A stretch of 64,000 nt of DNA from Acidithiobacillus thiooxidans ATCC 19377 (lineage in GTDB: Bacteria > Pseudomonadota > Gammaproteobacteria > Acidithiobacillales > Acidithiobacillaceae): positions 1,982,501-2,046,500 of the forward strand of contig NZ_CP045571.1 of the NCBI RefSeq assembly GCF_009662475.1, in the 5' to 3' direction. Both the position numbers and the translations under genes were made by a program. Below are positions 1 to 64,000 of this stretch, piece after piece (positions within the stretch are counted from its first letter, which is position 1; each line of letters opens with the position of its first letter). The notes beneath the pieces were generated by a model, which ran no database searches, was not told where the DNA came from, and saw nothing but the letters and a program-made list of their open reading frames with translations.

Positions 1-145
1 ATTCTTCAAAAAAAGCCGAATTCTGCTTGTCACCCTGCCGCTGAAAATCTATTGATGCTTTCATCCACCACCCCGATTCGCCTTCAAACACTGCTTGTCA
101 GTTTAACGCGCTGAACTCATTTTCCCAAACCGGACGTATGCTTTA

Positions 146-174
146 TTGACAAGATACCGTTTGGTCGGTATCTT
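146..174 (+). promoter_or_regulatory. Promoter and operator of the TetR regulator gene
   Basis: A -35 box TTGACA (146-151) and a -10 box TATCTT (169-174) are separated by 17 bases. A perfect 9-bp inverted repeat, AAGATACCG at 151-159 and CGGTATCTT at 166-174, fills the space between them and overlaps the -10 box. This is the expected layout for autorepression by the TetR protein encoded directly downstream. Predicted transcription starts near 181, so the mRNA may have almost no leader before the ATG at 183. Confidence 0.75.
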
Positions 175-182
175 CCAAGCTT

Positions 183-800
183 ATGATGACTATGAGCCAA
201 CGTAAAACGCGCAATCCCGAACAGACCCGCAACGATCTTCTGGATGCTGCTTACCACGAAATTCTGGAATCCGGCTTTCAGGCTGCGAGTCTGGAGCGTA
301 TCCTCGCTAACACTTCCGTAAGCAAAGGGGCGCTTTATCATCATTTTGGTACCAAGCGCGATCTCGGGCTCGCGGTCATTGAAGAAGTGATCGGGCCGCA
401 ACTGGAAGAGCGCTGGTTTACCATGCTCGCCCAACACGATAATCCCATCATTGGTCTGTACAACCTCATTGCAGAAAAAATTTCCCAAGCGGATGAATCC
501 GTCATTCGCTATGGTTGCCCGCTCAACAACCTGATTCAGGAAATGAGTCCTCTGGATGAATCCTTTCGGCAGGGTCTGCAAAAAATCATTGAACGTTGGG
601 TAGAAGTCGTCACACAGGCACTCAAGGAAGGTCAATCCGCAGGTCAGGTACGTCAGGACTCGAATCCCGAGGATATCGCCCTTTATATTGTTGCTTCCAT
701 TGAAGGCTGTGTCGGGCTGGGCAAAAACGCCCAATCCATCGATGCCTACCAACGTTGCCTCCGGCAACTACAAGTTTATATTCAGTCTTTAGCGGTCTGA
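183..800 (+). CDS. TetR/AcrR family transcriptional regulator
   Basis: A 205-residue one-domain repressor. The N-terminal helix-turn-helix is clear at residues 36-66 (SLERILANTSVSKGALYHHF), and the C-terminal half is the variable ligand and dimer domain. No Shine-Dalgarno sequence precedes the ATG cluster at 183, 186 and 192, and the promoter predicts a near-leaderless message, so 183 is kept but 192 is possible. It lies upstream of a dienelactone hydrolase and an old yellow enzyme in the same direction. That recalls NemR controlling nemA, so it probably senses reactive electrophiles and represses itself and the two downstream genes. The ligand is not known. Confidence 0.88.
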   Translation: MMTMSQRKTRNPEQTRNDLLDAAYHEILESGFQAASLERILANTSVSKGALYHHFGTKRDLGLAVIEEVIGPQLEERWFTMLAQHDNPIIGLYNLIAEKISQADESVIRYGCPLNNLIQEMSPLDESFRQGLQKIIERWVEVVTQALKEGQSAGQVRQDSNPEDIALYIVASIEGCVGLGKNAQSIDAYQRCLRQLQVYIQSLAV

Positions 801-854
801 TCCCGTAATAATCCCCCCTTCCCTTTTTTCATGCTCGAATAAGGAGGTAGAGTG

Positions 855-1583
855 ATGTCTGAAATTCATTCCGAATGGCTACAACTGGAAAATGGTCCCC
901 GCGCCTGGTACGCCCGCCCCGGCGGCAACGGCCCGCATCCTGGCGTCGTCATATTTATTGAAGCTTTTGGCGTAAACAGCCATTTTCAGGAAGTAGCCGA
1001 ACGATTTGCCAGGGCGGGATACTGCGCCATCGTCCCAGATTTGTATCATGGCAAGGTGTACGAATATGCCGACTTTGAAAATGCCATCGCGCACCTTAAA
1101 ACCCTGAAAGATGATCTGGCCATGCAGGAAGCGGGGCTGGCCATTGCCGAACTGCAAAAACGTCCCGAAGTCATGAAGCACGCCATCGGCGCTGTCGGCT
1201 TTTGTATGGGCGGCCGCTTTGCGTTCATGGCCAATGCCGTACATGCCGACAAAATCGGCGCGTCCGTCGCCTTTTATGGCGGTGGCATTGCCCCGGATAA
1301 GGATCCGGCCGGACGCCAACCGCTCCTGCATCTGGTCGAGCAGATGCGCGCCCCGCTGCTACTCCTTTACGGGGCCGAAGATCAATCCATCACCCCGGAA
1401 GAACATGGACGCATTGCCGCAGCCCTCAGCACCGCCAAAAAGCGTTATACCCTGACGCTGTTCCCCGGTGCCCCTCACGGGTTTTTTGCCGACCCGCGTG
1501 ACAGCTATCGTCCCGAAGCTGCCGCCGAAGGCTGGCGCCTTACCCTGGATCATTTCAGTCAGCATCTTGGAGGGCAGGCATGA
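855..1583 (+). CDS. Dienelactone hydrolase family protein
   Basis: An alpha/beta hydrolase of 242 residues. The nucleophile elbow GFCMGG carries the catalytic Cys typical of dienelactone hydrolases rather than Ser. The acid residue is probably the Asp in YGAEDQ, and the His is in PHGF. The ATG at 855 is preferred over the GTG at 852 because AAGGAGG at 841-847 is seven bases upstream. The stop codon overlaps the ATG of the next gene, so translation is coupled. Family members open lactone or ester bonds in degradation pathways. Next to an enoate reductase, a role in detoxifying small electrophiles is likely, but the substrate is unknown. Confidence 0.88.
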   Translation: MSEIHSEWLQLENGPRAWYARPGGNGPHPGVVIFIEAFGVNSHFQEVAERFARAGYCAIVPDLYHGKVYEYADFENAIAHLKTLKDDLAMQEAGLAIAELQKRPEVMKHAIGAVGFCMGGRFAFMANAVHADKIGASVAFYGGGIAPDKDPAGRQPLLHLVEQMRAPLLLLYGAEDQSITPEEHGRIAAALSTAKKRYTLTLFPGAPHGFFADPRDSYRPEAAAEGWRLTLDHFSQHLGGQA

Positions 1584-2653
1584 GTCACAAACTGTTCACA
1601 CCCTGGACCCTGCGCAGCATAACGCTGCGCAACCGCATTGTCGTCGCCCCCATGTGTCAGTACTCCACCCCGGACGGGGTAGCCGGTGACTGGCACATGG
1701 TTCACCTCGGCAGCCGCGCGGTGGGTGGCGCCGGACTGGTCATGGCCGAAGCCAGCGCTGTAAGTCCCGAGGGTCGCATTTCTCCGCGCGATCTGGGTAT
1801 CTGGAACGACTCCCAAGCCGAAGCTCTGGCACCCATCGTCCGCTTCATGAAAAAACAGGGGGCCGTAGCTGCCATACAAATTTCCCATGCCGGACGCAAG
1901 GCCTCTACTCAGGCCCCCTTTGCCGGCGGCGCACCTATCGCGCCTGATGCAGAACAGGGTTGGCAACCTTATGGCCCCAGCCCGCTGCCTTTCAGTCCGG
2001 CTCACACGGTACCCGAGGCCATGACTGCTCAGGATATCGAAAAGGTCCGCAAGGATTTTGTGGCTGCTGCACAAAGAGCGCTCCATGCCGGATTTGAAGT
2101 TCTCGAACTGCACATGGCCCATGGTTACCTCCTGCACAGCTTTCTTTCGCCCATCAGTAATCATCGGGATGACGCCTATGGTGGCAGCCTCGAAAACCGG
2201 ATGCGTCTGCCTCTGGAAATCACCGATGCCGTGCGCGCGGTCTGGCCCGACCATCTGCCTCTGTGGGTTCGCATTTCGGCCACAGACTGGGTACCCGGTG
2301 GCTGGGATCTGGAACAATCCGTCGCCCTGGCCAAGCAGTTGCAGGCAAGAGCTGTGGACGTTATTGACTGTAGCAGCGGCGGAATGACCCCTGATGCGGT
2401 CATTCCGGCTGGCCCTGGCTTTCAGACGCCCTTCGCACAACAAATACGCGAACAAACCGGATTACCCACTGTTGCCGTCGGACTGATTACCGAAGCCATG
2501 CAGGCCGAACATATTCTGCTTACAGAACAAGCCGATGGTATCGCCCTTGCCCGGGAATTACTCCGCAATCCTTACTGGCCCCTGCACGCCGCCCGTGAAC
2601 TGGGAGTAGACTTGCCTTGGCCAGAACAATACGATCGGGCCAAATTGCGCTAA
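1580..2653 (+). CDS. NADH:flavin oxidoreductase, old yellow enzyme family
   Basis: A 357-residue FMN-binding TIM barrel. The N-terminal FTPWTLRSITLRNRIVVAPM is typical of the YqjM/XenA-like branch, and HMAHGYLLHSFLSPISNHR contains the conserved substrate and FMN contacts. The family reduces activated C=C bonds of enals, enones and nitro compounds using NAD(P)H. It overlaps the upstream hydrolase gene by four bases (ATGA) and is followed by a strong terminator at 2695-2721. It is therefore the last gene of a TetR-controlled three-gene unit. Confidence 0.9.
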   Translation: MSHKLFTPWTLRSITLRNRIVVAPMCQYSTPDGVAGDWHMVHLGSRAVGGAGLVMAEASAVSPEGRISPRDLGIWNDSQAEALAPIVRFMKKQGAVAAIQISHAGRKASTQAPFAGGAPIAPDAEQGWQPYGPSPLPFSPAHTVPEAMTAQDIEKVRKDFVAAAQRALHAGFEVLELHMAHGYLLHSFLSPISNHRDDAYGGSLENRMRLPLEITDAVRAVWPDHLPLWVRISATDWVPGGWDLEQSVALAKQLQARAVDVIDCSSGGMTPDAVIPAGPGFQTPFAQQIREQTGLPTVAVGLITEAMQAEHILLTEQADGIALARELLRNPYWPLHAARELGVDLPWPEQYDRAKLR

Positions 2654-2694
2654 AACGTCGCTTATCTCTCCACAGGGAGGGGTTAAGTGAATCG

Positions 2695-2721
2695 CCGGGA
2701 TGGGTTGCCATCCCGGTTTTT
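2695..2721 (+). terminator. Rho-independent terminator of the tetR-hydrolase-OYE operon
   Basis: A perfect 9-bp stem (CCGGGATGG at 2695-2703 and CCATCCCGG at 2708-2716) with a 4-base loop is followed directly by five T residues. It separates the oxidoreductase operon from the transporter gene. Confidence 0.85.
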
Positions 2722-2742
2722 ACATTCTGGAGCCACAGACTG

Positions 2743-3663
2743 ATGCCTTCCCCCAAAAAACCGGTGACACTCTGGCCTTTGGCTGCACTGGCCCTGTTGT
2801 CCATAATCTGGGGATATAACTGGGTCGTCATGAAAGTCGCCATAAGCGACTGCCCACCCCTGCTGTTTGCCACTCTGCGCGTTTGGCTAAGTGTCATCGT
2901 CCTGATTCCCCTGATCATCTGGCTGAAAAGACCACTGCGGATGCCCTCAGCCCGCTATATCATTCCCTTCGGCCTGTTGCAAACCACCGGTTTTATTGGG
3001 CTTGCCCTCTGGGCGCTGGAATATGGCGGCGCCGGAAAAACGGCCATTCTGGTCTACATGATGCCGCTTTGGCTGATTGTGTTTGCCTGGCCTCTACTCG
3101 GTGAGAAATTGCACGGATTACAATGGCCCGCCGTGCTATTGGCCCTGTTGGGTCTGATTGCCATTCTGAAGCCCTGGAGTTTCGACGGCGAATGGACTGG
3201 CAGCGTGATTGCACTGATTTCAGGCATTTTGTGGGCCAGTTCCGCCCTCTGGCAAAAGCGTTATGCGCCCCCCGACATGGATTTATTCAACAGTACTTTG
3301 TGGCAAACCATTTTCGGCGGACTCGGGCTGATTGTCATGACCTTGTTTATTGACCCGCTGACGGTTCATTGGACACCCGTATTTGTCGGTGCCCTGCTTT
3401 ATAATGCTATTCCCGGTACTGCTCTGGCCTATTTTCTCTGGGCCTACGCCTTGCAGAAACTGCCCTCGGGAATCGCGGGCATGGGCACCCTGGCAGCGCC
3501 GCTGATTGGCGTCGTTGCCGCCTGGCTGCAATTGGGAGAAACTCCGGGAGGCTGGGAAGGTGTGGGAATGGTCTGCATTTTTGTCGCACTGGCTTTGGTC
3601 AGCTGGCAACACCTGCGCCCCCGTGAACAGGAAAACGCTATTTTGCCAACGGGTCAGGAATAA
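2743..3663 (+). CDS. EamA/DMT-superfamily membrane transporter
   Basis: A 306-residue integral membrane protein with about ten hydrophobic segments in two repeated EamA halves. The first opens with LALLSIIWGYNWVVMKVA and the second with LISGILWASSALWQKRY. The frame is open further upstream, but the ATG at 2743 has CTGGAG in front and lies just after the terminator, so it is the better start. Members export metabolites such as amino acids, but substrates cannot be read from sequence. The gene stands alone between a terminator and a converging gene. Confidence 0.85.
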   Translation: MPSPKKPVTLWPLAALALLSIIWGYNWVVMKVAISDCPPLLFATLRVWLSVIVLIPLIIWLKRPLRMPSARYIIPFGLLQTTGFIGLALWALEYGGAGKTAILVYMMPLWLIVFAWPLLGEKLHGLQWPAVLLALLGLIAILKPWSFDGEWTGSVIALISGILWASSALWQKRYAPPDMDLFNSTLWQTIFGGLGLIVMTLFIDPLTVHWTPVFVGALLYNAIPGTALAYFLWAYALQKLPSGIAGMGTLAAPLIGVVAAWLQLGETPGGWEGVGMVCIFVALALVSWQHLRPREQENAILPTGQE

Positions 3664-3704
3664 ATCGAAAATTTTGGATGTTAAAGTCCCTTTCGCGTCT
3701 GCTC

Positions 3705-4310
3705 TTATTCCAGCATTTTGCGCAATTGCTGACCAGTTGCACGCTTCACTGGTTTTCCATCCACAGGCGAAGCGGGACTGCGCCGGTCTTCATCCAGCGC
3801 AAAAATGACCAGACGAATCTCCGTGTCTGCGTAGTCAATTTTCAGGCAGGGATATTCTTGCGCCGGGGCATCGCCAAAATGCAGGCGCTGCCAGCTTTCT
3901 TCATAGGGCGTTTTCTGATCCATCAAAAAGAAAATGACCGTCTCAGGGGCATCCGCAAATAAATGCAGGGTAATTGCCGCATGGCGCGTAGCCGTACCAT
4001 TCAACACCGGGCCGGTCAGACGCGGCTGAAACACCTCCAGCCACTGCATGGCTTTCAGCGCCCGCTCGCGCAGTTCGCGCAAATCCACCGCATGGGCAGG
4101 TCCATGAAAAAGCTGCAGGCGGGCATGTAATTCTGATTCTATCTCACTGTTATTCGGCCAGTGGTGCTGGGCATCCCCCCCCGCACCCAAACGCCGCGCC
4201 GCTTTTTCCTTGGCTACCCGAAAATCCACGACGCCCTCCTCCGCCATGATCCGCGCCGACTCCACTGCCAGCAAACGGCGTAACCGATGGGGTTGCTGTG
4301 ACTTGCTCAT
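3705..4310 (-). CDS. Conserved proteobacterial hypothetical protein
   Basis: A soluble 201-residue protein. The N-terminal part is rich in Arg and Lys (RLRRLLAVESARIMAEEG, then AKEKAARRLG), and SPVDGKPVKRAT lies near the C terminus. From memory these resemble a widespread gammaproteobacterial family of unknown function, sometimes labelled nucleotidyltransferase-like. No catalytic motif can be assigned. It converges on the DMT gene and diverges from the tRNA-Leu promoter. GGAG lies about nine bases upstream of the ATG on the minus strand. It belongs to the chromosomal side of the island junction. Confidence 0.7.
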   Translation of the reverse strand: MSKSQQPHRLRRLLAVESARIMAEEGVVDFRVAKEKAARRLGAGGDAQHHWPNNSEIESELHARLQLFHGPAHAVDLRELRERALKAMQWLEVFQPRLTGPVLNGTATRHAAITLHLFADAPETVIFFLMDQKTPYEESWQRLHFGDAPAQEYPCLKIDYADTEIRLVIFALDEDRRSPASPVDGKPVKRATGQQLRKMLE

Positions 4311-4327
4311 GCTCGATACTCCGATGA

Positions 4328-4356
4328 TTGTCGTCCGGGACTATTCCGCATAAGAT
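4328..4356 (+). promoter_or_regulatory. Promoter of tRNA-Leu
   Basis: TTGTCG (4328-4333) and TAAGAT (4351-4356) are 17 bases apart, nine bases before the mature tRNA 5' end. A GC-rich discriminator follows, as is usual for stable-RNA promoters. Confidence 0.6.
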
Positions 4357-4365
4357 AGCGCGTAA

Positions 4366-4450
4366 GCGAGAGTGGCGGAATTGGTAGACGCACTGGATTT
4401 AGGTTCCAGCGCCGCGCGGCGTGGGAGTTCGAGTCTCCCCTTTCGCACCA
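4366..4450 (+). tRNA. tRNA-Leu, anticodon UAG
   Basis: An 85-base gene with encoded CCA. The acceptor stem GCGAGAG pairs with CTTTCGC through one G-U pair. The anticodon stem is CTGGA/TCCAG around the loop TTTAGGT, giving anticodon TAG. A long variable arm (GCGCCGCGCGGCGTG) is typical of class II tRNA-Leu, and the T loop GTTCGAGTC is present. From 4392 onward it serves as the left attachment site of the island, and a second copy of this part lies at 41541-41602. Confidence 0.96.
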
Positions 4451-4453
4451 AAT
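4392..4453 (+). repeat. attL: left copy of the island attachment site
   Basis: These 62 bases cover the anticodon stem-loop through the CCA end of tRNA-Leu plus three bases. They recur in the same orientation at 41541-41602 with one difference (G at 4416, A at 41565). Integration left a complete tRNA gene at this end. Confidence 0.92.
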
Positions 4454-4489
4454 ACTTAGAGTCAATTCGCAAATTCAAATTGATTTTAC

Positions 4490-4541
4490 GCTGCACATAT
4501 GCTGCACTAAGCTTCCGGATTGATTGCAGCGGGAGTGCAGC
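4490..4541 (+). promoter_or_regulatory. Candidate integrase arm-type binding sites
   Basis: GCTGCAC occurs at 4490-4496 and 4501-4507, an 11-base period, and again as its complement GTGCAGC at 4535-4541 just before the integrase start. The same pair with the same 11-base period occurs at 41403-41420 near the other island end. Repeats of this type at both ends suggest recombinase or excisionase arm sites. Confidence 0.5.
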
Positions 4542-5525
4542 ATGGCGACTATAAATTCACGGGAAGACCAGGATGGCGTCACGATTGGATGGCAAGCCAT
4601 CGTGCGCAAAAAGGGGTATCCGAGCCAGTCGAAAACTTTTCGGACCAAACGGGATGCGGAAGCGTGGGCACGGCTTACAGAATCTGCTATGGAACGCGGG
4701 TTGTGGCAGAATCAGAGCGATGCGGACAGCACAACGCTGGCTGATGCTTTGGATCGTTATGGAAGAGAAGTTTCTAGCCTGAAGAAATCAGGCAAGATTG
4801 AACTGTACCGTATCGGCAACCTCAAGACAGACAAAATCGCCAAACTGCACTTATCACGAATTCGCGGCGCTGACCTCGCAGAATATCGAGATCGGCGATT
4901 GAAGGCGGGTCTTTCTGATAGCTCCGTTCGCCTGGAACTCGCCATCATCTCCAATCTGTACACGGTCGCCATGAAGGAGTGGCGTATGGAAGGGTTACGC
5001 AATCCGGTATTGTCAGTGCGAAAACCATCGCCAGGTAAGGCACGGGACCGACGGTTGTCACCTATTGAAGAAAAAAAACTATTGGGCGAATGTACTCCAT
5101 CATTAAAGGCTATCATCCTATTCGCTCTGGAAACCGGGATGCGGCGGGGGGAGATACAGAAGTTACTCTGGAAAGATGTTGACTTTACCAAATGTACTGC
5201 CCAACTACTTGACACTAAAAATGGGGAAGATCGGCTCATTCCTCTGTCCAGCCGCGCCATTGCCGTCCTGAAAAAGTTACCGCGCAACATCAACGGCAAG
5301 GTTTTTCCAGGCACAGATATTTCCCATTCATTTGCCGCCGCCTGCAAACGCGTTGAAATAAAAGATCTGCGTTTCCACGACCTCCGTCACGAGGCCACCA
5401 GTCGCTTCTTTGAGAAAAGACTTAATCCTGTGCAGGTTGCCGCCATCACTGGACACAAGACCTTGCAGATGCTGAAACGCTATACGCACTTGAGGGCAGA
5501 AGATCTGGCGAAGTTGCTGGAGTGA
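4542..5525 (+). CDS. int: Tyrosine recombinase (integrase) of the tRNA-Leu island
   Basis: A 327-residue phage-type integrase. The first 55 residues form an arm-binding-like region, followed by a SAM-like core-binding domain and the catalytic domain. Catalytic motifs are visible: ETGMRRGEI (Arg I), FHDLRHEATSRF (His-x-x-Arg), ITGHKTLQMLKRYTH (His and the nucleophilic Tyr). The ATG at 4542 has GGGAG six bases upstream, and the frame is also open further upstream. The gene begins 92 bases after the tRNA and reads into the island, the standard position for such integrases. It should catalyse insertion and excision at the 62-base repeat. Confidence 0.93.
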   Translation: MATINSREDQDGVTIGWQAIVRKKGYPSQSKTFRTKRDAEAWARLTESAMERGLWQNQSDADSTTLADALDRYGREVSSLKKSGKIELYRIGNLKTDKIAKLHLSRIRGADLAEYRDRRLKAGLSDSSVRLELAIISNLYTVAMKEWRMEGLRNPVLSVRKPSPGKARDRRLSPIEEKKLLGECTPSLKAIILFALETGMRRGEIQKLLWKDVDFTKCTAQLLDTKNGEDRLIPLSSRAIAVLKKLPRNINGKVFPGTDISHSFAAACKRVEIKDLRFHDLRHEATSRFFEKRLNPVQVAAITGHKTLQMLKRYTHLRAEDLAKLLE

Positions 5526-5571
5526 TTCAATATCGCGCTCAACTTCTGTATGGTCGCCGGGTGGTTTTTCC

Positions 5572-7950
5572 CTACTCCCAATCAAACGTTGACACAATCG
5601 CAGGTGCTGGTAGCGAAATTGATGCGGATTCATCCCCACTCTCTTTCCGCATATGCACCAACGGATCATGCGGATCCGACAAAGCCCCCGCTTTCCATGC
5701 ATCGGCGATGTCTTTGGTGCCGGCTGGTGGCATCCAGGCAAACACCTTTTCGCAACCGAGCTTCCAGATTTTATCGATCTGCTGTTCGTGGGCGGCATCG
5801 GTTTTGGCCTGGGTTTTGGTATTTTTCTCGCGTTCCATAGCCACATAAACTGTGTCTGCCTCTTTCAGCATCTTCTGCACATGCGTCCGGTCTAACGAGC
5901 GGACATTCGCCCCGCCAGAGACAATGACGCAAGGGATAGGCTTCCGACGGGTCTTGTACCAATCGATAACAGCCAGCGCGTCCATACCGCCTTCCACAAC
6001 CCAGACAGAACCTCGATTATCCCCATGCCAGATGGCTGGATAGGAGTTATCGGAATGCTTTACGTCCAACTTTGTCAGTGGTTTCTTCCCATCCCAGGAC
6101 GGAATAGATTGGGTCAGCCTGAGGGTCATGGATCGCAATTGACCATCCCCCCTGCCGCAAAAGGCTGCAGAGGGGATCCCTTTGTAATCCACAAAGCGCA
6201 GGAACCCTGCCCCTTGGGCACACCGGATGGTTTTTTGGCTAATACCGCGTTCCTGCAAATAGTGCATGACCGGATCAGAATTCCGACAGACCGGTGGAGC
6301 AACAGGCAGTTGATGAGATAGGACCGTTCTTTTTTCCGCTTTTTTCGTGATCGTTGAACCTGAAAGATCGGCCAAAGCCTGCTGAAAACTCAATCCCATC
6401 TCTTTCACGCAAAAATCGATGGGATCACCACCATCAACACCAGCCCAGTCACACCAGACAAAATGACCATCCTTTTCTTGTGTTACGCGGTAACGGTCAT
6501 CCACCACCCAATCCTTCACCCCGTCTTTTTTGATGGGCAAGCCAATAGACTGCAGGTACGCCACCAGATCAGCCATGTGGGCGGCATCACGCAAACTTGG
6601 ATAATCAGCCTGTATATCAGGTGAATCTTGCTTTTGTTCTTTAGCCCGACGCTTTGCCGCAGACGCTTTTTTGAAGCGATCATTCCAATTCGTTACCGTA
6701 ACAATCCCAGAATCATCCCTATCACGACCGCTGCCAGTATCGCCGCTGATCCTGCCGCTATCCAGAACTGTTGCCGTATCTTTTGAATCTCCTCCCGTAA
6801 AGCCTTTGCTTCCTGCTTCCAGTAATTCAATTCCCGATTCGATTGCATCGCTTTCTGGCGAGATTCCCTGGCCATTTTCACCGACCGTTTCACTTTGTCC
6901 TGCGAAAGCGTTTGCATCTCTTTCTGGATGGCGTCCACGGCGGCCTGTATCAGAGGCTGCATGATCGCTCTCTGCGTATCCAAACCCTGATCCAGGGCTT
7001 GAGCCATTTCCTCCATCGGCCCCAAGCTCTCGTCTATTTGATTCGCCATCGCTTCCGGCAACCGCGATAGCTCCTGCCGCATCTGCTGGATTTGCCGGAT
7101 CATCTCCGGCGCATCGATCAGCAAGGAAACGTGCTGCTCGGTCTTTTGCTGCGCGTATTCTTTCAATATCTCTGTCTTGCTCATAGGAAAGCCCCTTCTT
7201 CTGCATATTGCTCAATCTATAACCACGGCCGAGGCTATTTGAGGTGAAGCGATAATCACCGTAGTGATAGGCAAAGCCGGACAGTTTTCCGGTGGTGGCC
7301 AGGTTCGGCTGAACGATGACGCCCAGCGTTTCAAGATCCTCGATGAACTGCGTCACGGTCCGCTTTTTCTCCAGGAGCGCATCCAGAGCCTGCTGCATGA
7401 ACAGGCGTGCAGGTATCTCGCCTTTTTCTATCGCGATGAAATCCCCTTTGGTCGGGGCCTTCTTGTGAGTGAGGGCATTTTCTGGCTCCAGTAAAGAGGA
7501 AGGTTCCACCTTCACCAGATTGAAATCCTGCTCTATTTTCCGGACAGCGGCCTCTCCACGTCGGTAATCGTTGGAATCGGAAACCACGGAACCATCGCTG
7601 TTGATGCGGGAAAACAGGATATGGATATGGTCGCCATGACAGACGGTGGCGTAGGCATCCATACCCATATCTGAGCACCATTGATCACTGATCATGGCCC
7701 ATTCCCGGTCAGACAAAACCCGATCCCCTTCAGGAACCCGTAGGGAAACATGTCCCACGGCTTTCTGTAGATTCGGGCGCATCCGGCGCAAAACCCCTAT
7801 TTCTGCCGCCAGTTCTCGGGCACTACGTCCCGAAAGCGTGCCGCCGATCAGGTCATGCCTTGGCCGCACGTCGCCGTTATGGTCTTTTTCAGCCAGCAGA
7901 TAGTTCGCCAATCCGCGTGCACCGGTGCCTTTGATGATTTTTTCAATCAT
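5572..7950 (-). CDS. mobA: MobA-type relaxase fused to a primase/TOPRIM domain
   Basis: A 792-residue mobilisation protein. The N-terminal relaxase region (about 1-290) has a candidate catalytic Tyr in GLANYLL and the metal-binding CHGDHIHILFSR motif. A low-complexity linker rich in Gly, Asp and Ser follows. The C-terminal half contains a Cys/Trp-rich DUF3991-like segment and a TOPRIM-like core (WVVEGGMDALAVIDW, then CVIVSGGANVR). Relaxase-primase fusion is known from IncQ plasmids such as RSF1010. The start at 7950 overlaps the end of mobC by eight bases. It nicks oriT and carries the strand during transfer by a helper conjugation system. A separate gene, mobB, is nested in another frame over the linker. 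Confidence 0.87.
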   Translation of the reverse strand: MIEKIIKGTGARGLANYLLAEKDHNGDVRPRHDLIGGTLSGRSARELAAEIGVLRRMRPNLQKAVGHVSLRVPEGDRVLSDREWAMISDQWCSDMGMDAYATVCHGDHIHILFSRINSDGSVVSDSNDYRRGEAAVRKIEQDFNLVKVEPSSLLEPENALTHKKAPTKGDFIAIEKGEIPARLFMQQALDALLEKKRTVTQFIEDLETLGVIVQPNLATTGKLSGFAYHYGDYRFTSNSLGRGYRLSNMQKKGLSYEQDRDIERIRAAKDRAARFLADRCAGDDPANPADAAGAIAVAGSDGESNRRELGADGGNGSSPGSGFGYAESDHAASDTGRRGRHPERDANAFAGQSETVGENGQGISPESDAIESGIELLEAGSKGFTGGDSKDTATVLDSGRISGDTGSGRDRDDSGIVTVTNWNDRFKKASAAKRRAKEQKQDSPDIQADYPSLRDAAHMADLVAYLQSIGLPIKKDGVKDWVVDDRYRVTQEKDGHFVWCDWAGVDGGDPIDFCVKEMGLSFQQALADLSGSTITKKAEKRTVLSHQLPVAPPVCRNSDPVMHYLQERGISQKTIRCAQGAGFLRFVDYKGIPSAAFCGRGDGQLRSMTLRLTQSIPSWDGKKPLTKLDVKHSDNSYPAIWHGDNRGSVWVVEGGMDALAVIDWYKTRRKPIPCVIVSGGANVRSLDRTHVQKMLKEADTVYVAMEREKNTKTQAKTDAAHEQQIDKIWKLGCEKVFAWMPPAGTKDIADAWKAGALSDPHDPLVHMRKESGDESASISLPAPAIVSTFDWE
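6693..7184 (-). CDS. mobB: MobB-like protein nested inside mobA
   Basis: A 163-residue protein encoded entirely within mobA on the same strand but in another frame. It has a long charged helical and coiled-coil region (residues 20-135, with repeated QQMRQELSR and KMARESRQKAMQ patterns) and one C-terminal membrane segment (AAGSAAILAAVVIGMILGLL). MobB of R1162/RSF1010 is likewise nested in mobA and is reported to stabilise the relaxosome and aid contact with the membrane transfer machinery. AAGGGG lies upstream of its ATG. The mobA frame across this stretch is a low-complexity linker, as expected when the overlapping frame carries the constraint. Confidence 0.8.
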   Translation of the reverse strand: MSKTEILKEYAQQKTEQHVSLLIDAPEMIRQIQQMRQELSRLPEAMANQIDESLGPMEEMAQALDQGLDTQRAIMQPLIQAAVDAIQKEMQTLSQDKVKRSVKMARESRQKAMQSNRELNYWKQEAKALREEIQKIRQQFWIAAGSAAILAAVVIGMILGLLR

Positions 7951-8332
7951 CGTCTGCCTCCACGCCCAGCAAAGCCAAACGGACGGCACGAATTGCCTTT
8001 ATCAGCTGCGGAATCAAATCACGGTCCCACGCATGGGCCTGGCCTGCATTGATGGCCCATTGGTACTGGTTGGCATTGGCCGCCAACCTTGCCAATTCTT
8101 GCCATACCTGAAGATTGATCGGCGGCACTGGCGGGGCGGGTAATTTGGCATCCGTAATACAGAGCCGCATGTATTCTCCGACCCGCAATCCCTGCGCAGC
8201 GGCCTTGGCTTTCAGGTCGGCCAGCTCGATCGGAGAAAGCCAGACTTCGCGCCTGATCGTCCGATGCACATCATCCGGCAATCGAGGACGACCCCCACGC
8301 TTTTTGATCGGATTCTGAATCTCATCCGTCAT
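7943..8332 (-). CDS. mobC: MobC-like relaxosome accessory protein
   Basis: A 129-residue protein with a basic N terminus (KKRGGRPRLPDDVHRTIRRE) followed by LSPIELADLKAKAAAQGLRVGEYMR. This resembles the ribbon-helix-helix-like MobC proteins that bind oriT and help melt it. It overlaps the start of mobA by eight bases, so the two are co-translated. GGAGG is ten bases upstream of its ATG. A possible oriT lies about 100 bases upstream. Confidence 0.78.
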   Translation of the reverse strand: MTDEIQNPIKKRGGRPRLPDDVHRTIRREVWLSPIELADLKAKAAAQGLRVGEYMRLCITDAKLPAPPVPPINLQVWQELARLAANANQYQWAINAGQAHAWDRDLIPQLIKAIRAVRLALLGVEADDD

Positions 8333-8912
8333 GGCAAAACCTCCGTGGCCATCATCGCCGACCCTGCAACCGGAGGGCGCAGGTAAAGATGATGGCGGGG
8401 GTCAAGGGGGTTCACCCCATTGCGAGACGTTATCACCCGGCAAACGTAGTGCGCGGGGGGATAACATGGCTCGCTCCTCACCGAATACCCCCGCATTCTC
8501 AACGATTCCCCCAATGCGAACAGACCGATTCCTTGCAAAAGATGTTTTTCACTATCCCTGAGGGTGCATCCCTTCCACCCACTGATCACCGAATCTGCCC
8601 GCCTGTCTTTCTGTGCTTTGGAATCGCCATGGGGATTGGCAATGTCGCGCTGTTGCCCGTTCGCTCTTCTTCCCCGCCGGTAATACCCTTGGGGGTCGGC
8701 GCCATCGGCGCCGGGGGGAAAGCCACCGGATGACCGCACCATCATGTCCGACCAGGAAAGATCTCCAGGAATATCGTAAAAGCTGAGCGGGGTATGAACA
8801 CCATTTAAGAACTGAGCGGCCAATATGGGGAAAGTAGCGGTCCCTCGTCTGTAGCCCATGGTTGGACGGAGCATTGCGCCTGAAACGCCTAACACAATGA
8901 TGTTACCCATCC
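8333..8912. other. Non-coding stretch upstream of mobC, with candidate oriT
   Basis: No reading frame here looks like a real protein. A near-perfect inverted repeat (8429-8465) is the main structured element. The remainder is G/C-rich, with short runs such as GGCGCCATCGGCGCC near 8697-8712. It is probably the transfer-origin and control region of the mobilisation genes. Confidence 0.5.
8429..8465. other. oriT: Candidate oriT
   Basis: GTTATCACCC (8429-8438) and GGGGGATAAC (8456-8465) form an inverted repeat with one mismatch. The loop contains GTAGTGCGC, similar to but not the same as the TAAGTGCGC core of IncQ nick regions. It lies upstream of mobC-mobA, a usual oriT position. The arrangement, with the core inside the repeat, differs from RSF1010, so this is tentative. 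Confidence 0.35.
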
Positions 8913-9689
8913 TCATAGGTCACCTCCCTTTTTTCGGGAAATGAGACGCGGACGGCCACGTCGGCGTGGGCTGGGCACTACGGGAGTTTGCGAATATGAC
9001 GGAAGAGCATTTTGGGAGAAACGCTCTGCAGTGAGGGCGCTTTGTTCAATCTGTTCGATCAACCCAATGGGGAATCGGGGACCGATTGGGAGTTTATGCG
9101 GAGTGGGGAGTTTGCCCAGGCAAACCTGATTGCGGAGGGTTTTTTCCGAACAGGCCCATCGGTGCGCGAGATCGGCAAAGCTCAGAAAGCATGGAGGAAC
9201 GATGATAGCGCGAGGCGGCTCTCCGCCCGCATCCCCTCCAGGGTCATCGGAGCTGGCTTTTTTGGCCGATTGTCCACCACCCTGGCGTTTTATGCCGGAC
9301 TGGCGGCCCTGGGCATGGGAACCGTTGAGTCGAACACCTACCGAACCTTTTTGGAGCAGGCCTTTAGGGAACGTTTGCTCATGAAGCGTTCGCATCGATC
9401 CAGGTAAAGTTACTGCTGCTCTGGCGATCTTGGTCGCGTAAACCCAATAAGCATTGGTGGCATTATTAATCTCCCAATCAAACTGCTTGGTTCTAAATAC
9501 ATGCCAGATCATACCAGCTGGATAAGCAACAATGAAATTGCCAAAAATACCTAAACCCATCCAGCCAAACCACTGCGGGAGGTGTAAATGGAGGAAATGA
9601 GCGCCCATCACAATCACAAAAAGCATTCCAGCCAGATAAATGCTTCCCGTGATATAGAGGCCACGAATCGTGGGTTTTTGTGTTTTCAT
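8913..9689 (-). CDS. Chimeric protein: small membrane protein fused to an HTH DNA-binding protein
   Basis: A 258-residue frame starting at the ATG at 9689, with GAAGGAAC as ribosome site. Residues 1-95 resemble a small inner-membrane protein with two hydrophobic segments (SIYLAGMLFVIVMGAHF and GIFGNFIVAYPAGMIW). From about residue 96 (near 9404) the character changes to a charged linker. A helix-turn-helix region follows (FADLAHRWACSEKTLRNQVC), then a basic tail (RRRGRPRLISRKKGG). The second half resembles small plasmid or phage DNA-binding regulators. The join is probably an accidental deletion fusion. Whether it makes a stable protein is uncertain. Confidence 0.5.
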   Translation of the reverse strand: MKTQKPTIRGLYITGSIYLAGMLFVIVMGAHFLHLHLPQWFGWMGLGIFGNFIVAYPAGMIWHVFRTKQFDWEINNATNAYWVYATKIARAAVTLPGSMRTLHEQTFPKGLLQKGSVGVRLNGSHAQGRQSGIKRQGGGQSAKKASSDDPGGDAGGEPPRAIIVPPCFLSFADLAHRWACSEKTLRNQVCLGKLPTPHKLPIGPRFPIGLIEQIEQSALTAERFSQNALPSYSQTPVVPSPRRRGRPRLISRKKGGDL

Positions 9690-10276
9690 CTTTTGTTCCT
9701 TCACATTCTCATCAACAGCAATAATATACGCTATTAAAAATCTATACCAGATGAAATTTATCAGATATCTAGACCGAACGGAAGAGATCATTTATTGGAT
9801 TACCTACCTATTTAACAATAGCAGGTTGATTCAGCAAGCCCTGCACTGGAACCACATCTTGAAACTGAACATCTGGCTTTTATCCGGGTTAACTCGAACT
9901 GTATATTCACCTTATATCGTTTCAATAAATTTTACTTAAAAATAATATATTCAATGAGATGAATTTATCATTTGAGGTTCGCTGATCAGATTCCAGCATC
10001 GGCATGAATCGAAAGAAACCTACAGAGATCTCCGACCGGAGTAATCTATATTTCCTCATTTGATAGATCATTAACTACTCAAAAACAGCAGAAATTTTCT
10101 TTACCCTTCTCTAACGAAAATGAATGGAGCACTGCAAATCTCTTGTGAACTTGTTGTCAATTGATCGTGTACTGAATGGTGACGAAGTGGAGACGCTACA
10201 CATCCTGATTGGCGCCAGTCATAGCACTGGTGACAATGAGGCTCCGGACTGAGCATCAAGTGGATCCACTGTGTAT
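9690..10276. other. AT-rich non-coding stretch
   Basis: About 590 bases with no credible gene on either strand. Base composition is clearly more AT-rich than in the neighbours. It probably contains the promoter of the leftward gene ending at 8913 and decayed sequence. Confidence 0.5.
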
Positions 10277-10640
10277 TCACCAAGTACTTTTTTTCGCGAC
10301 ATGAGAGGCTTCTGACCGCATGGAAGCCAGCACTTCGCCCAAAACCGGCTCCCCTTTGGTCTCCGTCCGGCCAATCCGCAATGATTCCCCCCGCAGCATC
10401 AAGACCCATTGCCCCGCTGTATCGGTGGCAAAAGCCTCCGGCAGCCCACAGCCTTGTGTTTTTTTATTTTAACCAGCCATTTGTCTCCAGTCGCCGGATC
10501 GACATACCAGCGCAATGCTTGAGCTTTTCCCCATTGCAGGCCCTGATCCACCAGAAAGCTCTGATCCAGCCGCAGAATTTCCAAAGGATTTTGGCGTTTG
10601 TCTGTGAGGCAACACGCCGGACAAGATAATTGTCGCTGAG
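10277..10640 (-). pseudogene. Decayed coding fragment of unknown family
   Basis: The minus strand reads like real protein in two frames joined by a one-base shift. One frame contains LRLDQSFLVDQGLQWGKAQ and DPATGDKWLVKIKKHKAVG. The next continues as LPEAFATDTAGQWVLMLRG, LRIGRTETKGEPVLGEVLAS, and stops at 10277-10279. It abuts a conjugation-gene remnant on the other strand at about 10640. It may come from the same lost transfer region, but the family was not recognised. Confidence 0.4.
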
Positions 10641-10642
10641 CA

Positions 10643-11284
10643 ATGGGGATAAATACGGATGCTGGTCTGGTTCCCGAAAATCCATTGGCGGTGATTGAGC
10701 GCAACGGCAGATTGATCAGGGACGTGATTCGTAAAGGTCCAGGTGTCAGAATCGTTGTACTACCCGAAACGGTGGCAGGATATTGGTGGACAGGTACGGC
10801 CGCTCAATTCCGTAACAGCGTCCCTCATGGCCAGCTATGGCTGATCGGCGCATCGGTTTGGGAAACTGATGGCCGACGTTGGGATGCCCTGGTGCCCATC
10901 AGTGATGATGGTTTTTCTTCCCATCTTCCCCTTTTACGTGCGGCCTTTCCTGTGCCGGTTTCCATGTGGCATCCATGGCAGTCAAAAGGGTATTCAGCGG
11001 CATGGTGGGAAAGGAGCAAAACCGTTGCCGGAAAAACAGTTTTCGCCAACATCTGTTATGACCAGCTATTACCATGGGTATGGCTGGAGGCACTCATTCA
11101 GAATACGGATATTATCCTGGCTGTATCCAACGTTTGGTGGGCCAAGGGGACAAGCATCCCGCGAATCGAGCAAGAGACATCAGAGGCATGGGGTAGGTTG
11201 ATGGCGACACCGCTGGTTTTGCTATCAACCGATGAGATCTCACCACCGCCTCCACCACTTTCACCGGATGGGCCCGCGCGGTAA
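10643..11284 (+). pseudogene. Truncated TraB-like nitrilase-fold conjugation protein
   Basis: About 195 residues are recognisable as the carbon-nitrogen hydrolase fold found in TraB of plasmid transfer regions and in apolipoprotein N-acyltransferase. IVVLPETVAGYWW holds the Glu motif, FANICYDQLLPWVWLEAL the Cys region, and AVSNVWWAKGTSIP follows. The N-terminal membrane half is missing. The C terminus runs into unrelated Pro-rich sequence after about 11230, where an IS630 fragment begins. It is a remnant of a conjugation system and is unlikely to be functional. Confidence 0.6.
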
Positions 11285-11518
11285 ATCGAGCTCTATACCC
11301 GCCAACCGTTGTTCCAGATAACGCTTGCGCCAACCTGCGACTTGCACGCGATCCACCCCCAGGCGCTCCGCAATTTCTTTGTTCTGCAAGCCCTCTGCCG
11401 CCAGCAATATCATCCGTGCCCGTAATGACAAGCGGACACTGCTTAGTCGGGAGGCGACTATACGGGACAACTCGGACAGCTCTTCGCTGGTTAAAGTGAC
11501 TGTAGGCGCAACTCGCAA
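11261..11518 (-). pseudogene. N-terminal fragment of an IS630-family transposase
   Basis: An 85-residue fragment carrying the helix-turn-helix of IS630 transposases (LRARMILLAAEGLQNKEIAE, then RLGVDRVQVAGWRKRYLEQR). It stops at LDLPRGPIR, where the family continues into its linker. The complementary catalytic part lies on the opposite strand at 13831-14590, with almost exactly the missing linker absent. Confidence 0.75.
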
Positions 11519-11654
11519 GGCTGGACTCCATTCATACCCTCAACATGGAGCCGTTTTATCATGATCAATTTTAAGCCTGAAGTTTAGACATTCAGCTTCC
11601 TCGCCTGTCTCAGTGAGTGGCGATATGATGCAGTAAATTTGGGGTAGAAGTGCG

Positions 11655-12968
11655 TCAAGCAGCCTTTTTGCGGGGTGGTTCATCAGTATCGGCCCAAAAG
11701 TCAGGATTTGGGCACTGGAATTTCCCGGACTTTGGATCATAGCCCGTCCAGAAGGGAACCCGCAGAAAATGCAGATGGAGCCATTGGGCCATGAGTCCTG
11801 CAGTGACGGGCGTAGCGATACGCCAAGGTGCTATGGCGGTCATGGGAAAGTCCTCGGTGACCGTTTCCGCGAGGAGCTGCACCATGGACCAGGCAATGCA
11901 ACGAATTTGCATCCAGCGTTCGAGAACCGCGCGCCTTTGCTGCCAGAGGTTATTGATGCCCCACCAGCGTTTCAGGTTATGGAAGAGGGGTTCGATCTGC
12001 CAACGGTTGCCATAGAGGGTGACGACTTCAGGGGCGGTCAGATCGGTTTCGGAAGCGAGATAAAGGCGTGTGGGCGACCATCGATGGTGTTTTGCATCGT
12101 AGAGAGCGCTCCAGACTGCCCGGACGGGATGGCCGTTGAGGAAGCGTGCCTGGACGACGATGGATTGAAGACGGACTTTCTGCCATTTCCCATAAACAAA
12201 CAGGGTGAGGATCTCCGTGGGGAGTGAGGTCAGGGTTTCCGGGGTCAGTTTGTCCCCATATTTCCGGGGCCGACCCCGTTGCGCTTTGGCGGGTTTGGGC
12301 GGGGGCTGCCGATACAGTGCGGTATCCTGGCGCACCTGGCCGATGAACTGGCCGCGCTGACGCAGCAGGGGCAAGAGCAGGCGGCGGCGCATGAACCAGG
12401 CATCGGTGAGCAAGCGGACGGGTACGGGGATGTGGGGTATAAAGGCCCGCAGTAATGCCCCGGCGATTTTCAGCTTGTGGGTATTACCGGTGCGGGGCAC
12501 GAGGCGCAAGCGAATGGGAAAGGAAAGGGCTTTGCCGGAGCGGCTCCGCAGGGTCAACGCCAGCCCTACCCAGTTCTGGGCGAGGACATAACGGGGGCGG
12601 TTGTGCTTATGGCTGTGATCGAAGTGGATGGTCGCGCCTGGGGCCTTGTTAGAGTGTCGCAGGACCAGCGTATCGTCGATGATCAACTCAACGATCGGCA
12701 GTGGCGGCAAAGCGGACAGGAGCCAACGGACTTGAGCGATGGCCAGAACCTGGGTCCGCAAGGATTCACGCTCCAGGGGTTTGTAATAAGTGGACCAATG
12801 GCAGCGCAGTAAAATATGGCTGAGGGCACGGGTGACCCAGCCATCAGGGGAGATCAGGCACCCGCAAAGCAGTTCGAGGAAGCTGCGCCGCGAGCGGGGC
12901 GGCACGGCCGCGAGAAAGTAGGTAATCCACTCTGAAAGGCGGAGGGTAACGAGACGCTGAAAGGACAT
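11655..12968 (-). mobile_element. IS4/IS701-like DDE transposase gene
   Basis: An intact 437-residue transposase. The DDE residues are visible in IVELIIDDTLVLRHSNK (first Asp), VRLLTDAWFMRR (second Asp) and RWQIEPLFHNLKRWWG (Glu, with the IEPxFHxLK signature of IS4-like enzymes). It is inserted among older IS fragments. I could not define its terminal inverted repeats, so the element boundaries are open. The gene itself shows no disruption and is probably still capable of transposition if the ends are present. Confidence 0.82.
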
Positions 12969-13021
12969 GGCAGTGATTCCGAAAAGCCTAAAACGCTTCT
13001 CATTGGCCGACCCTTTTTTCC

Positions 13022-13648
13022 GAGCTATACTCGAAAGTGGTGTACGGGCGCGTTACAACTGGCTTGAATGAGGTGGCGTACTGTTGCTACAAAGGGTTTC
13101 CGACTCAAAGAGCAACATAAGGAGTACGCCGTGGAAAAGAATACCGTAATAGCAGGTGGGATGGGAGAGTTGGGTCTGGGCATTGAAGGGATACTTCGAC
13201 GCGCGGCACGCTCTCTGATTGAGCAGGCCATAGAGGCAGAGGTGGCGGTATTGCTGGAAGAATTTGCGACGGTGCGGATGGTTGATGGGCGTCAGGCGGT
13301 CGTGCGTAATGGGCATCTGCCGGAGCGCGAGATCATGACCGCTCTGGGTCCGGTACCCGTCAAAGTACCCAAGGTGCGGGACCGCTCAGGATCGGGGATC
13401 AAATTCAATTCGGTACTGGCGCCTCCGTATGTACGCAAATCGCGAACGGTAGCCGCTACAGTACCTTGGCTCTATCTGCATGGGGTGTCTTCCGGCCACA
13501 TGCAGGAAGCCCTTTCCATTTTGCTGGGTGATGAGGCCAAGGGACTTTCACCTGCGGTGTTGGGACGTCTCAAGGCGGAGTGGGCGCAAGAGTATGCCCA
13601 TTGGCAACACCGCTCCCTACAGGGAAAGCGCTATGCTTACTGGTGGGT
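13022..13648 (+). mobile_element. Truncated IS256-family element (left 627 bp)
   Basis: Nearly identical to the left end of the complete IS256 element at 35978-37392, starting at the same terminal GAGCTAT and ending abruptly at 13648. The transposase frame begins at GTG 13131. It keeps the N-terminal domain but is cut at YWWV, just before the first catalytic Asp, so it cannot be active. It lies in the same orientation as the complete copy, so the two form direct repeats around 22 kb of cargo. Confidence 0.92.
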
Positions 13649-13830
13649 TGTTAATCAGCGTCATCTTTTACCATATGTCAGCATCATGCATTTACCATGC
13701 GACTTAGTTAAAAATGAATATTTAACCACGTGATAGATTGACATATTTTGTGGAATACATGTTAGGTCAAGGGCAAACCATTTTGACGCTGTTTTCTGCT
13801 AAAAACTGATAAATCTCAAGCGCTGTTTAA
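13649..13830. other. AT-rich spacer between IS fragments
   Basis: About 180 bases of AT-rich sequence without a recognisable gene. It separates the cut end of the IS256 copy from the IS630 fragment and may be the end of another lost element. Confidence 0.4.
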
Positions 13831-14590
13831 CACGCCAGTGTGTCGTGGCATTGGCGCAAGCATGGCCTCAAGCCCTATCTACTGCGTGGTTTCAAGGTGT
13901 CACGAGACCCACATTTTTGTGGAAAAGCTGGAAGATATTGTGGGGTTGTATATGTCTCCCCCGGAACATGCCTTGGTGCTCTGCGTGGATGAAAAAAGTC
14001 AGGTACAGGCCCTGGACCGGACCCAACCGGGACTCCCCCTCAAAAAGGGCCACGCAGAAACGATGACCCACGACTACAAACGTAATGGCACTACGACCTT
14101 GTTTGCCGCACTCAACGTGCTGGATGGTCAGGTCATCGGGCAGTGTCAACAGCGACATACCCATGTGGAATGGCTGAAGTTCCTGAAGAAAATTGATCGG
14201 CAGACGCCCAGGGACAAGGCTCTGCATCTGATTGCCGACAACTATGCGACCCATAAACACCCGGTAGTACAGGCGTGGCTCGACAAGCACCCGCGTATTC
14301 ACATGCACTTCACGCCCACTTCGGCATCCTGGCTCAACATGGTCGAGCGTTTCTTTCGGGATATCACGACCCAGCGATTACGTCGTGGGGTGTTCACCAG
14401 TGTGCCTGAACTCATCCAGGCCATTGAGGGGTACATCGACCACCACAACACCCATCCCAAACCTTTCATCTGGACCAAAACCGCACGCGACATCCTGCAA
14501 AAGGTCATTCGCGCCAACAGCCACTTAAGCAGCAAACAGAATGCCACACCAGGTGAACAAATTTTATTCCACAACTCTGTAAGAATTTAA
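13831..14590 (+). pseudogene. C-terminal fragment of an IS630-family transposase, frameshifted
   Basis: The catalytic domain of an IS630 transposase: [20 protein letters not shown] (first Asp), [14 protein letters not shown] (second Asp) and [14 protein letters not shown] (Glu) are all present. The start is in another frame ([20 protein letters not shown]), joined through a run of five T at 13914-13918 that looks like a one-base insertion. The N-terminal DNA-binding part is missing and an equivalent piece lies inverted at 11261-11518. The element ends just before the bufferin operon. Confidence 0.8.
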
Positions 14591-14649
14591 GCATAGCCAC
14601 GACTAAGAGATTGAGGACCATTATTTCAATCTCTAAAGAGGAGGCTACA

Positions 14650-14931
14650 ATGAATTCCACAAATAACGATCATCATCTGTCTAAGCAACTGATTATGGCT
14701 GGTATGCTGGCCCTTGCCGGGACTGTCGGGGCGACAACTCCGGCATTCGCCAGTCATGCCCCTTGGGTCAAATGTTATGGTATTGCCCGAGCGCACAAGA
14801 ATGATTGTGCCACCACCACCCATTCCTGTGCAGGCCAATCTATCCATAATGGGGGCAAATATTCCTTCCTACTGATCCCTCAAGGGCTGTGCCAAAAAAT
14901 AGTCGGAGGTAGTCTGACGCCTGGCAAATAA
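14650..14931 (+). CDS. bufA: Bufferin-type RiPP precursor (DUF2282), four-Cys form
   Basis: A 93-residue secreted precursor. Residues 1-35 form a signal peptide ending near PAFA-SHAP. The mature part has the DUF2282 pattern with four Cys: [15 protein letters not shown] (C42, C53), HSCAGQS (C60) and [15 protein letters not shown] (C81). GAGGAGG precedes the ATG at 14650. Bufferins are ribosomally made peptides whose Cys residues are oxidised by a DUF692/MNIO enzyme, in known cases to thiooxazoles, before export. They protect the periplasm from copper. The enzyme (16026) and partner (16894) genes follow in the same direction. Confidence 0.88.
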
Positions 14932-15042
14932 GACAAGATCATCCACCGCTATTCTATTCATGCATTCCGCTTTTGAGCTGATGGATCAACAAGCAGCGGG
15001 TGAACAATGAAAAACGAGAAGTTTTCATCAGGAGGAATTTGC

Positions 15043-15532
15043 ATGGCTACTTGCTCTATTGCTTTCCATAAAATGGAAAAATGGTACGAACGTATTGTGC
15101 GCTGGTTGCATTATCTCGCACCCGTGGCCGATCTGTCAGCACGACTCTGGGTGGCGCGGATATTCTGGATGGCAGGCATGGTCAAACTGCAAAGCATGAC
15201 AGCTACTGTCGCCCTGTTCAGATATTATGTATCACGTGCCATTGCTTCCTCCCGTGTGGGCAGCCTATCTGGGTACGGGCATTGAAATCTTTTTTCCCAT
15301 ACTGTTGGCGTTGGGTCTGGCGGGTCGTTTTGCTGCCGGTTTTTTATTCATCTACAATATCATTACGGTGCTTTCTTATCCGCAAATGGGTGTTGCTGGA
15401 ATGATGGATCAGGTGCCTTGGGCCATTTTCCTGCTTTTTACGACGGTTTATGGTCCTAGCCTCTTTTCTTTGGATTATGGTTTGAGTCGTATCTGGAAAA
15501 GTACGCCACCTGCCGTCCATAAATCTGTCTGA
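15043..15532 (+). pseudogene. DoxX-family membrane protein, frameshifted
   Basis: Two overlapping frames make one DoxX-like protein of about 163 residues: DLSARLWVARIFWMAGMVKL in the first and PLLPPVWAAYLGTGIEIFFP, then LALGLAGRFAAGFLFIYN, in the second. The frame moves by +1 near 15216-15226, so the gene has gained one base or contains a sequencing error. AGGAGG precedes the ATG at 15043. DoxX proteins are frequent members of bufferin operons, where an electron-transfer or membrane redox role has been suggested. If the shift is real, the operon lacks this component. Confidence 0.8.
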
Positions 15533-15617
15533 TCAAGCATTGTCTCGCACCATTGGGGTGTAAGACATATTTCCCTTTGGGGAAAACCACGTGGTTGTTA
15601 TGAAAAAGGAGTTAATC

Positions 15618-15932
15618 ATGAGTAAGGAAATGACAAATCGCAAACATACGTTCCAGCGTGCACTGCTTGCTGGGGCTGTCGCTATGGCTGGAGTGGGTTT
15701 TGCCGGGACTGCGATGGCGGGGATGATGCCACAGGGCTATGTCAAGTGTTACGGCATTGCCCGTGCTCATCAAAACCAGTGTATGTCCATAGGTGGTATT
15801 ACGCGCGGTTCCGCAAAAACCAATGGTAACCCCGATGCCTGGTTGGCCGTACCGAAAGGGGTTTGCCTGAAAATCGTGGGTGGCAGCCTGACCCCCGGAA
15901 AGACCCCCACTAAAACCCCTGCTAAGAAATAA
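15618..15932 (+). CDS. bufA: Second bufferin-type precursor (DUF2282), three-Cys form
   Basis: A 104-residue paralogue of the precursor at 14650. The signal peptide ends near GTAMA-GMMP (about residue 34). The core keeps [15 protein letters not shown] (C44, C55) and [15 protein letters not shown] (C83) but lacks the third Cys, the HSC position of the first precursor. A Lys/Pro/Thr tail (TPTKTPAKK) is added at the C terminus. AAGGAG precedes the ATG at 15618. The two precursors probably share one modifying enzyme but would give different final structures. A strong terminator follows directly. Confidence 0.85.
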   Translation: MSKEMTNRKHTFQRALLAGAVAMAGVGFAGTAMAGMMPQGYVKCYGIARAHQNQCMSIGGITRGSAKTNGNPDAWLAVPKGVCLKIVGGSLTPGKTPTKTPAKK

Positions 15933-15940
15933 ATAGGGGG

Positions 15941-15972
15941 GCCGAGGTCTCACTGGCCTCGGCATATTTTTT
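15941..15972 (+). terminator. Intra-operon terminator after the second bufferin gene
   Basis: A perfect 7-bp GC-rich stem, GCCGAGG (15941-15947) and CCTCGGC (15957-15963), is followed by ATATTTTTT. It lies nine bases after the precursor stop codon and before the modifying-enzyme gene. Partial read-through would give much more precursor than enzyme mRNA. Confidence 0.8.
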
Positions 15973-16004
15973 AGAATGCTGAAAAAACCTTTTTTGAGCA
16001 TTCT
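15973..16004 (+). promoter_or_regulatory. Second hairpin before the MNIO gene
   Basis: AGAATGCT (15973-15980) pairs with AGCATTCT (15997-16004), with an inner A6/T6 pairing (15982-15987 with 15990-15995). It follows the terminator and ends eight bases before the ribosome site of the next gene. It could protect the 5' end of a processed enzyme mRNA or reinforce termination. Confidence 0.5.
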
Positions 16005-16025
16005 GGTAGCCAGGAGAACACGCTG

Positions 16026-16901
16026 ATGATCCAGGACACTACAGCAATTCACACTGGTGCCTTATCCAGGGAGATCCCAGTAGCTGCAGGGATTGGCCTA
16101 CGTGCCTGCCATTATCGCGATTTCCAAAACGGCAAACCGCCAACGGCCTGGGTCGAGGCGCATAGTGAAAACCTGTTTGCTGCGGGTGGCTTGCCTCATA
16201 GAGTGATGCACCAGGTGCGCAGTCATTATCCCGTGAGTCTGCATGGCGTCGGTCTGTCTCTGGGAAGTGCGGACCCGTTGAATAAGGAACACCTCCAACA
16301 ACTGCAGCAAGTGATCAGCCGTTATGAACCGGGACTGATTTCCGAACATCTCTGCTGGGTGTCATCGGAAGGACGCTATCTGCACGATTTATTACCCATA
16401 CCGTATACCGAAGGCATGCTGCAGCATGTCAGTGATCGGATTGACCAGGTGCAGAATGTTCTGCAGCGCCAAATCCTGATCGAGAATGTTTCGGCCTATC
16501 TGCATTTTGCCGACAATCAGATGGCAGAATGGGCTTTTTTGAATGCCCTGGTAGGACGTACGGGGTGCGGGTTATTGCTGGATATCAACAATCTGTACGT
16601 CAACAGCCGGAATCTCGGAATAAATAGTGATGAGTATTTGGTAAATCTCCAAGCCAATGCCATCCATGAGATTCATTTGGCAGGATTTTCGATAGAAACT
16701 GCTTTAGGTCAGGAAGTGTTCATCGATACGCACAGCCAGGCAGTCTGGCCCGAAGTCTGGACGCTTTATCGACGGGCCCTGCAGATTATCGGCCGCCCAA
16801 TCCCCACACTTATTGAATGGGATACGAACATTCCGCCACTTGCTATTCTGCTGGAGGAAGCTCAAAAAGCACAGCATATTTTGGAGGGGATCCATGCATG
16901 A
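16026..16901 (+). CDS. bufB: DUF692/MNIO family enzyme, bufferin-modifying
   Basis: A 291-residue TIM-barrel protein of the multinuclear non-haem iron oxidase family that includes MbnB and BufB. Likely metal ligands lie in WVEAHSENLF, SLHGVGLS, ISEHLCW, LLDINNLYVNSRN, IHEIHLAGF, DTHSQAVW and LIEWDTNIPP. It should oxidise Cys residues of the two DUF2282 peptides, using iron and oxygen, in the cytoplasm before export. AGGAG is nine bases ahead of the ATG. It overlaps the next gene by eight bases, so enzyme and partner are made together. Confidence 0.9.
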   Translation: MIQDTTAIHTGALSREIPVAAGIGLRACHYRDFQNGKPPTAWVEAHSENLFAAGGLPHRVMHQVRSHYPVSLHGVGLSLGSADPLNKEHLQQLQQVISRYEPGLISEHLCWVSSEGRYLHDLLPIPYTEGMLQHVSDRIDQVQNVLQRQILIENVSAYLHFADNQMAEWAFLNALVGRTGCGLLLDINNLYVNSRNLGINSDEYLVNLQANAIHEIHLAGFSIETALGQEVFIDTHSQAVWPEVWTLYRRALQIIGRPIPTLIEWDTNIPPLAILLEEAQKAQHILEGIHA

Positions 16902-17607
16902 TGCGCTGGACTACCAAAAATCCTTTGTAGCTGCCGTCCTGTCACCGGAAGAGGGCCGCGTTATTCCCGGACTGAGCGGATCAATTTCTGCGGCTGTTGC
17001 AACTGCCATTTATCGCAACAATATTCTGGAAGGCTTCAGCGAAAGCCTCAAAAATGTTTACGGTGCGATCTTCGTGCTGATTGGAGAGGATTGTTTTCGT
17101 GAAATCGCTTATTCCTATGCTCGCTCCATTCCCTCATTATCTGGCGACCGCAACGCCTATGGCGAGCACATGCCTGCCTTTCTTGCCCACCATCCTCTCA
17201 CCCGGAAACTCGCCTATTTACCCGATATGGCACGGCTGGAATGGGCCAGTCATGAAGCTTACTCTGCAGCAGAAAACTTCATCGTTAATGGATTGCATGC
17301 TTCCCTGCATCTGGTGGAGTCGAGCTATCCGCTGATGGCGCTCTGGCAACTGTGCCAGCACCCCAATGAGGAAGGCACGCTGGATTTGGATGCACTTGGT
17401 GGTGATAGCGTCCTGGTTGTGCGCCCACAGGAAGACGTACTGATGCGCAGCTTGTCCCCGGGCGAGGCGGCTTGGTATCGGGCCTTACTGGAAGGACATA
17501 CCCCCGATCAGGCCACTGCTGCCGCCCGAACAGTTGAACCGGACTGTGACCCCATGTTGTACGGGGAAACAGCAGTCGGTGATGGGGTTTTACAACAACA
17601 ACACTGA
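16894..17607 (+). CDS. bufC: DUF2063 family partner of the MNIO enzyme
   Basis: A 237-residue protein. The N-terminal domain (DYQKSFVAAVLSPEEGRVIP, then AVATAIYRNNILEGFSESLK) is the DUF2063 DNA-binding-like helical domain regularly paired with DUF692. The C-terminal domain is the usual alpha/beta extension. The ATG at 16894 has GGAGGGG upstream and lies inside the end of the enzyme gene. In this family the partner binds the precursor and presents it to the MNIO enzyme, comparable to MbnC. Confidence 0.87.
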   Translation: MHDALDYQKSFVAAVLSPEEGRVIPGLSGSISAAVATAIYRNNILEGFSESLKNVYGAIFVLIGEDCFREIAYSYARSIPSLSGDRNAYGEHMPAFLAHHPLTRKLAYLPDMARLEWASHEAYSAAENFIVNGLHASLHLVESSYPLMALWQLCQHPNEEGTLDLDALGGDSVLVVRPQEDVLMRSLSPGEAAWYRALLEGHTPDQATAAARTVEPDCDPMLYGETAVGDGVLQQQH

Positions 17608-17621
17608 GGTAGCGAACACGA

Positions 17622-19610
17622 ATGAAGTATCCAGTTATGAGCAGCACCTCTCAGGAACGAGGAGATCATCTCATCAGACTAGCGGGAAATGCCTTTTTTG
17701 GGCTGTGGGCACCGCTCATCGTATTGTTGCTGATGCTCTCTCCATCCGCCCTTGCCAGTTCATTGGTTTCAATAACGAGTCTCAATGCTTCGTCATTGAT
17801 GTCGTCCACCAATAGCGTGCATCACTCACCGTTTCTGGCACCGGCCAAAGCCTTCCTCTTTAAGGCGCGCATGGCACCAAACGATACCCTGGTCCTCCAG
17901 TGGATCGCCGCGCCTCATTATCACCTCTACCGCAATCGGATCACTTTACAGGTAAGCCCTCGTTCTGCCCATTTGGCGCCTTATACCCTGCCACCGGGCA
18001 AACCGATGGATATACCGGGGGTCGGAACCCTGGCTGTTTATGAGGGCGATACCACCACGATTCGGGTGCCCGTACATTTCACGGGCACGCCCCCCAAGCA
18101 ACTTCGAGTCACCAGCAGTTTTCAGGGATGTGCCAATGCCGGTGTCTGCTACCCAGTCATCACGAAAAGCTATACGCTAAGCCCGACGGGAATTATTGCC
18201 AGCACCGTACGGCATGCTCCGGCTTTGGCCGACACGCATCCTGCTCTGCAGAAGCCGGTTCAACCTTCTGTGGTGGCCGGTCAATATGGGCAGTTCGCAG
18301 CGGGATTAGCCGGCGGGCAAGTCCTCTTAACGCTACTGCTTTTCTTTCTGGCGGGCCTTGGACTAGCCTTCACACCCTGCATTTTCCCCATGATTCCCAT
18401 TCTGTCCTCCCTGGTGGTCGGTCAGGGGAACACTCAGTTGACCGTGAAACAGTCCAGAAGGCATGCATTCTGGATTTCTCTGGCCTACGTGCTGGGTATG
18501 TCATTGGCCTATACGGTTGCCGGGGTTCTTGCAGCGATCACTGGATCCTATCTGCAGGCCTTTTTTCAAAATCCCTGGGTGCTCAGTGGATTCAGTGCAT
18601 TGTTTGTCGTACTGGCGCTCTCCATGTTCGGTTTCTACGAATTGCAGATGCCCAATGCCATACAATCGCGCCTGTCCCGTTACGGGAAGGGCGGACACTT
18701 TCTCAGCGCCTTCGTGATGGGTGTGCTGTCCGCCCTGATCGTCGGACCGTGTGTCGCGGCCCCATTAGCGGGGGCTCTGCTGTTCATTGCCCACACCGGC
18801 AACGTAGTTCTGGGGGGGGTGGCCCTGTTCCTTCTGGGGTTGGGCATGGGGGTCCCCCTGCTGATCATCGGGACTTCTGCCGGACATTTTCTGCCCAAAT
18901 CCGGCGCATGGATGAATGGCGTAAAGGCCGTCTTTGGCGTGGTTCTGCTGGGAGTGGCCATCTGGTTCCTGTCACGAATTGTGCCGGGACCGGTTACGCT
19001 GGCCTTATGGTCAGCGCTCGCCATCCTCTCAGGTATTTTTCTGGGGGCGTTTGCAGCCAATTCCGGAGGATGGCCCCGATTCTTCCAGGGACTCGGCATA
19101 CTGGCTGTTGTCTATGGTGTGGTTCTCGGAGTCGGTGCCTCGGCGGGTGCTTCTCTGGTGCTTGAACCTTTGGCCCCTTTCGTGGCAAAAGAGGTTTCAG
19201 TCGCCCCTCTACAAAACCATGCACTTCAAAAGCATCATCCCCTCCATTTTACCGTGGTTCGCAGCCTTCCCCAGCTGCAATCGGCTTTGGCCGCAGCAAA
19301 AGGGCACCCGGTATTGGTGGATTTCTGGGCAACCTGGTGTGTAGAGTGCCAGCGTATGGATGTCGAAACCTATGACAATCCCCATGTAGAAAAGGCCTTG
19401 CAACCACTCACGCTAATTCGGGTGAATGTGACAGCAAGTGATGCCGCATCGCGCCACCTGCTTCATCATTTCCAGTTATTTGGGCCACCGGCAGTATTGC
19501 TGGTCAATGCGCAAGGGCATCTGGTTGCCCAATATGAAGGCTATGAAGGACCCGAAACGCTCCTGCAGCACCTGCAGCAGAAGCTGGGCCATACGATGAC
19601 TGATCATTGA
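17622..19610 (+). CDS. dsbD: DsbD: membrane thiol:disulfide interchange protein
   Basis: A 662-residue full-length DsbD. After a signal sequence comes the periplasmic N domain with the redox pair FQGCANAGVCYP (C170, C176). The transmembrane core follows, with Cys in FTPCIFP and VGPCVAAPL. The C-terminal thioredoxin domain has FWATWCVECQRMD near residue 573. It passes electrons from cytoplasmic thioredoxin to periplasmic partners. It starts 14 bases after the bufferin partner gene and is followed by three thioredoxin-fold proteins, its likely clients. Together they would keep Cys residues of exported bufferins reduced or repair copper-damaged thiols. Confidence 0.93.
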   Translation: MKYPVMSSTSQERGDHLIRLAGNAFFGLWAPLIVLLLMLSPSALASSLVSITSLNASSLMSSTNSVHHSPFLAPAKAFLFKARMAPNDTLVLQWIAAPHYHLYRNRITLQVSPRSAHLAPYTLPPGKPMDIPGVGTLAVYEGDTTTIRVPVHFTGTPPKQLRVTSSFQGCANAGVCYPVITKSYTLSPTGIIASTVRHAPALADTHPALQKPVQPSVVAGQYGQFAAGLAGGQVLLTLLLFFLAGLGLAFTPCIFPMIPILSSLVVGQGNTQLTVKQSRRHAFWISLAYVLGMSLAYTVAGVLAAITGSYLQAFFQNPWVLSGFSALFVVLALSMFGFYELQMPNAIQSRLSRYGKGGHFLSAFVMGVLSALIVGPCVAAPLAGALLFIAHTGNVVLGGVALFLLGLGMGVPLLIIGTSAGHFLPKSGAWMNGVKAVFGVVLLGVAIWFLSRIVPGPVTLALWSALAILSGIFLGAFAANSGGWPRFFQGLGILAVVYGVVLGVGASAGASLVLEPLAPFVAKEVSVAPLQNHALQKHHPLHFTVVRSLPQLQSALAAAKGHPVLVDFWATWCVECQRMDVETYDNPHVEKALQPLTLIRVNVTASDAASRHLLHHFQLFGPPAVLLVNAQGHLVAQYEGYEGPETLLQHLQQKLGHTMTDH

Positions 19611-19640
19611 TGTTATAAAAATTATATTGAGGAGATCGCT

Positions 19641-20246
19641 ATGAACTGCAACACAAGACTGACCGTTTTAACCGGCATGCTGATCGGCATCTTGGGCATA
19701 GGATCTGCCCTGGCAGCCACAGAACTTCCGCCTTTACCCAAAATGGCTCAGAACAATTATTGGAAGGACATCGGCCAGCGACTGACCTATATCCAGGAAG
19801 GGCATAAAGGACCGGTCATTTATGATTTTTTTGATCCGAATTGTCCTTATTGCCACGGTATGTACGATGAGGAACAACCGCTAATCAAAGCCGGAAAACT
19901 CTCCGTACGTTATGTGCCGGTCGCTTATCTCATGCCCAGTAGCACCCCTGAAGCTGCCGCTATTCTGCAATCCCCGCATCGGGTCCAGGCGCTGCAACAT
20001 TTTGAGGGATTGGCTGCCAAGAGTTTCGCGGCACCTATGGGACCCCAGGGGCCTGTTGGTCTGCCGCAAGCCAAAGCACTTCCACAGACGCTTCACGCTT
20101 TAAAAGTGAACATGGCTGTACTGCAAAGTGCCCACTCGATGGGCGTACCCGCCATTTTGTATGAACGCAAAAATGGCACAACAGGATTAATGCCCGGCAT
20201 GGTATCTCGCGGGGAACTGCTGACCATCATTCCGAATCTGAAATAA
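19641..20246 (+). CDS. DsbC/DsbG-like periplasmic thioredoxin-fold protein 1
   Basis: A 201-residue protein with a signal peptide (cleavage near SALA-ATEL) and a DsbA/C/G-type thioredoxin fold. The active site is DPNCPYCHGMY (C68, C71), and the cis-Pro loop is GVPAILY. The N-terminal dimerisation domain of true DsbC/DsbG is mostly absent. It is 31 bases downstream of dsbD and resembles the two genes that follow. It probably acts as a reductase or isomerase driven by DsbD. Confidence 0.87.
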   Translation: MNCNTRLTVLTGMLIGILGIGSALAATELPPLPKMAQNNYWKDIGQRLTYIQEGHKGPVIYDFFDPNCPYCHGMYDEEQPLIKAGKLSVRYVPVAYLMPSSTPEAAAILQSPHRVQALQHFEGLAAKSFAAPMGPQGPVGLPQAKALPQTLHALKVNMAVLQSAHSMGVPAILYERKNGTTGLMPGMVSRGELLTIIPNLK

Positions 20247-20272
20247 TCTGCATACCAGGAGAATAGCGCGAC

Positions 20273-20905
20273 ATGGAAAACAGGATGAGAACCCGCTGGC
20301 TGAAATGGCTGGGAATCGGGCTATTCGGCAGTAGTCTATTACTTTTTGGCACGACTTTCGCTGAAGCGCAGACAGCAACGGGAACGGCTACAGCGGTACC
20401 GCCAAAAAAACTGACGGCGAATGTTCTTTGGAAGCATATTCTGGCGCATCACCTCACTTATATTCAGGAAGGCCACCACGGTCCCATCATTTATGATTTT
20501 CAGGATCCCAATTGTCCTTACTGCCATGTGATGTACAACCATGAGGCCGCCTTGATTAAGGGCGGAAAATTGACGGTCCGTTATGTCCCCGTGGCCTTCC
20601 TGACGCCACAAAGTCCGGCAGAAGCCGCCGCTTGGCTGCAATCTTCCCATCCTCTGACAACATTGAAACATTTTGAATCCATTGTTGGTCCGGCGTTACA
20701 GAGCGGTGACTATCGCAGCCTTCCCAAAGCCACACCCACAGCAAAAACAACCCAGGATCTTAAGCATAATCTGGAAATGATGGGTGCATTGGGTTTCAAT
20801 GGCACGCCCGCCATGTTGTATCGTCTCAAAAATGGTCATATTGGCCGCATCCCCGGCATGATTTCTGAAAAACAGCTTTCCGGGCTGCTGCCGCATTTGC
20901 GGTGA
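20273..20905 (+). CDS. DsbC/DsbG-like periplasmic thioredoxin-fold protein 2
   Basis: A 210-residue paralogue with signal peptide (to about residue 33), active site DPNCPYCHVMY (C81, C84) and cis-Pro in GFNGTPAMLY. A start at 20285 (MRTRW) is also possible. It is closest to the preceding gene (shared LTYIQEGHxGPxIYDF and RYVPVA), so the pair arose by tandem duplication. Confidence 0.87.
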   Translation: MENRMRTRWLKWLGIGLFGSSLLLFGTTFAEAQTATGTATAVPPKKLTANVLWKHILAHHLTYIQEGHHGPIIYDFQDPNCPYCHVMYNHEAALIKGGKLTVRYVPVAFLTPQSPAEAAAWLQSSHPLTTLKHFESIVGPALQSGDYRSLPKATPTAKTTQDLKHNLEMMGALGFNGTPAMLYRLKNGHIGRIPGMISEKQLSGLLPHLR

Positions 20906-21011
20906 GTATTATAGGAACGTGGATGGCTATTGGGTCATTCCCTTCCAGGAAGCGTCACCGGAGATTGTTCGCCCAAGAGACCATTACCTACGGGTTATTG
21001 AGGAGTGCGCT

Positions 21012-21629
21012 ATGAAGAAAAGAAGGTTGTCAGGATGGCTGCTGACTGGATGGCTGATCACACTTCCGTTGGCGGCCACGGCTGCACCTGCCCAGGAGAA
21101 CATGCTTTTTCAGGAAATGACAAAGCCCCAACACGCCAATCCCAAGGCGCTTCCTCCAAGTGCTATTGCTGCAGCGATAACCCACGCACACACTTTTCTG
21201 GTCGGGCATCAGGGGCCTGAGTTAACGGCATTTATGGACCCTAACTGTATCTGGTGCCATAGATTGTATGAGAAAGCTCTGCCCATCATCGGGGCTGAAA
21301 AATTGCGGTTGCGGGTAGTTCTGGTGGGATTTCTGAAGCCCTCCAGTCCGGCCAAGGCCGCATCCATCCTGATGGCGAATAATCCAGCCAAGGCATTGGC
21401 CTATGATGAATCGCATTTCAATACCCAAACAGAAGAAGGCGGGATCCGTCCAGCCCCCAATCCTCCGCCCTTGATACGTCGCGCCGTGCGCAATAATACC
21501 CGGCTGCTTATCCGTACGGGTGAGGAAGCAACGCCCACGTTACTCTACCGGAACAAACATGGGCAGTGGGAACTACAACATGGTTTGGGGAGCCATGGGT
21601 TGCATAAAATCATGGAGATCATCTCATAA
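21012..21629 (+). CDS. DsbC/DsbG-like periplasmic thioredoxin-fold protein 3
   Basis: A 205-residue, more divergent third member. The signal peptide ends near ATAA-PAQE, the active site is DPNCIWCHRLY (C79, C82), and the cis-Pro loop is EATPTLLY. The ATG at 21012 with AGGAG at 21001-21005 is preferred to the upstream in-frame GTG. Its TAA stop codon (21627-21629) lies in the near-duplicated flank of the following IS1595 element, so the element inserted exactly behind this gene. Confidence 0.86.
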   Translation: MKKRRLSGWLLTGWLITLPLAATAAPAQENMLFQEMTKPQHANPKALPPSAIAAAITHAHTFLVGHQGPELTAFMDPNCIWCHRLYEKALPIIGAEKLRLRVVLVGFLKPSSPAKAASILMANNPAKALAYDESHFNTQTEEGGIRPAPNPPPLIRRAVRNNTRLLIRTGEEATPTLLYRNKHGQWELQHGLGSHGLHKIMEIIS

Positions 21630-21634
21630 GTTGT

Positions 21635-22611
21635 CATGCCTCTGAACCTTTCTCATCATTAATTGCCTAATTCCATATAAGTCATATGGTTGGAGGTGCA
21701 TAAATGAAAGCAGAAGCCATGAATTTGCTGCAATGGCAGGCGCGGTTTGGTACGGAAGAGAAATGTGCCGAAGCGCTGAAACAACAGCGCTGGCCCAATG
21801 GCTTTCAATGCCCGCATTGTGGGCACGATCAAGGCCACTGGGTAGTGTCTCGCAAGGTCTACCAGTGCAATCATTGCCGACGCCAGACCTCTGTAACGGC
21901 TGGCACCCTCTTTCATTCCACCAATCTGCCCTTGGTGCAGTGGTTTCTGGCCATCTATCTGATGGTCTGCGACAAAGGTGGCTTGTCGGCCCTGCGCCTC
22001 TCCAAGCAGATCGGGGTCTCCTGGATTACTGCTCACCTGATGCTGCGCAAGATGCGCCACGCCATGGCGGACCGGGACAGTATCTACCGCCTGGGTGGAT
22101 TGGTTGAGTTGGATGATGCTTTCGTGGGCGGACGTCGATCCGGAGGCAAAAGCGGACGCGGTGCAGAAGGGAAAACACCGATCCTGGTAGCTATTGAAAG
22201 CCGGGATAAGAAGGCGGGTTTCATGGCTATGGAAACCATCCCTTCGGTATCCGCTGGAAATATCCGTCAGTTCGTTCAGCGTCATTTGCTCCCCTGGCAG
22301 ACTACCCGCACGGATGGCTTGATGGCATTGCGCGTTCTGGGAGAAACCCAGCACCATGAAGGCCGTGTTACACCGCCAGAACAGTTAGATGAATGGCTGC
22401 CCTGGGTACACATCGCTATTGGCAACCTTAAAGCGTTCTTGCTGGGAACTTACCATGGAGTCACCGGCAAATATCTGCAGGAATACCTGGATGAGTTCAT
22501 CTATCGCTTCACCCGACGCTTTTGGGAGCCTGAGTTGCCATTGCGCCTGCTCAATGCCTGTATGGACCATATCCCTGTCCGATTGGTAGCTGAAAAAGGT
22601 TAAGAGGCATG
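21635..22611 (+). mobile_element. IS1595-family insertion sequence, complete
   Basis: Terminal inverted repeats CATGCCTCTGAACCTTTCTC (from 21635) and, read inward from 22611, CATGCCTCTTAACCTTTTTC match at 18 of 20 bases. Flanks TAAGTTGT (21627-21634) and TAATTTGT (22612-22619) look like an 8-base target duplication with one change. The 977-bp element contains one transposase gene. Confidence 0.88.
21704..22603 (+). CDS. IS1595 transposase
   Basis: A 299-residue transposase with an N-terminal zinc ribbon (FQCPHCGHDQG, then VYQCNHCRRQTS) and the DDE-type ISXO2-like domain (LVELDDAFVGGRR, then YRFTRRFW near the end). It is uninterrupted and probably active. Confidence 0.9.
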   Translation: MKAEAMNLLQWQARFGTEEKCAEALKQQRWPNGFQCPHCGHDQGHWVVSRKVYQCNHCRRQTSVTAGTLFHSTNLPLVQWFLAIYLMVCDKGGLSALRLSKQIGVSWITAHLMLRKMRHAMADRDSIYRLGGLVELDDAFVGGRRSGGKSGRGAEGKTPILVAIESRDKKAGFMAMETIPSVSAGNIRQFVQRHLLPWQTTRTDGLMALRVLGETQHHEGRVTPPEQLDEWLPWVHIAIGNLKAFLLGTYHGVTGKYLQEYLDEFIYRFTRRFWEPELPLRLLNACMDHIPVRLVAEKG

Positions 22612-22711
22612 TAATTTGTTAAGAATTCCGGAGAAATTACGACTCATAAAATGAAGGCAGCTAGCTGAAGCCAGGCAGATCCATACAACAGCCCTGAGGG
22701 AGGTACGGATT

Positions 22712-22870
22712 ATGGACAAATGTAAAGAGCTCTTTTGTTTGCTTGTGTCTATTTGGACACGCATAGTAAATAGCGGAAGTGCTGGAAAATGCGACAACAC
22801 CCAGCAATTTGATGTCATGGTAATGTGCGAAAGTGGTTTCCACGCCAGTTGGTATCCACAGGGTCACTAG
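22712..22870 (+). CDS. Possible 52-residue Cys-containing small protein
   Basis: A short open frame with GGGAGG eight bases before its ATG. The product has four Cys (in MDKCKE, LFCLL, GKCDN and VMCES) and no signal peptide. No family was recognised. It lies between the IS1595 element and the DUF302 gene in a stretch that is otherwise empty. The ribosome site is the only positive evidence, so it may be chance or a remnant. Confidence 0.3.
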   Translation: MDKCKELFCLLVSIWTRIVNSGSAGKCDNTQQFDVMVMCESGFHASWYPQGH

Positions 22871-22991
22871 ATCAAGATGGGTAATCTGCCTTCTCTGTCT
22901 ATATTGCTCGCAGCACTGAAGAGAATAGTAGAATCCAGTAATGACTAGGAATTATTTAAAAAATTTCCCCTGAATCAGGAGATCAAAGATT

Positions 22992-23456
22992 ATGAGAAAG
23001 TACCTGTGTATGGTTGGACTGGCAGCACTCTGGATCAGTCCTATGGCCTCGGCTACCTCACAATCGATGACACGTATTCAGAGTCACCACAGCGTGTCTA
23101 TCACCGTTAAACGCTTAAAACAGGTTATTGTGGCCAAGGGTGCCACCATATTTGCGGACATTAATTTTGCACATGGCGCCAAATTGGTGGGGATGCCTTT
23201 GCGACCTACGCAGCTACTTATTTTTGGTAATCCTCGCTTGGGTACCCAGCTACTTGAATCGCGTCAAACCGCCGGACTGTACCTACCACCGATGAAAATA
23301 CTGGTGTGGAGGGATGCTCATGGTCAGGTATGGGTGGGGTATCGTAATCCTCAAAAGATGGTCCATGAGAGTGGTGTCGTCGGCCATGTCCGATTAATCC
23401 GCAAAATGCAGCATCTGTTGGGAGTTTTCAGCCAACAGGCCGTTGGCCAACCATGA
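22992..23456 (+). CDS. Secreted DUF302 protein
   Basis: A 154-residue protein with a signal peptide (to about residue 22) and the DUF302 core: TIFADINFAHGAKLVG, then RPTQLLIFGNPRLGTQLLES and MKILVWRDAHGQVWVGY. AGGAG precedes the ATG. DUF302 proteins have no proven reaction but often occur with sulfur, copper or cytochrome genes. It lies 35 bases before the ECF sigma gene, in the same direction, and may share its message. Confidence 0.85.
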   Translation: MRKYLCMVGLAALWISPMASATSQSMTRIQSHHSVSITVKRLKQVIVAKGATIFADINFAHGAKLVGMPLRPTQLLIFGNPRLGTQLLESRQTAGLYLPPMKILVWRDAHGQVWVGYRNPQKMVHESGVVGHVRLIRKMQHLLGVFSQQAVGQP

Positions 23457-23491
23457 GCATGGGTATCACCCTGCCTGAATTTTAACCACAT

Positions 23492-24124
23492 ATGACGGCC
23501 AATCTAGGCGATACGAAGCATCAAATGCCACCAGATCGGAATGATCAGGTGCATGCCTGTCAGCCCGAACACTGGCTGGATCGATATGGAGATGGACTCT
23601 ACCGTCAAGCCCTTTTCCGTACAAGTAATATGGCGGTTGCTGAGGACATTGTGCAGGAAACATTACTGGCGGCGTGGCTGGGGTACGCAGGATTTTCAGG
23701 AGCAGCACAAGAACGTACTTGGCTGTATGGCATTATGGAACATAAAATTCAGGATTATTATCGCCTGAACGCGAGGACCCCAAAGATCAGCAATCTGGAA
23801 GTAGATGATCTGGATTCGGACATTGAAGAGTCCGCGTTTCAAAGTAATGGTGCCTGGGCCAATAAACCCGGCGCATGGGGTCGTGACCCCCAAGAGGCTG
23901 CGGAGTCCAAAGACTTCCTGCGTATTATCCAGGGCTGTTTAAATGAGCTCCCAGAGCAGCAGCGTTCTGCATTTATGTTGCGTGAATGGTATGGCGAAGA
24001 GATTGCTCTTTGTGCAAGAACTCTGGCTGTCACCGCCAATCATCTCTCGGTTTTGCTCCATCGCGCACGACTCCAGATCAGTCGCTGCCTGGAGTTTCGA
24101 TTTGCAGGAGGAGAACAACAGTGA
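23492..24124 (+). CDS. ECF-type RNA polymerase sigma factor
   Basis: A 210-residue sigma-70 family protein. Region 2 is at about 28-95 (LYRQALFRTSNMAVAEDIVQ, then ETLLAAWLGYAGF and RTWLYGIMEHKIQDYYR) and region 4 at about 145-200 (LPEQQRSAFMLREWYGEEIA, then LAVTANHLSVLLHRARLQ). No clear ribosome site precedes the ATG at 23492, so initiation may depend on coupling to the DUF302 gene. The anti-sigma gene overlaps its stop codon. Bufferin operons in Caulobacter are under ECF control, so this pair may govern the nearby bufferin genes. Confidence 0.88.
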   Translation: MTANLGDTKHQMPPDRNDQVHACQPEHWLDRYGDGLYRQALFRTSNMAVAEDIVQETLLAAWLGYAGFSGAAQERTWLYGIMEHKIQDYYRLNARTPKISNLEVDDLDSDIEESAFQSNGAWANKPGAWGRDPQEAAESKDFLRIIQGCLNELPEQQRSAFMLREWYGEEIALCARTLAVTANHLSVLLHRARLQISRCLEFRFAGGEQQ

Positions 24125-24417
24125 AGAAGCGTCTTATGCTAACCTGCCAGGATGCCTCAAAGCTCTTGTCTAAAGGTCAGGAACAAACATTGCGTTTTCG
24201 CGAACGCTGGGCACTCAAAATACATCTTTTTTTCTGCGTTTCCTGCCGCAACTATGCCCGACAAATCGGGTGGATAGACCAGGTGTTTCATCTTATCGCC
24301 GACCGATGGAACACCTATCACCTGAGTCACGAGGCCAAAGAACGTATTCGGGATATGTTGAAAAAGGCCGAGCCCGGATTGGGTTGTGATCATAGCGAAG
24401 AGGAGAACCACCTATGA
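24121..24417 (+). CDS. Zinc-finger anti-sigma factor
   Basis: A 98-residue protein with CQDASKLLSKGQEQTLRFRE and IHLFFCVSCRNYARQ, the His-x3-Cys-x2-Cys of ZAS/zf-HC2 anti-sigma domains. There is no membrane segment, so it is a soluble cytoplasmic regulator, probably of the overlapping sigma factor. Its GTG start (24121-24123) overlaps the sigma stop codon (24122-24124), and its own stop overlaps the next ATG. Confidence 0.83.
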   Translation: MKKRLMLTCQDASKLLSKGQEQTLRFRERWALKIHLFFCVSCRNYARQIGWIDQVFHLIADRWNTYHLSHEAKERIRDMLKKAEPGLGCDHSEEENHL

Positions 24418-24740
24418 TTATGAATGGGACGATTTTCAAATCCGAATCATTGGCGGCACAATTATGTCAACACAAAGAAGATTTTCTTGCGCAGGTGCCC
24501 GCCATCATCGCCACCGTGGGCGATATGAAATCCTTTCGGTCAGGGCGGGAGTTTGCGGCTTTTCTGGGGCTGGTTCCCCGCCAAAGTGGGACCGGTGGCA
24601 AGGTCCGGTTGCTGGGTATCAGTAAACGCGGAGACAGCTATCTGCGAAAGCTGCTCACCCACGGAGCGCGGGCAGTCGTGAATCGCCAGATCAAGAATCG
24701 GAACCCATGGATTATTAAACAGAATGCAACATTACACTAG
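24414..24740 (+). pseudogene. Start of a coupled gene fused to an IS110/IS1111 transposase tail
   Basis: The first 25-30 residues (MIMNGTIFKSESLAAQLCQH and a little more) begin at an ATG overlapping the anti-sigma stop, so they are probably the start of a third gene of the sigma operon. From about 24500 the frame is the C-terminal part of an IS1111-type transposase (VGDMKSFRSGREFAAFLGLV, then LGISKRGDSYLRKLLTHGAR). The original gene was cut by an insertion and deletion, leaving a chimera of 108 residues. Confidence 0.65.
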
Positions 24741-24959
24741 ATAATCAGTTAGTTACAATTAGAACAAATTTACCGTGGCTAATGCCTCAGGTTTGGGCAG
24801 TATGATGAGAAACATCATAGGGGGCTATTCCTGGAAAGTGCCGGCGTCATGAAGTTAGATACGGGATCCAGTCACCAAAAACATGTGTAATCTCAACCCA
24901 TTGCCATCCGCCCTGATTCTCTTTATATTTCTCTGAGGTGGCGCGAGTCGCAATGGACG

Positions 24960-25430
24960 TTAGATAAAAAGTGTGACATCAGACTCACCAGCAAATTCAA
25001 AAAAGGCGGCGGCACCACCCAGTTCAATACCTTCGATAAAGTCAGCAGTATCAAATTCAAAAAGATCGACCGTCATTTGGCAGGCAATCATCCGTACCTC
25101 GGCCTCAAGGCATAGCCCACGCAATTCATCCAGGCTAGCCACGCCCTTGGCTTTCATTTTGCTTTTCATCATGGAGGTAGCCAGTCCTTCCATGCCCGGC
25201 AACACCATCATCAGGGTAGGAATAGGAACAGGCATCGGCATGGCTGGGTTACCCAGAGGGCTGACGCGCAGATGACTCAGATCTTTCTTGAGCAATTGCA
25301 GACCATAAAAGGTGAAAAAAATTTCCACGCTGTAACCCAGGGCTGCAGCAGTGGAGGCCAGGATGAAGGGTGGATATCCCCAATCCAGGGTACCTTTTGT
25401 CGCGACAATAGCTAACTTTTTCTCGTCCAT
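24960..25430 (-). CDS. DsrE-family sulfur-carrier protein (DsrE2/DsrE3-like)
   Basis: A 156-residue cytoplasmic protein of the DsrE/F/H fold: KLAIVATKGTLDWGYPPFIL, then MIACQMTVDLFEF with the likely persulfide-carrying Cys. The middle Pro/Met-rich segment (PAMPMPVPIPTLMMVLPGME) is usual for the DsrE2/DsrE3 branch. It lies 51 bases downstream of a tusA gene on the same strand. TusA and DsrE proteins pass sulfane sulfur between thiols and to the Hdr-like oxidation complex in sulfur oxidisers. Confidence 0.87.
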   Translation of the reverse strand: MDEKKLAIVATKGTLDWGYPPFILASTAAALGYSVEIFFTFYGLQLLKKDLSHLRVSPLGNPAMPMPVPIPTLMMVLPGMEGLATSMMKSKMKAKGVASLDELRGLCLEAEVRMIACQMTVDLFEFDTADFIEGIELGGAAAFFEFAGESDVTLFI

Positions 25431-25481
25431 TTCAACTCCTTTGTAACTCTAGATAGGCATTGTTTATCACAGTTTTTTCAG

Positions 25482-25712
25482 TCAAACCTTTTGAATGAAG
25501 AAGATAAATTCACCGTCTACTTCTGCATGCTCCAGAAGAGGGTTTAGCGTCTGCTTGGAAAAGGCCTCAAAATCTTTTACGGCACCTGGGTCAGTAGCGG
25601 CGATCTTCAACACCTGACCGGAATTAAGTAAGCTGAGGACTTTCTTGGTGCGTAAAATGGGTAATGGACAATTCAAGCCTCGTGCGTCGAGTTCTTGATC
25701 TTCTTGTAACAT
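25482..25712 (-). CDS. tusA: TusA family sulfurtransferase
   Basis: A 76-residue protein with the TusA signature LDARGLNCPLPILRTKKVL, where the Cys of CPxP carries persulfide, and the conserved KIAATDPGAVKDFEAFSK. A cytoplasmic sulfur carrier, it forms a two-gene operon with the DsrE gene just downstream, as in sulfur-oxidation clusters of Acidithiobacillus. Confidence 0.9.
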   Translation of the reverse strand: MLQEDQELDARGLNCPLPILRTKKVLSLLNSGQVLKIAATDPGAVKDFEAFSKQTLNPLLEHAEVDGEFIFFIQKV

Positions 25713-26086
25713 GAGTTAATCTCCTGCTATAAGTTTATGATCCAACCAAATTAAAATACTGCGCCTGATGAGTGCTATGTACATACGATTTTACCACACT
25801 CAACCAGAAATGGGGATCTATATCATCAGACCCAATTCAATCCGCGCATATTAAGGATATTTAAATACCCGCTACTTGGCGTGGGCGACAATCATTCTAG
25901 GCATCAACCACAATCTATAGGGGAATATGTTGTTGATTCACCCGTATTCGTGTTTTCATGTCTACCTTAAAAAAGTGCACACAGCAGCGCTTATCAGGCG
26001 CATCAACCAATTTCTCCTTAACTCGAAAGGCCTAGCCTGAGTCTTGGCAGCCCGATTTATAAAGATCACGGGGCCGCCAAAAATAG
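25713..26086. other. Intergenic stretch between tusA and the periplasmic DsrE gene
   Basis: 374 bases, AT-rich, without a credible gene. It must hold the promoter of tusA-dsrE (leftward) and the end of the porin-DsrE operon. I could not pick out a convincing promoter or terminator. Confidence 0.5.
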
Positions 26087-26587
26087 TCAAGGTTTCACAT
26101 AATCAAAGCCATGAGATTCTAGCTGCATGATGCGCACGATGCCAGCCGGAACGATCACCGCAGAGGGAACCAGTTTAGGTAAATGACCCAGCTTTTTAGC
26201 CATCTGCAACATGGTATTGTGACAGGCATCAAACTCTACACCCTCCGCATTCATAGCAGCAATAGTCTTGGCCACAGGACTGTTTGCAACAAGCATTTTA
26301 AGTCCCGGACCAAAGGCTACTACAACAATCTGAATTTTTTGCTGTCCAAAGAAATTAAGCAGGTTCTGCGAAGTGTTCAATACCAGAGTCCAGCGTGCCG
26401 GGTTGTCCTGACTAACCTGAACAACCAACTTATGCGTTGCAAAAGGTAAGGCATGTATAAATTTGGGATGCGCAAAGTTGAAATCATGCAACATGGAAAC
26501 ATTGGCTGAGGCAACGCCCATACCAAGCAGCATGGCCAAAGGAATCAAAAAAGAACTAATCATACGGCGTAAAGTGCAAATAGACAC
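26087..26587 (-). CDS. Periplasmic DsrE-like protein
   Basis: A 166-residue protein with a signal peptide (cleavage near GVASA-NVSM) and a DsrE-type fold: IQIVVVAFGPGLKMLVANSP, then GVEFDACHNTMLQMAKKLG, where the Cys is in the usual DsrE position. A DsrE domain in the periplasm is less common than the cytoplasmic type. It is 21 bases downstream of the porin gene in one operon, and a paralogue occurs at 31042. A role in handling sulfane sulfur outside the membrane is inferred. Confidence 0.75.
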   Translation of the reverse strand: MSICTLRRMISSFLIPLAMLLGMGVASANVSMLHDFNFAHPKFIHALPFATHKLVVQVSQDNPARWTLVLNTSQNLLNFFGQQKIQIVVVAFGPGLKMLVANSPVAKTIAAMNAEGVEFDACHNTMLQMAKKLGHLPKLVPSAVIVPAGIVRIMQLESHGFDYVKP

Positions 26588-26608
26588 AGAAAAATCTCCT
26601 TGTTACGG

Positions 26609-27970
26609 TTAAAATGAAATCATGGCTTGCATGGCAAATTCATTATCCACCACCTTGCTAACTGCCGCACCCGGCGAATTAGAAGCAACATGGGGTGCAT
26701 CCACGGTGCGGAAATAATAGCCTGCCATAATTTTGGTAATTGGCGTGATATGATACTGGAGCGCCAGTGCCCATGTCTTGAATATACGCTGCTGCCCTAC
26801 AGAGGCGAGATTAGGCAAGCGATCATAATAGTCATATCGGATGTTTGCTTCGATGTGCTTGGTCAAGAATAAACCACCCTCAACATAGTACCCAGAAGCA
26901 GAGTTGTTGACATTAGGATAAAGCTGCGTCTGATAAAGCGCAGGTTGTAAGCCTAATTGCTGGCTAAATGCGGAGGGGGCATCAATCCATCCGTTGCCAC
27001 GCATGTATTCAAACTTTAATTGTCGACCCCAAGGGTGCATATAACCTTGTAGGTACTGGAAACCCAGACCCTCTCTTTGCATTGCATAACTATGCCCTAG
27101 ATAGTCTGGTTGGGCATACTGATACCAGAGCCACCCTGTAAGATCACTACGGAAGGGGCCATGGCCGCCAAATATGTAGGACTCTTGGACACGTGCGGCA
27201 TATAAAGGGCTACTGGACTGATTGCCCGCCGATACGCTCCCAAACATGCCAACCATAGCCCCATAGGCAAATTGCCAGTGGCCCCAGTTTTTCCAATCAA
27301 AAACCTGGACTCCGGGATATCGGAATGCATTGACGCCCAAACTTTCATTCCCGGGCACCAAGACGGATCCGGATGGACCTACAGCATACGGCCGGCTGGG
27401 TTGAGAGGCATAAAAAGGTTGAAGCATGAGTTGATTAATGACCGTGGGGAAAACCACGTAGTTATAGGCCATGTAGCCATTCATGGCATCCTCTGCACTT
27501 GGTGCCCGGATAATGCCTACTTCAACACGGGCTGCCGGTATGTAACTGAATACTACGTGTGCATCTTGCAGTTGCGGGGTATATTGGCCACGAATATTAG
27601 TGGCTGCATTATTTCCAAATTCACCCGCAAAAAAATAGGAGATGTGTGGATTCAACCATCCTCTCACCATTAATCGTGCTCGCTGGATGAGGAACGTGGT
27701 GCTTTGCCCAAAATTAGGGCCGATCAGATTCACATGAGGTGTAGCATAAATAAACCGTTTGAGCGCAGTATTATATATTCCAGCAGGAGTTCCTGCCATC
27801 ACATACAGATCGGGCTCTATAAATCCTGAAAAAAGCGAAACCTTTTTGGGGTTTAAATCTTGCAGCTTGAACCAGTTCGCGGCGGTGGCCGTGGGGACAT
27901 AAGCAGCTAAGCAGGCTATAGTTAATGCTTTAATAATATTTTTGCCTCTACGGAATTTTTTTATTGGCAT
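26609..27970 (-). CDS. Outer-membrane porin
   Basis: A 453-residue protein with a signal peptide (to about residue 30, PTATA-ANWF) and a beta-barrel pattern with alternating aromatic residues, ending in Phe (MQAMISF). Segments such as FLIQRARLMVRGWLNPHISY and the periodic strands resemble the phosphate-selective OprO/OprP-like porin family. It may admit anions such as tetrathionate or thiosulfate, which is an inference from the sulfur neighbours. A sigma-54-like promoter lies about 55 bases upstream. Confidence 0.8.
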   Translation of the reverse strand: MPIKKFRRGKNIIKALTIACLAAYVPTATAANWFKLQDLNPKKVSLFSGFIEPDLYVMAGTPAGIYNTALKRFIYATPHVNLIGPNFGQSTTFLIQRARLMVRGWLNPHISYFFAGEFGNNAATNIRGQYTPQLQDAHVVFSYIPAARVEVGIIRAPSAEDAMNGYMAYNYVVFPTVINQLMLQPFYASQPSRPYAVGPSGSVLVPGNESLGVNAFRYPGVQVFDWKNWGHWQFAYGAMVGMFGSVSAGNQSSSPLYAARVQESYIFGGHGPFRSDLTGWLWYQYAQPDYLGHSYAMQREGLGFQYLQGYMHPWGRQLKFEYMRGNGWIDAPSAFSQQLGLQPALYQTQLYPNVNNSASGYYVEGGLFLTKHIEANIRYDYYDRLPNLASVGQQRIFKTWALALQYHITPITKIMAGYYFRTVDAPHVASNSPGAAVSKVVDNEFAMQAMISF

Positions 27971-28025
27971 TTTTCCTCGTCTCCTTTTTTTGTATACTCA
28001 CTGTTTGATCTCAGTGGAGATTTCA

Positions 28026-28041
28026 AGCAAAATCTGTTCCA
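28026..28041 (-). promoter_or_regulatory. Sigma-54-like promoter of the porin-DsrE operon
   Basis: On the minus strand TGGAACAGATTTTGCT matches the -24/-12 consensus TGGCAC-N5-TTGCW except for the fourth base. The GG and GC elements are ten bases apart as required. The predicted start leaves a 5' leader of about 45 bases before the porin ATG. Confidence 0.55.
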
Positions 28042-28146
28042 CGCCGATAGACCAAAAAAGCAGCTATCTTGATCAGATAAGCGCAGATTAAAGCCTATAG
28101 GTGCGCCATTCAGAACGGCAGTTATTATGAATATTATTTTTAACTT

Positions 28147-28656
28147 ATGAAATCCAAGGAGAAGCTGGTGATTACTCGTCTATATCGTGTTATTTCCCTT
28201 TTTGCTTTGCTGGTTGTTGGAACTTTGAGCGCAAGCGCCGCTGATATGTACGTGGAAACGCTACCCGTACCCATGAGCAAAGCCTCAGGTGAGATACAGA
28301 AAGCCCTTGCCACGCACCATTTCAAGGTGGTGATGCATATTGATATCCTGAAACGGATTGAGGCCAAGCAATCCATCTTGCACATACAGAACCTCAATCC
28401 CGAGAAATTCCAGGATGTACAGGCCATGGTGTTTTGCAATCCGGTACTTTTCAGTGATCTACTGAGTGCAAACTGGCGCTCAGCTGCTGTATGTCCGCTA
28501 AATTTGACGATTTATGGAAAAGGGAACCAGACAACCATTGCTTATCCAGAGCGCGCCGCATTTACAAACGGTACTGCTGCTAGCAAGGTGGGTGCAAAGA
28601 TTGATCACCTAGTCATAGCGGCTTTGAGAAGCATTCCCGGCGCTGCGTCTAAGTAG
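28147..28656 (+). CDS. Secreted DUF302-like protein
   Basis: A 169-residue protein with a signal peptide (to about residue 34, LSASAA-DMYV) and a divergent DUF302 core: EIQKALATHHFKVVMHIDIL, then VQAMVFCNPVLFSDLLSAN and CPLNLTIYGKGNQTTIAYPE. Two Cys in the mature part could pair. It diverges from the porin across a 176-base gap. It resembles the DUF302 protein at 22992 only weakly. Function unknown. Confidence 0.7.
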   Translation: MKSKEKLVITRLYRVISLFALLVVGTLSASAADMYVETLPVPMSKASGEIQKALATHHFKVVMHIDILKRIEAKQSILHIQNLNPEKFQDVQAMVFCNPVLFSDLLSANWRSAAVCPLNLTIYGKGNQTTIAYPERAAFTNGTAASKVGAKIDHLVIAALRSIPGAASK

Positions 28657-28815
28657 TCATTCATCTCATTAAAAGTTTACACAATCGACCCGCCCTTTCC
28701 ATTACTGAGAAGGTGGGTCAATCTGGATGCTCTTTCACGAAAAACACTTCGTTGATCTTCTGCAACCATACTGTTGGACTTTCCGATGTCAACCTCAAAA
28801 AAATCTTCATCCAGT

Positions 28816-28831
28816 CTCTGGACGTCCAGAG
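28816..28831. promoter_or_regulatory. Perfect 16-base palindrome, possible activator site
   Basis: CTCTGGACGTCCAGAG is a perfect dyad. Its centre is about 75 bases before the transcription start predicted from the sigma-54-like promoter at 28872-28887, where an enhancer-binding activator could sit. Confidence 0.5.
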
Positions 28832-28871
28832 TATCTTTCACGTGCAACTCACCCATGATCGTCCTTAGAAT

Positions 28872-28887
28872 GGCACAATTTATGCTT
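28872..28887 (+). promoter_or_regulatory. Sigma-54-like promoter of the propeller gene
   Basis: TGGCACAATTTATGCT matches TGGCAC-N5-TTGCW with a single mismatch and correct ten-base spacing between GG and GC. Transcription would start near 28899, about 105 bases before the ATG at 29005. Confidence 0.6.
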
Positions 28888-29004
28888 TTGGTTTCCGGAC
28901 TAGCTGGCTGGTTTTAATGAAATGGAATCTTTCCGCACTTCGCAGAAGAAGATTGTGCCGTATAACAAAGTAACGCAACAGGAAGCAGTGATAAAGGAGC
29001 AACC

Positions 29005-30357
29005 ATGAATCACAAAGCACGCCTACTTTTCCCCCTGATAATGGCCTTAACCGGCTTATGTAGTATCTCAGCCGTGGCCAGTCCAGATCAGACACCGGAT
29101 CAATGGCTCACATACGCAATGAGTGCCGGTCACAATGCTGTGTATCAGTCCGCCTTCCCATCTATCTCCTGGACATTCAGTGTACCAGGAGCAAACACAA
29201 TCAATCGTAAGATTGTACGAAAATTAACAACTATTAGAGACCTCGTGGGCTTTCCGATTGGTGTTGCGGTAGCTGATGGAATAGTTTTTGCGCCCAATGA
29301 CAATGGCTATCTATATGCCATCAATGCTACAAATGGGCGCTTGCTTTGGAGTGTTAATGTCTACAATCAAATTATGACAACTCCGATTGTGGCAACCGTA
29401 GATAATCATAAGGTTGTTTTTGTGGGTGCAGGAAATTCCGTTTTTTCCTATAGTCATGCCAAATTATTCAACGTTAAAGGTGCCAAGGTTACGCGTGGTA
29501 CGGACGTATCAGCTATAGAAGCTTTCCACGAAAAAACGGGACGCCTGGAGTGGATATACCACACTAAGGGCGAAGATATGCCCACATCTACTTACATTAA
29601 CGGTAAACTGATCTTTGGTAACGGGGATGGCCATGTGTATGCCTTAAATGCCAAAAACGGTTTTTTAATTTGGAAAACTGGTATCCGCTCTTTTGTCAGT
29701 ATGTCATCAGCCACCCCTGTAGACGATGGCAAAATCGTTGTTATGGGAGGTACCAACCCAAGTCGGATTTATGCTATTAACAGCTCTTCCGGGAAATTAC
29801 TTTGGTCTGTACACCCTGAAGGTATTTTTTCCAGCAGTGGTGGTGATGGCACTTGGGCGGCACGTGGCAATACTTTGATTGGTCAAATAGATGTGCGCAA
29901 ACCCAATCAGACAAAAGGAACATCGGATTCTGAAGAACTTGCGCTCAATGGACAAACTGGACAAGTTCTTTGGTCACGAAATTTGGGTTCTGGTAAAACA
30001 CCTCCGCGAAACAAGGATGCGGTTCCAACCATTGTGAACCGCGTAATATATACTGGAAGCCCAGTAACACATACAGAATATGCCATACAGCTGCAAAGTG
30101 GGAAAATTCTTTGGCATAAAACACTTTCAGCAAGAATGAAAGCAGCTCCAATGGTAGTTCAAAATAAATTAATTCAGCCTATCGGTAATGGTGATATTTA
30201 TACGCTGAATTGCCAGAATGGTTCCATAATTCATGTATACCATAACAAGCTCGGTAGCTTTGGGCCTCAAAACGGGGTAATGATAGGTGGTACTTATTTT
30301 ATTGGCTCAAATTCTGGATATATGGAAGCTATACCATTAGAGAAAATTCTAGGATAG
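29005..30357 (+). CDS. Secreted PQQ-type beta-propeller protein, possible tetrathionate hydrolase relative
   Basis: A 450-residue protein with a signal peptide (to about residue 26, SAVA-SPDQ). At least six blade motifs of the PQQ-propeller type are visible: YLYAINATNGRLLWSV, HVYALNAKNGFLIWKT, IYAINSSSGKLLWSV, ALNGQTGQVLWSR, YAIQLQSGKILWHK and IYTLNCQNGSII. Tetrathionate hydrolase of Acidithiobacillus is also a secreted propeller of this fold and similar size (about 500 residues). The sulfur context makes that the first candidate, but other propeller enzymes are possible. P460 cytochrome and DsrE genes follow. Confidence 0.75.
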   Translation: MNHKARLLFPLIMALTGLCSISAVASPDQTPDQWLTYAMSAGHNAVYQSAFPSISWTFSVPGANTINRKIVRKLTTIRDLVGFPIGVAVADGIVFAPNDNGYLYAINATNGRLLWSVNVYNQIMTTPIVATVDNHKVVFVGAGNSVFSYSHAKLFNVKGAKVTRGTDVSAIEAFHEKTGRLEWIYHTKGEDMPTSTYINGKLIFGNGDGHVYALNAKNGFLIWKTGIRSFVSMSSATPVDDGKIVVMGGTNPSRIYAINSSSGKLLWSVHPEGIFSSSGGDGTWAARGNTLIGQIDVRKPNQTKGTSDSEELALNGQTGQVLWSRNLGSGKTPPRNKDAVPTIVNRVIYTGSPVTHTEYAIQLQSGKILWHKTLSARMKAAPMVVQNKLIQPIGNGDIYTLNCQNGSIIHVYHNKLGSFGPQNGVMIGGTYFIGSNSGYMEAIPLEKILG

Positions 30358-30425
30358 ATTAGTTTCCTTAAGAAAATTGCCATACACCCTTGACTAGGTG
30401 GCATTCAACTTATAGGAGCCGGATC

Positions 30426-31016
30426 ATGCCAAAACTGAATGTTGTTATGCTGCTCACCATAACCAGTTGTTTTTCTTCTATAGCTTGGGCGTATACAGCC
30501 GGACCCAGCCCTGAAGCTCTGTGGAAAGAAGTGCAAATTTTGCAAAAAACGCACGCCATCATGCCCGGAAGCGTGCCTTATCAAGTGGGATCTCGGACTG
30601 TGGATCCTTACACCGTGGACCTGGCCAACCCTTTGGCAATATCCAGTATAGAAAAAGCCGGTGGGATACTGAAAGTGAACCGCTATAGTAACGGAAGCTT
30701 GGTAGTAAAAGAAAATTACAATGCCCACAAGCAGTTAGTGGGCGTTACCGCCATGCTGAAGGCGGCTAAATTTGATCCTTCAGACCGCAACTGGATCATG
30801 GCTGCCTATGATCCCACCGGTAAAGTCCTGGCTTATGGCAAAGTGGGCAGCTGTATCGCCTGTCACGTACTGGTCCGCCATCAAGACTTGGTTTTTGCTC
30901 CGCCGCCGACGCAATTGTTGCCGATCACCACTTGGAAGGCTTTTTTCTCCAAGCAGGAAATGAATCCGGCTTACGTGGCACAGATTCAAAAACATCCCGG
31001 GGCTGTCGTTCAGTAG
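30426..31016 (+). CDS. Cytochrome P460-type c-haem protein
   Basis: A 196-residue periplasmic protein with signal peptide (to about residue 22). The C-terminal part fits the P460 domain: GVTAMLKAAKFDPSDRNWIM, then AAYDPTGKVLAYGKVGSCIA and the haem-binding CIACH (C143, C146, H147), followed by RHQDLVFAPP. AGGAG at 30414-30418 supports the ATG at 30426. P460 proteins oxidise small N compounds or act as electron carriers. Here it could accept electrons from a sulfur reaction carried out by its neighbours. Confidence 0.78.
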   Translation: MPKLNVVMLLTITSCFSSIAWAYTAGPSPEALWKEVQILQKTHAIMPGSVPYQVGSRTVDPYTVDLANPLAISSIEKAGGILKVNRYSNGSLVVKENYNAHKQLVGVTAMLKAAKFDPSDRNWIMAAYDPTGKVLAYGKVGSCIACHVLVRHQDLVFAPPPTQLLPITTWKAFFSKQEMNPAYVAQIQKHPGAVVQ

Positions 31017-31041
31017 CCTGCTCATTAAGGAGGATATTCCC

Positions 31042-31533
31042 ATGCAACGCTTTATTCTGGCCGCTCTGTTTCTGTCACTTGGCTGCCTGTTCACCACTGC
31101 CCAGGCTGAAAAGCTCAATGACACTCCGGCACTATCCGGCTTACATGATGCAAAGGCCGTGTTTTTAGTGAATATGCGTAACCCGGCGGCTGTGGATCAC
31201 CTGGTCAGAGTCATCGGTTTGACCCGCAAGCAACTTCTGCAACAAAAGGTGACGCCGCACTTCATCGTGGTCTTTATCGGTCCAGATGTCGCATTTCTGA
31301 CCAAAGATCGTCGGGGCATACCTTACACAGAAGAAAGGGATATCGCGGGGATTCAGGGAGAAATCCTGAAGCTCAGCCACAAAGGCATCCAGTTTCAGGC
31401 TTGTGGCGTGGCGCTACACGGTATGGACGTATCTCCGAGCATGCTGATTCCGAGCGTAACGCCTGTGGAAAATGGCTTCATCTCTACCATCGCCTACCAA
31501 GAAAAGGGGTATGCTTTGGTTCCAGTTTATTAA
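31042..31533 (+). CDS. Periplasmic DsrE-like protein, second copy
   Basis: A 163-residue paralogue of the protein at 26087. Signal peptide to about residue 21 (TAQA-EKLN), then HFIVVFIGPDVAFLTKDRRG and GIQFQACGVALHGMDVSPSM with the single Cys at the same place as in the paralogue. AAGGAGG precedes the ATG. It lies 25 bases behind the cytochrome gene and probably shares its transcript. Confidence 0.75.
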   Translation: MQRFILAALFLSLGCLFTTAQAEKLNDTPALSGLHDAKAVFLVNMRNPAAVDHLVRVIGLTRKQLLQQKVTPHFIVVFIGPDVAFLTKDRRGIPYTEERDIAGIQGEILKLSHKGIQFQACGVALHGMDVSPSMLIPSVTPVENGFISTIAYQEKGYALVPVY

Positions 31534-31687
31534 AACAATACATATCTCTCGTATCTTTCCCTCAACTATCGGGTCGGCAAAAGTAGGCCGTGAATTAAGT
31601 CGGATAGCACTTTTTATGTGCATGGCATATTATCTAGCCTAGCAATCCGATTGCATAACCAATCTACAGAAAGCCAGAGAAAGAACG

Positions 31688-31996
31688 ATGAATAAATCAA
31701 CAATAATGGAGAATATCTATCAACAGTTACGTGATCAGGGAAACAAAGAATTGTCACGACAGGATGTCATTATGGCCGTTGGATTGATCCTCGATCATTG
31801 TGCCCATGCCTTGGCTGAGGGAGAGCGTATTGAGATTCGGGATTTTGGGGCGTTTACCCTGCACATTATTGCGGCCCGCGCGGGACGTAATCCAAAGACG
31901 GGGAAATCGGTGGATGTCCCCGAGAAACGGACTGTGCATTTCAAGCCCGGTACGGCGATGCGCGTAAAAGTCAATCAGAACAATCGTAGCTTTTGA
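31688..31996 (+). CDS. IHF/HU-type nucleoid protein
   Basis: A 102-residue DNA-bending protein: IRDFGAFTLHIIAARAGRNP, then KTGKSVDVPEKRTVHFKPGT contains the GRNPKTG DNA-intercalating arm. It resembles IHF subunits more than HU. It is the first of two such genes in tandem and is probably an island-encoded architectural protein used in recombination, transfer or control. Confidence 0.85.
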   Translation: MNKSTIMENIYQQLRDQGNKELSRQDVIMAVGLILDHCAHALAEGERIEIRDFGAFTLHIIAARAGRNPKTGKSVDVPEKRTVHFKPGTAMRVKVNQNNRSF

Positions 31997-32133
31997 TGAA
32001 ATGACACTGATCACCGACATCACTTCTTCGGGGGACTACTATCCACCACGCAGCACCTGTCCATACACTGCATTGCGCATTTTATGACATTCCTCTACAT
32101 TCCGAAGATGCGTATTTTTGAAAGAGGTCTCTC

Positions 32134-32409
32134 ATGAATAAATCCGAATTTGTCGCCGCACTGGCCCTGCATGGCGCCATGTCCAAAGCGGACGCAGAAA
32201 AATGTTATCAGGTGTTTCGACACACTCTGGAGACCGAATTGCTGGTCGCAGGAAAAATCACCCTCCCGGGATTTTGTTCTGTTGAGATCGTCGATAAACC
32301 CGCGCGTAAAGCGCGGAACCCGGCTACGGGGCAAGAAATTGAAGTGCCTGCCAAGAAAAGTATCAAGTTCAAGGCGGGGAAAGAGTTTGTTGATAAAGTA
32401 AATCACTGA
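32134..32409 (+). CDS. HU-type nucleoid protein
   Basis: A 91-residue HU-like protein (MNKSEFVAALALHGAMSKAD, then GKITLPGFCSVEIVDKPARK and ARNPATGQEIEVPAKKSIKF with the arm motif RNPATG). It lies 137 bases behind the IHF-like gene and 10 bases before a basic small protein, and the latter two probably form an operon. Confidence 0.87.
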   Translation: MNKSEFVAALALHGAMSKADAEKCYQVFRHTLETELLVAGKITLPGFCSVEIVDKPARKARNPATGQEIEVPAKKSIKFKAGKEFVDKVNH

Positions 32410-32419
32410 AGGAGAGAAC

Positions 32420-32767
32420 ATGACAGAAAGTAAAAAACGGGTGCGTCGGACTCCAGAACAGCGAATCGCGGATCTGGAGAAAAAACAGGCAGCGATTCTG
32501 GAACGTCAGAAAGCGGCGCTGGCCAGAATTGAGGCCGCGAAAAAACGACTGCTGCAATCCCCGTCAGCCCGTAAGGACAGAATGGAGCAGGACAAGCGCT
32601 TTATACGGGCGGCACAGGCCTTGGCTCCGGAATGGGACGCTCGACACTTTATCGCCGCCATCGAAAAAGCCCTTCAGGAAGATGCGGAGGCTCTGCAGGC
32701 GCGTGGGGAATCTCTATTGAAAGAACATGGCCAGCCCAGGCGGGGTAGACGGCCCCGTGGAGTTTGA
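32420..32767 (+). CDS. Small basic coiled-coil protein, unknown
   Basis: A 115-residue soluble protein dominated by Lys, Arg, Glu and Ala. Residues 10-60 are predicted as a coiled coil (RIADLEKKQAAILERQKAAL, then ARIEAAKKRL), and the C terminus is basic (GQPRRGRRPRGV). GGAGAG precedes the ATG. It follows the HU gene by ten bases. The composition suggests a DNA-associated role, but no family was recognised. Confidence 0.65.
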   Translation: MTESKKRVRRTPEQRIADLEKKQAAILERQKAALARIEAAKKRLLQSPSARKDRMEQDKRFIRAAQALAPEWDARHFIAAIEKALQEDAEALQARGESLLKEHGQPRRGRRPRGV

Positions 32768-32864
32768 GGCGTCTTTCAAAAGCCTCAGATACTGGCCGGG
32801 CACTCACACCAGAATGATCCCTTCCGCCTGATAATGATGCAGAACTCTCCATTCGGGTCAGCAG

Positions 32865-33080
32865 GTGCCGGTTTTACAGATCCGGCGGTATCCTATCGTG
32901 CAGGAGTCTCTACTGGAGACTGTGGACCCATTGCGGCAAGAGCCGGATCGCGAATCCCTCCGGGTCACTTTGTATGGAACGGCCGAAAAGGGCATACAGA
33001 GGGATTTCTTGCGAGGAACCTTGTTCAATCTCGTGCGTATCATCCGGGAAAATCAATGGGATAATCTGGACATGCCGTGA
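32865..33080 (+). CDS. Small hypothetical protein
   Basis: A 71-residue frame starting with GTG and with no strong ribosome site. Its composition looks natural (VLQIRRYPIVQESLLETVDP, then DFLRGTLFNLVRIIRENQWD). No family recognised. It may be a real island gene or part of an older one. Confidence 0.35.
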   Translation: MPVLQIRRYPIVQESLLETVDPLRQEPDRESLRVTLYGTAEKGIQRDFLRGTLFNLVRIIRENQWDNLDMP

Positions 33081-33300
33081 GCGACAGCAGCATCCTGCGT
33101 GGCTTGTCGGTATTCGCTCCGGTTTAAATCCGTTCACGAACGACGTCTGATGGGTAGCCACCCATGGCAAGGTCGGGGTGACAAGCTTTAGGCCTGTGGC
33201 TTATCACCGCCAAAAACAGGACGGTCATCTGAAGCACTCCACCCCGATAGCATGGAACTGTAAGGGATTTTAGACGGAGAGGGCAAACTGACCGTCCTCT
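33081..33300. other. Structured non-coding stretch with several inverted repeats
   Basis: CGTTC-AC-GAACG near 33131, ATGGGT-AGCC-ACCCAT (33150-33165), and AGGACGGTCA (33218-33227) paired with TGACCGTCCT (33289-33298) lie within 170 bases without a good coding frame. It may be a regulatory RNA, a protein-binding region or a replication or transfer site. Confidence 0.4.
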
Positions 33301-33348
33301 TTGCCTATAGAAACCGCTACCGCTACCTCATGGAGGCACTCTGATGGC

Positions 33349-33732
33349 ATGAGCAGCAACTTGATCACCAAGTATAGCGACACTGAAATACGCGGGCTCC
33401 TTTACCAGGCGCGCAAAGGCGATGCGACGGCCTTAGCCACCCTTGAGCGACGGGCGCGCGCTGGGCATGTCAATGCCCAGCGTTACCTGGGGGTCTACTG
33501 GTTTCGCACGAAAGAGCCGGAACGGGCAGTTGCCTGCTGGTGTGCCGCCTTTCCTCATGGATGTCGCTGGTCACGCTACTACTATGGCAAGGCCCTGTAC
33601 CTGGGTCGCGGAATCGCCCAAAACCGCTTTTGGGCGTTGCGTCAGTGGCGGCTTTTGAGTGGTCATCCCAGTTCGGTAGGCCGCCTGGCGCGCCATGCCC
33701 TTTACCTATATGCCACGGAAATAACGGACTAA
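33349..33732 (+). CDS. Sel1/TPR-like small protein
   Basis: A 127-residue protein with Sel1-like helical repeats (ALATLERRARAGHVNAQRYL, then RYYYGKALYLGRGIAQNRFW). The ATG at 33349 is used although the ribosome site GGAGG is 12 bases away, because an ATG at 33344 meets a stop codon at once. It lies ahead of the c-di-GMP regulator. Sel1 repeats mediate protein contacts; the role is unknown. Confidence 0.55.
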   Translation: MSSNLITKYSDTEIRGLLYQARKGDATALATLERRARAGHVNAQRYLGVYWFRTKEPERAVACWCAAFPHGCRWSRYYYGKALYLGRGIAQNRFWALRQWRLLSGHPSSVGRLARHALYLYATEITD

Positions 33733-33966
33733 GCGCTAAGCGCCGGTATGGATTTATTGTTACCGCAACGAGTGGAGCACCGCGTCCCCCCTGGTTTTGC
33801 AAAAGCCTGTATGACAATTACTGCAGAAACGCAGGATAAGGTGCGGCGGGTTTCGTGGTAAATTCCCCAACCTGTACTATTTATGAAACATTACTCGTGC
33901 ATGTGAAAGGATGCCGTAGAAAGTGCTTACTCATGATGTCCGCTTCTCCAAGGTGGATTGATACCG

Positions 33967-35977
33967 ATGCTACCCTGGTTATTGCGTGCCTGGCTTTTGT
34001 TTGTGGTCATTGTGGTGCTGGCTGGAGAAGGCCTGGCTTATGAAACATGGCAGGATGTTTGTCAGGAATACAGCACCAACTTGCGGGTGCTGGCAGCCGC
34101 TGTGGCGGATGGCACGCATTTATTTCTCAAGGGGACCCAGTCTTCATTGGCCATGCTGGGTCAGGACACGGGCACAGGAGCCGATGGCACGCCTCTGGCG
34201 ATTCACGAAAAATTGCAGGACTACCTGGTCCTCAATCCCGATTTCAACAGTGTCGGTGTGCGTACGGCAGGTGACGGAGTGGTGGCTGCCGGGATGGACA
34301 AGGGACTGCTGCGGACCTTGCTTTCACTTCCGGCATCGCCGGATGCCCGATCCCGGATTACGGACCAGCAGCGGCAACTGATCCAGCGTTGTAGACAGGC
34401 TTCCGACCTTTGCGTCGGTCCTCCTTTGGCGGTGCGTAATCCGGAACACCCCCAACATCCACACTGGGTGGTACCGCTTTTCCTGGGGGCACAAGGGGAT
34501 CCCCTACCGACATTCCGTAGTGACCAACATGGTGGCCCTGCTGCCCTTGCAGCACGGCCAATTCCCTTTTTGGCACAATCTGCAGCTTCCTGCCTTGAGT
34601 TCGGTCTTTCTGCTGCGCCGGGATGGCTTTCTGGAAAGCCTCTATCCGCTGCCCACACAAAGCCCCTTTGGTACACGCCAAAACGGCATTGCCGTCCAGT
34701 CCATCCGGGCGCACCCCCAGGCCCGCTCTGCCAGCTTTTATGGCCTGGCTACGGCGTTCAATCAATGGCGTCTCGGGGCCTGGAACCAGGTGCGAGGCTA
34801 TCCGCTGGTAGCCGGTGTGGGGCTGCCACGTTCCTTTCTGCTGGCCGCCTGGTGGAATCGGATGACCGGACCTTTCGCGGCCATGCTGGCTCTGCTGCTG
34901 CTTTCTACCTTCGGCTATTGGACCTTTCGCCGCATCGGCGAAGACCGGCAGCGTGAAAGATCGGCCCATGATCTGAGGTTGTGGGAGGCCAAGGAGCGGG
35001 CGGAAGTCACCCTCCATTCCATTGGTGACGGGGTGATAACGACCGACACCCAAGGTCGGGTCACAGATATCAATCCCGTAGCTGAATCCATGCTGGGTTC
35101 TGCACGCTCAGACCTTCTGGGGAAACCGCTCGAAACGGTTTTCCACATCGCCCATGAGGGGGATCACCTTCCGGTAGAAAACCCCATCCGCAGAGTCTTG
35201 CAGGAAGGCCGGATCGTGGGGCTGGCCAACCATACGGTTCTCCTGCGCGCGGATGGTCAGGAGATCGCCATTGAAGATTCTGCAGCACCGATTCACGGAC
35301 GGGATGGTCAGGTGTTGGGCGCCGTACTGGTCTTTCATGATGTCACGGAACGGCGTCGTTTGACCGAGCACCTGGCTTATCAGGCGCATCACGATGATTT
35401 GACCGGCTTGCCCAACCGCAAGTGGTTTCTGGAGCAGCTCCGCCAGGCCACAGAGACGCAGCCCCTGCCGGGAGACCTCCTCCTGGTTGGCATTCTCGAT
35501 CTGGATGGATTCAAACAGGTCAATGATCGCTGGGGACACGACCAAGGGGATCAACTGCTTTGTACGGTAGCACAACGGGTCCGTGAAACGCTGCGGCCTG
35601 AAGATAGCGTCAGCCGCCTGGGCGGGGATGAGTTCGGGCTGCTGCTGCCCCATATGCACGATCTGGAAGACGCCCAGCATCTCGCCCACCGGCTGATCCA
35701 GGCGTTGAACCAGCCTATTGAGATGGACACGCAGGTGGCGAACGTCTCAGCCAGTATCGGATGGACGATTCTCCCCGGGGATACGGGTGATGCCCCGCAG
35801 ATATTGCGGCATGCGGATCTCGCGCTTTACGCGGCCAAAGCCCGGGGTCGCAATCAGTATTGTTTTTATGAAAAAACCCTGGATGTTGAACAAGAACAGC
35901 TGATGGAGATGTTGGCGATGACCCAGGAAGCGCTTGAAGCCCAGAACTTGGTCATGTACTACCAGCCGGTAGTGACC
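33967..35977 (+). pseudogene. GGDEF-EAL regulator, 5' part (sensor, PAS, GGDEF), frameshifted
   Basis: The gene begins with a membrane segment (LLRAWLLFVVIVVLAGEGLA) and a periplasmic sensor region. A one-base insertion in the C-run at 34501-34504 then moves the frame. The second frame continues with another membrane segment (PFAAMLALLLLSTFGYW), a PAS domain (LHSIGDGVITTDTQGRVTDI) and an intact GGDEF domain (SRLGGDEFGLLLPH). It stops where an IS256 element inserted at 35978. Without both lesions the protein would be an inner-membrane sensor making or degrading cyclic di-GMP. Confidence 0.88.
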
Positions 35978-37392
35978 GAGCTATGCTCGAAAGTGGTGTA
36001 CGGGCGCGTTACAACTGGCTTGAATGAGGTGGCGTACTGTTGCTACAAAGGGTTTCCGACTCAAAGAGCAACATAAGGAGTACGCCGTGGAAAAGAATAC
36101 CGTAATAGCAGGTGGGATGGGAGAGTTGGGTCTGGGCATTGAAGGGATACTTCGACGCGCGGCACGCTCTCTGATTGAGCAGGCCATAGAGGCAGAGGTG
36201 GCGGTATTGCTGGAAGAATTTGCGACGGTGCGGATGGTTGATGGGCGTCAGGCGGTCGTGCGTAATGGGCATCTGCCGGAGCGCGAGATCATGACCGCTC
36301 TGGGTCCGGTACCCGTCAAAGTACCCAAGGTGCGGGACCGCTCAGGATCGGGGATCAAATTCAATTCGGTACTGGCGCCTCCGTATGTACGCAAATCACG
36401 AACAGTAGCCGCTACAGTACCTTGGCTCTATCTGCATGGGGTGTCTTCCGGCCACATGCAGGAAGCCCTTTCCATTTTGCTGGGTGATGAGGCCAAGGGA
36501 CTTTCACCTGCGGTGTTGGGACGTCTCAAGGCGGAGTGGGCGCAAGAGTATGCCCATTGGCAACACCGCTCCCTACAGGGAAAGCGCTATGCTTACTGGT
36601 GGGTAGACGGTATTTATACGAACCTCCGTGCGGAGGAGGATCCGCGTATCTGCCTGCTGGTGATTATCGGCGTGACGGCAGAGGGCAAGAAAGAGCTGGT
36701 CAGTGTCAGTGACGGCCTGCGCGAATCCAAAGCTTCCTGGCTGGAGATTCTGCGTGACCTGCAGGCGCGCGGTCTGGAGGCGGCCCCTTTGCTCGCCATT
36801 GGGGATGGTGCCATGGGGTTTTGGGCCGCACTGGATGAAGCCTATCCCGAAACTGGTCAGCAACGCTGCTGGGTGCATAAGACCGCCAACATTCTCAACG
36901 AACTTCCCAAAGCCCAACAGAGCAAAGCCAAGGCAGCGTTGCAGGAAATCTGGATGGCCGCCAATCGCCAGGCTGCGGAAAAAGCACTGGACGTGTTTGT
37001 GCGCAATTACCAGGCAAAGTATCCCAAGGCCGTGGCTAAACTGGAAAAAGATCGGGCTGAATTGCTCGCTTTCTATGATTTTCCAGCCGAACACTGGCGG
37101 CATATCCGGACCACCAATGCCATTGAGTCCACCTTCGCTACGGTACGCCACCGGACTACCCGGACGAAGAACTGTGTATCACGCAGCAGCTTTCTGGGAT
37201 TGGGTTTCAAGATGCTGCAGCAGGCTGAAAAACGCTGGATTGGGATTTATGCTCCAGAGAAAGTCCTGCAGCTTTTTGCAGGGGTGAAATTTATCGATGG
37301 CTTACCGGCTAACCTCACCCTGCCGGATGATCAACAGACCGCCGCCTGATCTATGTCAGAAAATGCTCATACACCAGATTTGACTATAGCTC
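35978..37392 (+). mobile_element. IS256-family insertion sequence, complete (1415 bp)
   Basis: Ends GAGCTATGCTCGAAAGTGGT (left) and, read inward from the right, GAGCTATAGTCAAATCTGGT form imperfect inverted repeats. The 9-base target GTAGTGACC is duplicated at 35969-35977 and 37393-37401. The insertion lies inside the GGDEF-EAL gene. Removing it with one target copy restores the frame exactly (VVT then RPAPSASPEQ). Confidence 0.95.
36087..37349 (+). CDS. IS256-family transposase
   Basis: A 420-residue mutator-type transposase. The GTG at 36087 has AAGGAG upstream; an ATG at 36024 without a ribosome site is less likely. Catalytic residues are visible in YWWVDGIYTNLR (Asp), LLAIGDGAMGFWAALDEA (Asp) and TNAIESTFATVRHRT (Glu). 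It is intact and probably active. Confidence 0.93.
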   Translation: MEKNTVIAGGMGELGLGIEGILRRAARSLIEQAIEAEVAVLLEEFATVRMVDGRQAVVRNGHLPEREIMTALGPVPVKVPKVRDRSGSGIKFNSVLAPPYVRKSRTVAATVPWLYLHGVSSGHMQEALSILLGDEAKGLSPAVLGRLKAEWAQEYAHWQHRSLQGKRYAYWWVDGIYTNLRAEEDPRICLLVIIGVTAEGKKELVSVSDGLRESKASWLEILRDLQARGLEAAPLLAIGDGAMGFWAALDEAYPETGQQRCWVHKTANILNELPKAQQSKAKAALQEIWMAANRQAAEKALDVFVRNYQAKYPKAVAKLEKDRAELLAFYDFPAEHWRHIRTTNAIESTFATVRHRTTRTKNCVSRSSFLGLGFKMLQQAEKRWIGIYAPEKVLQLFAGVKFIDGLPANLTLPDDQQTAA

Positions 37393-37401
37393 GTAGTGAC
37401 C

Positions 37402-38490
37402 CGGCCTGCCCCTTCTGCGTCACCGGAGCAGGGCGTGATTGGTTTTGAGGCCCTGATCCGCTTGCAGCATCCCCAACGGGGGCTGCTCACGCCCGCTGTG
37501 TTCGCCGAAGCGCTGGACCATCCCCGCCTGGCCCGTCGGATTGGCTGCTTTGTATTGGATGCGGTCCTGTCCCAGGGAGAACAGTGGCACCAGGCCGGGC
37601 TTCCCTTACGCCTGTCGCTGAATATCAGCGCCCGGCATCTGCTGGATCCCGAGTTTCTGAATGACTTGCAGTGCGCTCTGGCTGCACATCCCGGGATAGC
37701 CCCGGCGTATTGCGAAATTGAAGTCACCGAAAGTGCCCCCATGCTGGATTTTCAGAAGGCTCAGGAAACACTCCAGCACTGTAATGCCCTGGGTCTACGC
37801 ATCGCCCTGGATGATTTCGGAACGGGGAATGCTTCCTTGAGCTATCTGCAGAAACTGCCTGCCCAGACCATCAAGATTGACCAGAGTTTTGTCCTGGACA
37901 TGCTCAATGATCCTCGTGACTTTGCCATTGTTGCTGGCGTCGTAATGACCGCCCGCATGCTGGGTCTGGAGGTCATTGCCGAAGGCGTGGAAACCGTCGG
38001 GCATTTACAGTTGCTGGAGGCTCTGGACTGCCCGGCCCTGCAGGGCTATCTGTTTGCCAAACCGATGCCCGCAGAGGCCGTGCCAGCCTGGGTAAAGGCG
38101 TTTAACATAATAAATTACATCGGTAATTCTGCTGCACCACGCAATCACCTCATGGGTATCACGGATACAGGGCTGTTGGGCGCGCACCAGATACGCGTAC
38201 AAGAATCCATTCAGTACCTCCAGGGGAAGGGCTGTCTGCCGGAGCGGATCTTGGGCCGCGATGATGCAGAACATTGTCATCTGGCCCTGTGGTTGAACCA
38301 GCTGCCCGACCGCGCCGCTTTGCCGGTCGACGTGGATCAGCTCCATCACCGCCTGCACCAACTGCTAAGAGATCATGTCGGTCCACCGGGCAGTCCGCAA
38401 GCGCGGCAATTAGCTCAGGAGCTGCTGGAAACCAATGCCCAGCTGATAGATGTGTTACACCGCTTTCTGGGGCATCCCCATGTTCGGTAG
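37402..38490 (+). pseudogene. GGDEF-EAL regulator, 3' part (EAL and zinc-binding-like tail)
   Basis: Continues the interrupted regulator: the EAL signature GFEALIRLQHPQRGLLTP, RLSLNISARHL, FCEIEVTES-like and the metal motif LRIALDDFGTGNASLSYL are intact. A C-terminal helical region with DAEHCHLALWLNQ resembles a chemoreceptor zinc-binding domain. A frame with a possible start at 37396 is open, so a free EAL protein might be made, but no ribosome site is evident. Confidence 0.85.
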
Positions 38491-38556
38491 GTGGGTGCTC
38501 TTTACCGGGCCTCAAAGGAAACGGTCTGCGTGGGACGATCATGGGGGGTATGCCAG

Positions 38557-38808
38557 ATGAAGATTGCTAGAAAAATCCATTCCCTGTCCGGAGAAAGCAT
38601 CACGCCTTTTCAGAAAAGGGTACTCACCCTATTGATCGGGGATTCTGGCCTGTCGGCGGAACGGATGCTGGATATCCTCCTCATGGAGGCCCTCCTGGGC
38701 TATTGCGTTGATCGCAGCACGGGGGTCTCTGGTGCTCCGGATATGTCGGCAGCGAGAACCCATGACATTACCCGTCCACAGGGTCCTGAGATCAGTGACC
38801 GTGCTTAA
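38557..38808 (+). CDS. Small hypothetical protein
   Basis: An 83-residue protein (KIHSLSGESITPFQKRVLTL, then LSAERMLDILLMEALLGYCV) with GGGGGG close before its ATG. It lies between the c-di-GMP regulator and a chemoreceptor, in the same direction. The family is not recognised; a helical adaptor is possible. Confidence 0.5.
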   Translation: MKIARKIHSLSGESITPFQKRVLTLLIGDSGLSAERMLDILLMEALLGYCVDRSTGVSGAPDMSAARTHDITRPQGPEISDRA

Positions 38809-38842
38809 TGCAGTGGATAAAAAATAGCGAGGAGAGATAACT

Positions 38843-39838
38843 GTGGCAGAAGAAAGTCAGGCAGTACGGGCATTACTGGAATATCTGGAGGCCCAATTGG
38901 AAGGTGATGGGCCGCGTATTGAGCAGATCCTTGTTGAGCACCCCGACTTTGAAGCCCTCGCGCAACCCATGATTTCCCGAGTATTGGGTTTACAGGAAAA
39001 AACCCATCAACTGGTGGAGCACTTGCGGGCGGTTACCGTCAATGTGGATGGGGCGGCGGCGGATATTGAAACAGCCATGCAGGAAGTGCAACAAAGTTCT
39101 GGTCAGGTTAAATCGGCCATTACGGATAATGTGTCTTCGGTGCAGTTGCTGCTCAAAAAGATTCAGGAAATTAGTCGGGTCGTGGGTACTATCAAGGATA
39201 TTTCCTATAAAACCAATCTGCTCGCCTTGAATGCGGCCATTGAGGCAGCGCGGGCAGGAGAACATGGGCGGGGGTTTGCAGTGGTGGCTGATGAAGTACG
39301 CAGCTTGGCAGCCCATGTTCAGGAAGCAACCGTCGAAATCCGGGAGAGCATGGAACAGATTGCAGATTCCGGAAAAGCCATGCAACAGAAAAACAGCGCA
39401 GTTCAGGAGCAGACGGCTGGCGTCGATTCTGTCGTGCAGCGCTTATTGGACAAGTCGCATCATTTGCGGAAGATGACCACGCGATTACAGTTTGAAGCGA
39501 CACAGGAGACGCACCAGCATTTCGTCGAGGTGGCCTTGCGCGAATCCGAAAAGGGCACCCAGGCACTGTCTCCAGATCACCTGCCGCTGCCCATGGATTC
39601 TCATGCCTGCCGTCTGGGGAAATGGTACGATGGTACCGGCCGGATGCAGTTTGCTTCCCTTCGTGGTTTTCAGGACTTGGCCGTCCCGCATCAGCAGATT
39701 CATCAGTTAGCTGTTCAGCTCCTGCAGGCGACGCAAGAAGATTCACCAGATTTGCCGGCCTTGCGCGAAGCACTGCAAAAGCAGCACGAAGCATTCCGAA
39801 AGGCGTTATCGACGATGCATTCGGATTTGTCCGCTTGA
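38843..39838 (+). CDS. Soluble methyl-accepting chemotaxis protein with zinc-binding domain
   Basis: A 331-residue cytoplasmic chemoreceptor without membrane segments. The signalling hairpin tip is canonical ([20 protein letters not shown], then [20 protein letters not shown]). The C-terminal CZB domain has [15 protein letters not shown] and a further His near the end. It starts at GTG with GAGGAGAG upstream. CZB receptors sense zinc and oxidants and are often coupled to c-di-GMP enzymes, consistent with the neighbouring GGDEF-EAL gene. Confidence 0.88.
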
Positions 39839-39852
39839 GGCTCTGCAACTCA

Positions 39853-39968
39853 TTATTTATAAGTGGGTTTATCAAACAGATACTCCGGGGTATGCTGCAC
39901 GCCCAGGGCATTTAGAATCTCTGCCGTTTGATGGTCCTCAACGCTCTCCGCGACCTCTTGAATCGACG
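39853..39968 (-). pseudogene. C-terminal remnant of an EAL-domain protein
   Basis: On the minus strand the sequence reads IQEVAESVEDHQTAEILNAL, then GVQHTPEYLFDKPTYK and stop. This fits the last helix and strand of an EAL phosphodiesterase. The rest of the gene is missing; the IS110 element begins immediately beyond. Confidence 0.6.
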
Positions 39969-39980
39969 AGGTCATGGGCC

Positions 39981-41066
39981 ATGACCACTATAGTGAAACC
40001 AGTTTCCTGTGTTAGTATTGACGTAGCGAAAGCCAAATTCGATGTTGCCCTGCTGAAACCCAATGGTAAATATCGCAGCAAGGTCTTTTCCAATAATTCT
40101 GAGGGGTTCCGGCAATTCCTGGATTGGTTGGAGAAGCAGGAGGCCCTCAAGGCTCATCTCTGCATGGAAACGACTGGCGCCTATGGCCGAAGCCTGGCGC
40201 GCTTTCTGGCGCAGCAACAGTTAGTTATCAGTGTGATGAATCCTGCCTTGATTCACGCCTTTGGTAAAACCGAGCTTTCCCGGGCCAAAACAGACAAAGC
40301 GGATGCTCGGCTCATTGCCCGCTATTGCCAGATGCACCGACCTGCCCCTTGGGTGCCACCGGCAGAAGCCATTGTGACTCTCCAGGCTTTGGTGCAGCGT
40401 CTGGACGACCTTCTGGGTATGCAGAATATGGAAAACAATCGCCTCGAAATGGCAGAGCCTGCCGCTCGCGCGTCCATTGAAGCCCTTTTGCTTACCATCC
40501 ATCAGCAAATTGACGCCGTCCGCCGACAAATCCAGGATCATATGGATGATCACCCGGACCTGAAATCCCAAAAGGCGCTTCTGCTGAGTATTCCCGGCAT
40601 CGGCGAGGCTACCGCAGCTATGCTACTGGCTTTCCTCAGTCCACTCACGCGCTTTCATTCCGCCAAACAGGTCGTCGCCTATGCGGGACTCAACCCGCGT
40701 ATTCGTGAGTCGGGCCAGTGGGCCGGTAAAAGCCATATTGCCAAGGCAGGCAATGTTCTTCTACGCAAGGCGCTGTACCTGCCAGCCGTAGTGGCCAAGC
40801 GTTACAATCCAGCGATCGCCGCCTTTTGCGATCGGTTACTGTCACGGGGTAAATGTCCTATGCAGGTGATCATTGCCGCCATGCGCAAGCTCCTGCATAT
40901 CACCTATGGCGTCCTCAAATCCGGTCAGCCGTTCGACCCTGAAAAAGCTCTTGCATGGGCGTCATCAAGACGGTATCTGTTTAACAGACGGACAACTGCG
41001 GCTAAGTTCGCAGGCGCGTGCCCGCTTAGTGCAGGAATTCACCCAACTGCTGGAGGCAACCCCTAA
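39981..41066 (+). mobile_element. IS110-family transposase
   Basis: DEDD-type transposase: VSIDVAKAKFDVALLKPNGK, then ARLIARYCQMHRP and the transposase_20 region SIPGIGEATAAMLLAFLSPL and VAYAGLNPRIRESGQWAG. The family core ends near GVLKSGQPFDPEKA. The last 40 residues of this frame run into unrelated flanking sequence, so the native C terminus may be slightly altered. IS110 elements lack clear inverted repeats, so ends are not defined. Confidence 0.85.
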
Positions 41067-41265
41067 AAATGGTGGGATAAAGCTTGCCCAACGTATTGCC
41101 TACAGCATTACGACTTACCTCGACAGCATGCTAAAAAAGGAATGGGACAGATGGCAGCCGGACATTGGGTCGAACCCTCAGCCTTGGACTGAGGATGTTG
41201 ATCATGAGACTTTTCTGGATGCCACGGAAGAAACCGACTCCAATATGGAGGATTTTTCGTCATGA
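40944..41265 (+). pseudogene. C-terminal part of a truncated gene, possibly Cas1-like
   Basis: A coding stretch directly after the IS110 core: HGRHQDGICLTDGQLRLSSQ, then ARARLVQEFTQLLEATPKNG, KLAQRIAYSITTYLDSMLKK and an acidic tail (EDVDHETFLDATEETDSNME). The pattern is reminiscent of the C terminus of Cas1 integrases, but the similarity is only by eye. The 5' part was lost with the IS110 insertion. A further ATG (41262) overlaps its stop. Confidence 0.35.
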
Positions 41266-41540
41266 TTCGGAAGCTCAGACGAGGGGAGTCAGTTTACCAA
41301 AGAGGCCTATTTTCACCCATATCCCAGCTGGCTGGGCCTAAAACATCACATTCCACTTCAGTTGGAGGCGGCTTGGTTTTCAACAAAAAGTCTTCCTTTC
41401 GCGCTGCACTAGCGCTGCACTGAACAACGGGATAGGCAGGGACACCCTATGGTAACGTGGGATACTAAAAAACATAACCTACTGATAATACATATGTATG
41501 AAAAATGCTTATATTTCAAAATGTCCGGAAAATACCCTCA
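41266..41540. other. Right end of the island
   Basis: A stub frame from 41262 (MIRKLRRGESVYQRGLFSPI, ending near 41424) looks like the start of a coupled gene that was cut. GCTGCAC repeats follow at 41403-41409 and 41414-41420 with the same 11-base period as at the left end, then AT-rich sequence up to the attachment site. Confidence 0.5.
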
Positions 41541-41602
41541 ACTGGATTTAGGTTCCAGCGCCGCACGGCGTGGGAGTTCGAGTCTCCCCTTTCGCACCAA
41601 AT
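41541..41602 (+). repeat. attR: right copy of the island attachment site
   Basis: A 62-base copy of the 3' part of tRNA-Leu (4392-4453) with one difference. It lacks the 5' 26 bases of the tRNA and so is not a gene. It marks the right end of the 37.15 kb island. Confidence 0.92.
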
Positions 41603-41634
41603 TCAGGGTTAGCCGCGCCAGTCAAAAAACTGCC

Positions 41635-41772
41635 CGCCCTCAGAGCGTCATATACCAGGACGAAGCGCGCTTTGGGCGGATCAGTCTATGCGGACGTATC
41701 TCCCTCAGGATGGACGTAGGATTTGCTGGCCCAGTCCATAACTCACTTTTTCAGAAGTACCCTTGGATGTAA
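41635..41772 (+). pseudogene. Short IS630-family transposase remnant
   Basis: The frame reads VIYQDEARFGRISLCGRI, matching the YQDEARFGR catalytic segment of another IS630 subgroup, then ends in unrelated residues. It lies just outside the island. Confidence 0.55.
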
Positions 41773-41778
41773 TCCATC

Positions 41779-42204
41779 TCAGGAGATGTCCATATTTGAT
41801 AGGCCAGCAATTTTCGCTGCCTTCGCCAGATCATTATCCAGCGTAGCCAAGGGCAAGCCTTTGCGCAAAGCTAATTCCAAATAGGCGGCGTCGTAGGAAG
41901 ACAACTTGAAGCGTCTGGCTAGATTTAAAGTGTCGCTCAAAGCGTGCGTCACCATCGCTTGATCTGTCACGATGTTGAGCCGCTCCAGGATGGCAATGAA
42001 ATATCGCGAGTTCACCTCGGTGACTATACCCTTGGACTCTAACTTGGCGATGACATTAGCCACTTCAAGCGACCATAATGGGGGTACCAGAGCCTGCGAT
42101 TCCTTCAGTCTCCTGAGAACCGCACGGGCATAATCAACACCCGCCGGATTAGTTTCAGGCACCAACCAGAGCATGGCGACAGAAGCATCCAGAACAATAC
42201 TCAC
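41779..42204 (-). CDS. vapC: VapC-type PIN-domain toxin
   Basis: A 141-residue PIN ribonuclease: IVLDASVAMLWLVPE (first Asp), SLEVANVIAKL (Glu), SSYDAAYLELALRKGLPLAT and TLDNDLAKAA (Asp residues). It is translated from an ATG overlapping the antitoxin stop by four bases. VapC cleaves tRNA or rRNA when free of antitoxin. Confidence 0.9.
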   Translation of the reverse strand: MSIVLDASVAMLWLVPETNPAGVDYARAVLRRLKESQALVPPLWSLEVANVIAKLESKGIVTEVNSRYFIAILERLNIVTDQAMVTHALSDTLNLARRFKLSSYDAAYLELALRKGLPLATLDNDLAKAAKIAGLSNMDIS

Positions 42205-42449
42205 GCACGACCCTCGTTGATGAGCGCCTTAACATCAACGGCACCAACCAGGTTGTTATTGGTCTGCATAAAGGAGAGCATATCATCGACAGCGGTCACG
42301 GTATCCTGATGCAAATTGCATTCTGCGGGCACAAGATCAGCTACGGCCTCGCCACGTAAAGTAATGGTGTAGCGGTTACCAGCCTGGACGCCGCGCAGCA
42401 ACTCCGGCAGTTTTGTCTTTGCTTCATAGGATCCGACTTCGATGTTCAT
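42201..42449 (-). CDS. vapB: Phd/YefM-like antitoxin of the VapBC pair
   Basis: An 82-residue antitoxin with the Phd/YefM N terminus (IEVGSYEAKTKLPELLRGVQ, then YTITLRGEAVADLVPAE). GGAGG supports the ATG at 42449. A dyad at 42471-42490 upstream is the likely operator for autorepression by the toxin-antitoxin complex. Confidence 0.88.
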   Translation of the reverse strand: MNIEVGSYEAKTKLPELLRGVQAGNRYTITLRGEAVADLVPAECNLHQDTVTAVDDMLSFMQTNNNLVGAVDVKALINEGRA

Positions 42450-42470
42450 GAAAAACCTCCCGCGAATACA

Positions 42471-42490
42471 GACCAGCATATAGACTGGTC
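42471..42490. promoter_or_regulatory. Operator-like inverted repeat before vapBC
   Basis: GACCAG (42471-42476) and CTGGTC (42485-42490) flank eight bases, 22 bases upstream of the antitoxin start. Confidence 0.55.
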
Positions 42491-42817
42491 GTTTTTATTG
42501 CAACTTACAGACAAGTTAAGTAAAGGGAATCTCGAATAACAAAATTTCGCGAAGCAAGACTAACAGGGCCTTAGCTCGACTGCATACATTACTTTGTGGT
42601 GACGGGGTACCAACAGGAGGTTTTTGGAGTTCACTTGGGCGAGTTTTGGGCAAAGTGCCAGAAATCAGTGTGCAACCAGCACTGCAATTCATTTATTTGC
42701 TGGAGGTTGAGTTGATCAGACCAGCGGGTTGTCAATCCGATGGTCTGAATAATAGTCGTTACAGAGTAACGAAAAGGCGCGACTGGTCACGTGTTCTCAA
42801 AACCTGCCATGTAGAGC
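42491..42817. other. Intergenic stretch without a clear gene
   Basis: About 330 bases between vapBC and the EmrE-like gene. The open frames here do not resemble proteins. It must hold the vapBC promoter on the minus strand. Confidence 0.45.
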
Positions 42818-42916
42818 ATGAAATCAAGCCTGAACCGCCGCCTCGCCCGCGATCTGGAAATTGATTTAGCCGGAGCCGTCCTGGCGGAAGATTTACTGGA
42901 AAGCTTGCGACATTAG
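42818..42916 (+). other. Short possible coding remnant
   Basis: A 32-residue frame (SSLNRRLARDLEIDLAGAVL, then AEDLLESLRH) that resembles the end of a helical protein, perhaps a CbpM-like chaperone modulator. It has no ribosome site and its end overlaps the 3' end of the converging transporter gene. Probably a fragment. Confidence 0.25.
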
Positions 42917-43884
42917 TTTCGACCCAGGCGGAATAACTCAGAAGGCAGAACATGACCCAACATGGCAAGAACAATCAATACTAAACCCCATTGTGCCAAT
43001 GTGCCTGGAAGCGCCTCACCCAGCCAAAATATCGATCCTAAAACCGCAAACAATACTTCCCCAGCTTGGGTAGACTCCACGGCAGCAAGACGATCAGGCC
43101 AAGGGTACATTGAGCGGGTTGCATAATAGAACAGCCCCGTAGCCACGACACCAGAGCTGACAGCAATCAGCGCAGCAAGGCCAACCTGCTGCAACGGGGG
43201 CCAGCCGTACTCAGTCTGCCCCCAAATACCCAAAACACACCAAAATGGCAGACTGCCGATGGTCATCCCCAGCATGCGGTCCATGGAACCCACAGCCGGA
43301 TCTATTCTGCTGATAATCATCCGATTACCCAAGGGATAGGCAAAACAGGCCAGCAGTACCGGTAGAGCAATAAACAAGCTATCATGAAAAGTCGTTGTCA
43401 TGAGATGATCCCACAAAATCAATAGCACCCCAAACAGCATTGCCAGTGATATGACAAAAGAACGCCAGGGAAAGCGTCTTGGACATGTTTCCGAATCGTG
43501 ATTCCGACTGATCAATCCATCCAAGAGCATTCCGGCAAGAATCGTAATTTGCCATAATCCCGCAACTAACCAAGCTGGCCCATAAAAAGCGGCTAAGGTC
43601 AAAGGTGCATAAAAAAGACCAAAACCCACCGTTCCCCAAAGCATCCAAAGTATGGGGCGCTTTTTCAGTGAATCCAGCAACGGTCGCTTATTTTTTACAA
43701 ACAGGAATATAACCAAAAGAATGGGCAGTGTGATCAAATAACGTAGGGAAGCAGACCATTGCCAACTGTAACCAGCGTTGTCCAGAGCTTTATTCAGTAC
43801 AAAGGTCACACTGAAAAATAAGGATGAAAGTAATCCCGCGCTGATCGCCAGAGAAAATGAATGCTTGAATTTTTTATCAAACAC
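42913..43884 (-). CDS. EmrE-like multidrug transporter family protein
   Basis: A 323-residue integral membrane protein with about ten transmembrane helices (SLAISAGLLSSLFFSVTFVL, then WLVAGLWQITILAGMLLDGL and VGLAALIAVSSGVVATGLFY). It fits the EmrE/DMT-related efflux family PF13536 better than classical EamA. No substrate can be inferred. It is a single gene with the same direction as the gph-rluC group further right. Confidence 0.75.
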   Translation of the reverse strand: MFDKKFKHSFSLAISAGLLSSLFFSVTFVLNKALDNAGYSWQWSASLRYLITLPILLVIFLFVKNKRPLLDSLKKRPILWMLWGTVGFGLFYAPLTLAAFYGPAWLVAGLWQITILAGMLLDGLISRNHDSETCPRRFPWRSFVISLAMLFGVLLILWDHLMTTTFHDSLFIALPVLLACFAYPLGNRMIISRIDPAVGSMDRMLGMTIGSLPFWCVLGIWGQTEYGWPPLQQVGLAALIAVSSGVVATGLFYYATRSMYPWPDRLAAVESTQAGEVLFAVLGSIFWLGEALPGTLAQWGLVLIVLAMLGHVLPSELFRLGRN

Positions 43885-43989
43885 TTTCCACCCTTTTACC
43901 CGTTGATATTATTAACTCTTTTTATCAGACGCAATGCATCATTGTGTCTCATGGGCCGGACTGGTCTAGTCCTCAACCCATTGATTGAA

Positions 43990-44015
43990 CCGGACCAGCC
44001 TGCTGCCTGGTCCGG
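43990..44015 (-). terminator. Strong hairpin, probable terminator of the rluC-gph group
   Basis: A perfect 9-bp stem (CCGGACCAG and CTGGTCCGG) with an 8-base loop lies about 40 bases beyond the stop of the leftward gene at 44059. Only a weak T-rich stretch follows on the minus strand, so termination may be partial. Confidence 0.5.
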
Positions 44016-44058
44016 GCCCTTATGAGGCAAAATCAGAAACCGTTCATTTTGTGCTGGC

Positions 44059-44271
44059 TCAAGACAGCTCCAGGCGGCGCTCGATGCGGTCTAAGCGTTC
44101 AATCAGACGATCCACGCGCACACTGATGGTGGCTGTGTTCTCTTTGTTATGGGCAATGTCCCGGCGCACACTCGCAACACTGACCTCCAAGGAACCTAAA
44201 CGGGTCACGACTTCTTCCAGCTTGCGCTTGATACGATCTTGCCCGACCTGAAAGCGTTTAATGAATAGCAT
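44059..44271 (-). CDS. Small coiled-coil protein
   Basis: A 70-residue protein made of heptad repeats (IKRKLEEVVTRLGSLEVSVA, then VRVDRLIERLDRIERRLEL). A longer start at 44334 would overlap the phosphatase gene, so 44271 is preferred. The function is unknown; similar short coiled coils appear at the end of many operons. Confidence 0.5.
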   Translation of the reverse strand: MLFIKRFQVGQDRIKRKLEEVVTRLGSLEVSVASVRRDIAHNKENTATISVRVDRLIERLDRIERRLELS

Positions 44272-44281
44272 GAATAAAGCT

Positions 44282-44944
44282 TCAACCAACCTCACGCAGC
44301 AAAAAACTCGGATCAGGCAAGCAAAGCGCCGCACCTGCCTGAGTCAATCGTTGGGTATCATGAACGCCGCAAAGTACCCCTAAAGGCAGCACTCCTGCAG
44401 CTACGGCCATTTCCATATCATGGACGGTATCTCCGACCATGACGGCGGCTTCGGGGGGCAACGCGTAATGATCCAGGAGCTGTTCGAGCATCAGGGGATC
44501 GGGCTTGGAACGGGTTTCGTCCGCACAACGACTGGCACTGATGCGTGCCGCCAGGTGCGGGTTTTCGTTCAGCACCTTGTCCAGACCACGGCGCGCCTTG
44601 CCCGTTGCCACGGCAATTTCAAAACCGGCATCCGCCAGGGCAATGACCGTCTGTTCCACGCCAGGAAAAAGTGGCATATCGACTGCCGGGGTGGCAAAAA
44701 AGCAATTCCGGTACCCCTCCAGAATGCGGGAACGCAAGTTTTCGTCCGCATCGGGGGCGAGAACCGCCAGCGCATCACCAAGGCCTAAGCCAATAATTTC
44801 CTTATATTGCTCTTCACCGCGATCGGCCAGTCCGGCATAAGCGAATGCATGGGCGAGGCATCGGCAAATAGTGGGAATGCTGTCCATCAAAGTGCCGTCC
44901 CAGTCGAAAATAATCAGACGGCGATCCTGCAGCACGGGATTCAT
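44282..44944 (-). CDS. gph: HAD-family phosphatase, phosphoglycolate phosphatase-like
   Basis: A 220-residue HAD hydrolase. Motif I IIFDWDGTLMDS, motif II VATGKARRG, motif III SKPDPLML and motif IV MVGDTVHDMEMA are all present with a helical cap. Its ATG overlaps the rluC stop, a pairing common in Gammaproteobacteria and relatives. The substrate may be 2-phosphoglycolate or another small phosphate. Confidence 0.83.
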   Translation of the reverse strand: MNPVLQDRRLIIFDWDGTLMDSIPTICRCLAHAFAYAGLADRGEEQYKEIIGLGLGDALAVLAPDADENLRSRILEGYRNCFFATPAVDMPLFPGVEQTVIALADAGFEIAVATGKARRGLDKVLNENPHLAARISASRCADETRSKPDPLMLEQLLDHYALPPEAAVMVGDTVHDMEMAVAAGVLPLGVLCGVHDTQRLTQAGAALCLPDPSFLLREVG

Positions 44945-45894
44945 GATTTGGACTCCTGACGTAATTGCTGAAGTAATCCTTCCAGCTCTGCAGGCAACGG
45001 GGCCTGGATATGCATGGGCTGCTGATCACGAGGATGCGTAAAACGAATGCTGACCGCGTGCAGGAACAGGCGGCGCAAACCCAGACTGCGCATGCGCTGA
45101 TTGAAAGCCGCGTCGCCATATTTTTCATCACCCGCCACCGGGTGTTCTATGGCCTGTAGATGAACCCGGATCTGGTGAGTGCGCCCGGTATCCAGATCGG
45201 CCTGCAATAAAGCCGCACCCGGGAAATGCTCCAGCAACGTAAACCGCGTATGTGCGGGTTTGCCCTCGACCGGATCCACCCGCACCATGCGTTCTCCCGA
45301 TTGCAGGGTATTTTTGCGCAAGGCCAAGCGCACGGAGCGCGTCTTGTCTTTCCAGTCACCCAGGGTCAGGGCCAGATATTGTTTTTCCATCTGCCCCTGA
45401 CGCATTGCCTCATGCAGCGCCCGCAGTGCCGAGCGCTTTTTGCTGAGTACCAGACAACCGGAAGTGTCGCGATCCAGGCGATGCACCAGTTCCAGTTCGC
45501 GGGCTTCAGGCCGCAGTTGGCGCAGGGCTTCAATAATGCCCCAGCTCAAACCGGAACCGCCATGAACTGCGAGGCCACTGGGTTTGTTCAGTACCAGGAC
45601 ATGGCTGTCTTCAAAAAGAACCGCCGATTCCAGTTGTCCGCGCAGATGGGCAGGAAGAATGGCCGGATCACTCGGCTCAGCAACGCGCACCGGCGGCAGG
45701 CGCAGCACATCGCCAACAGCAATGTGGTAATGCGGCCGCGCCCGGCCTTTATTGACCCGCACTTCGCCACTACGAAGGATTTTGTAGATGTGGGAACGGG
45801 GCACGCCCTTCATGACCCGCAGGAGGAAATTGTCGAGACGCTGGCCCGCATCCGCATCGGTCACCAGCCACTGTCGCACTCCGTTTTCCGCCAT
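44941..45894 (-). CDS. rluC: 23S rRNA pseudouridine synthase RluC
   Basis: A 317-residue protein with an S4 domain (QRLDNFLLRVMKGVPRSHIY) and the RluA-type catalytic domain with HRLDRDTSGCLVLSKK, whose Asp is the catalytic residue. It diverges from rne across 198 bases, the conserved rne-rluC arrangement, and modifies 23S rRNA uridines. Confidence 0.9.
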   Translation of the reverse strand: MAENGVRQWLVTDADAGQRLDNFLLRVMKGVPRSHIYKILRSGEVRVNKGRARPHYHIAVGDVLRLPPVRVAEPSDPAILPAHLRGQLESAVLFEDSHVLVLNKPSGLAVHGGSGLSWGIIEALRQLRPEARELELVHRLDRDTSGCLVLSKKRSALRALHEAMRQGQMEKQYLALTLGDWKDKTRSVRLALRKNTLQSGERMVRVDPVEGKPAHTRFTLLEHFPGAALLQADLDTGRTHQIRVHLQAIEHPVAGDEKYGDAAFNQRMRSLGLRRLFLHAVSIRFTHPRDQQPMHIQAPLPAELEGLLQQLRQESKS

Positions 45895-45921
45895 ATTTTC
45901 ACCGCCCCTGCATTTTTTCGA

Positions 45922-45951
45922 TTGCGATTCTATTCTTTTATGGCATATATT
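45922..45951 (+). promoter_or_regulatory. Candidate rne promoter
   Basis: TTGCGA (45922-45927) and TATATT (45946-45951) are 18 bases apart in the divergent rluC-rne gap. This leaves a leader of about 135 bases before rne, where autoregulation could act as in E. coli. Confidence 0.4.
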
Positions 45952-46092
45952 GCGACTGAGGACGCTGCGCTAACAGAGTGCGGCCCCCATTTTAGCATCG
46001 AAGGGCAAGCCTTTCGGTCCCAATTACAAACGCTGCGCTCCCCGGCCTGCTTGATTGAGCATGTGGGTTGAGCGCCGGAGAAAGAAGAACTT

Positions 46093-48558
46093 ATGAAAAG
46101 GATGTTGATTAACGCTACCCATGCAGAGGAGTTGCGGGTGGCTTTGGTAGATGGTCAAAAACTCCTCGACCTGGATATTGAACGCGCCTACAAGGAACAA
46201 AAAAAGAGCAACATCTACAAGGGCAGAATCACCCGCGTAGAGCCCAGTCTGGAGGCGGCTTTTGTCGATTATGGGGCCGAGCGTCACGGCTTTCTGCCGC
46301 TCAAGGAAATTGCCCGGGAATACTTCCAGCAACAGGAATCCGGCCAGGGCCGCAAGCGTATTCAAGAGCTGATTCGCGAAGGTCAGGAAGTCATTGTTCA
46401 GGTGGACAAGGAAGAGCGCTCCAGCAAGGGGGCCGCCCTCACCACCTTTGTCAGTCTGGCTGGTCGCTATCTGGTCCTGATGCCCAATAATCCCAGGGCG
46501 GGCGGCGTTTCCCGACGCATTGAGGGCGATGATCGCACCCAGATTCGTCAGCACCTTCAACTTCTCGACATTCCCGAAAATATGGGTGTTATTGCCCGTA
46601 CTGCTGGCATTGGTCAAGAACTTGAGGCGCTGCATCGTGATCTCGAATACCTGAAACAAATCTGGCAGGCCATTGTCGATACGGCCGCACCCCGTGCCGC
46701 CCCTTTTCTGATTTACCAGGAAGGGAATGTGGTCGTCCGGGCCCTGCGCGATCACTTTTCGGAAGATTTTGGTGAAGTCCTCATTGATGAGGAAGGCGCC
46801 TATAACGCTGCCGTGCAGTTTATGGGCGCCATGATGCCGAAAATGGTGCACCGCCTGAAACATTACGATAATGACGTGCCCCTCTTCAGCCGCTATCAAA
46901 TTGAACAACAGATTGAATCGGCATTCAGTCGGGAAGTGCGGCTGGAGTCGGGCGGGGCCATTGTCATTGATCATACCGAGGCGCTGGTTGCCGTGGACGT
47001 CAATTCCGGCCGTTCCACCAAGGGTCAGGATATTGCCGAAACCGCTTTCCGCACCAATCTGGAAGCGGCGGAAGAAATCGCCCGGCAAATCCGTCTGCGG
47101 GATCTGGGTGGCCTGATTGTGGTGGACTTCATTGATATGGAGTCTCCTAAACATCAACGTGAAGTGGAAGGCAAGCTCAAGGAAGCCCTCAAGCTGGATC
47201 GGGCGCGGGTACAGCTCGGCCGTATTTCCCGCTTTGGTTTGATGGAAATGTCCCGGCAGCGGCTGGGAGCCAGCCTGGAAGAAGCTTCTACGGAACCCTG
47301 CCCGCGTTGTAATGGTACGGGCCAGATTCGCGGCTGTGAGGCGACCAGCATGCATGTGCTGCGCTTACTGCAGGAAGAATGCATGAAACCCGGTCCTGCT
47401 GAAGTGCAGTGTGAAGTACCGGTGGATGTGGCCGTTTATCTGCTCAACGAGAAACGTCTGCCGATTCTCGAACTTGAGGCAAAAACAGAAACCCGCATTG
47501 TCATCATTCCCAAGCCGGAGCTGGTAACCCCGCACTACAACATTGAGCGCACCCGCATGGAGGCGAGCGCCACGCGGACTTTGCCACAAAACCTGAACAA
47601 TGCTTTACCCGCACGTCCCAGCCGCCCTGGTACCGAATCTGCGGCGCTCAGTCCGCTGACTGCGCCACCACCGCCCGACGTTCTTCCCCCGCTCCGCACT
47701 CCGGCGCCAGCAGCCAAAAGCAAAAATACTGGCAGCAGCAACAAGGCTGCCGCGCCCGAAGAGGGGATTCTCGCCCGTCTGGTACGCGCTTTGGTATCGC
47801 GTTATGTCCCGGTGGACGCAGCTACCTTTCTGGCAGAAAGTAATGGCGGCGAAACGCCGCCTGCTCCTGAAGAGGAAATAGTCGAAGAAAATTCCGGCGA
47901 AGAAAACCGGGGCCGCCGTCGGCGGCGCGGAGGTCGGCGGGCCAGAGCCCGGCGTTCGACCCAGGGTAATCCAGGAGAGAACGAAAACGCTCAGGAAATG
48001 GAGGCCGGGGAAACCACACCGGAAACCACTCATGCAGCGCCTAAAGCAGCAGCCAAAACGCCGGCAAAGCCTGAACAGCCGGCGCCGCGTGAACTGCTGA
48101 TCTATCCCGGGCCGGTTCCTGCCACGGACGACTGGCATCAAATGCTGGTAGCCACTCCGGTGAGCACAGCAGTGCTTAGTGAGAGTCTCGCTACCGAGCC
48201 TGCTGGCATTGCAGCTGCCGAGGAAGCGCCAGCGGAAGCTCATGAAGAAACCCGGGCGGAAACATTGGAAGCAGTGGAGATACAGCCTGATTCAGCCCCT
48301 GAAACCACGAGCTCCATAACAGAGTCCGTCCAGTCCTCTGATTCTGAAGCAGCAGAGCTCTCTGCAGAGCCAGTGACTGCGCTGGCGGAACCTTCTGCCA
48401 CCGGGAGCTCCTCATCAGCAGCGACGGCAACCAGTCCTGAAGACTGGCATTTGCCGCTGTTTACTGAAACGGCAGCAACAGCGGCTGTTTCAGTAGGGGA
48501 CGTTGCAGAAAGTGTTGAAGACCCCGGTCAGCAGTCCCTGCCACTTAACGACGATTAA
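46093..48558 (+). CDS. rne: Ribonuclease E
   Basis: An 821-residue endoribonuclease. The N-terminal catalytic part has the S1 domain ([20 protein letters not shown]), the DNase-like metal site ([15 protein letters not shown], then [12 protein letters not shown]) and the zinc-link CPRCNGTG near residue 404. The C-terminal part (from about 490) is disordered, rich in Pro, Ala and Glu, with an Arg block ([17 protein letters not shown]) for RNA binding. It is shorter than E. coli RNase E (1061 residues). It is the central mRNA decay and rRNA/tRNA processing enzyme. Confidence 0.95.
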
Positions 48559-48585
48559 TTCGTAAAGCGGCTACTGCTCGGCAAT

Positions 48586-49986
48586 TCAGGCTCCCTGCCG
48601 TCGCCAACTGGTGCCGGCAGGGCCATCTTCCAGAATAATCCCTGCAGCAGCCAATTCCGCACGAATGGCATCTGCACCCGCGAAATCTTTTTTCTGGCGG
48701 GCGGCAAGGCGGGCCGCTATGCGCTCTTCAATCCAGGCATTATCGCTTTCATTGGAACCCCGGAAATAGCTTTCCGGGTCTTCCTGCAATATTCCCAGCA
48801 TGGCTGCCAGTTCGCGCAGGAGGGTGGCCAAGGGTGCTGCCACTTCGCTTTGCTCATCTCGCAAGCGATTGACTTCCCGGGCAAGATCAAAAAGGGTGGC
48901 GAGCGCCGCCGGCGTATGAAAATCATCACTCATGGCGTTATGAAAACGCTCCCGCCATTCACTGCCCAATTCAGTCACAATGTGACGTGCTGGCATGCCG
49001 CGCAGCGCCGTGTACAGGCGCGTCAATCCGGCACGGGCCTGCTCCAGCCCTTCTTCACTGTAATGCAAGGGACTGCGATATTGGCTGGAAAGAATAAAAA
49101 AGCGCAGCACTTCGCCTGAAAAAAGAGGCAGAAGCTCGCGCACCGTTAAAAAGTTATTCAAGGACTTGGACATTTTTTCGTCATTGATGCGCACAAAGCC
49201 GTTATGCATCCAATAGTGGGCAAAAGCGCAGCCTGCCCCCTGGGATTGGGCAATTTCATTTTCATGGTGCGGAAACTGCAAATCGGCGCCGCCACCATGA
49301 ATGTCAAAAGTGCAGCCCAAGGCATCTGCAGACATGGCCGAACACTCTATATGCCAGCCGGGCCGACCCTCACCCCAGGGTGAAGACCAGGAGGGTTCAT
49401 CGGGCTTGACCGCTTTCCAGAGGGCAAAATCCAGGGGATCGCGTTTATCTTCGCCCAACTCCACGCGCGCGCCCGAAATGAGTTCATCAATGGATTTGCC
49501 CGAAAGCTTTCCATATTCCGGAAAACTGCGCACGGCGTAATACACATCGCCGTTGGCAGCTGCATAGGCATGTCCCCGTTCAATCAACTCGGCAATCATG
49601 TTTTGCATGGCGCCTACATGCTCCGTAGCACGCGGCTCCAGGTCCGGCTTCTGGCAGAGCAAGGCGGCTTCATCGGCGTGCATGGCCTCAATGAAACGCG
49701 CGGTCAGCGCCTGAATAGACTCGCCCTGTTCCAGAGCACGACGGATAATCTTGTCGTCAATATCGGTAATATTACGTACATAGGTCACTTTCATGCCCCG
49801 TGCCCGTAAATAACGCACCACCGTATCAAAAGTGACCATGACCCGGGCGTGACCCAGATGACAGTAGTCATAGACTGTCATGCCACAAACATAAATACCC
49901 ACCTGCCCCGGCGTTGCCGGTTCCAGAATGGTCTTGTCACGCTGCAGGGAGTCGTAAAGAGTAATAGATGGCAGGGATGGCGACAT
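48586..49986 (-). CDS. cysS: Cysteinyl-tRNA synthetase
   Basis: A 466-residue class I synthetase with the HIGH motif as CHLGHARV, the KMSKS motif EKMSKSLNN and zinc ligands in [11 protein letters not shown] and related positions. Its ATG overlaps the stop of gltX by one base (TAATG), so the two synthetases are co-translated. It converges with rne. Confidence 0.96.
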
Positions 49987-51506
49987 TAATTTCTCGCTTC
50001 AGATAATACGCTGGCGGCAGTATGCAGGCGCTGTTGGGCGCGCTCCATACCGATTAAAGGCAGGAGGGCTGCCAGTTCGGGGCCATGACTGCGTCCTGTC
50101 AAGGCTGCCCGCAGGGGCATAAACAAGGATTTCCCTTTTAATCCACTTTCCTGCTGCAGGGTTTTGGTCCAGATCCGGTAATCTCCGGCTGACTGCTGGA
50201 GGAGCATCGCAGCCAAAGGCCAGAATTCCGCCGGGGTTTCCGCGAGGGCGGCAATTGCTGTGTCTTCTTTTTCCAATGCAGCGAATGCCTCATCGGCAAA
50301 ACAACGTATTAGCCAATCCACGGCGTCTTCGGGAAACAGCACGTTGGCGCGCACTGCGGCGACAAACTGTATTTGCAGATTTTCATCTTCACTAACAGCC
50401 TTCAAAATTTTTTCCCGTAATCCATTTTCAATATCGGATAGGTTGGCGGCAAGCAGACGCTTCCATAGCTGTGCATCGTTCAACGCATACTGCAGATCCC
50501 GCCACTCCCATAGCTGTGTGTCGCTCAACGCCTGCAGTGCCAGACGCTGCCAATGCTGAAGCTGAACGACATCAAAATGCCCCGGCGCGCGGCTTATTTT
50601 TTCCACCGAAAAGCCCGCAGCCAGAGCCTGATCATCCAGCAAGTCAGTTTCCGCATAATGATGACCGAGACGGGCCAGATAATTGCGCACCGCCTCCGGA
50701 AGATAGCCGTAAAATTGCAGATCACGCAAACTGGCCGCGCCGTGGCGTTTGGACAGCGGCTGACCATCACTACCCAGCAGAAGGGGCAGATGGGCATATT
50801 CGGGTACGGGCAAGTCCAACGCCTGCAAAATCAGAATCTGACGCGGGGTATTGCTGAGATGATCCTCTCCGCGCAACACCAGATTTACCCCCATCAGGGC
50901 GTCATCCAGCGCATTGGCGAAGAAAAAGGCCGGACTGCCATCACTGCGGCGAATGACAAAATCACCCAGATCAGCCAAGGCATAGCTGCGCTCACCCCAG
51001 ACCCGGTCGGGCACGGTCAACATTCCCGAGTCGGGCACCCGATAGCGCAACACCGGCTGAATACTCCTGGCTTCAAGATCACTGCGCTGCCCCTCATTCA
51101 GATGCCGACAACGTCCGCCATAGCGCGGTGACTTGCCGGAAGCCCGTTGCACCGCCCGTTCTGCGGCCAGATCCTCGGCACTGCAATAACAAGGATAAGC
51201 CTGTCCTGTTTCCAGCAGAGCTTCGTAGTATTTTTGATAAATATCCAGGCGTTCCATCTGCCGGTAAGGACCCACCGGGCCGCCTATGTCGGGGCCTTCA
51301 TCCCAGTTCAGACCCAGCCAGCGCAGGTCTTCCAACAGGGCTTTTTCATAAATTTGCGGTGAGCGGGACTGGTCTGTATCTTCCAGCCGCAGAACGAAAC
51401 GACCCGCAACAGCTCGTGCTGCCAACCAGGCAAACAAGGCGGTGCGGGCGTTTCCCAGATGAAGATAGCCGGTGGGGCTGGGGGCGAAGCGACTCTTGAG
51501 ATTCAT
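49986..51506 (-). CDS. gltX: Glutamyl-tRNA synthetase
   Basis: A 506-residue class I synthetase with [20 protein letters not shown] (HIGH region) and [10 protein letters not shown] (KMSKS region), plus the C-terminal anticodon-binding helices. The ATG at 51506 (MNLKSRF) is the usual family start; ATG 51527 is an alternative. Acidithiobacillus often has two GluRS types; which one this is cannot be decided here. Confidence 0.94.
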
Positions 51507-51622
51507 GGTGGTATAGTATTGCGCCATAAGCCGTCTCGCAATGACAAAACGGCAACAGGATACTTGGTAAAAGGCAGTCTCCTCTCTCTTTTGCCAAGCA
51601 TTCAGGAAATGGAAGAAATAGC

Positions 51623-54118
51623 ATGGCTCAAACTGGCAGCCCCCGTGCGCGTGGCAAGGCACCCAAACGTCCTCGTTATGGACGCTGGATTTTGTTAATC
51701 ATCGCGCTGATCATCATCAATAATTTCATTGGGATCAGCATTTATGTGTATCGCATCTGGGAAACCCTGCCGCCCGTTCATGAGCTGAAAGAATGGCATC
51801 CCGATGAACCTCTGCGGATTTATGCGGCGGACGGGTCGTTGCTCCAGGAAGTCGGTCCGCAAATGCGCTATGCCCTGCCGATTGACCAGATTCCGGTCAA
51901 ATTGCAGGAATCTTTCATATCTGCAGAGAACGCCCGTTTTTACAGTAATAATCCACTGTACTATCCGGTCAGCTATCCGGGCATCATACGTGCGGCGCTG
52001 GTCGACCTGATCCATATGTCTCCTGTACAGGGGGCCAGCACCATCCCCGAGCAGGTTGCCCGTAATTTTTACCTTACACCACAAAAAACCATCACCCGTA
52101 AAATTGCGGAAATTTTACTGGCTTACAAACTGGCGGACCACTTCAGTCACAAACAGATTCTGGAACTGTATCTCAATAAAATTTATCTGGGTCAGGGGGC
52201 CTACGGCGTTCAGGCTGCCGCCCGCACGTATTACGGCAAGAGTGTCGAACAACTGACATTGGGGGAAATGGCCACCATTGCCGGACTCCCGCCAGCACCC
52301 TCGGTACTGAATCCAGTCATGAATCCGGATCTTGCCAAAAAACGCCGCGCTTATGTTCTGAAACGTCTGGTCAATCGCGGTTATATTACCAGGGCTGAAG
52401 CCGCCAAGGCCAATGCTGAACCTGTTCTATCCCGTTTCCATGCCCAGGCTTCGGATAGTGCTCCTTACGTCACCGACTGGATCGCAAGCTGGCTGACCCA
52501 GCAATTTGGCAGTGATTTCACCTATCGCTCAGGACTCAAGGTCTATACCAGCATCATTCCCAAAGATCAGATTGCCGCCAACGAAGCCGTAGCCGTAGGA
52601 CTGGAAAACTACGATATGGGACTTTCCAGCATGGACCCGAAAATCTATCGTGGGCCTGTTGCCCGTTTGAGTGGCGATGCCCTGCAAACGGCCCTTACCG
52701 GAAAGCGTCCCGATGCCCTCCCGCCTCATGACCCGGCCAACCTGAAATGGGGGGTAGTCATCACTGCCAATAGCAAAACGGCTACGGTTTCACTGGAGGG
52801 CAAGAAAAACATCAACATGACCCTGCGTGATGTGCGCTGGGCCCGTCTGCGTTTCAACAGTCCCCTGCCCAGTCAGGTCGATAGTGTTTTACATAGTGGC
52901 GACCTGATCTGGCTGCGTCCCTACGTTCATGCGATGACCGCTGGTGCCGGGCAGGAATGGGGTGCCAATGTCTGGTCTTCCGCTGGAAAGGATCCGGGAT
53001 GGCAGCTTACCCAGATTCCAAAGGTACAGGGCGCGCTGGTCAGTCTCGATAGCCGCAACGGCGCTATTCACGCGATGGTGGGCGGGTTCAGCTACGAACT
53101 CAGCCACTTCAATCGTGCGGTATTTGCCTATCGGCAACCCGGCTCAGGCTTCAAACCTTTTGTCTATGCAGCAGCCATGGATGCACCGGCACTGCTAGCA
53201 TCCGGTCAAAGCACTTACATGACGCCCCAGACCCCCATACCGGATACCCCTCTGTCCATCACCCTGCCCGATGGGCAGGTTTATGCGCCGACCAACTACA
53301 GCAAGCAGTTCTCGAACACGCCCATACCGGTATGGTCCAATCTGGCGTACTCCCACAACGTGCCCAGTGTCCGCATTTTGATGGATATTGGCATCCCCTA
53401 CGCCGCCCAGTATGTGCAGCGTTTCGGGTTTCCTGCCAAGCAGGTTCCAGAGGTACCTTCCATGGTTCTGGGTGCCGGAGATTACAGCCCGCTGCAAATG
53501 GCCAGAGCCTATTCGGTATTTTCCAGCGGTGGTTTTCTACCCCACCCTTATCTTATTACCAAAATCGTCAATGGTCGGGGAACCCAGATTTCCTTACTGA
53601 ACTGCCCCATGGGTTATGCTCCCCCACCCCAACAGACAGCCATACCGCCAGGCGTCGCCTATTTGATGACGCAAATGATGCAGCAGGTCATTAAAATTGG
53701 TACGGGTGTGGCAGCGCAAAGCCTCGGACGTAATGATATTGCCGGCAAAACCGGTACCACCAACAATGAAAACAACGCCTGGTTCAATGGTTTCAGTCCA
53801 CGCATGACCACCAGCGTCTGGGTGGGTTATGACGACAACCATACCATGGGACGCTGGGCAGCCGGGGCACGTGAAGCCTTGCCGATCTGGATTCACTACA
53901 TGCGTACCGCTATGGCGGGATATCCGGCGACGGGCTTTTTCCGTCCTCCTTCGGTCACCGGGCCCACTATCAGTGGCGGCAGCAACGTCATCGGGGTCAG
54001 TGATTATCTGGCGGGTTACCCCCCCATTGCGCCCACTTCTTCCACGGCTTCAACCAGTAGCGGTGCAGGAACGGATACGGGGAGTAAATTGATGGATACT
54101 ATCAAGAACCTTTTCTGA
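51623..54118 (+). CDS. Class A penicillin-binding protein (PBP1-type)
   Basis: An 831-residue bifunctional peptidoglycan synthase. It has one N-terminal membrane anchor (ILLIIALIIINNFIGISIYV) and a glycosyltransferase domain with SAENARFYSNN (catalytic Glu), GASTIPEQVARNFYL and KIYLGQGAYGVQAAA. The transpeptidase domain has SGFK (active Ser), SHN and KTGTT. The glycosyltransferase motif EDxxFxxH is altered to AENARFY. It diverges from gltX and is followed by a strong hairpin. Confidence 0.93.
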   Translation: MAQTGSPRARGKAPKRPRYGRWILLIIALIIINNFIGISIYVYRIWETLPPVHELKEWHPDEPLRIYAADGSLLQEVGPQMRYALPIDQIPVKLQESFISAENARFYSNNPLYYPVSYPGIIRAALVDLIHMSPVQGASTIPEQVARNFYLTPQKTITRKIAEILLAYKLADHFSHKQILELYLNKIYLGQGAYGVQAAARTYYGKSVEQLTLGEMATIAGLPPAPSVLNPVMNPDLAKKRRAYVLKRLVNRGYITRAEAAKANAEPVLSRFHAQASDSAPYVTDWIASWLTQQFGSDFTYRSGLKVYTSIIPKDQIAANEAVAVGLENYDMGLSSMDPKIYRGPVARLSGDALQTALTGKRPDALPPHDPANLKWGVVITANSKTATVSLEGKKNINMTLRDVRWARLRFNSPLPSQVDSVLHSGDLIWLRPYVHAMTAGAGQEWGANVWSSAGKDPGWQLTQIPKVQGALVSLDSRNGAIHAMVGGFSYELSHFNRAVFAYRQPGSGFKPFVYAAAMDAPALLASGQSTYMTPQTPIPDTPLSITLPDGQVYAPTNYSKQFSNTPIPVWSNLAYSHNVPSVRILMDIGIPYAAQYVQRFGFPAKQVPEVPSMVLGAGDYSPLQMARAYSVFSSGGFLPHPYLITKIVNGRGTQISLLNCPMGYAPPPQQTAIPPGVAYLMTQMMQQVIKIGTGVAAQSLGRNDIAGKTGTTNNENNAWFNGFSPRMTTSVWVGYDDNHTMGRWAAGAREALPIWIHYMRTAMAGYPATGFFRPPSVTGPTISGGSNVIGVSDYLAGYPPIAPTSSTASTSSGAGTDTGSKLMDTIKNLF

Positions 54119-54123
54119 GGAAC

Positions 54124-54164
54124 GCCGCTTGCAGCAGACGATAATTTATCTGCTGGTTAGCGGC
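54124..54164 (+). terminator. Long hairpin after the PBP gene
   Basis: GCCGCT (54124-54129) with AGCGGC (54159-54164) and an inner CAGCAGA/TCTGCTG pairing enclose a 10-base AT-rich loop, followed by TTGGTTTAT. It lies between the PBP and photolyase genes and probably ends transcription of the former. Confidence 0.6.
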
Positions 54165-54193
54165 TTGGTTTATCTACTCTATGGGGCTACAGG

Positions 54194-55648
54194 ATGACCA
54201 TTACGATTGTCTGGTTGCGCCGGGATCTTCGTCTCGCTGATCATCCGGCCTTGTGGGAAGCCTCCCAGGAGGGGGTAGTCATACCGCTGTATATTCTTGA
54301 TGCGGATGAGCAGGCTGGCGCTGCCGAGCTCTGGTGGCGGCATCATAGTCTGCAACAATTACAGGAATCTCTTGCCCGGTATGGTTTGCCTTTAATACTC
54401 AGACGCGGGAAACCTCTGCAGATTTTGCAGGAAATTATTGCTGAAACTTCGGCGCGAGCGGTTTTCTGGAATCGCCGCTATGATCCTGCTGGAATAGCTC
54501 AGGATACCGCCATCAAGGCCGAGTTGCGCAGCCAGGGTATTGCTGTGCGCTCTTTTACGGGTGATTGCCTGGTTGAACCCTGGCTGCATCATCATGACGA
54601 GAAACCTTATAAGGTTTTTACACCTTTCTGGAAAAGCCTCCTGGCTCGCTTCAGCATTGCGCCAGCATTACCAGAACCCGATTTTTCGGCTTTACCGCAT
54701 CAACTGACCCAAGACCTGGTAACTGAAACTCTGGCAGAGTGGCATCTGCTTCCACAAAAGCCCAATTGGGCTAAACGCTTTTCGGAATTCTGGGCCCCTG
54801 GTGAAACCGGCGCCAAAAACAGACTTCAGCAATTTTTGGATGAATCACTGGTGAACTACAGTGAGGGGCGGAATTTTCCTGCCCAAAATTCCGTATCCCG
54901 ACTTTCTCCGCACCTGAGTCATGGTGAAATCAGTCCTCGTCAGATATGGCAGGAAACGCATTTTCACTTGCGGCAACATCCCGAGCTTACGGATGAAGGG
55001 GAGCATTTTTTGCGGGAACTGGGCTGGCGCGAGTTTTCCTGGCATTTACTGTTTCATTTTCCGCAGTTGCCGGATACCCCACTGCGTCCGGAATTTGCCG
55101 ATTTTCCTTGGCAAAAAGATACGCTTTTGCTGGAACGTTGGCAGTCTGGACAAACGGGTTATCCGATTGTCGATGCAGGTATGCGCGAACTTTGGCAGAG
55201 TGGCTGGATGCATAATCGGGTCCGGATGATTTGCGCAAGCTTTCTTATCAAGGACCTTCTGGTTTCCTGGCAAGAGGGAGAAGCCTGGTTTTGGGATACC
55301 CTGGTAGATGCGGATCTGGCTAATAACAGCGCCTCTTGGCAATGGGTTGCCGGTTCGGGCGCAGATGCAGCTCCCTATTTCCGGATTTTCAACCCGGTAT
55401 TACAGGGAGAAAAATTTGATCCCGAAGGCAAATATCTGCGCCGTTGGATTCCGGAATTATCCGCTCTGCCCGATCGCTTTATTCACCAGCCCTGGGCGGC
55501 AGATCAGGACCTTCTTAAAAAGGCAGGGGTGGTTCTGGGAGGCAATTATCCTCAACGGCTGATTGATCATCATGAAGCCAGACAGCAGGCCCTGGATATT
55601 TTCGAGAAGCTGAAGAAAAATAATCTGGCAAAATCTGATAATTTATAA
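54194..55648 (+). CDS. phrB: Deoxyribodipyrimidine photolyase
   Basis: A 484-residue cryptochrome/photolyase family protein: IVWLRRDLRLADHPAL at the N terminus, and the FAD domain with GWREFSWHLLFHFPQLP, YPIVDAGMRELWQSGWMHNR and ANNSASWQWVAGSGADAAPY. It repairs UV-induced pyrimidine dimers using blue light. Confidence 0.95.
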   Translation: MTITIVWLRRDLRLADHPALWEASQEGVVIPLYILDADEQAGAAELWWRHHSLQQLQESLARYGLPLILRRGKPLQILQEIIAETSARAVFWNRRYDPAGIAQDTAIKAELRSQGIAVRSFTGDCLVEPWLHHHDEKPYKVFTPFWKSLLARFSIAPALPEPDFSALPHQLTQDLVTETLAEWHLLPQKPNWAKRFSEFWAPGETGAKNRLQQFLDESLVNYSEGRNFPAQNSVSRLSPHLSHGEISPRQIWQETHFHLRQHPELTDEGEHFLRELGWREFSWHLLFHFPQLPDTPLRPEFADFPWQKDTLLLERWQSGQTGYPIVDAGMRELWQSGWMHNRVRMICASFLIKDLLVSWQEGEAWFWDTLVDADLANNSASWQWVAGSGADAAPYFRIFNPVLQGEKFDPEGKYLRRWIPELSALPDRFIHQPWAADQDLLKKAGVVLGGNYPQRLIDHHEARQQALDIFEKLKKNNLAKSDNL

Positions 55649-55812
55649 TCCAATAAAAATATAAAACCGTATTAATATAATTAACCGGAAAACCATCCAA
55701 AAAGTTTTTAGTTGAACTTTTGAGATTATCTACTACTCTCAATAAGGAGACATTCATTCAATTTGGATGTTGATTATTGCAATTTCATGACGAAAAAACG
55801 GAGGGAACATCT

Positions 55813-57099
55813 ATGAAGCCTCATGTTGTCGTTCTTGGTGGTAATTTTGCCGGTCTCGCTTCAGCACAAAAAGTGCGTGAACTTTGTGGAGAATCGGTGC
55901 GTATCACCGTTATTGATCGTAAGAATTTCTTGTTATTTGTGCCTAATGTGCCCGCCGAAGTATTTGAGGGACGCGATCCCAGTAAAACCCTGGCGATGGA
56001 TATCCCGAGCACTTTGGATGAAGATGATATTGGTTTTATTCAGGCCGAAATCAAAGCCATTGATCCGGATGCCAAGCGTGTGGATTTTGTACCGAATGAG
56101 CGTCCCGGTGCTGCGCCCGAAAGCATGTCTTATGACTATCTGGTTGTCGCCGTAGGTAATCGTCTGGCCTATGATAAAATCGAAGGCTTTGCCGAACACG
56201 GCCATACGGTCAGCGATTTTTACTACGGTAACAAATTACGTCACTTCCTGGCCCATGAATACAAAGGTGGTCCGGTAGCCATTGGTTCTGCCCGTTTCCA
56301 TCAAGGCGATGGGACCAAAGACATCAAGTTATATGGTGGTCATGCTTTCCCCACTGCCGAAGCCGCCTGTGAAGGCCCGCCCGTGGAAACCATGTTGTCC
56401 ATGGCTACCTGGTTAGGTCAGCACGGCAAGGGTGGTCCCGATAAAGTCACGGTGTTTACCCCAGCTTCCCTGATTGCTGAAGATGCTGGTGAAAAAGTAG
56501 TGGGCAAGCTTCTCGAAATCGCCGGGGGCATGGGTTTTAATTATGTCAATGAAGCCAAAGATATTACCCGGATAACCAAGGACGGTATTGAACTGGCCAG
56601 TGGTAAAAATATTGAAGCCGAATTGAAACTGGTTTTCCCGGACTGGGTTCCCCATGATTTCATGAAGGGACTGCCCATCAGTGATAATGAAGGCTTTGTG
56701 GTAACCGATGTGACCATGCGTAATCCCAAGTATCCCAATGTGTTTGCAGCGGGTGACGCGGCTGCCATTACGGTGCCGAAGCTGGGCGGAATTGGTCACG
56801 CCCAAAGCGAAATTGTCGCCAAGCAAATCGCCAAGGATCTGGGGAAAATGGCTCCGGCGGAAGCCGACAAGCCTCTGGAACCCGTAGTCTATTGTATTGG
56901 TGACATGGGGAATAATCAGGCCTTTTATATTCGTTCCAACAGCTGGTTTGGTGGTCCTGATCAGGTTCTGAAAATGGGCCATATGCCCTTCTTGCTGAAA
57001 ATGCAGTACAAAAATCTCTTCTTCAAGACGAAAGGTAAAATGCCGGAATGGGGGCTTGATGCTTCTAAATTACTGGCCGAAAAACTCTTCGCAGCCTGA
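55813..57099 (+). CDS. Sulfide:quinone oxidoreductase-like FAD protein
   Basis: A 428-residue flavoprotein of the two-dinucleotide-binding-domain superfamily. The FAD-binding start is VVVLGGNFAGLASAQ, and the C-terminal FAD contact is VFAAGDAAAITVPKLG. Two Cys in SQR-like positions are C186 (AEAACEGPPVE) and C361 (VVYCIGDMGNN); a third SQR Cys is not seen. GGAGG precedes the ATG at 55813. With the DUF1641 gene behind it, a role in sulfide or sulfane oxidation to quinone is likely, but NADH dehydrogenase type II cannot be excluded. A terminator follows. Confidence 0.8.
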   Translation: MKPHVVVLGGNFAGLASAQKVRELCGESVRITVIDRKNFLLFVPNVPAEVFEGRDPSKTLAMDIPSTLDEDDIGFIQAEIKAIDPDAKRVDFVPNERPGAAPESMSYDYLVVAVGNRLAYDKIEGFAEHGHTVSDFYYGNKLRHFLAHEYKGGPVAIGSARFHQGDGTKDIKLYGGHAFPTAEAACEGPPVETMLSMATWLGQHGKGGPDKVTVFTPASLIAEDAGEKVVGKLLEIAGGMGFNYVNEAKDITRITKDGIELASGKNIEAELKLVFPDWVPHDFMKGLPISDNEGFVVTDVTMRNPKYPNVFAAGDAAAITVPKLGGIGHAQSEIVAKQIAKDLGKMAPAEADKPLEPVVYCIGDMGNNQAFYIRSNSWFGGPDQVLKMGHMPFLLKMQYKNLFFKTKGKMPEWGLDASKLLAEKLFAA

Positions 57100-57104
57100 A
57101 AAAC

Positions 57105-57126
57105 GAGGGCCGCGAGGCCCTCTTTT
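57105..57126 (+). terminator. Rho-independent terminator after the SQR-like gene
   Basis: GAGGGCC and GGCCCTC form a perfect 7-bp stem with a GCGA loop (57105-57122), followed by TTTT. The DUF1641 gene begins 36 bases later, so some read-through or a separate promoter is needed. Confidence 0.8.
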
Positions 57127-57161
57127 ACTATTGGCATGATATAAATCAAGGGAGATGCATT

Positions 57162-58013
57162 ATGGCAGCACAAGAATCTTTCACCCCTCAACTCACACCA
57201 GAACAATGGGCAGGTCTTGCCCGCTTGGGCGACCTTGCCCATGGTAGCGAAAGCTTTATGGGTAGCCCGGCAGGAAACCTGCCCATGGACCTGGCGCTCA
57301 AAGCCGGCACATGGAATGAACGCTATGATCTGGAAGGGAGCATTGAAGAGTTGCTTGATACGCTTAAAGTCCTGCGTGAAAGCGGTCTTTTGTCGCTCAT
57401 TCGTGAAAATGCCGCTTTTGTGACCGAAAGCATAGCATTAATGAAGCCTTTCATCCCCGGTCTGCTGAGTAAACTCCATGAAATGCCTTTGGCGGAATGG
57501 TTATCTGCCCTGCAGATGTTTGGCGAAATCATCCCGAAAATAAATGCCGTTATGGACTTTCTCCAGGGGCCCGCAGGTAGTGCTGTGGTGGCCAAAATCA
57601 AGAAACTGGGTGATATCTGGCAGGAAACCTCAGCTGATACCACCATTGTCGAAGCTTTGCGCCTGCTGAAACAGATGCAGGACGATGGCAACCTGCAGCG
57701 CGTTGCAGACCTCAGTCGTCAGATCGGTCTTTTTGCTGAAACTATTGATCTGGAAAGCTTACTGGGGCAACTCGTGCAGAAAAGCCAAGGCAATCCGCTG
57801 GTCAATTCCGCCGCGAGCCTGATGCAAAGCGGAAAATTAATGGCTGCCGCCCTTGCGGATGCTGCCGAACATGAGGCCACCGGCAAAGCCGGAGGACTAT
57901 CCGGTCTGTATCACATGCTCAAGGATCCCGATGTTCAACGGGGTATGCGCGTGGTCGCTGTATTGCCCGTTTATCTCGAAAAAGCGGGTGTTCTGCCCAA
58001 GCACAAAGATTAA
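57162..58013 (+). CDS. DUF1641 protein, partner of SQR-like gene
   Basis: A 283-residue, mainly helical soluble protein (IEELLDTLKVLRESGLLSLI, then LGQLVQKSQGNPLVNSAASL). The DUF1641 family is often found next to sulfide:quinone reductases and formate dehydrogenases. Exact role unknown; it may anchor or regulate the flavoprotein at the membrane. Confidence 0.8.
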   Translation: MAAQESFTPQLTPEQWAGLARLGDLAHGSESFMGSPAGNLPMDLALKAGTWNERYDLEGSIEELLDTLKVLRESGLLSLIRENAAFVTESIALMKPFIPGLLSKLHEMPLAEWLSALQMFGEIIPKINAVMDFLQGPAGSAVVAKIKKLGDIWQETSADTTIVEALRLLKQMQDDGNLQRVADLSRQIGLFAETIDLESLLGQLVQKSQGNPLVNSAASLMQSGKLMAAALADAAEHEATGKAGGLSGLYHMLKDPDVQRGMRVVAVLPVYLEKAGVLPKHKD

Positions 58014-58124
58014 TCTTTTTATTGTTTCAGGAAAGGGTACCGGAAGAACAACGCATTTTGATCATTAAATAACACCAGCCGGTACTAGAAATCTGCAGAC
58101 ATTCATCCATCCAGGAGTGATTAA

Positions 58125-60488
58125 ATGGAATCAGTCAGTAAGGCACCGGCAGCACAATGGCGTCATCCGGTATGGTCTACCGCCCGGAAGTCCTGTGTAG
58201 GGACAGCACTGGGCACCAGCAAGCTGTGGTTCACCACCGGCAGTGGCATCATTACCGAAGTGTTTTATCCGCGCATTGATATTCCGCAGGTGCGTGATCT
58301 CGGATTTATCATTGCCGATGATCAAGGCTTTTGGCAGGAACTGAAAACCCTGCCAGAGCCGGCTCTGGAACTGGATGATCCGCAGGTACCGCTACCGATC
58401 ATCCGCCATCATCACGCGCGTTTTGACTTTACCATCAAGGTCTGTGCTGATCCTGACCGCGATGTGCTGCTCATCGATTTTCAGCTGGAAGGAGATTCCA
58501 GTCTCCGCCCCTATCTGTTGTGTTCAGCGCGACTCGGGGAAGATGCCGAAAACAATCGGGCCTGGGTCGGTAACTGGGAAGGTCGCAAGGTACTGTGGGC
58601 AGAACAGGGTCCGTTCGGACTGGCTCTCGCCTGCCGGAATGCCGCCGGTTACGCGGCGCTGGAACGCTGCAGCGTTGGGGAAGTCGGCGCCAGCGACTTG
58701 TGGCAGGATTTTCATGAGCATGGACGCATGCTCTGGGAATACGGGGAAGCCGGACCCGGTGAAGTTGCCCTGGCCGGACAAATGCCCCGTCAGGGTACTC
58801 TGGCTTTAGGACTGGGCTCCAGCAAAGAAGCCGCCGCGACCAATGCCTGGAGCGCGCTGGCGAATGGTTTCCAGGCCACGTCATCCAGTTATACGGATTT
58901 GTGGCAGGCCTGGCACAAAAAGCATCCCCGCCCCCGCAATTTCGCCAGCAAACTTCCCAATACGGCCAAAACTCTTTATGCCCGTTCCAAAAATATTCTG
59001 AAGGTCCATGAAGACCGGACTTTTCCCGGCGCGCTGGTCGCCAGCCTTTCGGTGCCTTGGGGTGAAGCCAGTACCAGTCGCGGCGGCTATCATCTGGTCT
59101 GGTCCCGGGACCTGGTCGAAAGCGCCGGAGCCCTGGTCGCCATGGGGGCTACCCAAGAAGCCCGACAGGTGCTGACTTATCTCATCAGCACCCAGCAGAC
59201 TGATGGTCATTGGTTGCAAAACCAGTGGCTCGGTGGCAAACCATTTTGGCAAGGTGTCCAACTGGATGAAACCGGGTTTCCCGTTTTACTGGCCGCGCTG
59301 CTCCGCCAGCATGACGCCTTGGAAGACATTGCCGTAACCGATATGGTCCAGCGTGCCCTGCACTTTATTGCCCACGAAGGCCCGGTAACCGGACAGGATC
59401 GCTGGGAAGAAGATGGCGGGGTCAATACTTTTACGCTGGCAGTCGCCATTGCAGCGCTGGTAGAAGGTGCCGAATTAATGGGCGGTAAAACCGCTGAATG
59501 TGCACTGATGCTGGCGGACTACTGGAATGCACGGCTGGAAGACTGGACCTTTGTCAAGGATACGGATCTGGCCAGACAGTATCAGGTACCCGGTTATTTT
59601 GTGCGGATTACGCCGGAAGATGTGCTGGTTCAGGATGGCGCCAAAGATGAGTGGGTGTTGATCAAAAACCGGGCGCATGATCCGCATCTTCCCGCCAGCG
59701 AGCAGGTAGCCAATGATTTTCTGCAACTGGTGCGTTATGGACTGCGCAGCGCAGCAGATCCTCACATTGTTGCCTCCGTCAGGGTGATGGATGCCCTGCT
59801 CAAAACCGACACCCCCAGTGGTCCGGTATGGCATCGTTATAATGGCGATGGCTACGGAGAACACCAGGATGGCAGCCCTTTTGATGGCACCGGTATTGGT
59901 CGTGGCTGGCCATTGCTGGTTGGAGAGCGCGGCCATTACGCGCTGGCCGCTGGAGAAAGCGCCCTGCCCTACATTGAAGCCATGGCCGCCATGACCGGGA
60001 AAGGTGGCCTACTCCCCGAACAAATCTGGGAAGCCGACCCGATTCCGGAAAAAGGCCTGGAACCGGGCCACCCCAGTGGTTCCGCCATGCCACTGGTTTG
60101 GGCCCACGGTGAATATATCAAACTGTGTCACAGCTTCATAAAAGGGGAGCCCGTAGACCGGCCTGCAGCCACCTGGAAACGCTATCAAGGGAAAAAACCG
60201 GATATTGACTACCGCCTTTGGCGCTTGCGGCAAAGGCCCCGGCAATTACCGGCAGGTCAGGAGTTACGTGTGCTGCTTCGCGCTCCTTTTACGGTTCATT
60301 GGGGTATTAACGGCTGGCAGGATGTGCAAGATCTCCACTCGGAAGACTGGGAACTGGGCCATGTAGCCATTTTACCCCTGAAACCGTTAAGCGAGGGAGA
60401 AAGTGTTCAGTTCACCATCCGTTGGCAGGAAAGCGGAGACTGGATTGGAGAAAATTTTCATCTGGATATTACAGGAGCTTTGGCATGA
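58125..60488 (+). CDS. Glucoamylase-like glycoside hydrolase family 15 protein
   Basis: A 787-residue protein with an N-terminal beta-sandwich domain and a GH15 (alpha/alpha)6 barrel. Key segments: SRGGYHLVWSRDLVESAGAL, KDEWVLIKNRAHDPHLPASE, GPVWHRYNGDGYGEH, and GLLPEQIWE with a catalytic Glu. A C-terminal carbohydrate-type beta domain follows (about 690-787). No signal peptide is visible, so it probably acts on intracellular alpha-glucans. It is the first gene of a four-gene operon that could turn glucose into an oxidised product and export it. Confidence 0.88.
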   Translation: MESVSKAPAAQWRHPVWSTARKSCVGTALGTSKLWFTTGSGIITEVFYPRIDIPQVRDLGFIIADDQGFWQELKTLPEPALELDDPQVPLPIIRHHHARFDFTIKVCADPDRDVLLIDFQLEGDSSLRPYLLCSARLGEDAENNRAWVGNWEGRKVLWAEQGPFGLALACRNAAGYAALERCSVGEVGASDLWQDFHEHGRMLWEYGEAGPGEVALAGQMPRQGTLALGLGSSKEAAATNAWSALANGFQATSSSYTDLWQAWHKKHPRPRNFASKLPNTAKTLYARSKNILKVHEDRTFPGALVASLSVPWGEASTSRGGYHLVWSRDLVESAGALVAMGATQEARQVLTYLISTQQTDGHWLQNQWLGGKPFWQGVQLDETGFPVLLAALLRQHDALEDIAVTDMVQRALHFIAHEGPVTGQDRWEEDGGVNTFTLAVAIAALVEGAELMGGKTAECALMLADYWNARLEDWTFVKDTDLARQYQVPGYFVRITPEDVLVQDGAKDEWVLIKNRAHDPHLPASEQVANDFLQLVRYGLRSAADPHIVASVRVMDALLKTDTPSGPVWHRYNGDGYGEHQDGSPFDGTGIGRGWPLLVGERGHYALAAGESALPYIEAMAAMTGKGGLLPEQIWEADPIPEKGLEPGHPSGSAMPLVWAHGEYIKLCHSFIKGEPVDRPAATWKRYQGKKPDIDYRLWRLRQRPRQLPAGQELRVLLRAPFTVHWGINGWQDVQDLHSEDWELGHVAILPLKPLSEGESVQFTIRWQESGDWIGENFHLDITGALA

Positions 60489-61270
60489 TTCATCTTGATT
60501 TGCAGGGACGACGGGCCTTAGTCACCGGTGCCAGTGGTGGATTGGGACGAGCTATTGCGGAAACTCTGGCGGCAGCGGGCGCAGAAGTGGCGGTCCATTA
60601 TCGCAAGGGCAAGGATGAGGCCTATGCCGTGGTCGACAGCATCAACAAGGCAGGCGGCAAAGCGCAATCATTCCAGGCCGACATCTCTGATCCGGCCGCA
60701 GTGGAAAAACTGGTACAGCAAATCGAGCAGGCTTTTGGGGGCCTGGATATTCTGGTCAACAATGCTGGTATGGACGGGCCGCGTGCCCTGGTGGGAGATG
60801 ATGACCCGCAAATCTGGGAGAAAGTACTGAGCGTTGATCTGCTCGGTCCTTATTATTGTGCCCGGGCAGCCATTCCGCGCATGGAAAAACTCCAGGGCGG
60901 GGTCATCATCAATATTACTTCGGTGCACGAATTCATTCCCTGGGAAGGCTATAGTGCCTACACCAGCGCCAAGGCGGGATTATCCATGTTCACCAAAACC
61001 CTGGCCCAGGAAACCGCAGACAAAGGCATTCGCGTGGTGGCCCTTGCCCCGGGTGCCATTCAAACACCCATCAACGAATCGGTGTGGAGCGATCCTCAGT
61101 CGTTGAAAGATCTCGACAAAAAAATCTCCATGGGTCGCCTCGGCAAGCCCCGGGAAATTGGTAATGTCGTGGCTTTTCTGGCGAGTGATCTCGCCAGTTA
61201 CATCACCGGCACCACCCTTGCTGTAGATGGGGGCATGTTGATTTATCCGGATTTCCGCCACGGAGGATGA
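60485..61270 (+). CDS. Short-chain dehydrogenase, glucose 1-dehydrogenase-like
   Basis: A 261-residue SDR with TGASGGLGRAIAE (cofactor), NNAG, catalytic Ser and YSAYTSAKAGL (Tyr and Lys). The closest functional match by eye is NAD(P)-dependent glucose 1-dehydrogenase. It overlaps the GH15 gene by four bases (ATGA), so it probably oxidises the glucose released by that enzyme. Confidence 0.87.
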   Translation: MIHLDLQGRRALVTGASGGLGRAIAETLAAAGAEVAVHYRKGKDEAYAVVDSINKAGGKAQSFQADISDPAAVEKLVQQIEQAFGGLDILVNNAGMDGPRALVGDDDPQIWEKVLSVDLLGPYYCARAAIPRMEKLQGGVIINITSVHEFIPWEGYSAYTSAKAGLSMFTKTLAQETADKGIRVVALAPGAIQTPINESVWSDPQSLKDLDKKISMGRLGKPREIGNVVAFLASDLASYITGTTLAVDGGMLIYPDFRHGG

Positions 61271-61274
61271 CACT

Positions 61275-62789
61275 ATGGATGCCGATGTCATTATTATCGG
61301 CAGCGGTGCGGGTGGCGGAACACTGGCCCGTGCCCTGGCGGACTCTGGTTTACAAATTCTGATTCTTGAACGCGGCGATTATTTACCCCGTGAATGGGGA
61401 AACTGGGATCCCCAGACAGTTTTCGGTGAACACCGCTATCATACCGATGAACAGTGGCATGATCAGGACGGCAAAGCCTTCTCACCGGTCACCGGCTATC
61501 ATGTCGGTGGCAACACCAAGTTTTACGGGGCAGCCGTTTTACGTCGCCGCGCCAAGGATTTTGCGCTTCGCCAGCATCAGGGTGGCGATACCCGAGCCTG
61601 GCCCATCACGTATAATGATCTGGCACCCTTTTATGATGAGGCCGAATCCTGGTATTTCACGCACGGCGAGGCCGGTGCCGATCCTACTGAAGCCCCCCGC
61701 AAAGCTTATCCCTACCCCCCGTTTCCCCATGATGAAGATATCGCTTTGGTGGATAAGGCTCTGCGCGAGATGGGCTATCACCCCTTTCCCCTGCCCCTGG
61801 CACTCCACCGTTTGGCCGATGAACCTGAACAAAGCCCCTGCGTGCGCTGCCCGACTTGTGATGGCTTTCCCTGTATGCTCCATGCCAAGGGTGATGCGGA
61901 ACTGTGCGGTGTCCGCCCCGCATTGCAACACAGTAATGTCCGGATGCTGACCGGCCATCGGGTGCGCCGTCTGATCCATGGTAAAAATGGCAAAACGGTG
62001 GAATCTGTCGAGACTGATCAGGGAAGCTTTACGGCCCGGCTGGTGGTTTTGGCTGCAGGAGCGGTCAATAGTGCGGCTCTCCTGCTGGCTTCTGCATCGG
62101 AAAAATATCCTTCCGGACTGGCTAACCATAGTGATCAGGTTGGGCGCAATTATATGTGCCATCTCAATAGCGCCTGCATGGCTATTAAACCGGGTCGGGA
62201 AAATCGCAGCATTTTTCAGAAAACCCTGGCTTTGAACGATTTTTATGAAGACTCCGGAGACCCGGACTATCCTTATCCACTGGGGCATATTCAGGGGCTG
62301 GGAAAGGTCACACCGGCCCTGCTCCATGCGCAGCGGCCGCTCATGCCGATTCCCATCAGCGCCTGGACGGCCAGTCATTCCGTAGATTGGTGGCTGACCA
62401 CCGAAGACCTGCCTGATCCCGACAACCGGGTGACTCTGGATACCGATGGCAACATTTGTCTGGCCTGGAACCCCAAAAACCGCGAAAGTCATCGCCGCCT
62501 CTGCCAGAAATGGCGGGAGATTCTGCAGAAGGCCGGGTTCATGGGCGTATTTTTTCAGGCCATGGATATTTCTGCCACCGCCCATCAGGTCGGAACCTGC
62601 CGCTTTGGCGAAGATCCTGCCGACAATGTTCTTGATCCTCATTGCAAGGCGCATGATCTGGACAATTTGTATGTGGTGGATGCCAGCTTTATGCCCTCGA
62701 TTAGTGCGGTCAATCCCTCACTGACCATCATGGCCAATGCCTTGCGTGTCAGTGCGCATATTATTCAGCACGCCAAAGGCGGCCTGTGA
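61275..62789 (+). CDS. GMC-family FAD oxidoreductase
   Basis: A 504-residue glucose-methanol-choline oxidoreductase: FAD-binding VIIIGSGAGGGTLARALADS, and the C-terminal HxN region TAHQVGTCRFGEDP, then VVDASFMPSISAVNPSLTIM. A CVRCPTCDGFPC cluster of four Cys could bind an iron-sulfur centre or zinc and is found in some bacterial GMC proteins. It starts four bases behind the SDR gene. It may oxidise the sugar lactone further. Confidence 0.87.
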   Translation: MDADVIIIGSGAGGGTLARALADSGLQILILERGDYLPREWGNWDPQTVFGEHRYHTDEQWHDQDGKAFSPVTGYHVGGNTKFYGAAVLRRRAKDFALRQHQGGDTRAWPITYNDLAPFYDEAESWYFTHGEAGADPTEAPRKAYPYPPFPHDEDIALVDKALREMGYHPFPLPLALHRLADEPEQSPCVRCPTCDGFPCMLHAKGDAELCGVRPALQHSNVRMLTGHRVRRLIHGKNGKTVESVETDQGSFTARLVVLAAGAVNSAALLLASASEKYPSGLANHSDQVGRNYMCHLNSACMAIKPGRENRSIFQKTLALNDFYEDSGDPDYPYPLGHIQGLGKVTPALLHAQRPLMPIPISAWTASHSVDWWLTTEDLPDPDNRVTLDTDGNICLAWNPKNRESHRRLCQKWREILQKAGFMGVFFQAMDISATAHQVGTCRFGEDPADNVLDPHCKAHDLDNLYVVDASFMPSISAVNPSLTIMANALRVSAHIIQHAKGGL

Positions 62790-63919
62790 AACGCGGGCTC
62801 AGTGCCGTTTATATTGCCGGTTTTTTGCAGGGAGCTGCTTTTGTGCTGATTCCAGCACTGGGTACCACCCTGCGCAGCGCACCTTACGATATGAGTAATG
62901 CCACTTACGGCATGTTGTATTTTCCGGAAATCATCGGCGCCATATTGGCGGCTTTGAGTGCGGGGGCCATTCATAAACGCCTGGGCAGCAAGGGGCTGTT
63001 TCGTCTGGGAGCCCTTATCAATGCCGTTGCCATGGCTTTTCTGGTAGCGGCTTTTTTCAGTTCCGGGCTGTTCGTTGTGCTGTTACTGCTGGCTGAAACA
63101 CTGATGCTCGGTATCGGGTTCGGCTTGACTAATGCTGCCATCAATCGGGCTGCGTCGCTCCTCTTTGCGGGCGCTGCGGCGGCGGCCGTCACCATTCTGA
63201 ATGCCGTCATTGGCGGAGCAACTGCCGTATCGCCCATGATTCTGACTGGCGCACAAAGCTGGTTGAGCTGGGTGGCCTGGCCTGCCCTCATTCTTTTGCT
63301 TTGGTTCGTTCTACTCTTATTTCCACTCGCGGAGGATACAGATACGCACGAACTGGGCGGCTTACGTGCCTGGAGACGCTCCATGATGCCCTTCGCTTTT
63401 GCAGTAGTGATTTATGCGATCTGTGAAGGCAGCTTTGGCAGCTGGGCCAATGTTTTGGTCAGTGTCGACCGCCATCTTCCCGCCGCGACCGGCGCCCTGG
63501 CCCTGTCACTGTTCTGGGGAGGCATGACCGTTGCCCGGTTCATTTTGGGCAGTATTCCCGACCGCTTTCTTTCCCGACGCTGGGTTTATCGCCTGGCGCC
63601 TATCGGTATGGCAGCCTGCTTTATCATCATCCCCCATCTGCTCAGTGCAACGGCGCTGTTACTGGCATTTGCCCTCGCCGGTGCAGCTTGCGGTATATAC
63701 TACCCCTACAGCATGGCTTTCGGAGTGGCCGCACACGGCAAGGAAGGTACGCAAATGGCTGGACTATTGGTTGGAGCGCTGATGATTGGCGAAGGCATCG
63801 GCTCTACCGGACTGGGACCACTGCAACATTTCATTTCACTGAATCAGATTTATACTTTTTCCGCCCTATGGGCGATCCCACTGCTCTGGCTGGCCTGGCG
63901 CAATAGCCGGCAGCAATAA
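62786..63919 (+). CDS. MFS transporter
   Basis: A 377-residue protein with about 12 transmembrane helices and MFS loop motifs (AGAIHKRLGSKGLFRLGALI, then ILGSIPDRFLSRRWVYRLAP). Its GTG start overlaps the GMC stop codon. As the last gene of the glucan operon it may export or import the sugar or acid product. The start would normally be read as Met (KRGLSAVYIAGFLQG follows). Confidence 0.83.
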   Translation: MKRGLSAVYIAGFLQGAAFVLIPALGTTLRSAPYDMSNATYGMLYFPEIIGAILAALSAGAIHKRLGSKGLFRLGALINAVAMAFLVAAFFSSGLFVVLLLLAETLMLGIGFGLTNAAINRAASLLFAGAAAAAVTILNAVIGGATAVSPMILTGAQSWLSWVAWPALILLLWFVLLLFPLAEDTDTHELGGLRAWRRSMMPFAFAVVIYAICEGSFGSWANVLVSVDRHLPAATGALALSLFWGGMTVARFILGSIPDRFLSRRWVYRLAPIGMAACFIIIPHLLSATALLLAFALAGAACGIYYPYSMAFGVAAHGKEGTQMAGLLVGALMIGEGIGSTGLGPLQHFISLNQIYTFSALWAIPLLWLAWRNSRQQ

Positions 63920-64000
63920 GCAGGGCGTCTACCGATATTGCGAAAAACTCTTCACGCAACTGAGCTTTCCTCCTTCACAACAGACATCCGCGCAAATACT

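Follow-up and report, generated by a model that had tools for sequence, protein, structure and literature searches.

A reading frame nested within mobA

Does the linker of a chromosomal relaxase also encode a second protein, and to which mobilization systems would that protein be related? The question is raised by a locus of Acidithiobacillus thiooxidans ATCC 19377. Within the 64,000-nucleotide stretch analyzed (hereafter the window), a frame of 163 codons with an ATG start (mobB, positions 6693–7184, minus strand) lies wholly inside the mobA ORF, in the +1 frame relative to mobA, and covers mobA codons 256–419. The initial annotation had placed a second gene here, and the frame proved to be present as described and to be a real gene. 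The sequence AAGGGG is found 7 nt upstream of its ATG. The product is predicted to be helical, and residues 144–162 form a C-terminal hydrophobic segment with a mean Kyte-Doolittle value of 2.42, in keeping with the membrane segment first proposed; the accompanying coiled coil is plausible, the AlphaFold model (two helices, residues 3–23 and 25–162) being of low confidence (mean pLDDT 65.2, pTM 0.26) and judged too weak for a fold search. When synonymous codons of mobA were permuted in 2000 shuffles, a +1 ORF at least as long appeared in 25%, and the place of mobB stayed open in 11%. Taken alone, the length of the frame is thus not significant. What lies beyond chance is the substitution pattern, together with the conservation of frame, start and hydrophobic segment in relatives.

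The mobA ORF (5572–7989, minus strand), whose start is more likely the ATG at 7950 (792 aa), encodes a MOBP relaxase domain (PF03432), the linker that overlaps mobB and a weakly Toprim-like C-terminal part. Its product had been called a relaxase-primase; the relaxase half of this name stands, whereas for the primase half Pfam returned only Toprim_2 and DUF3991 matches, both below their cut-offs, and no RepB-type primase domain. The adjacent mobC gene (7943–8332, minus strand) runs 8 bases into mobA, counted from the likely start of the latter, and encodes a NikA-like relaxosome accessory protein (PF21983, 3.8e-10). A candidate oriT core, GAGCGAGCCATGTTATCCCCCC (8455–8476, minus strand), was recognized by eye about 120 nt upstream of mobC; it has AGC(A/G)AG and its place before mobC in common with two related loci (L005 and L008, also by eye) and with the IncQ-3 oriT given in an excerpt of PMC7557826. 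A long ORF (8329–8916, minus strand) spans the candidate oriT and overlaps the mobC start; it is open in locus L004 too, and its Pfam match is sub-threshold.

All three mob genes lie on one strand and adjoin a tyrosine integrase (4524–5525, plus strand; PF00589, 2.2e-25) beside a tRNA-Leu (4366–4450, plus strand) that serves as attachment site. A direct repeat of 37 bp at the end of the tRNA (4417–4453, plus strand) recurs exactly at 41566–41602 (plus strand), the putative other att site, and the two delimit an island of about 37.1 kb (4417–41602). From this content of integrase, att repeats and relaxase we class the element as an integrative mobilizable element. DNA identity to A. marinus SH, taken per 500 bases, is 0.74–0.83 over positions 1–4000, 0.86 over 4001–4500 and 0.89–0.96 from 4501 on, and this rise at the tRNA suggests that the element was transferred when the species had already separated. 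A Pfam scan of 10 cargo ORFs found no secretion genes. Matches to the VirB4 family (PF03135) occur at three loci of the host genome, all outside the window; these could belong to helper elements supplying type IV secretion.

The island cargo includes thiol-disulfide exchange genes (DsbD, thioredoxin-like), a sigma-70-family factor, a PQQ-repeat protein, and an MbnB/TglH-type RiPP enzyme beside a DUF2063 protein. The frame of a GGDEF-PAS protein (34520–36076) ends just inside a transposase-like ORF (36024–37349); the next ORF (37396–38490) resembles an EAL protein by eye, and the GGDEF-PAS and EAL-like frames may be parts of one sensor gene that an insertion sequence has interrupted. The first part of the transposase-like ORF is found again at 13068.

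Selective constraint moves to the nested frame

A mobA match was found in 10 of the 96 genomes searched, own genome included, and a long match in six (own, G016, G009, G004, G006 and G007), all of one genus, Acidithiobacillus. In each of these six long copies a nested +1 frame starts at mobA codon 256 or 262, is preceded by a purine-rich stretch before its ATG, and encodes a hydrophobic segment at or near the C-terminus (a 30-residue tail follows it in L008). No stop codon breaks the frame in any of the other five long copies. Both the start and the hydrophobic segment recur in relatives whose MobB identity is 31–60%. The genus and family also hold fragmentary mobA copies (L009–L018); the five of these that were searched for a mobB frame (L009, L010, L011, L013 and L015, as distinct from L012, L014, L016, L017 and L018) yielded none.

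The initial annotation had predicted that constraint would shift to the mobB frame within 6693–7184, and the codon positions and dN/dS ratios bear this out. In the comparison with A. marinus SH, mobA codon positions 1/2/3 differed 17/8/10 times in 162 overlap codons, as compared to 8/6/25 in 254 codons upstream and 16/25/55 in 369 codons downstream; against G009 the corresponding counts were 69/45/42 in 160 overlap codons, 47/25/132 in 254 codons upstream and 125/89/208 in 370 codons downstream. Substitutions in the overlap therefore move from mobA position 3 to position 1, which is the wobble position of mobB (Fisher test, position 1 versus 3, inside versus outside the overlap: p = 1.5e-4 for A. 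marinus SH and 4.6e-8 for G009). The shift is weaker in more distant pairs (L006, p = 0.0017; L008, p = 0.012; L007, p = 0.10). In sliding windows of 80 codons, position 1 exceeded position 3 only where the windows lay within or overlapped mobB, namely at codons 281–400 against A. marinus SH and 241–440 against G009; in two windows straddling the mobB ends in the A. marinus SH comparison, position 1 was not above position 3 (9 versus 12; 3 versus 9).

The ratio dN/dS in the MobA frame was 0.23 upstream, 1.06 in the overlap and 0.26 downstream against A. marinus SH, and 0.11, 0.88 and 0.13 against G009, while the MobB frame gave 0.31 and 0.16, respectively; such ratios are biased by overlapping frames, and identity in the unused third frame and a simulation with constraint on mobB only served as controls. 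Across four pairs, identity in the overlap was nearly the same in the MobA frame as in the third frame (0.86/0.85, 0.43/0.39, 0.36/0.31 and 0.25/0.25) and only slightly above the simulation (0.86 versus 0.83; 0.43 versus 0.38), yet the MobA frame contains no stops where the third frame has 24–26. The MobA linker is thus largely a passenger that must stay open, and the idea that it is shaped by the overlapping gene is supported by the near-third-frame identity and the rise in dN/dS. In short, the mobB frame is conserved and under purifying selection, and the MobA linker beneath it has hardly any constraint beyond the need to remain open. At its N-terminal end MobB is encoded over a conserved part of MobA, and the conservation of these first residues can therefore stem from MobA.

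MobB is likely a remote relative of Mobilization_B

The island MobB has the layout of the Mobilization_B family (PF17511), being nested in mobA in the +1 frame with a C-terminal hydrophobic segment. Pfam gave it no PF17511 match at E ≤ 1, and the MobB proteins of plasmids L027, L031 and pDN1 matched above the cut-off. Profile comparison with hhalign scored the island MobB at 96.6% against the L027/L031/pDN1 group and at 95.2% against the nested frame of pGNB2 and its relatives, with none of 60 column shuffles as good in either case. Without the first 12 residues the values were 83% (again 0 of 60 shuffles as good) and 90%, respectively. In a single-profile search of 1999 scored sequences, the L027 MobB ranked 1 and that of L031 ranked 3, a scrambled decoy taking the place between; pDN1 stood at rank 6 (three decoys above it), L024 at 10, L026 57, ColE1 324 and L023 552, so the nested frames of L023 and L026 were not picked out. 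Taken together, these profiles suggest a likely remote homology of the island MobB to Mobilization_B.

Membership in the MbeB_N family was rejected: Pfam returned no match of the island MobB to the ColE1 MbeB family (PF04837), and hhalign against MbeB gave 0.5%. A link between the two proteins would rest on frame and position only.

Other searches added no relatives. With MobB, tblastn found no match in plasmids at E ≤ 1; a DNA-level search with mobA-mobC found none in plasmids, and MobA peptide patterns found none in viral contigs. A MobB profile run against 398 genomes drawn from the phylum recovered the own genome only, so MobB is rare or too divergent for such a search. Among PDB sequences the MobB profile reached only a ribosomal protein at E 0.36, and MobA had no match at E ≤ 0.01.

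Comparison with known nested systems

Nesting of mobB in mobA is already known for IncQ1, as an excerpt of PMC2200642 describes, and a figure legend in PMC8953408 describes both the ColE and the IncQ nested plans. The island is a further, chromosomal MOBP case of this plan, with a well-measured shift of constraint. The initial annotation had pointed to the same plan in IncQ plasmids; it does occur there, in pDN1 and in IncQ-3, but is not IncQ-specific, being found in ColE1 mbeB too. Ancestry shared with IncQ-type mobilization likewise holds in a broad sense, whereas at closer range the island relaxase is MOBP (PF03432) where that of IncQ1 is MOBQ (PF03389), and its MobB lacks a PF17511 match.

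The nearest plasmid relatives of the element are those of the pGNB2 type, named IncQ-3 in an excerpt of PMC7557826 and IncQ2 in PLSDB, and not IncQ1. Like the island, pGNB2 has a MOBP relaxase with a weakly Toprim-like C-terminus, an upstream mobC, an oriT-like core, and a nested +1 frame with a hydrophobic segment, here of 227 aa from mobA codon 258. It differs in being a plasmid with repA and repC, and in its longer MobB, which has a tail beyond the hydrophobic segment. This frame is unnamed in the pGNB2 record, and the mobilization module of IncQ-3 is given as mobA and mobC, without mention of mobB, nesting or overlap, in the excerpt of PMC7557826. Matches to the pGNB2 nested frame are found in 51 plasmid records, with at least 80% of the frame covered in 50; among the 51 is KX946994, at 98.2% identity, a plasmid that the same excerpt names IncQ-3. 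The nested frame was read as intact in two IncQ-3 resistance plasmids (L001 and L002). In the own genome, the IncQ RepC of pGNB2 had 0 matches (a search run without a positive control) and IncQ RepA two weak matches of 32%, far outside the window.

Plasmids L027 and L030 (IncP-typed) and L031 (untyped) share with the island a NikA-like MobC that is 38–43% identical (38% for L027) and a mobB in the +1 frame, at codon 248, whose product is annotated by PGAP as 'IncQ-type mobilization protein MobB'. Like the island, L027 has a MOBP relaxase; in contrast, L027 and L031 carry a RepB-type primase (PF16793 in L027) in place of the Toprim-like part, and a MobB that matches PF17511. The three plasmids are not labelled 'IncP-6-like' here: in PLSDB the type of L027 and L030 goes no further than IncP, and an excerpt of PMC4785139 gives a different gene set for the IncP-6 module.

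In IncQ1 pDN1, mobB is also nested in mobA, in the +1 frame at codon 250, and has a hydrophobic segment, but the relaxase is MOBQ with a RepB primase. The mobC of RSF1010 is transcribed in the opposite direction (PMC2200642, in excerpt), unlike that of the island. In ColE1, mbeB is nested in mbeA in the same +1 frame and starts within a Y-E-Q stretch; ColE1 differs in its PF04837 MbeB, in having no primase domain match and in also carrying mbeD. A Citrobacter plasmid likewise combines a nested mobB frame with a relaxase that has no primase match. Judged by their domain matches, then, nested mobB frames appear in relaxases with a Toprim-like, a RepB-type or no recognized primase. Another mix of the same parts is seen in the Komagataeibacter plasmid pGXY040 (L023), which PLSDB lists with an IncQ1 replicon and a MOBP relaxase, and whose nested frame lies between the relaxase and a RepB-type primase.

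Position of the nested start

We compared 16 loci that had been picked for a MobB-like start and include some close relatives (L001/L002; window/L004), so that agreement on the start is a biased count. In 13 of them mobB starts at mobA codons 248–262; the exceptions are ColE1 (230), L025 (303) and L026 (164), where the codons of L025 and L026 are counted from the first Met of the mobA ORF (by the record's own start, mobB of L026 is at codon 250). In 14 of the 16, the start codon of mobB straddles the Tyr codon (TAT-G) of a MobA Y-x-x-x-R-D stretch; at this place pDN1 has H-E-R-D-R-Q and ColE1 has Y-E-Q-S-F-A. Among 14 further relaxases, two (L033, which is near L024, and the Gloeobacter locus L043) carry at this position a +1 frame that encodes a hydrophobic segment; for two more (L036 and L042) the record stops short of the full position, and the other ten, including pTC-F14 (L021), have no such +1 frame of at least 90 aa with a hydrophobic segment. 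Two of these ten, the cyanobacterial L029 and L034, contain the Y-x-x-x-R-D stretch but no nested gene, and the stretch therefore belongs to MobA in its own right. In the Gloeobacter plasmid L043, the +1 frame of 203 aa covers relaxase codons 258–460, past the annotated mobA end.

In seven loci (L001, L023, L027, L028, L030, L031 and L022) the mobA frame is open, yet no whole mobA is listed; at the mobB position their gene tables have mobB, MbeB or a hypothetical protein, and all but L022 also list a C-terminal piece of mobA. Since the plasmid gene table is by design not complete, the missing mobA may reflect how the overlap was annotated.

A possible role and origin of MobB

The explanation that we consider probable as a whole is that mobB is a coding gene overprinted on the MobA linker, between the relaxase domain and the C-terminal part, in an integrative mobilizable element; its product would likely be a membrane-anchored helper in relaxosome delivery. 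In this model mobA and mobB would be translated from one mRNA, with mobB initiated internally at its own ribosome-binding site. MobB would be anchored in the inner membrane by its C-terminal helix, its N-terminal part would touch the relaxase, and it would assist in handing the MobA-oriT relaxosome over to a type IV secretion system that another element provides. The delivery role is proposed by analogy to R1162 MobB; transport signals of the R1162 relaxase/primase reportedly require MobB, according to the title of a 2007 study by Parker and Meyer.

A natural hybrid, L006 (noted under L006 / L020), bears on the proposed contact. Residues 1–280 of its MobA resemble L007 (0.60–0.75 per 40 residues), and after residue 400 the protein resembles the window MobA (0.46–0.85); by eye, the N-terminal 25 or so residues of its MobB are L007-like and the next part is window-like. 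This places the crossover within mobB, so that the MobB N-terminus travels with the relaxase domain, and such co-inheritance suggests that the two may be in contact.

Other readings of the overlap were weighed against the same data. That the +1 frame is open merely because of the low-complexity composition of the MobA linker, with no protein made, would agree with the frequency of equally long frames in the synonymous shuffles; however, a chance ORF would not draw purifying selection, nor would codon-position pattern and dN/dS reverse within it or its start and hydrophobic segment recur at the MobB identities given above, and on this constraint pattern we reject it as very improbable. We give just as little credence to the view that the overlap matters mainly as a segment of MobA, acting as a flexible linker or as a secretion signal, and that mobB is no more than a minor passenger: the MobA frame is free of stops and its identity slightly exceeds the mobB-only simulation, but that identity is close to the unused third frame, and the constraint lies in the MobB frame. 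Somewhat more room, though still an unlikely outcome, is left for a real mobB gene that serves not transport but another purpose, such as entry exclusion or the regulation of copy number or transfer. ColE1 mbeD, also nested in mbeA, is annotated as a mobilization/exclusion protein, and the MobB sequence offers no catalytic clue; against this, MobB has profile similarity to Mobilization_B proteins, and the hybrid moves its N-terminus together with the relaxase.

More speculative is the origin of the arrangement. Tentatively, and with more doubt than belief, we propose that the nesting of mobB predates the relaxase-primase fusions and does not depend on them. A single overprinting event, with its start across the Tyr codon of Y-x-x-x-R-D, would then be the source of the nested genes in MOBP islands and in IncQ-3, IncP-typed and IncQ1 plasmids, and even of ColE1 mbeB; MobA C-terminal partners would later have been swapped around it, with recombination inside the overlap as in L006.

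The locus adds a chromosomal, MOBP-type member to the nested mobB systems, and it draws attention to IncQ-3 resistance plasmids, in which the nested frame is intact (as read in L001 and L002) and for which PMC7557826, in excerpt, counts only mobA and mobC. That gene tables in public use contain mobB without an intact mobA for such plasmids may also be a consequence of the overlap. Above all, it provides a case of overlapping genes in which the direction of constraint can be measured: the hidden frame is protected, and the annotated frame drifts.
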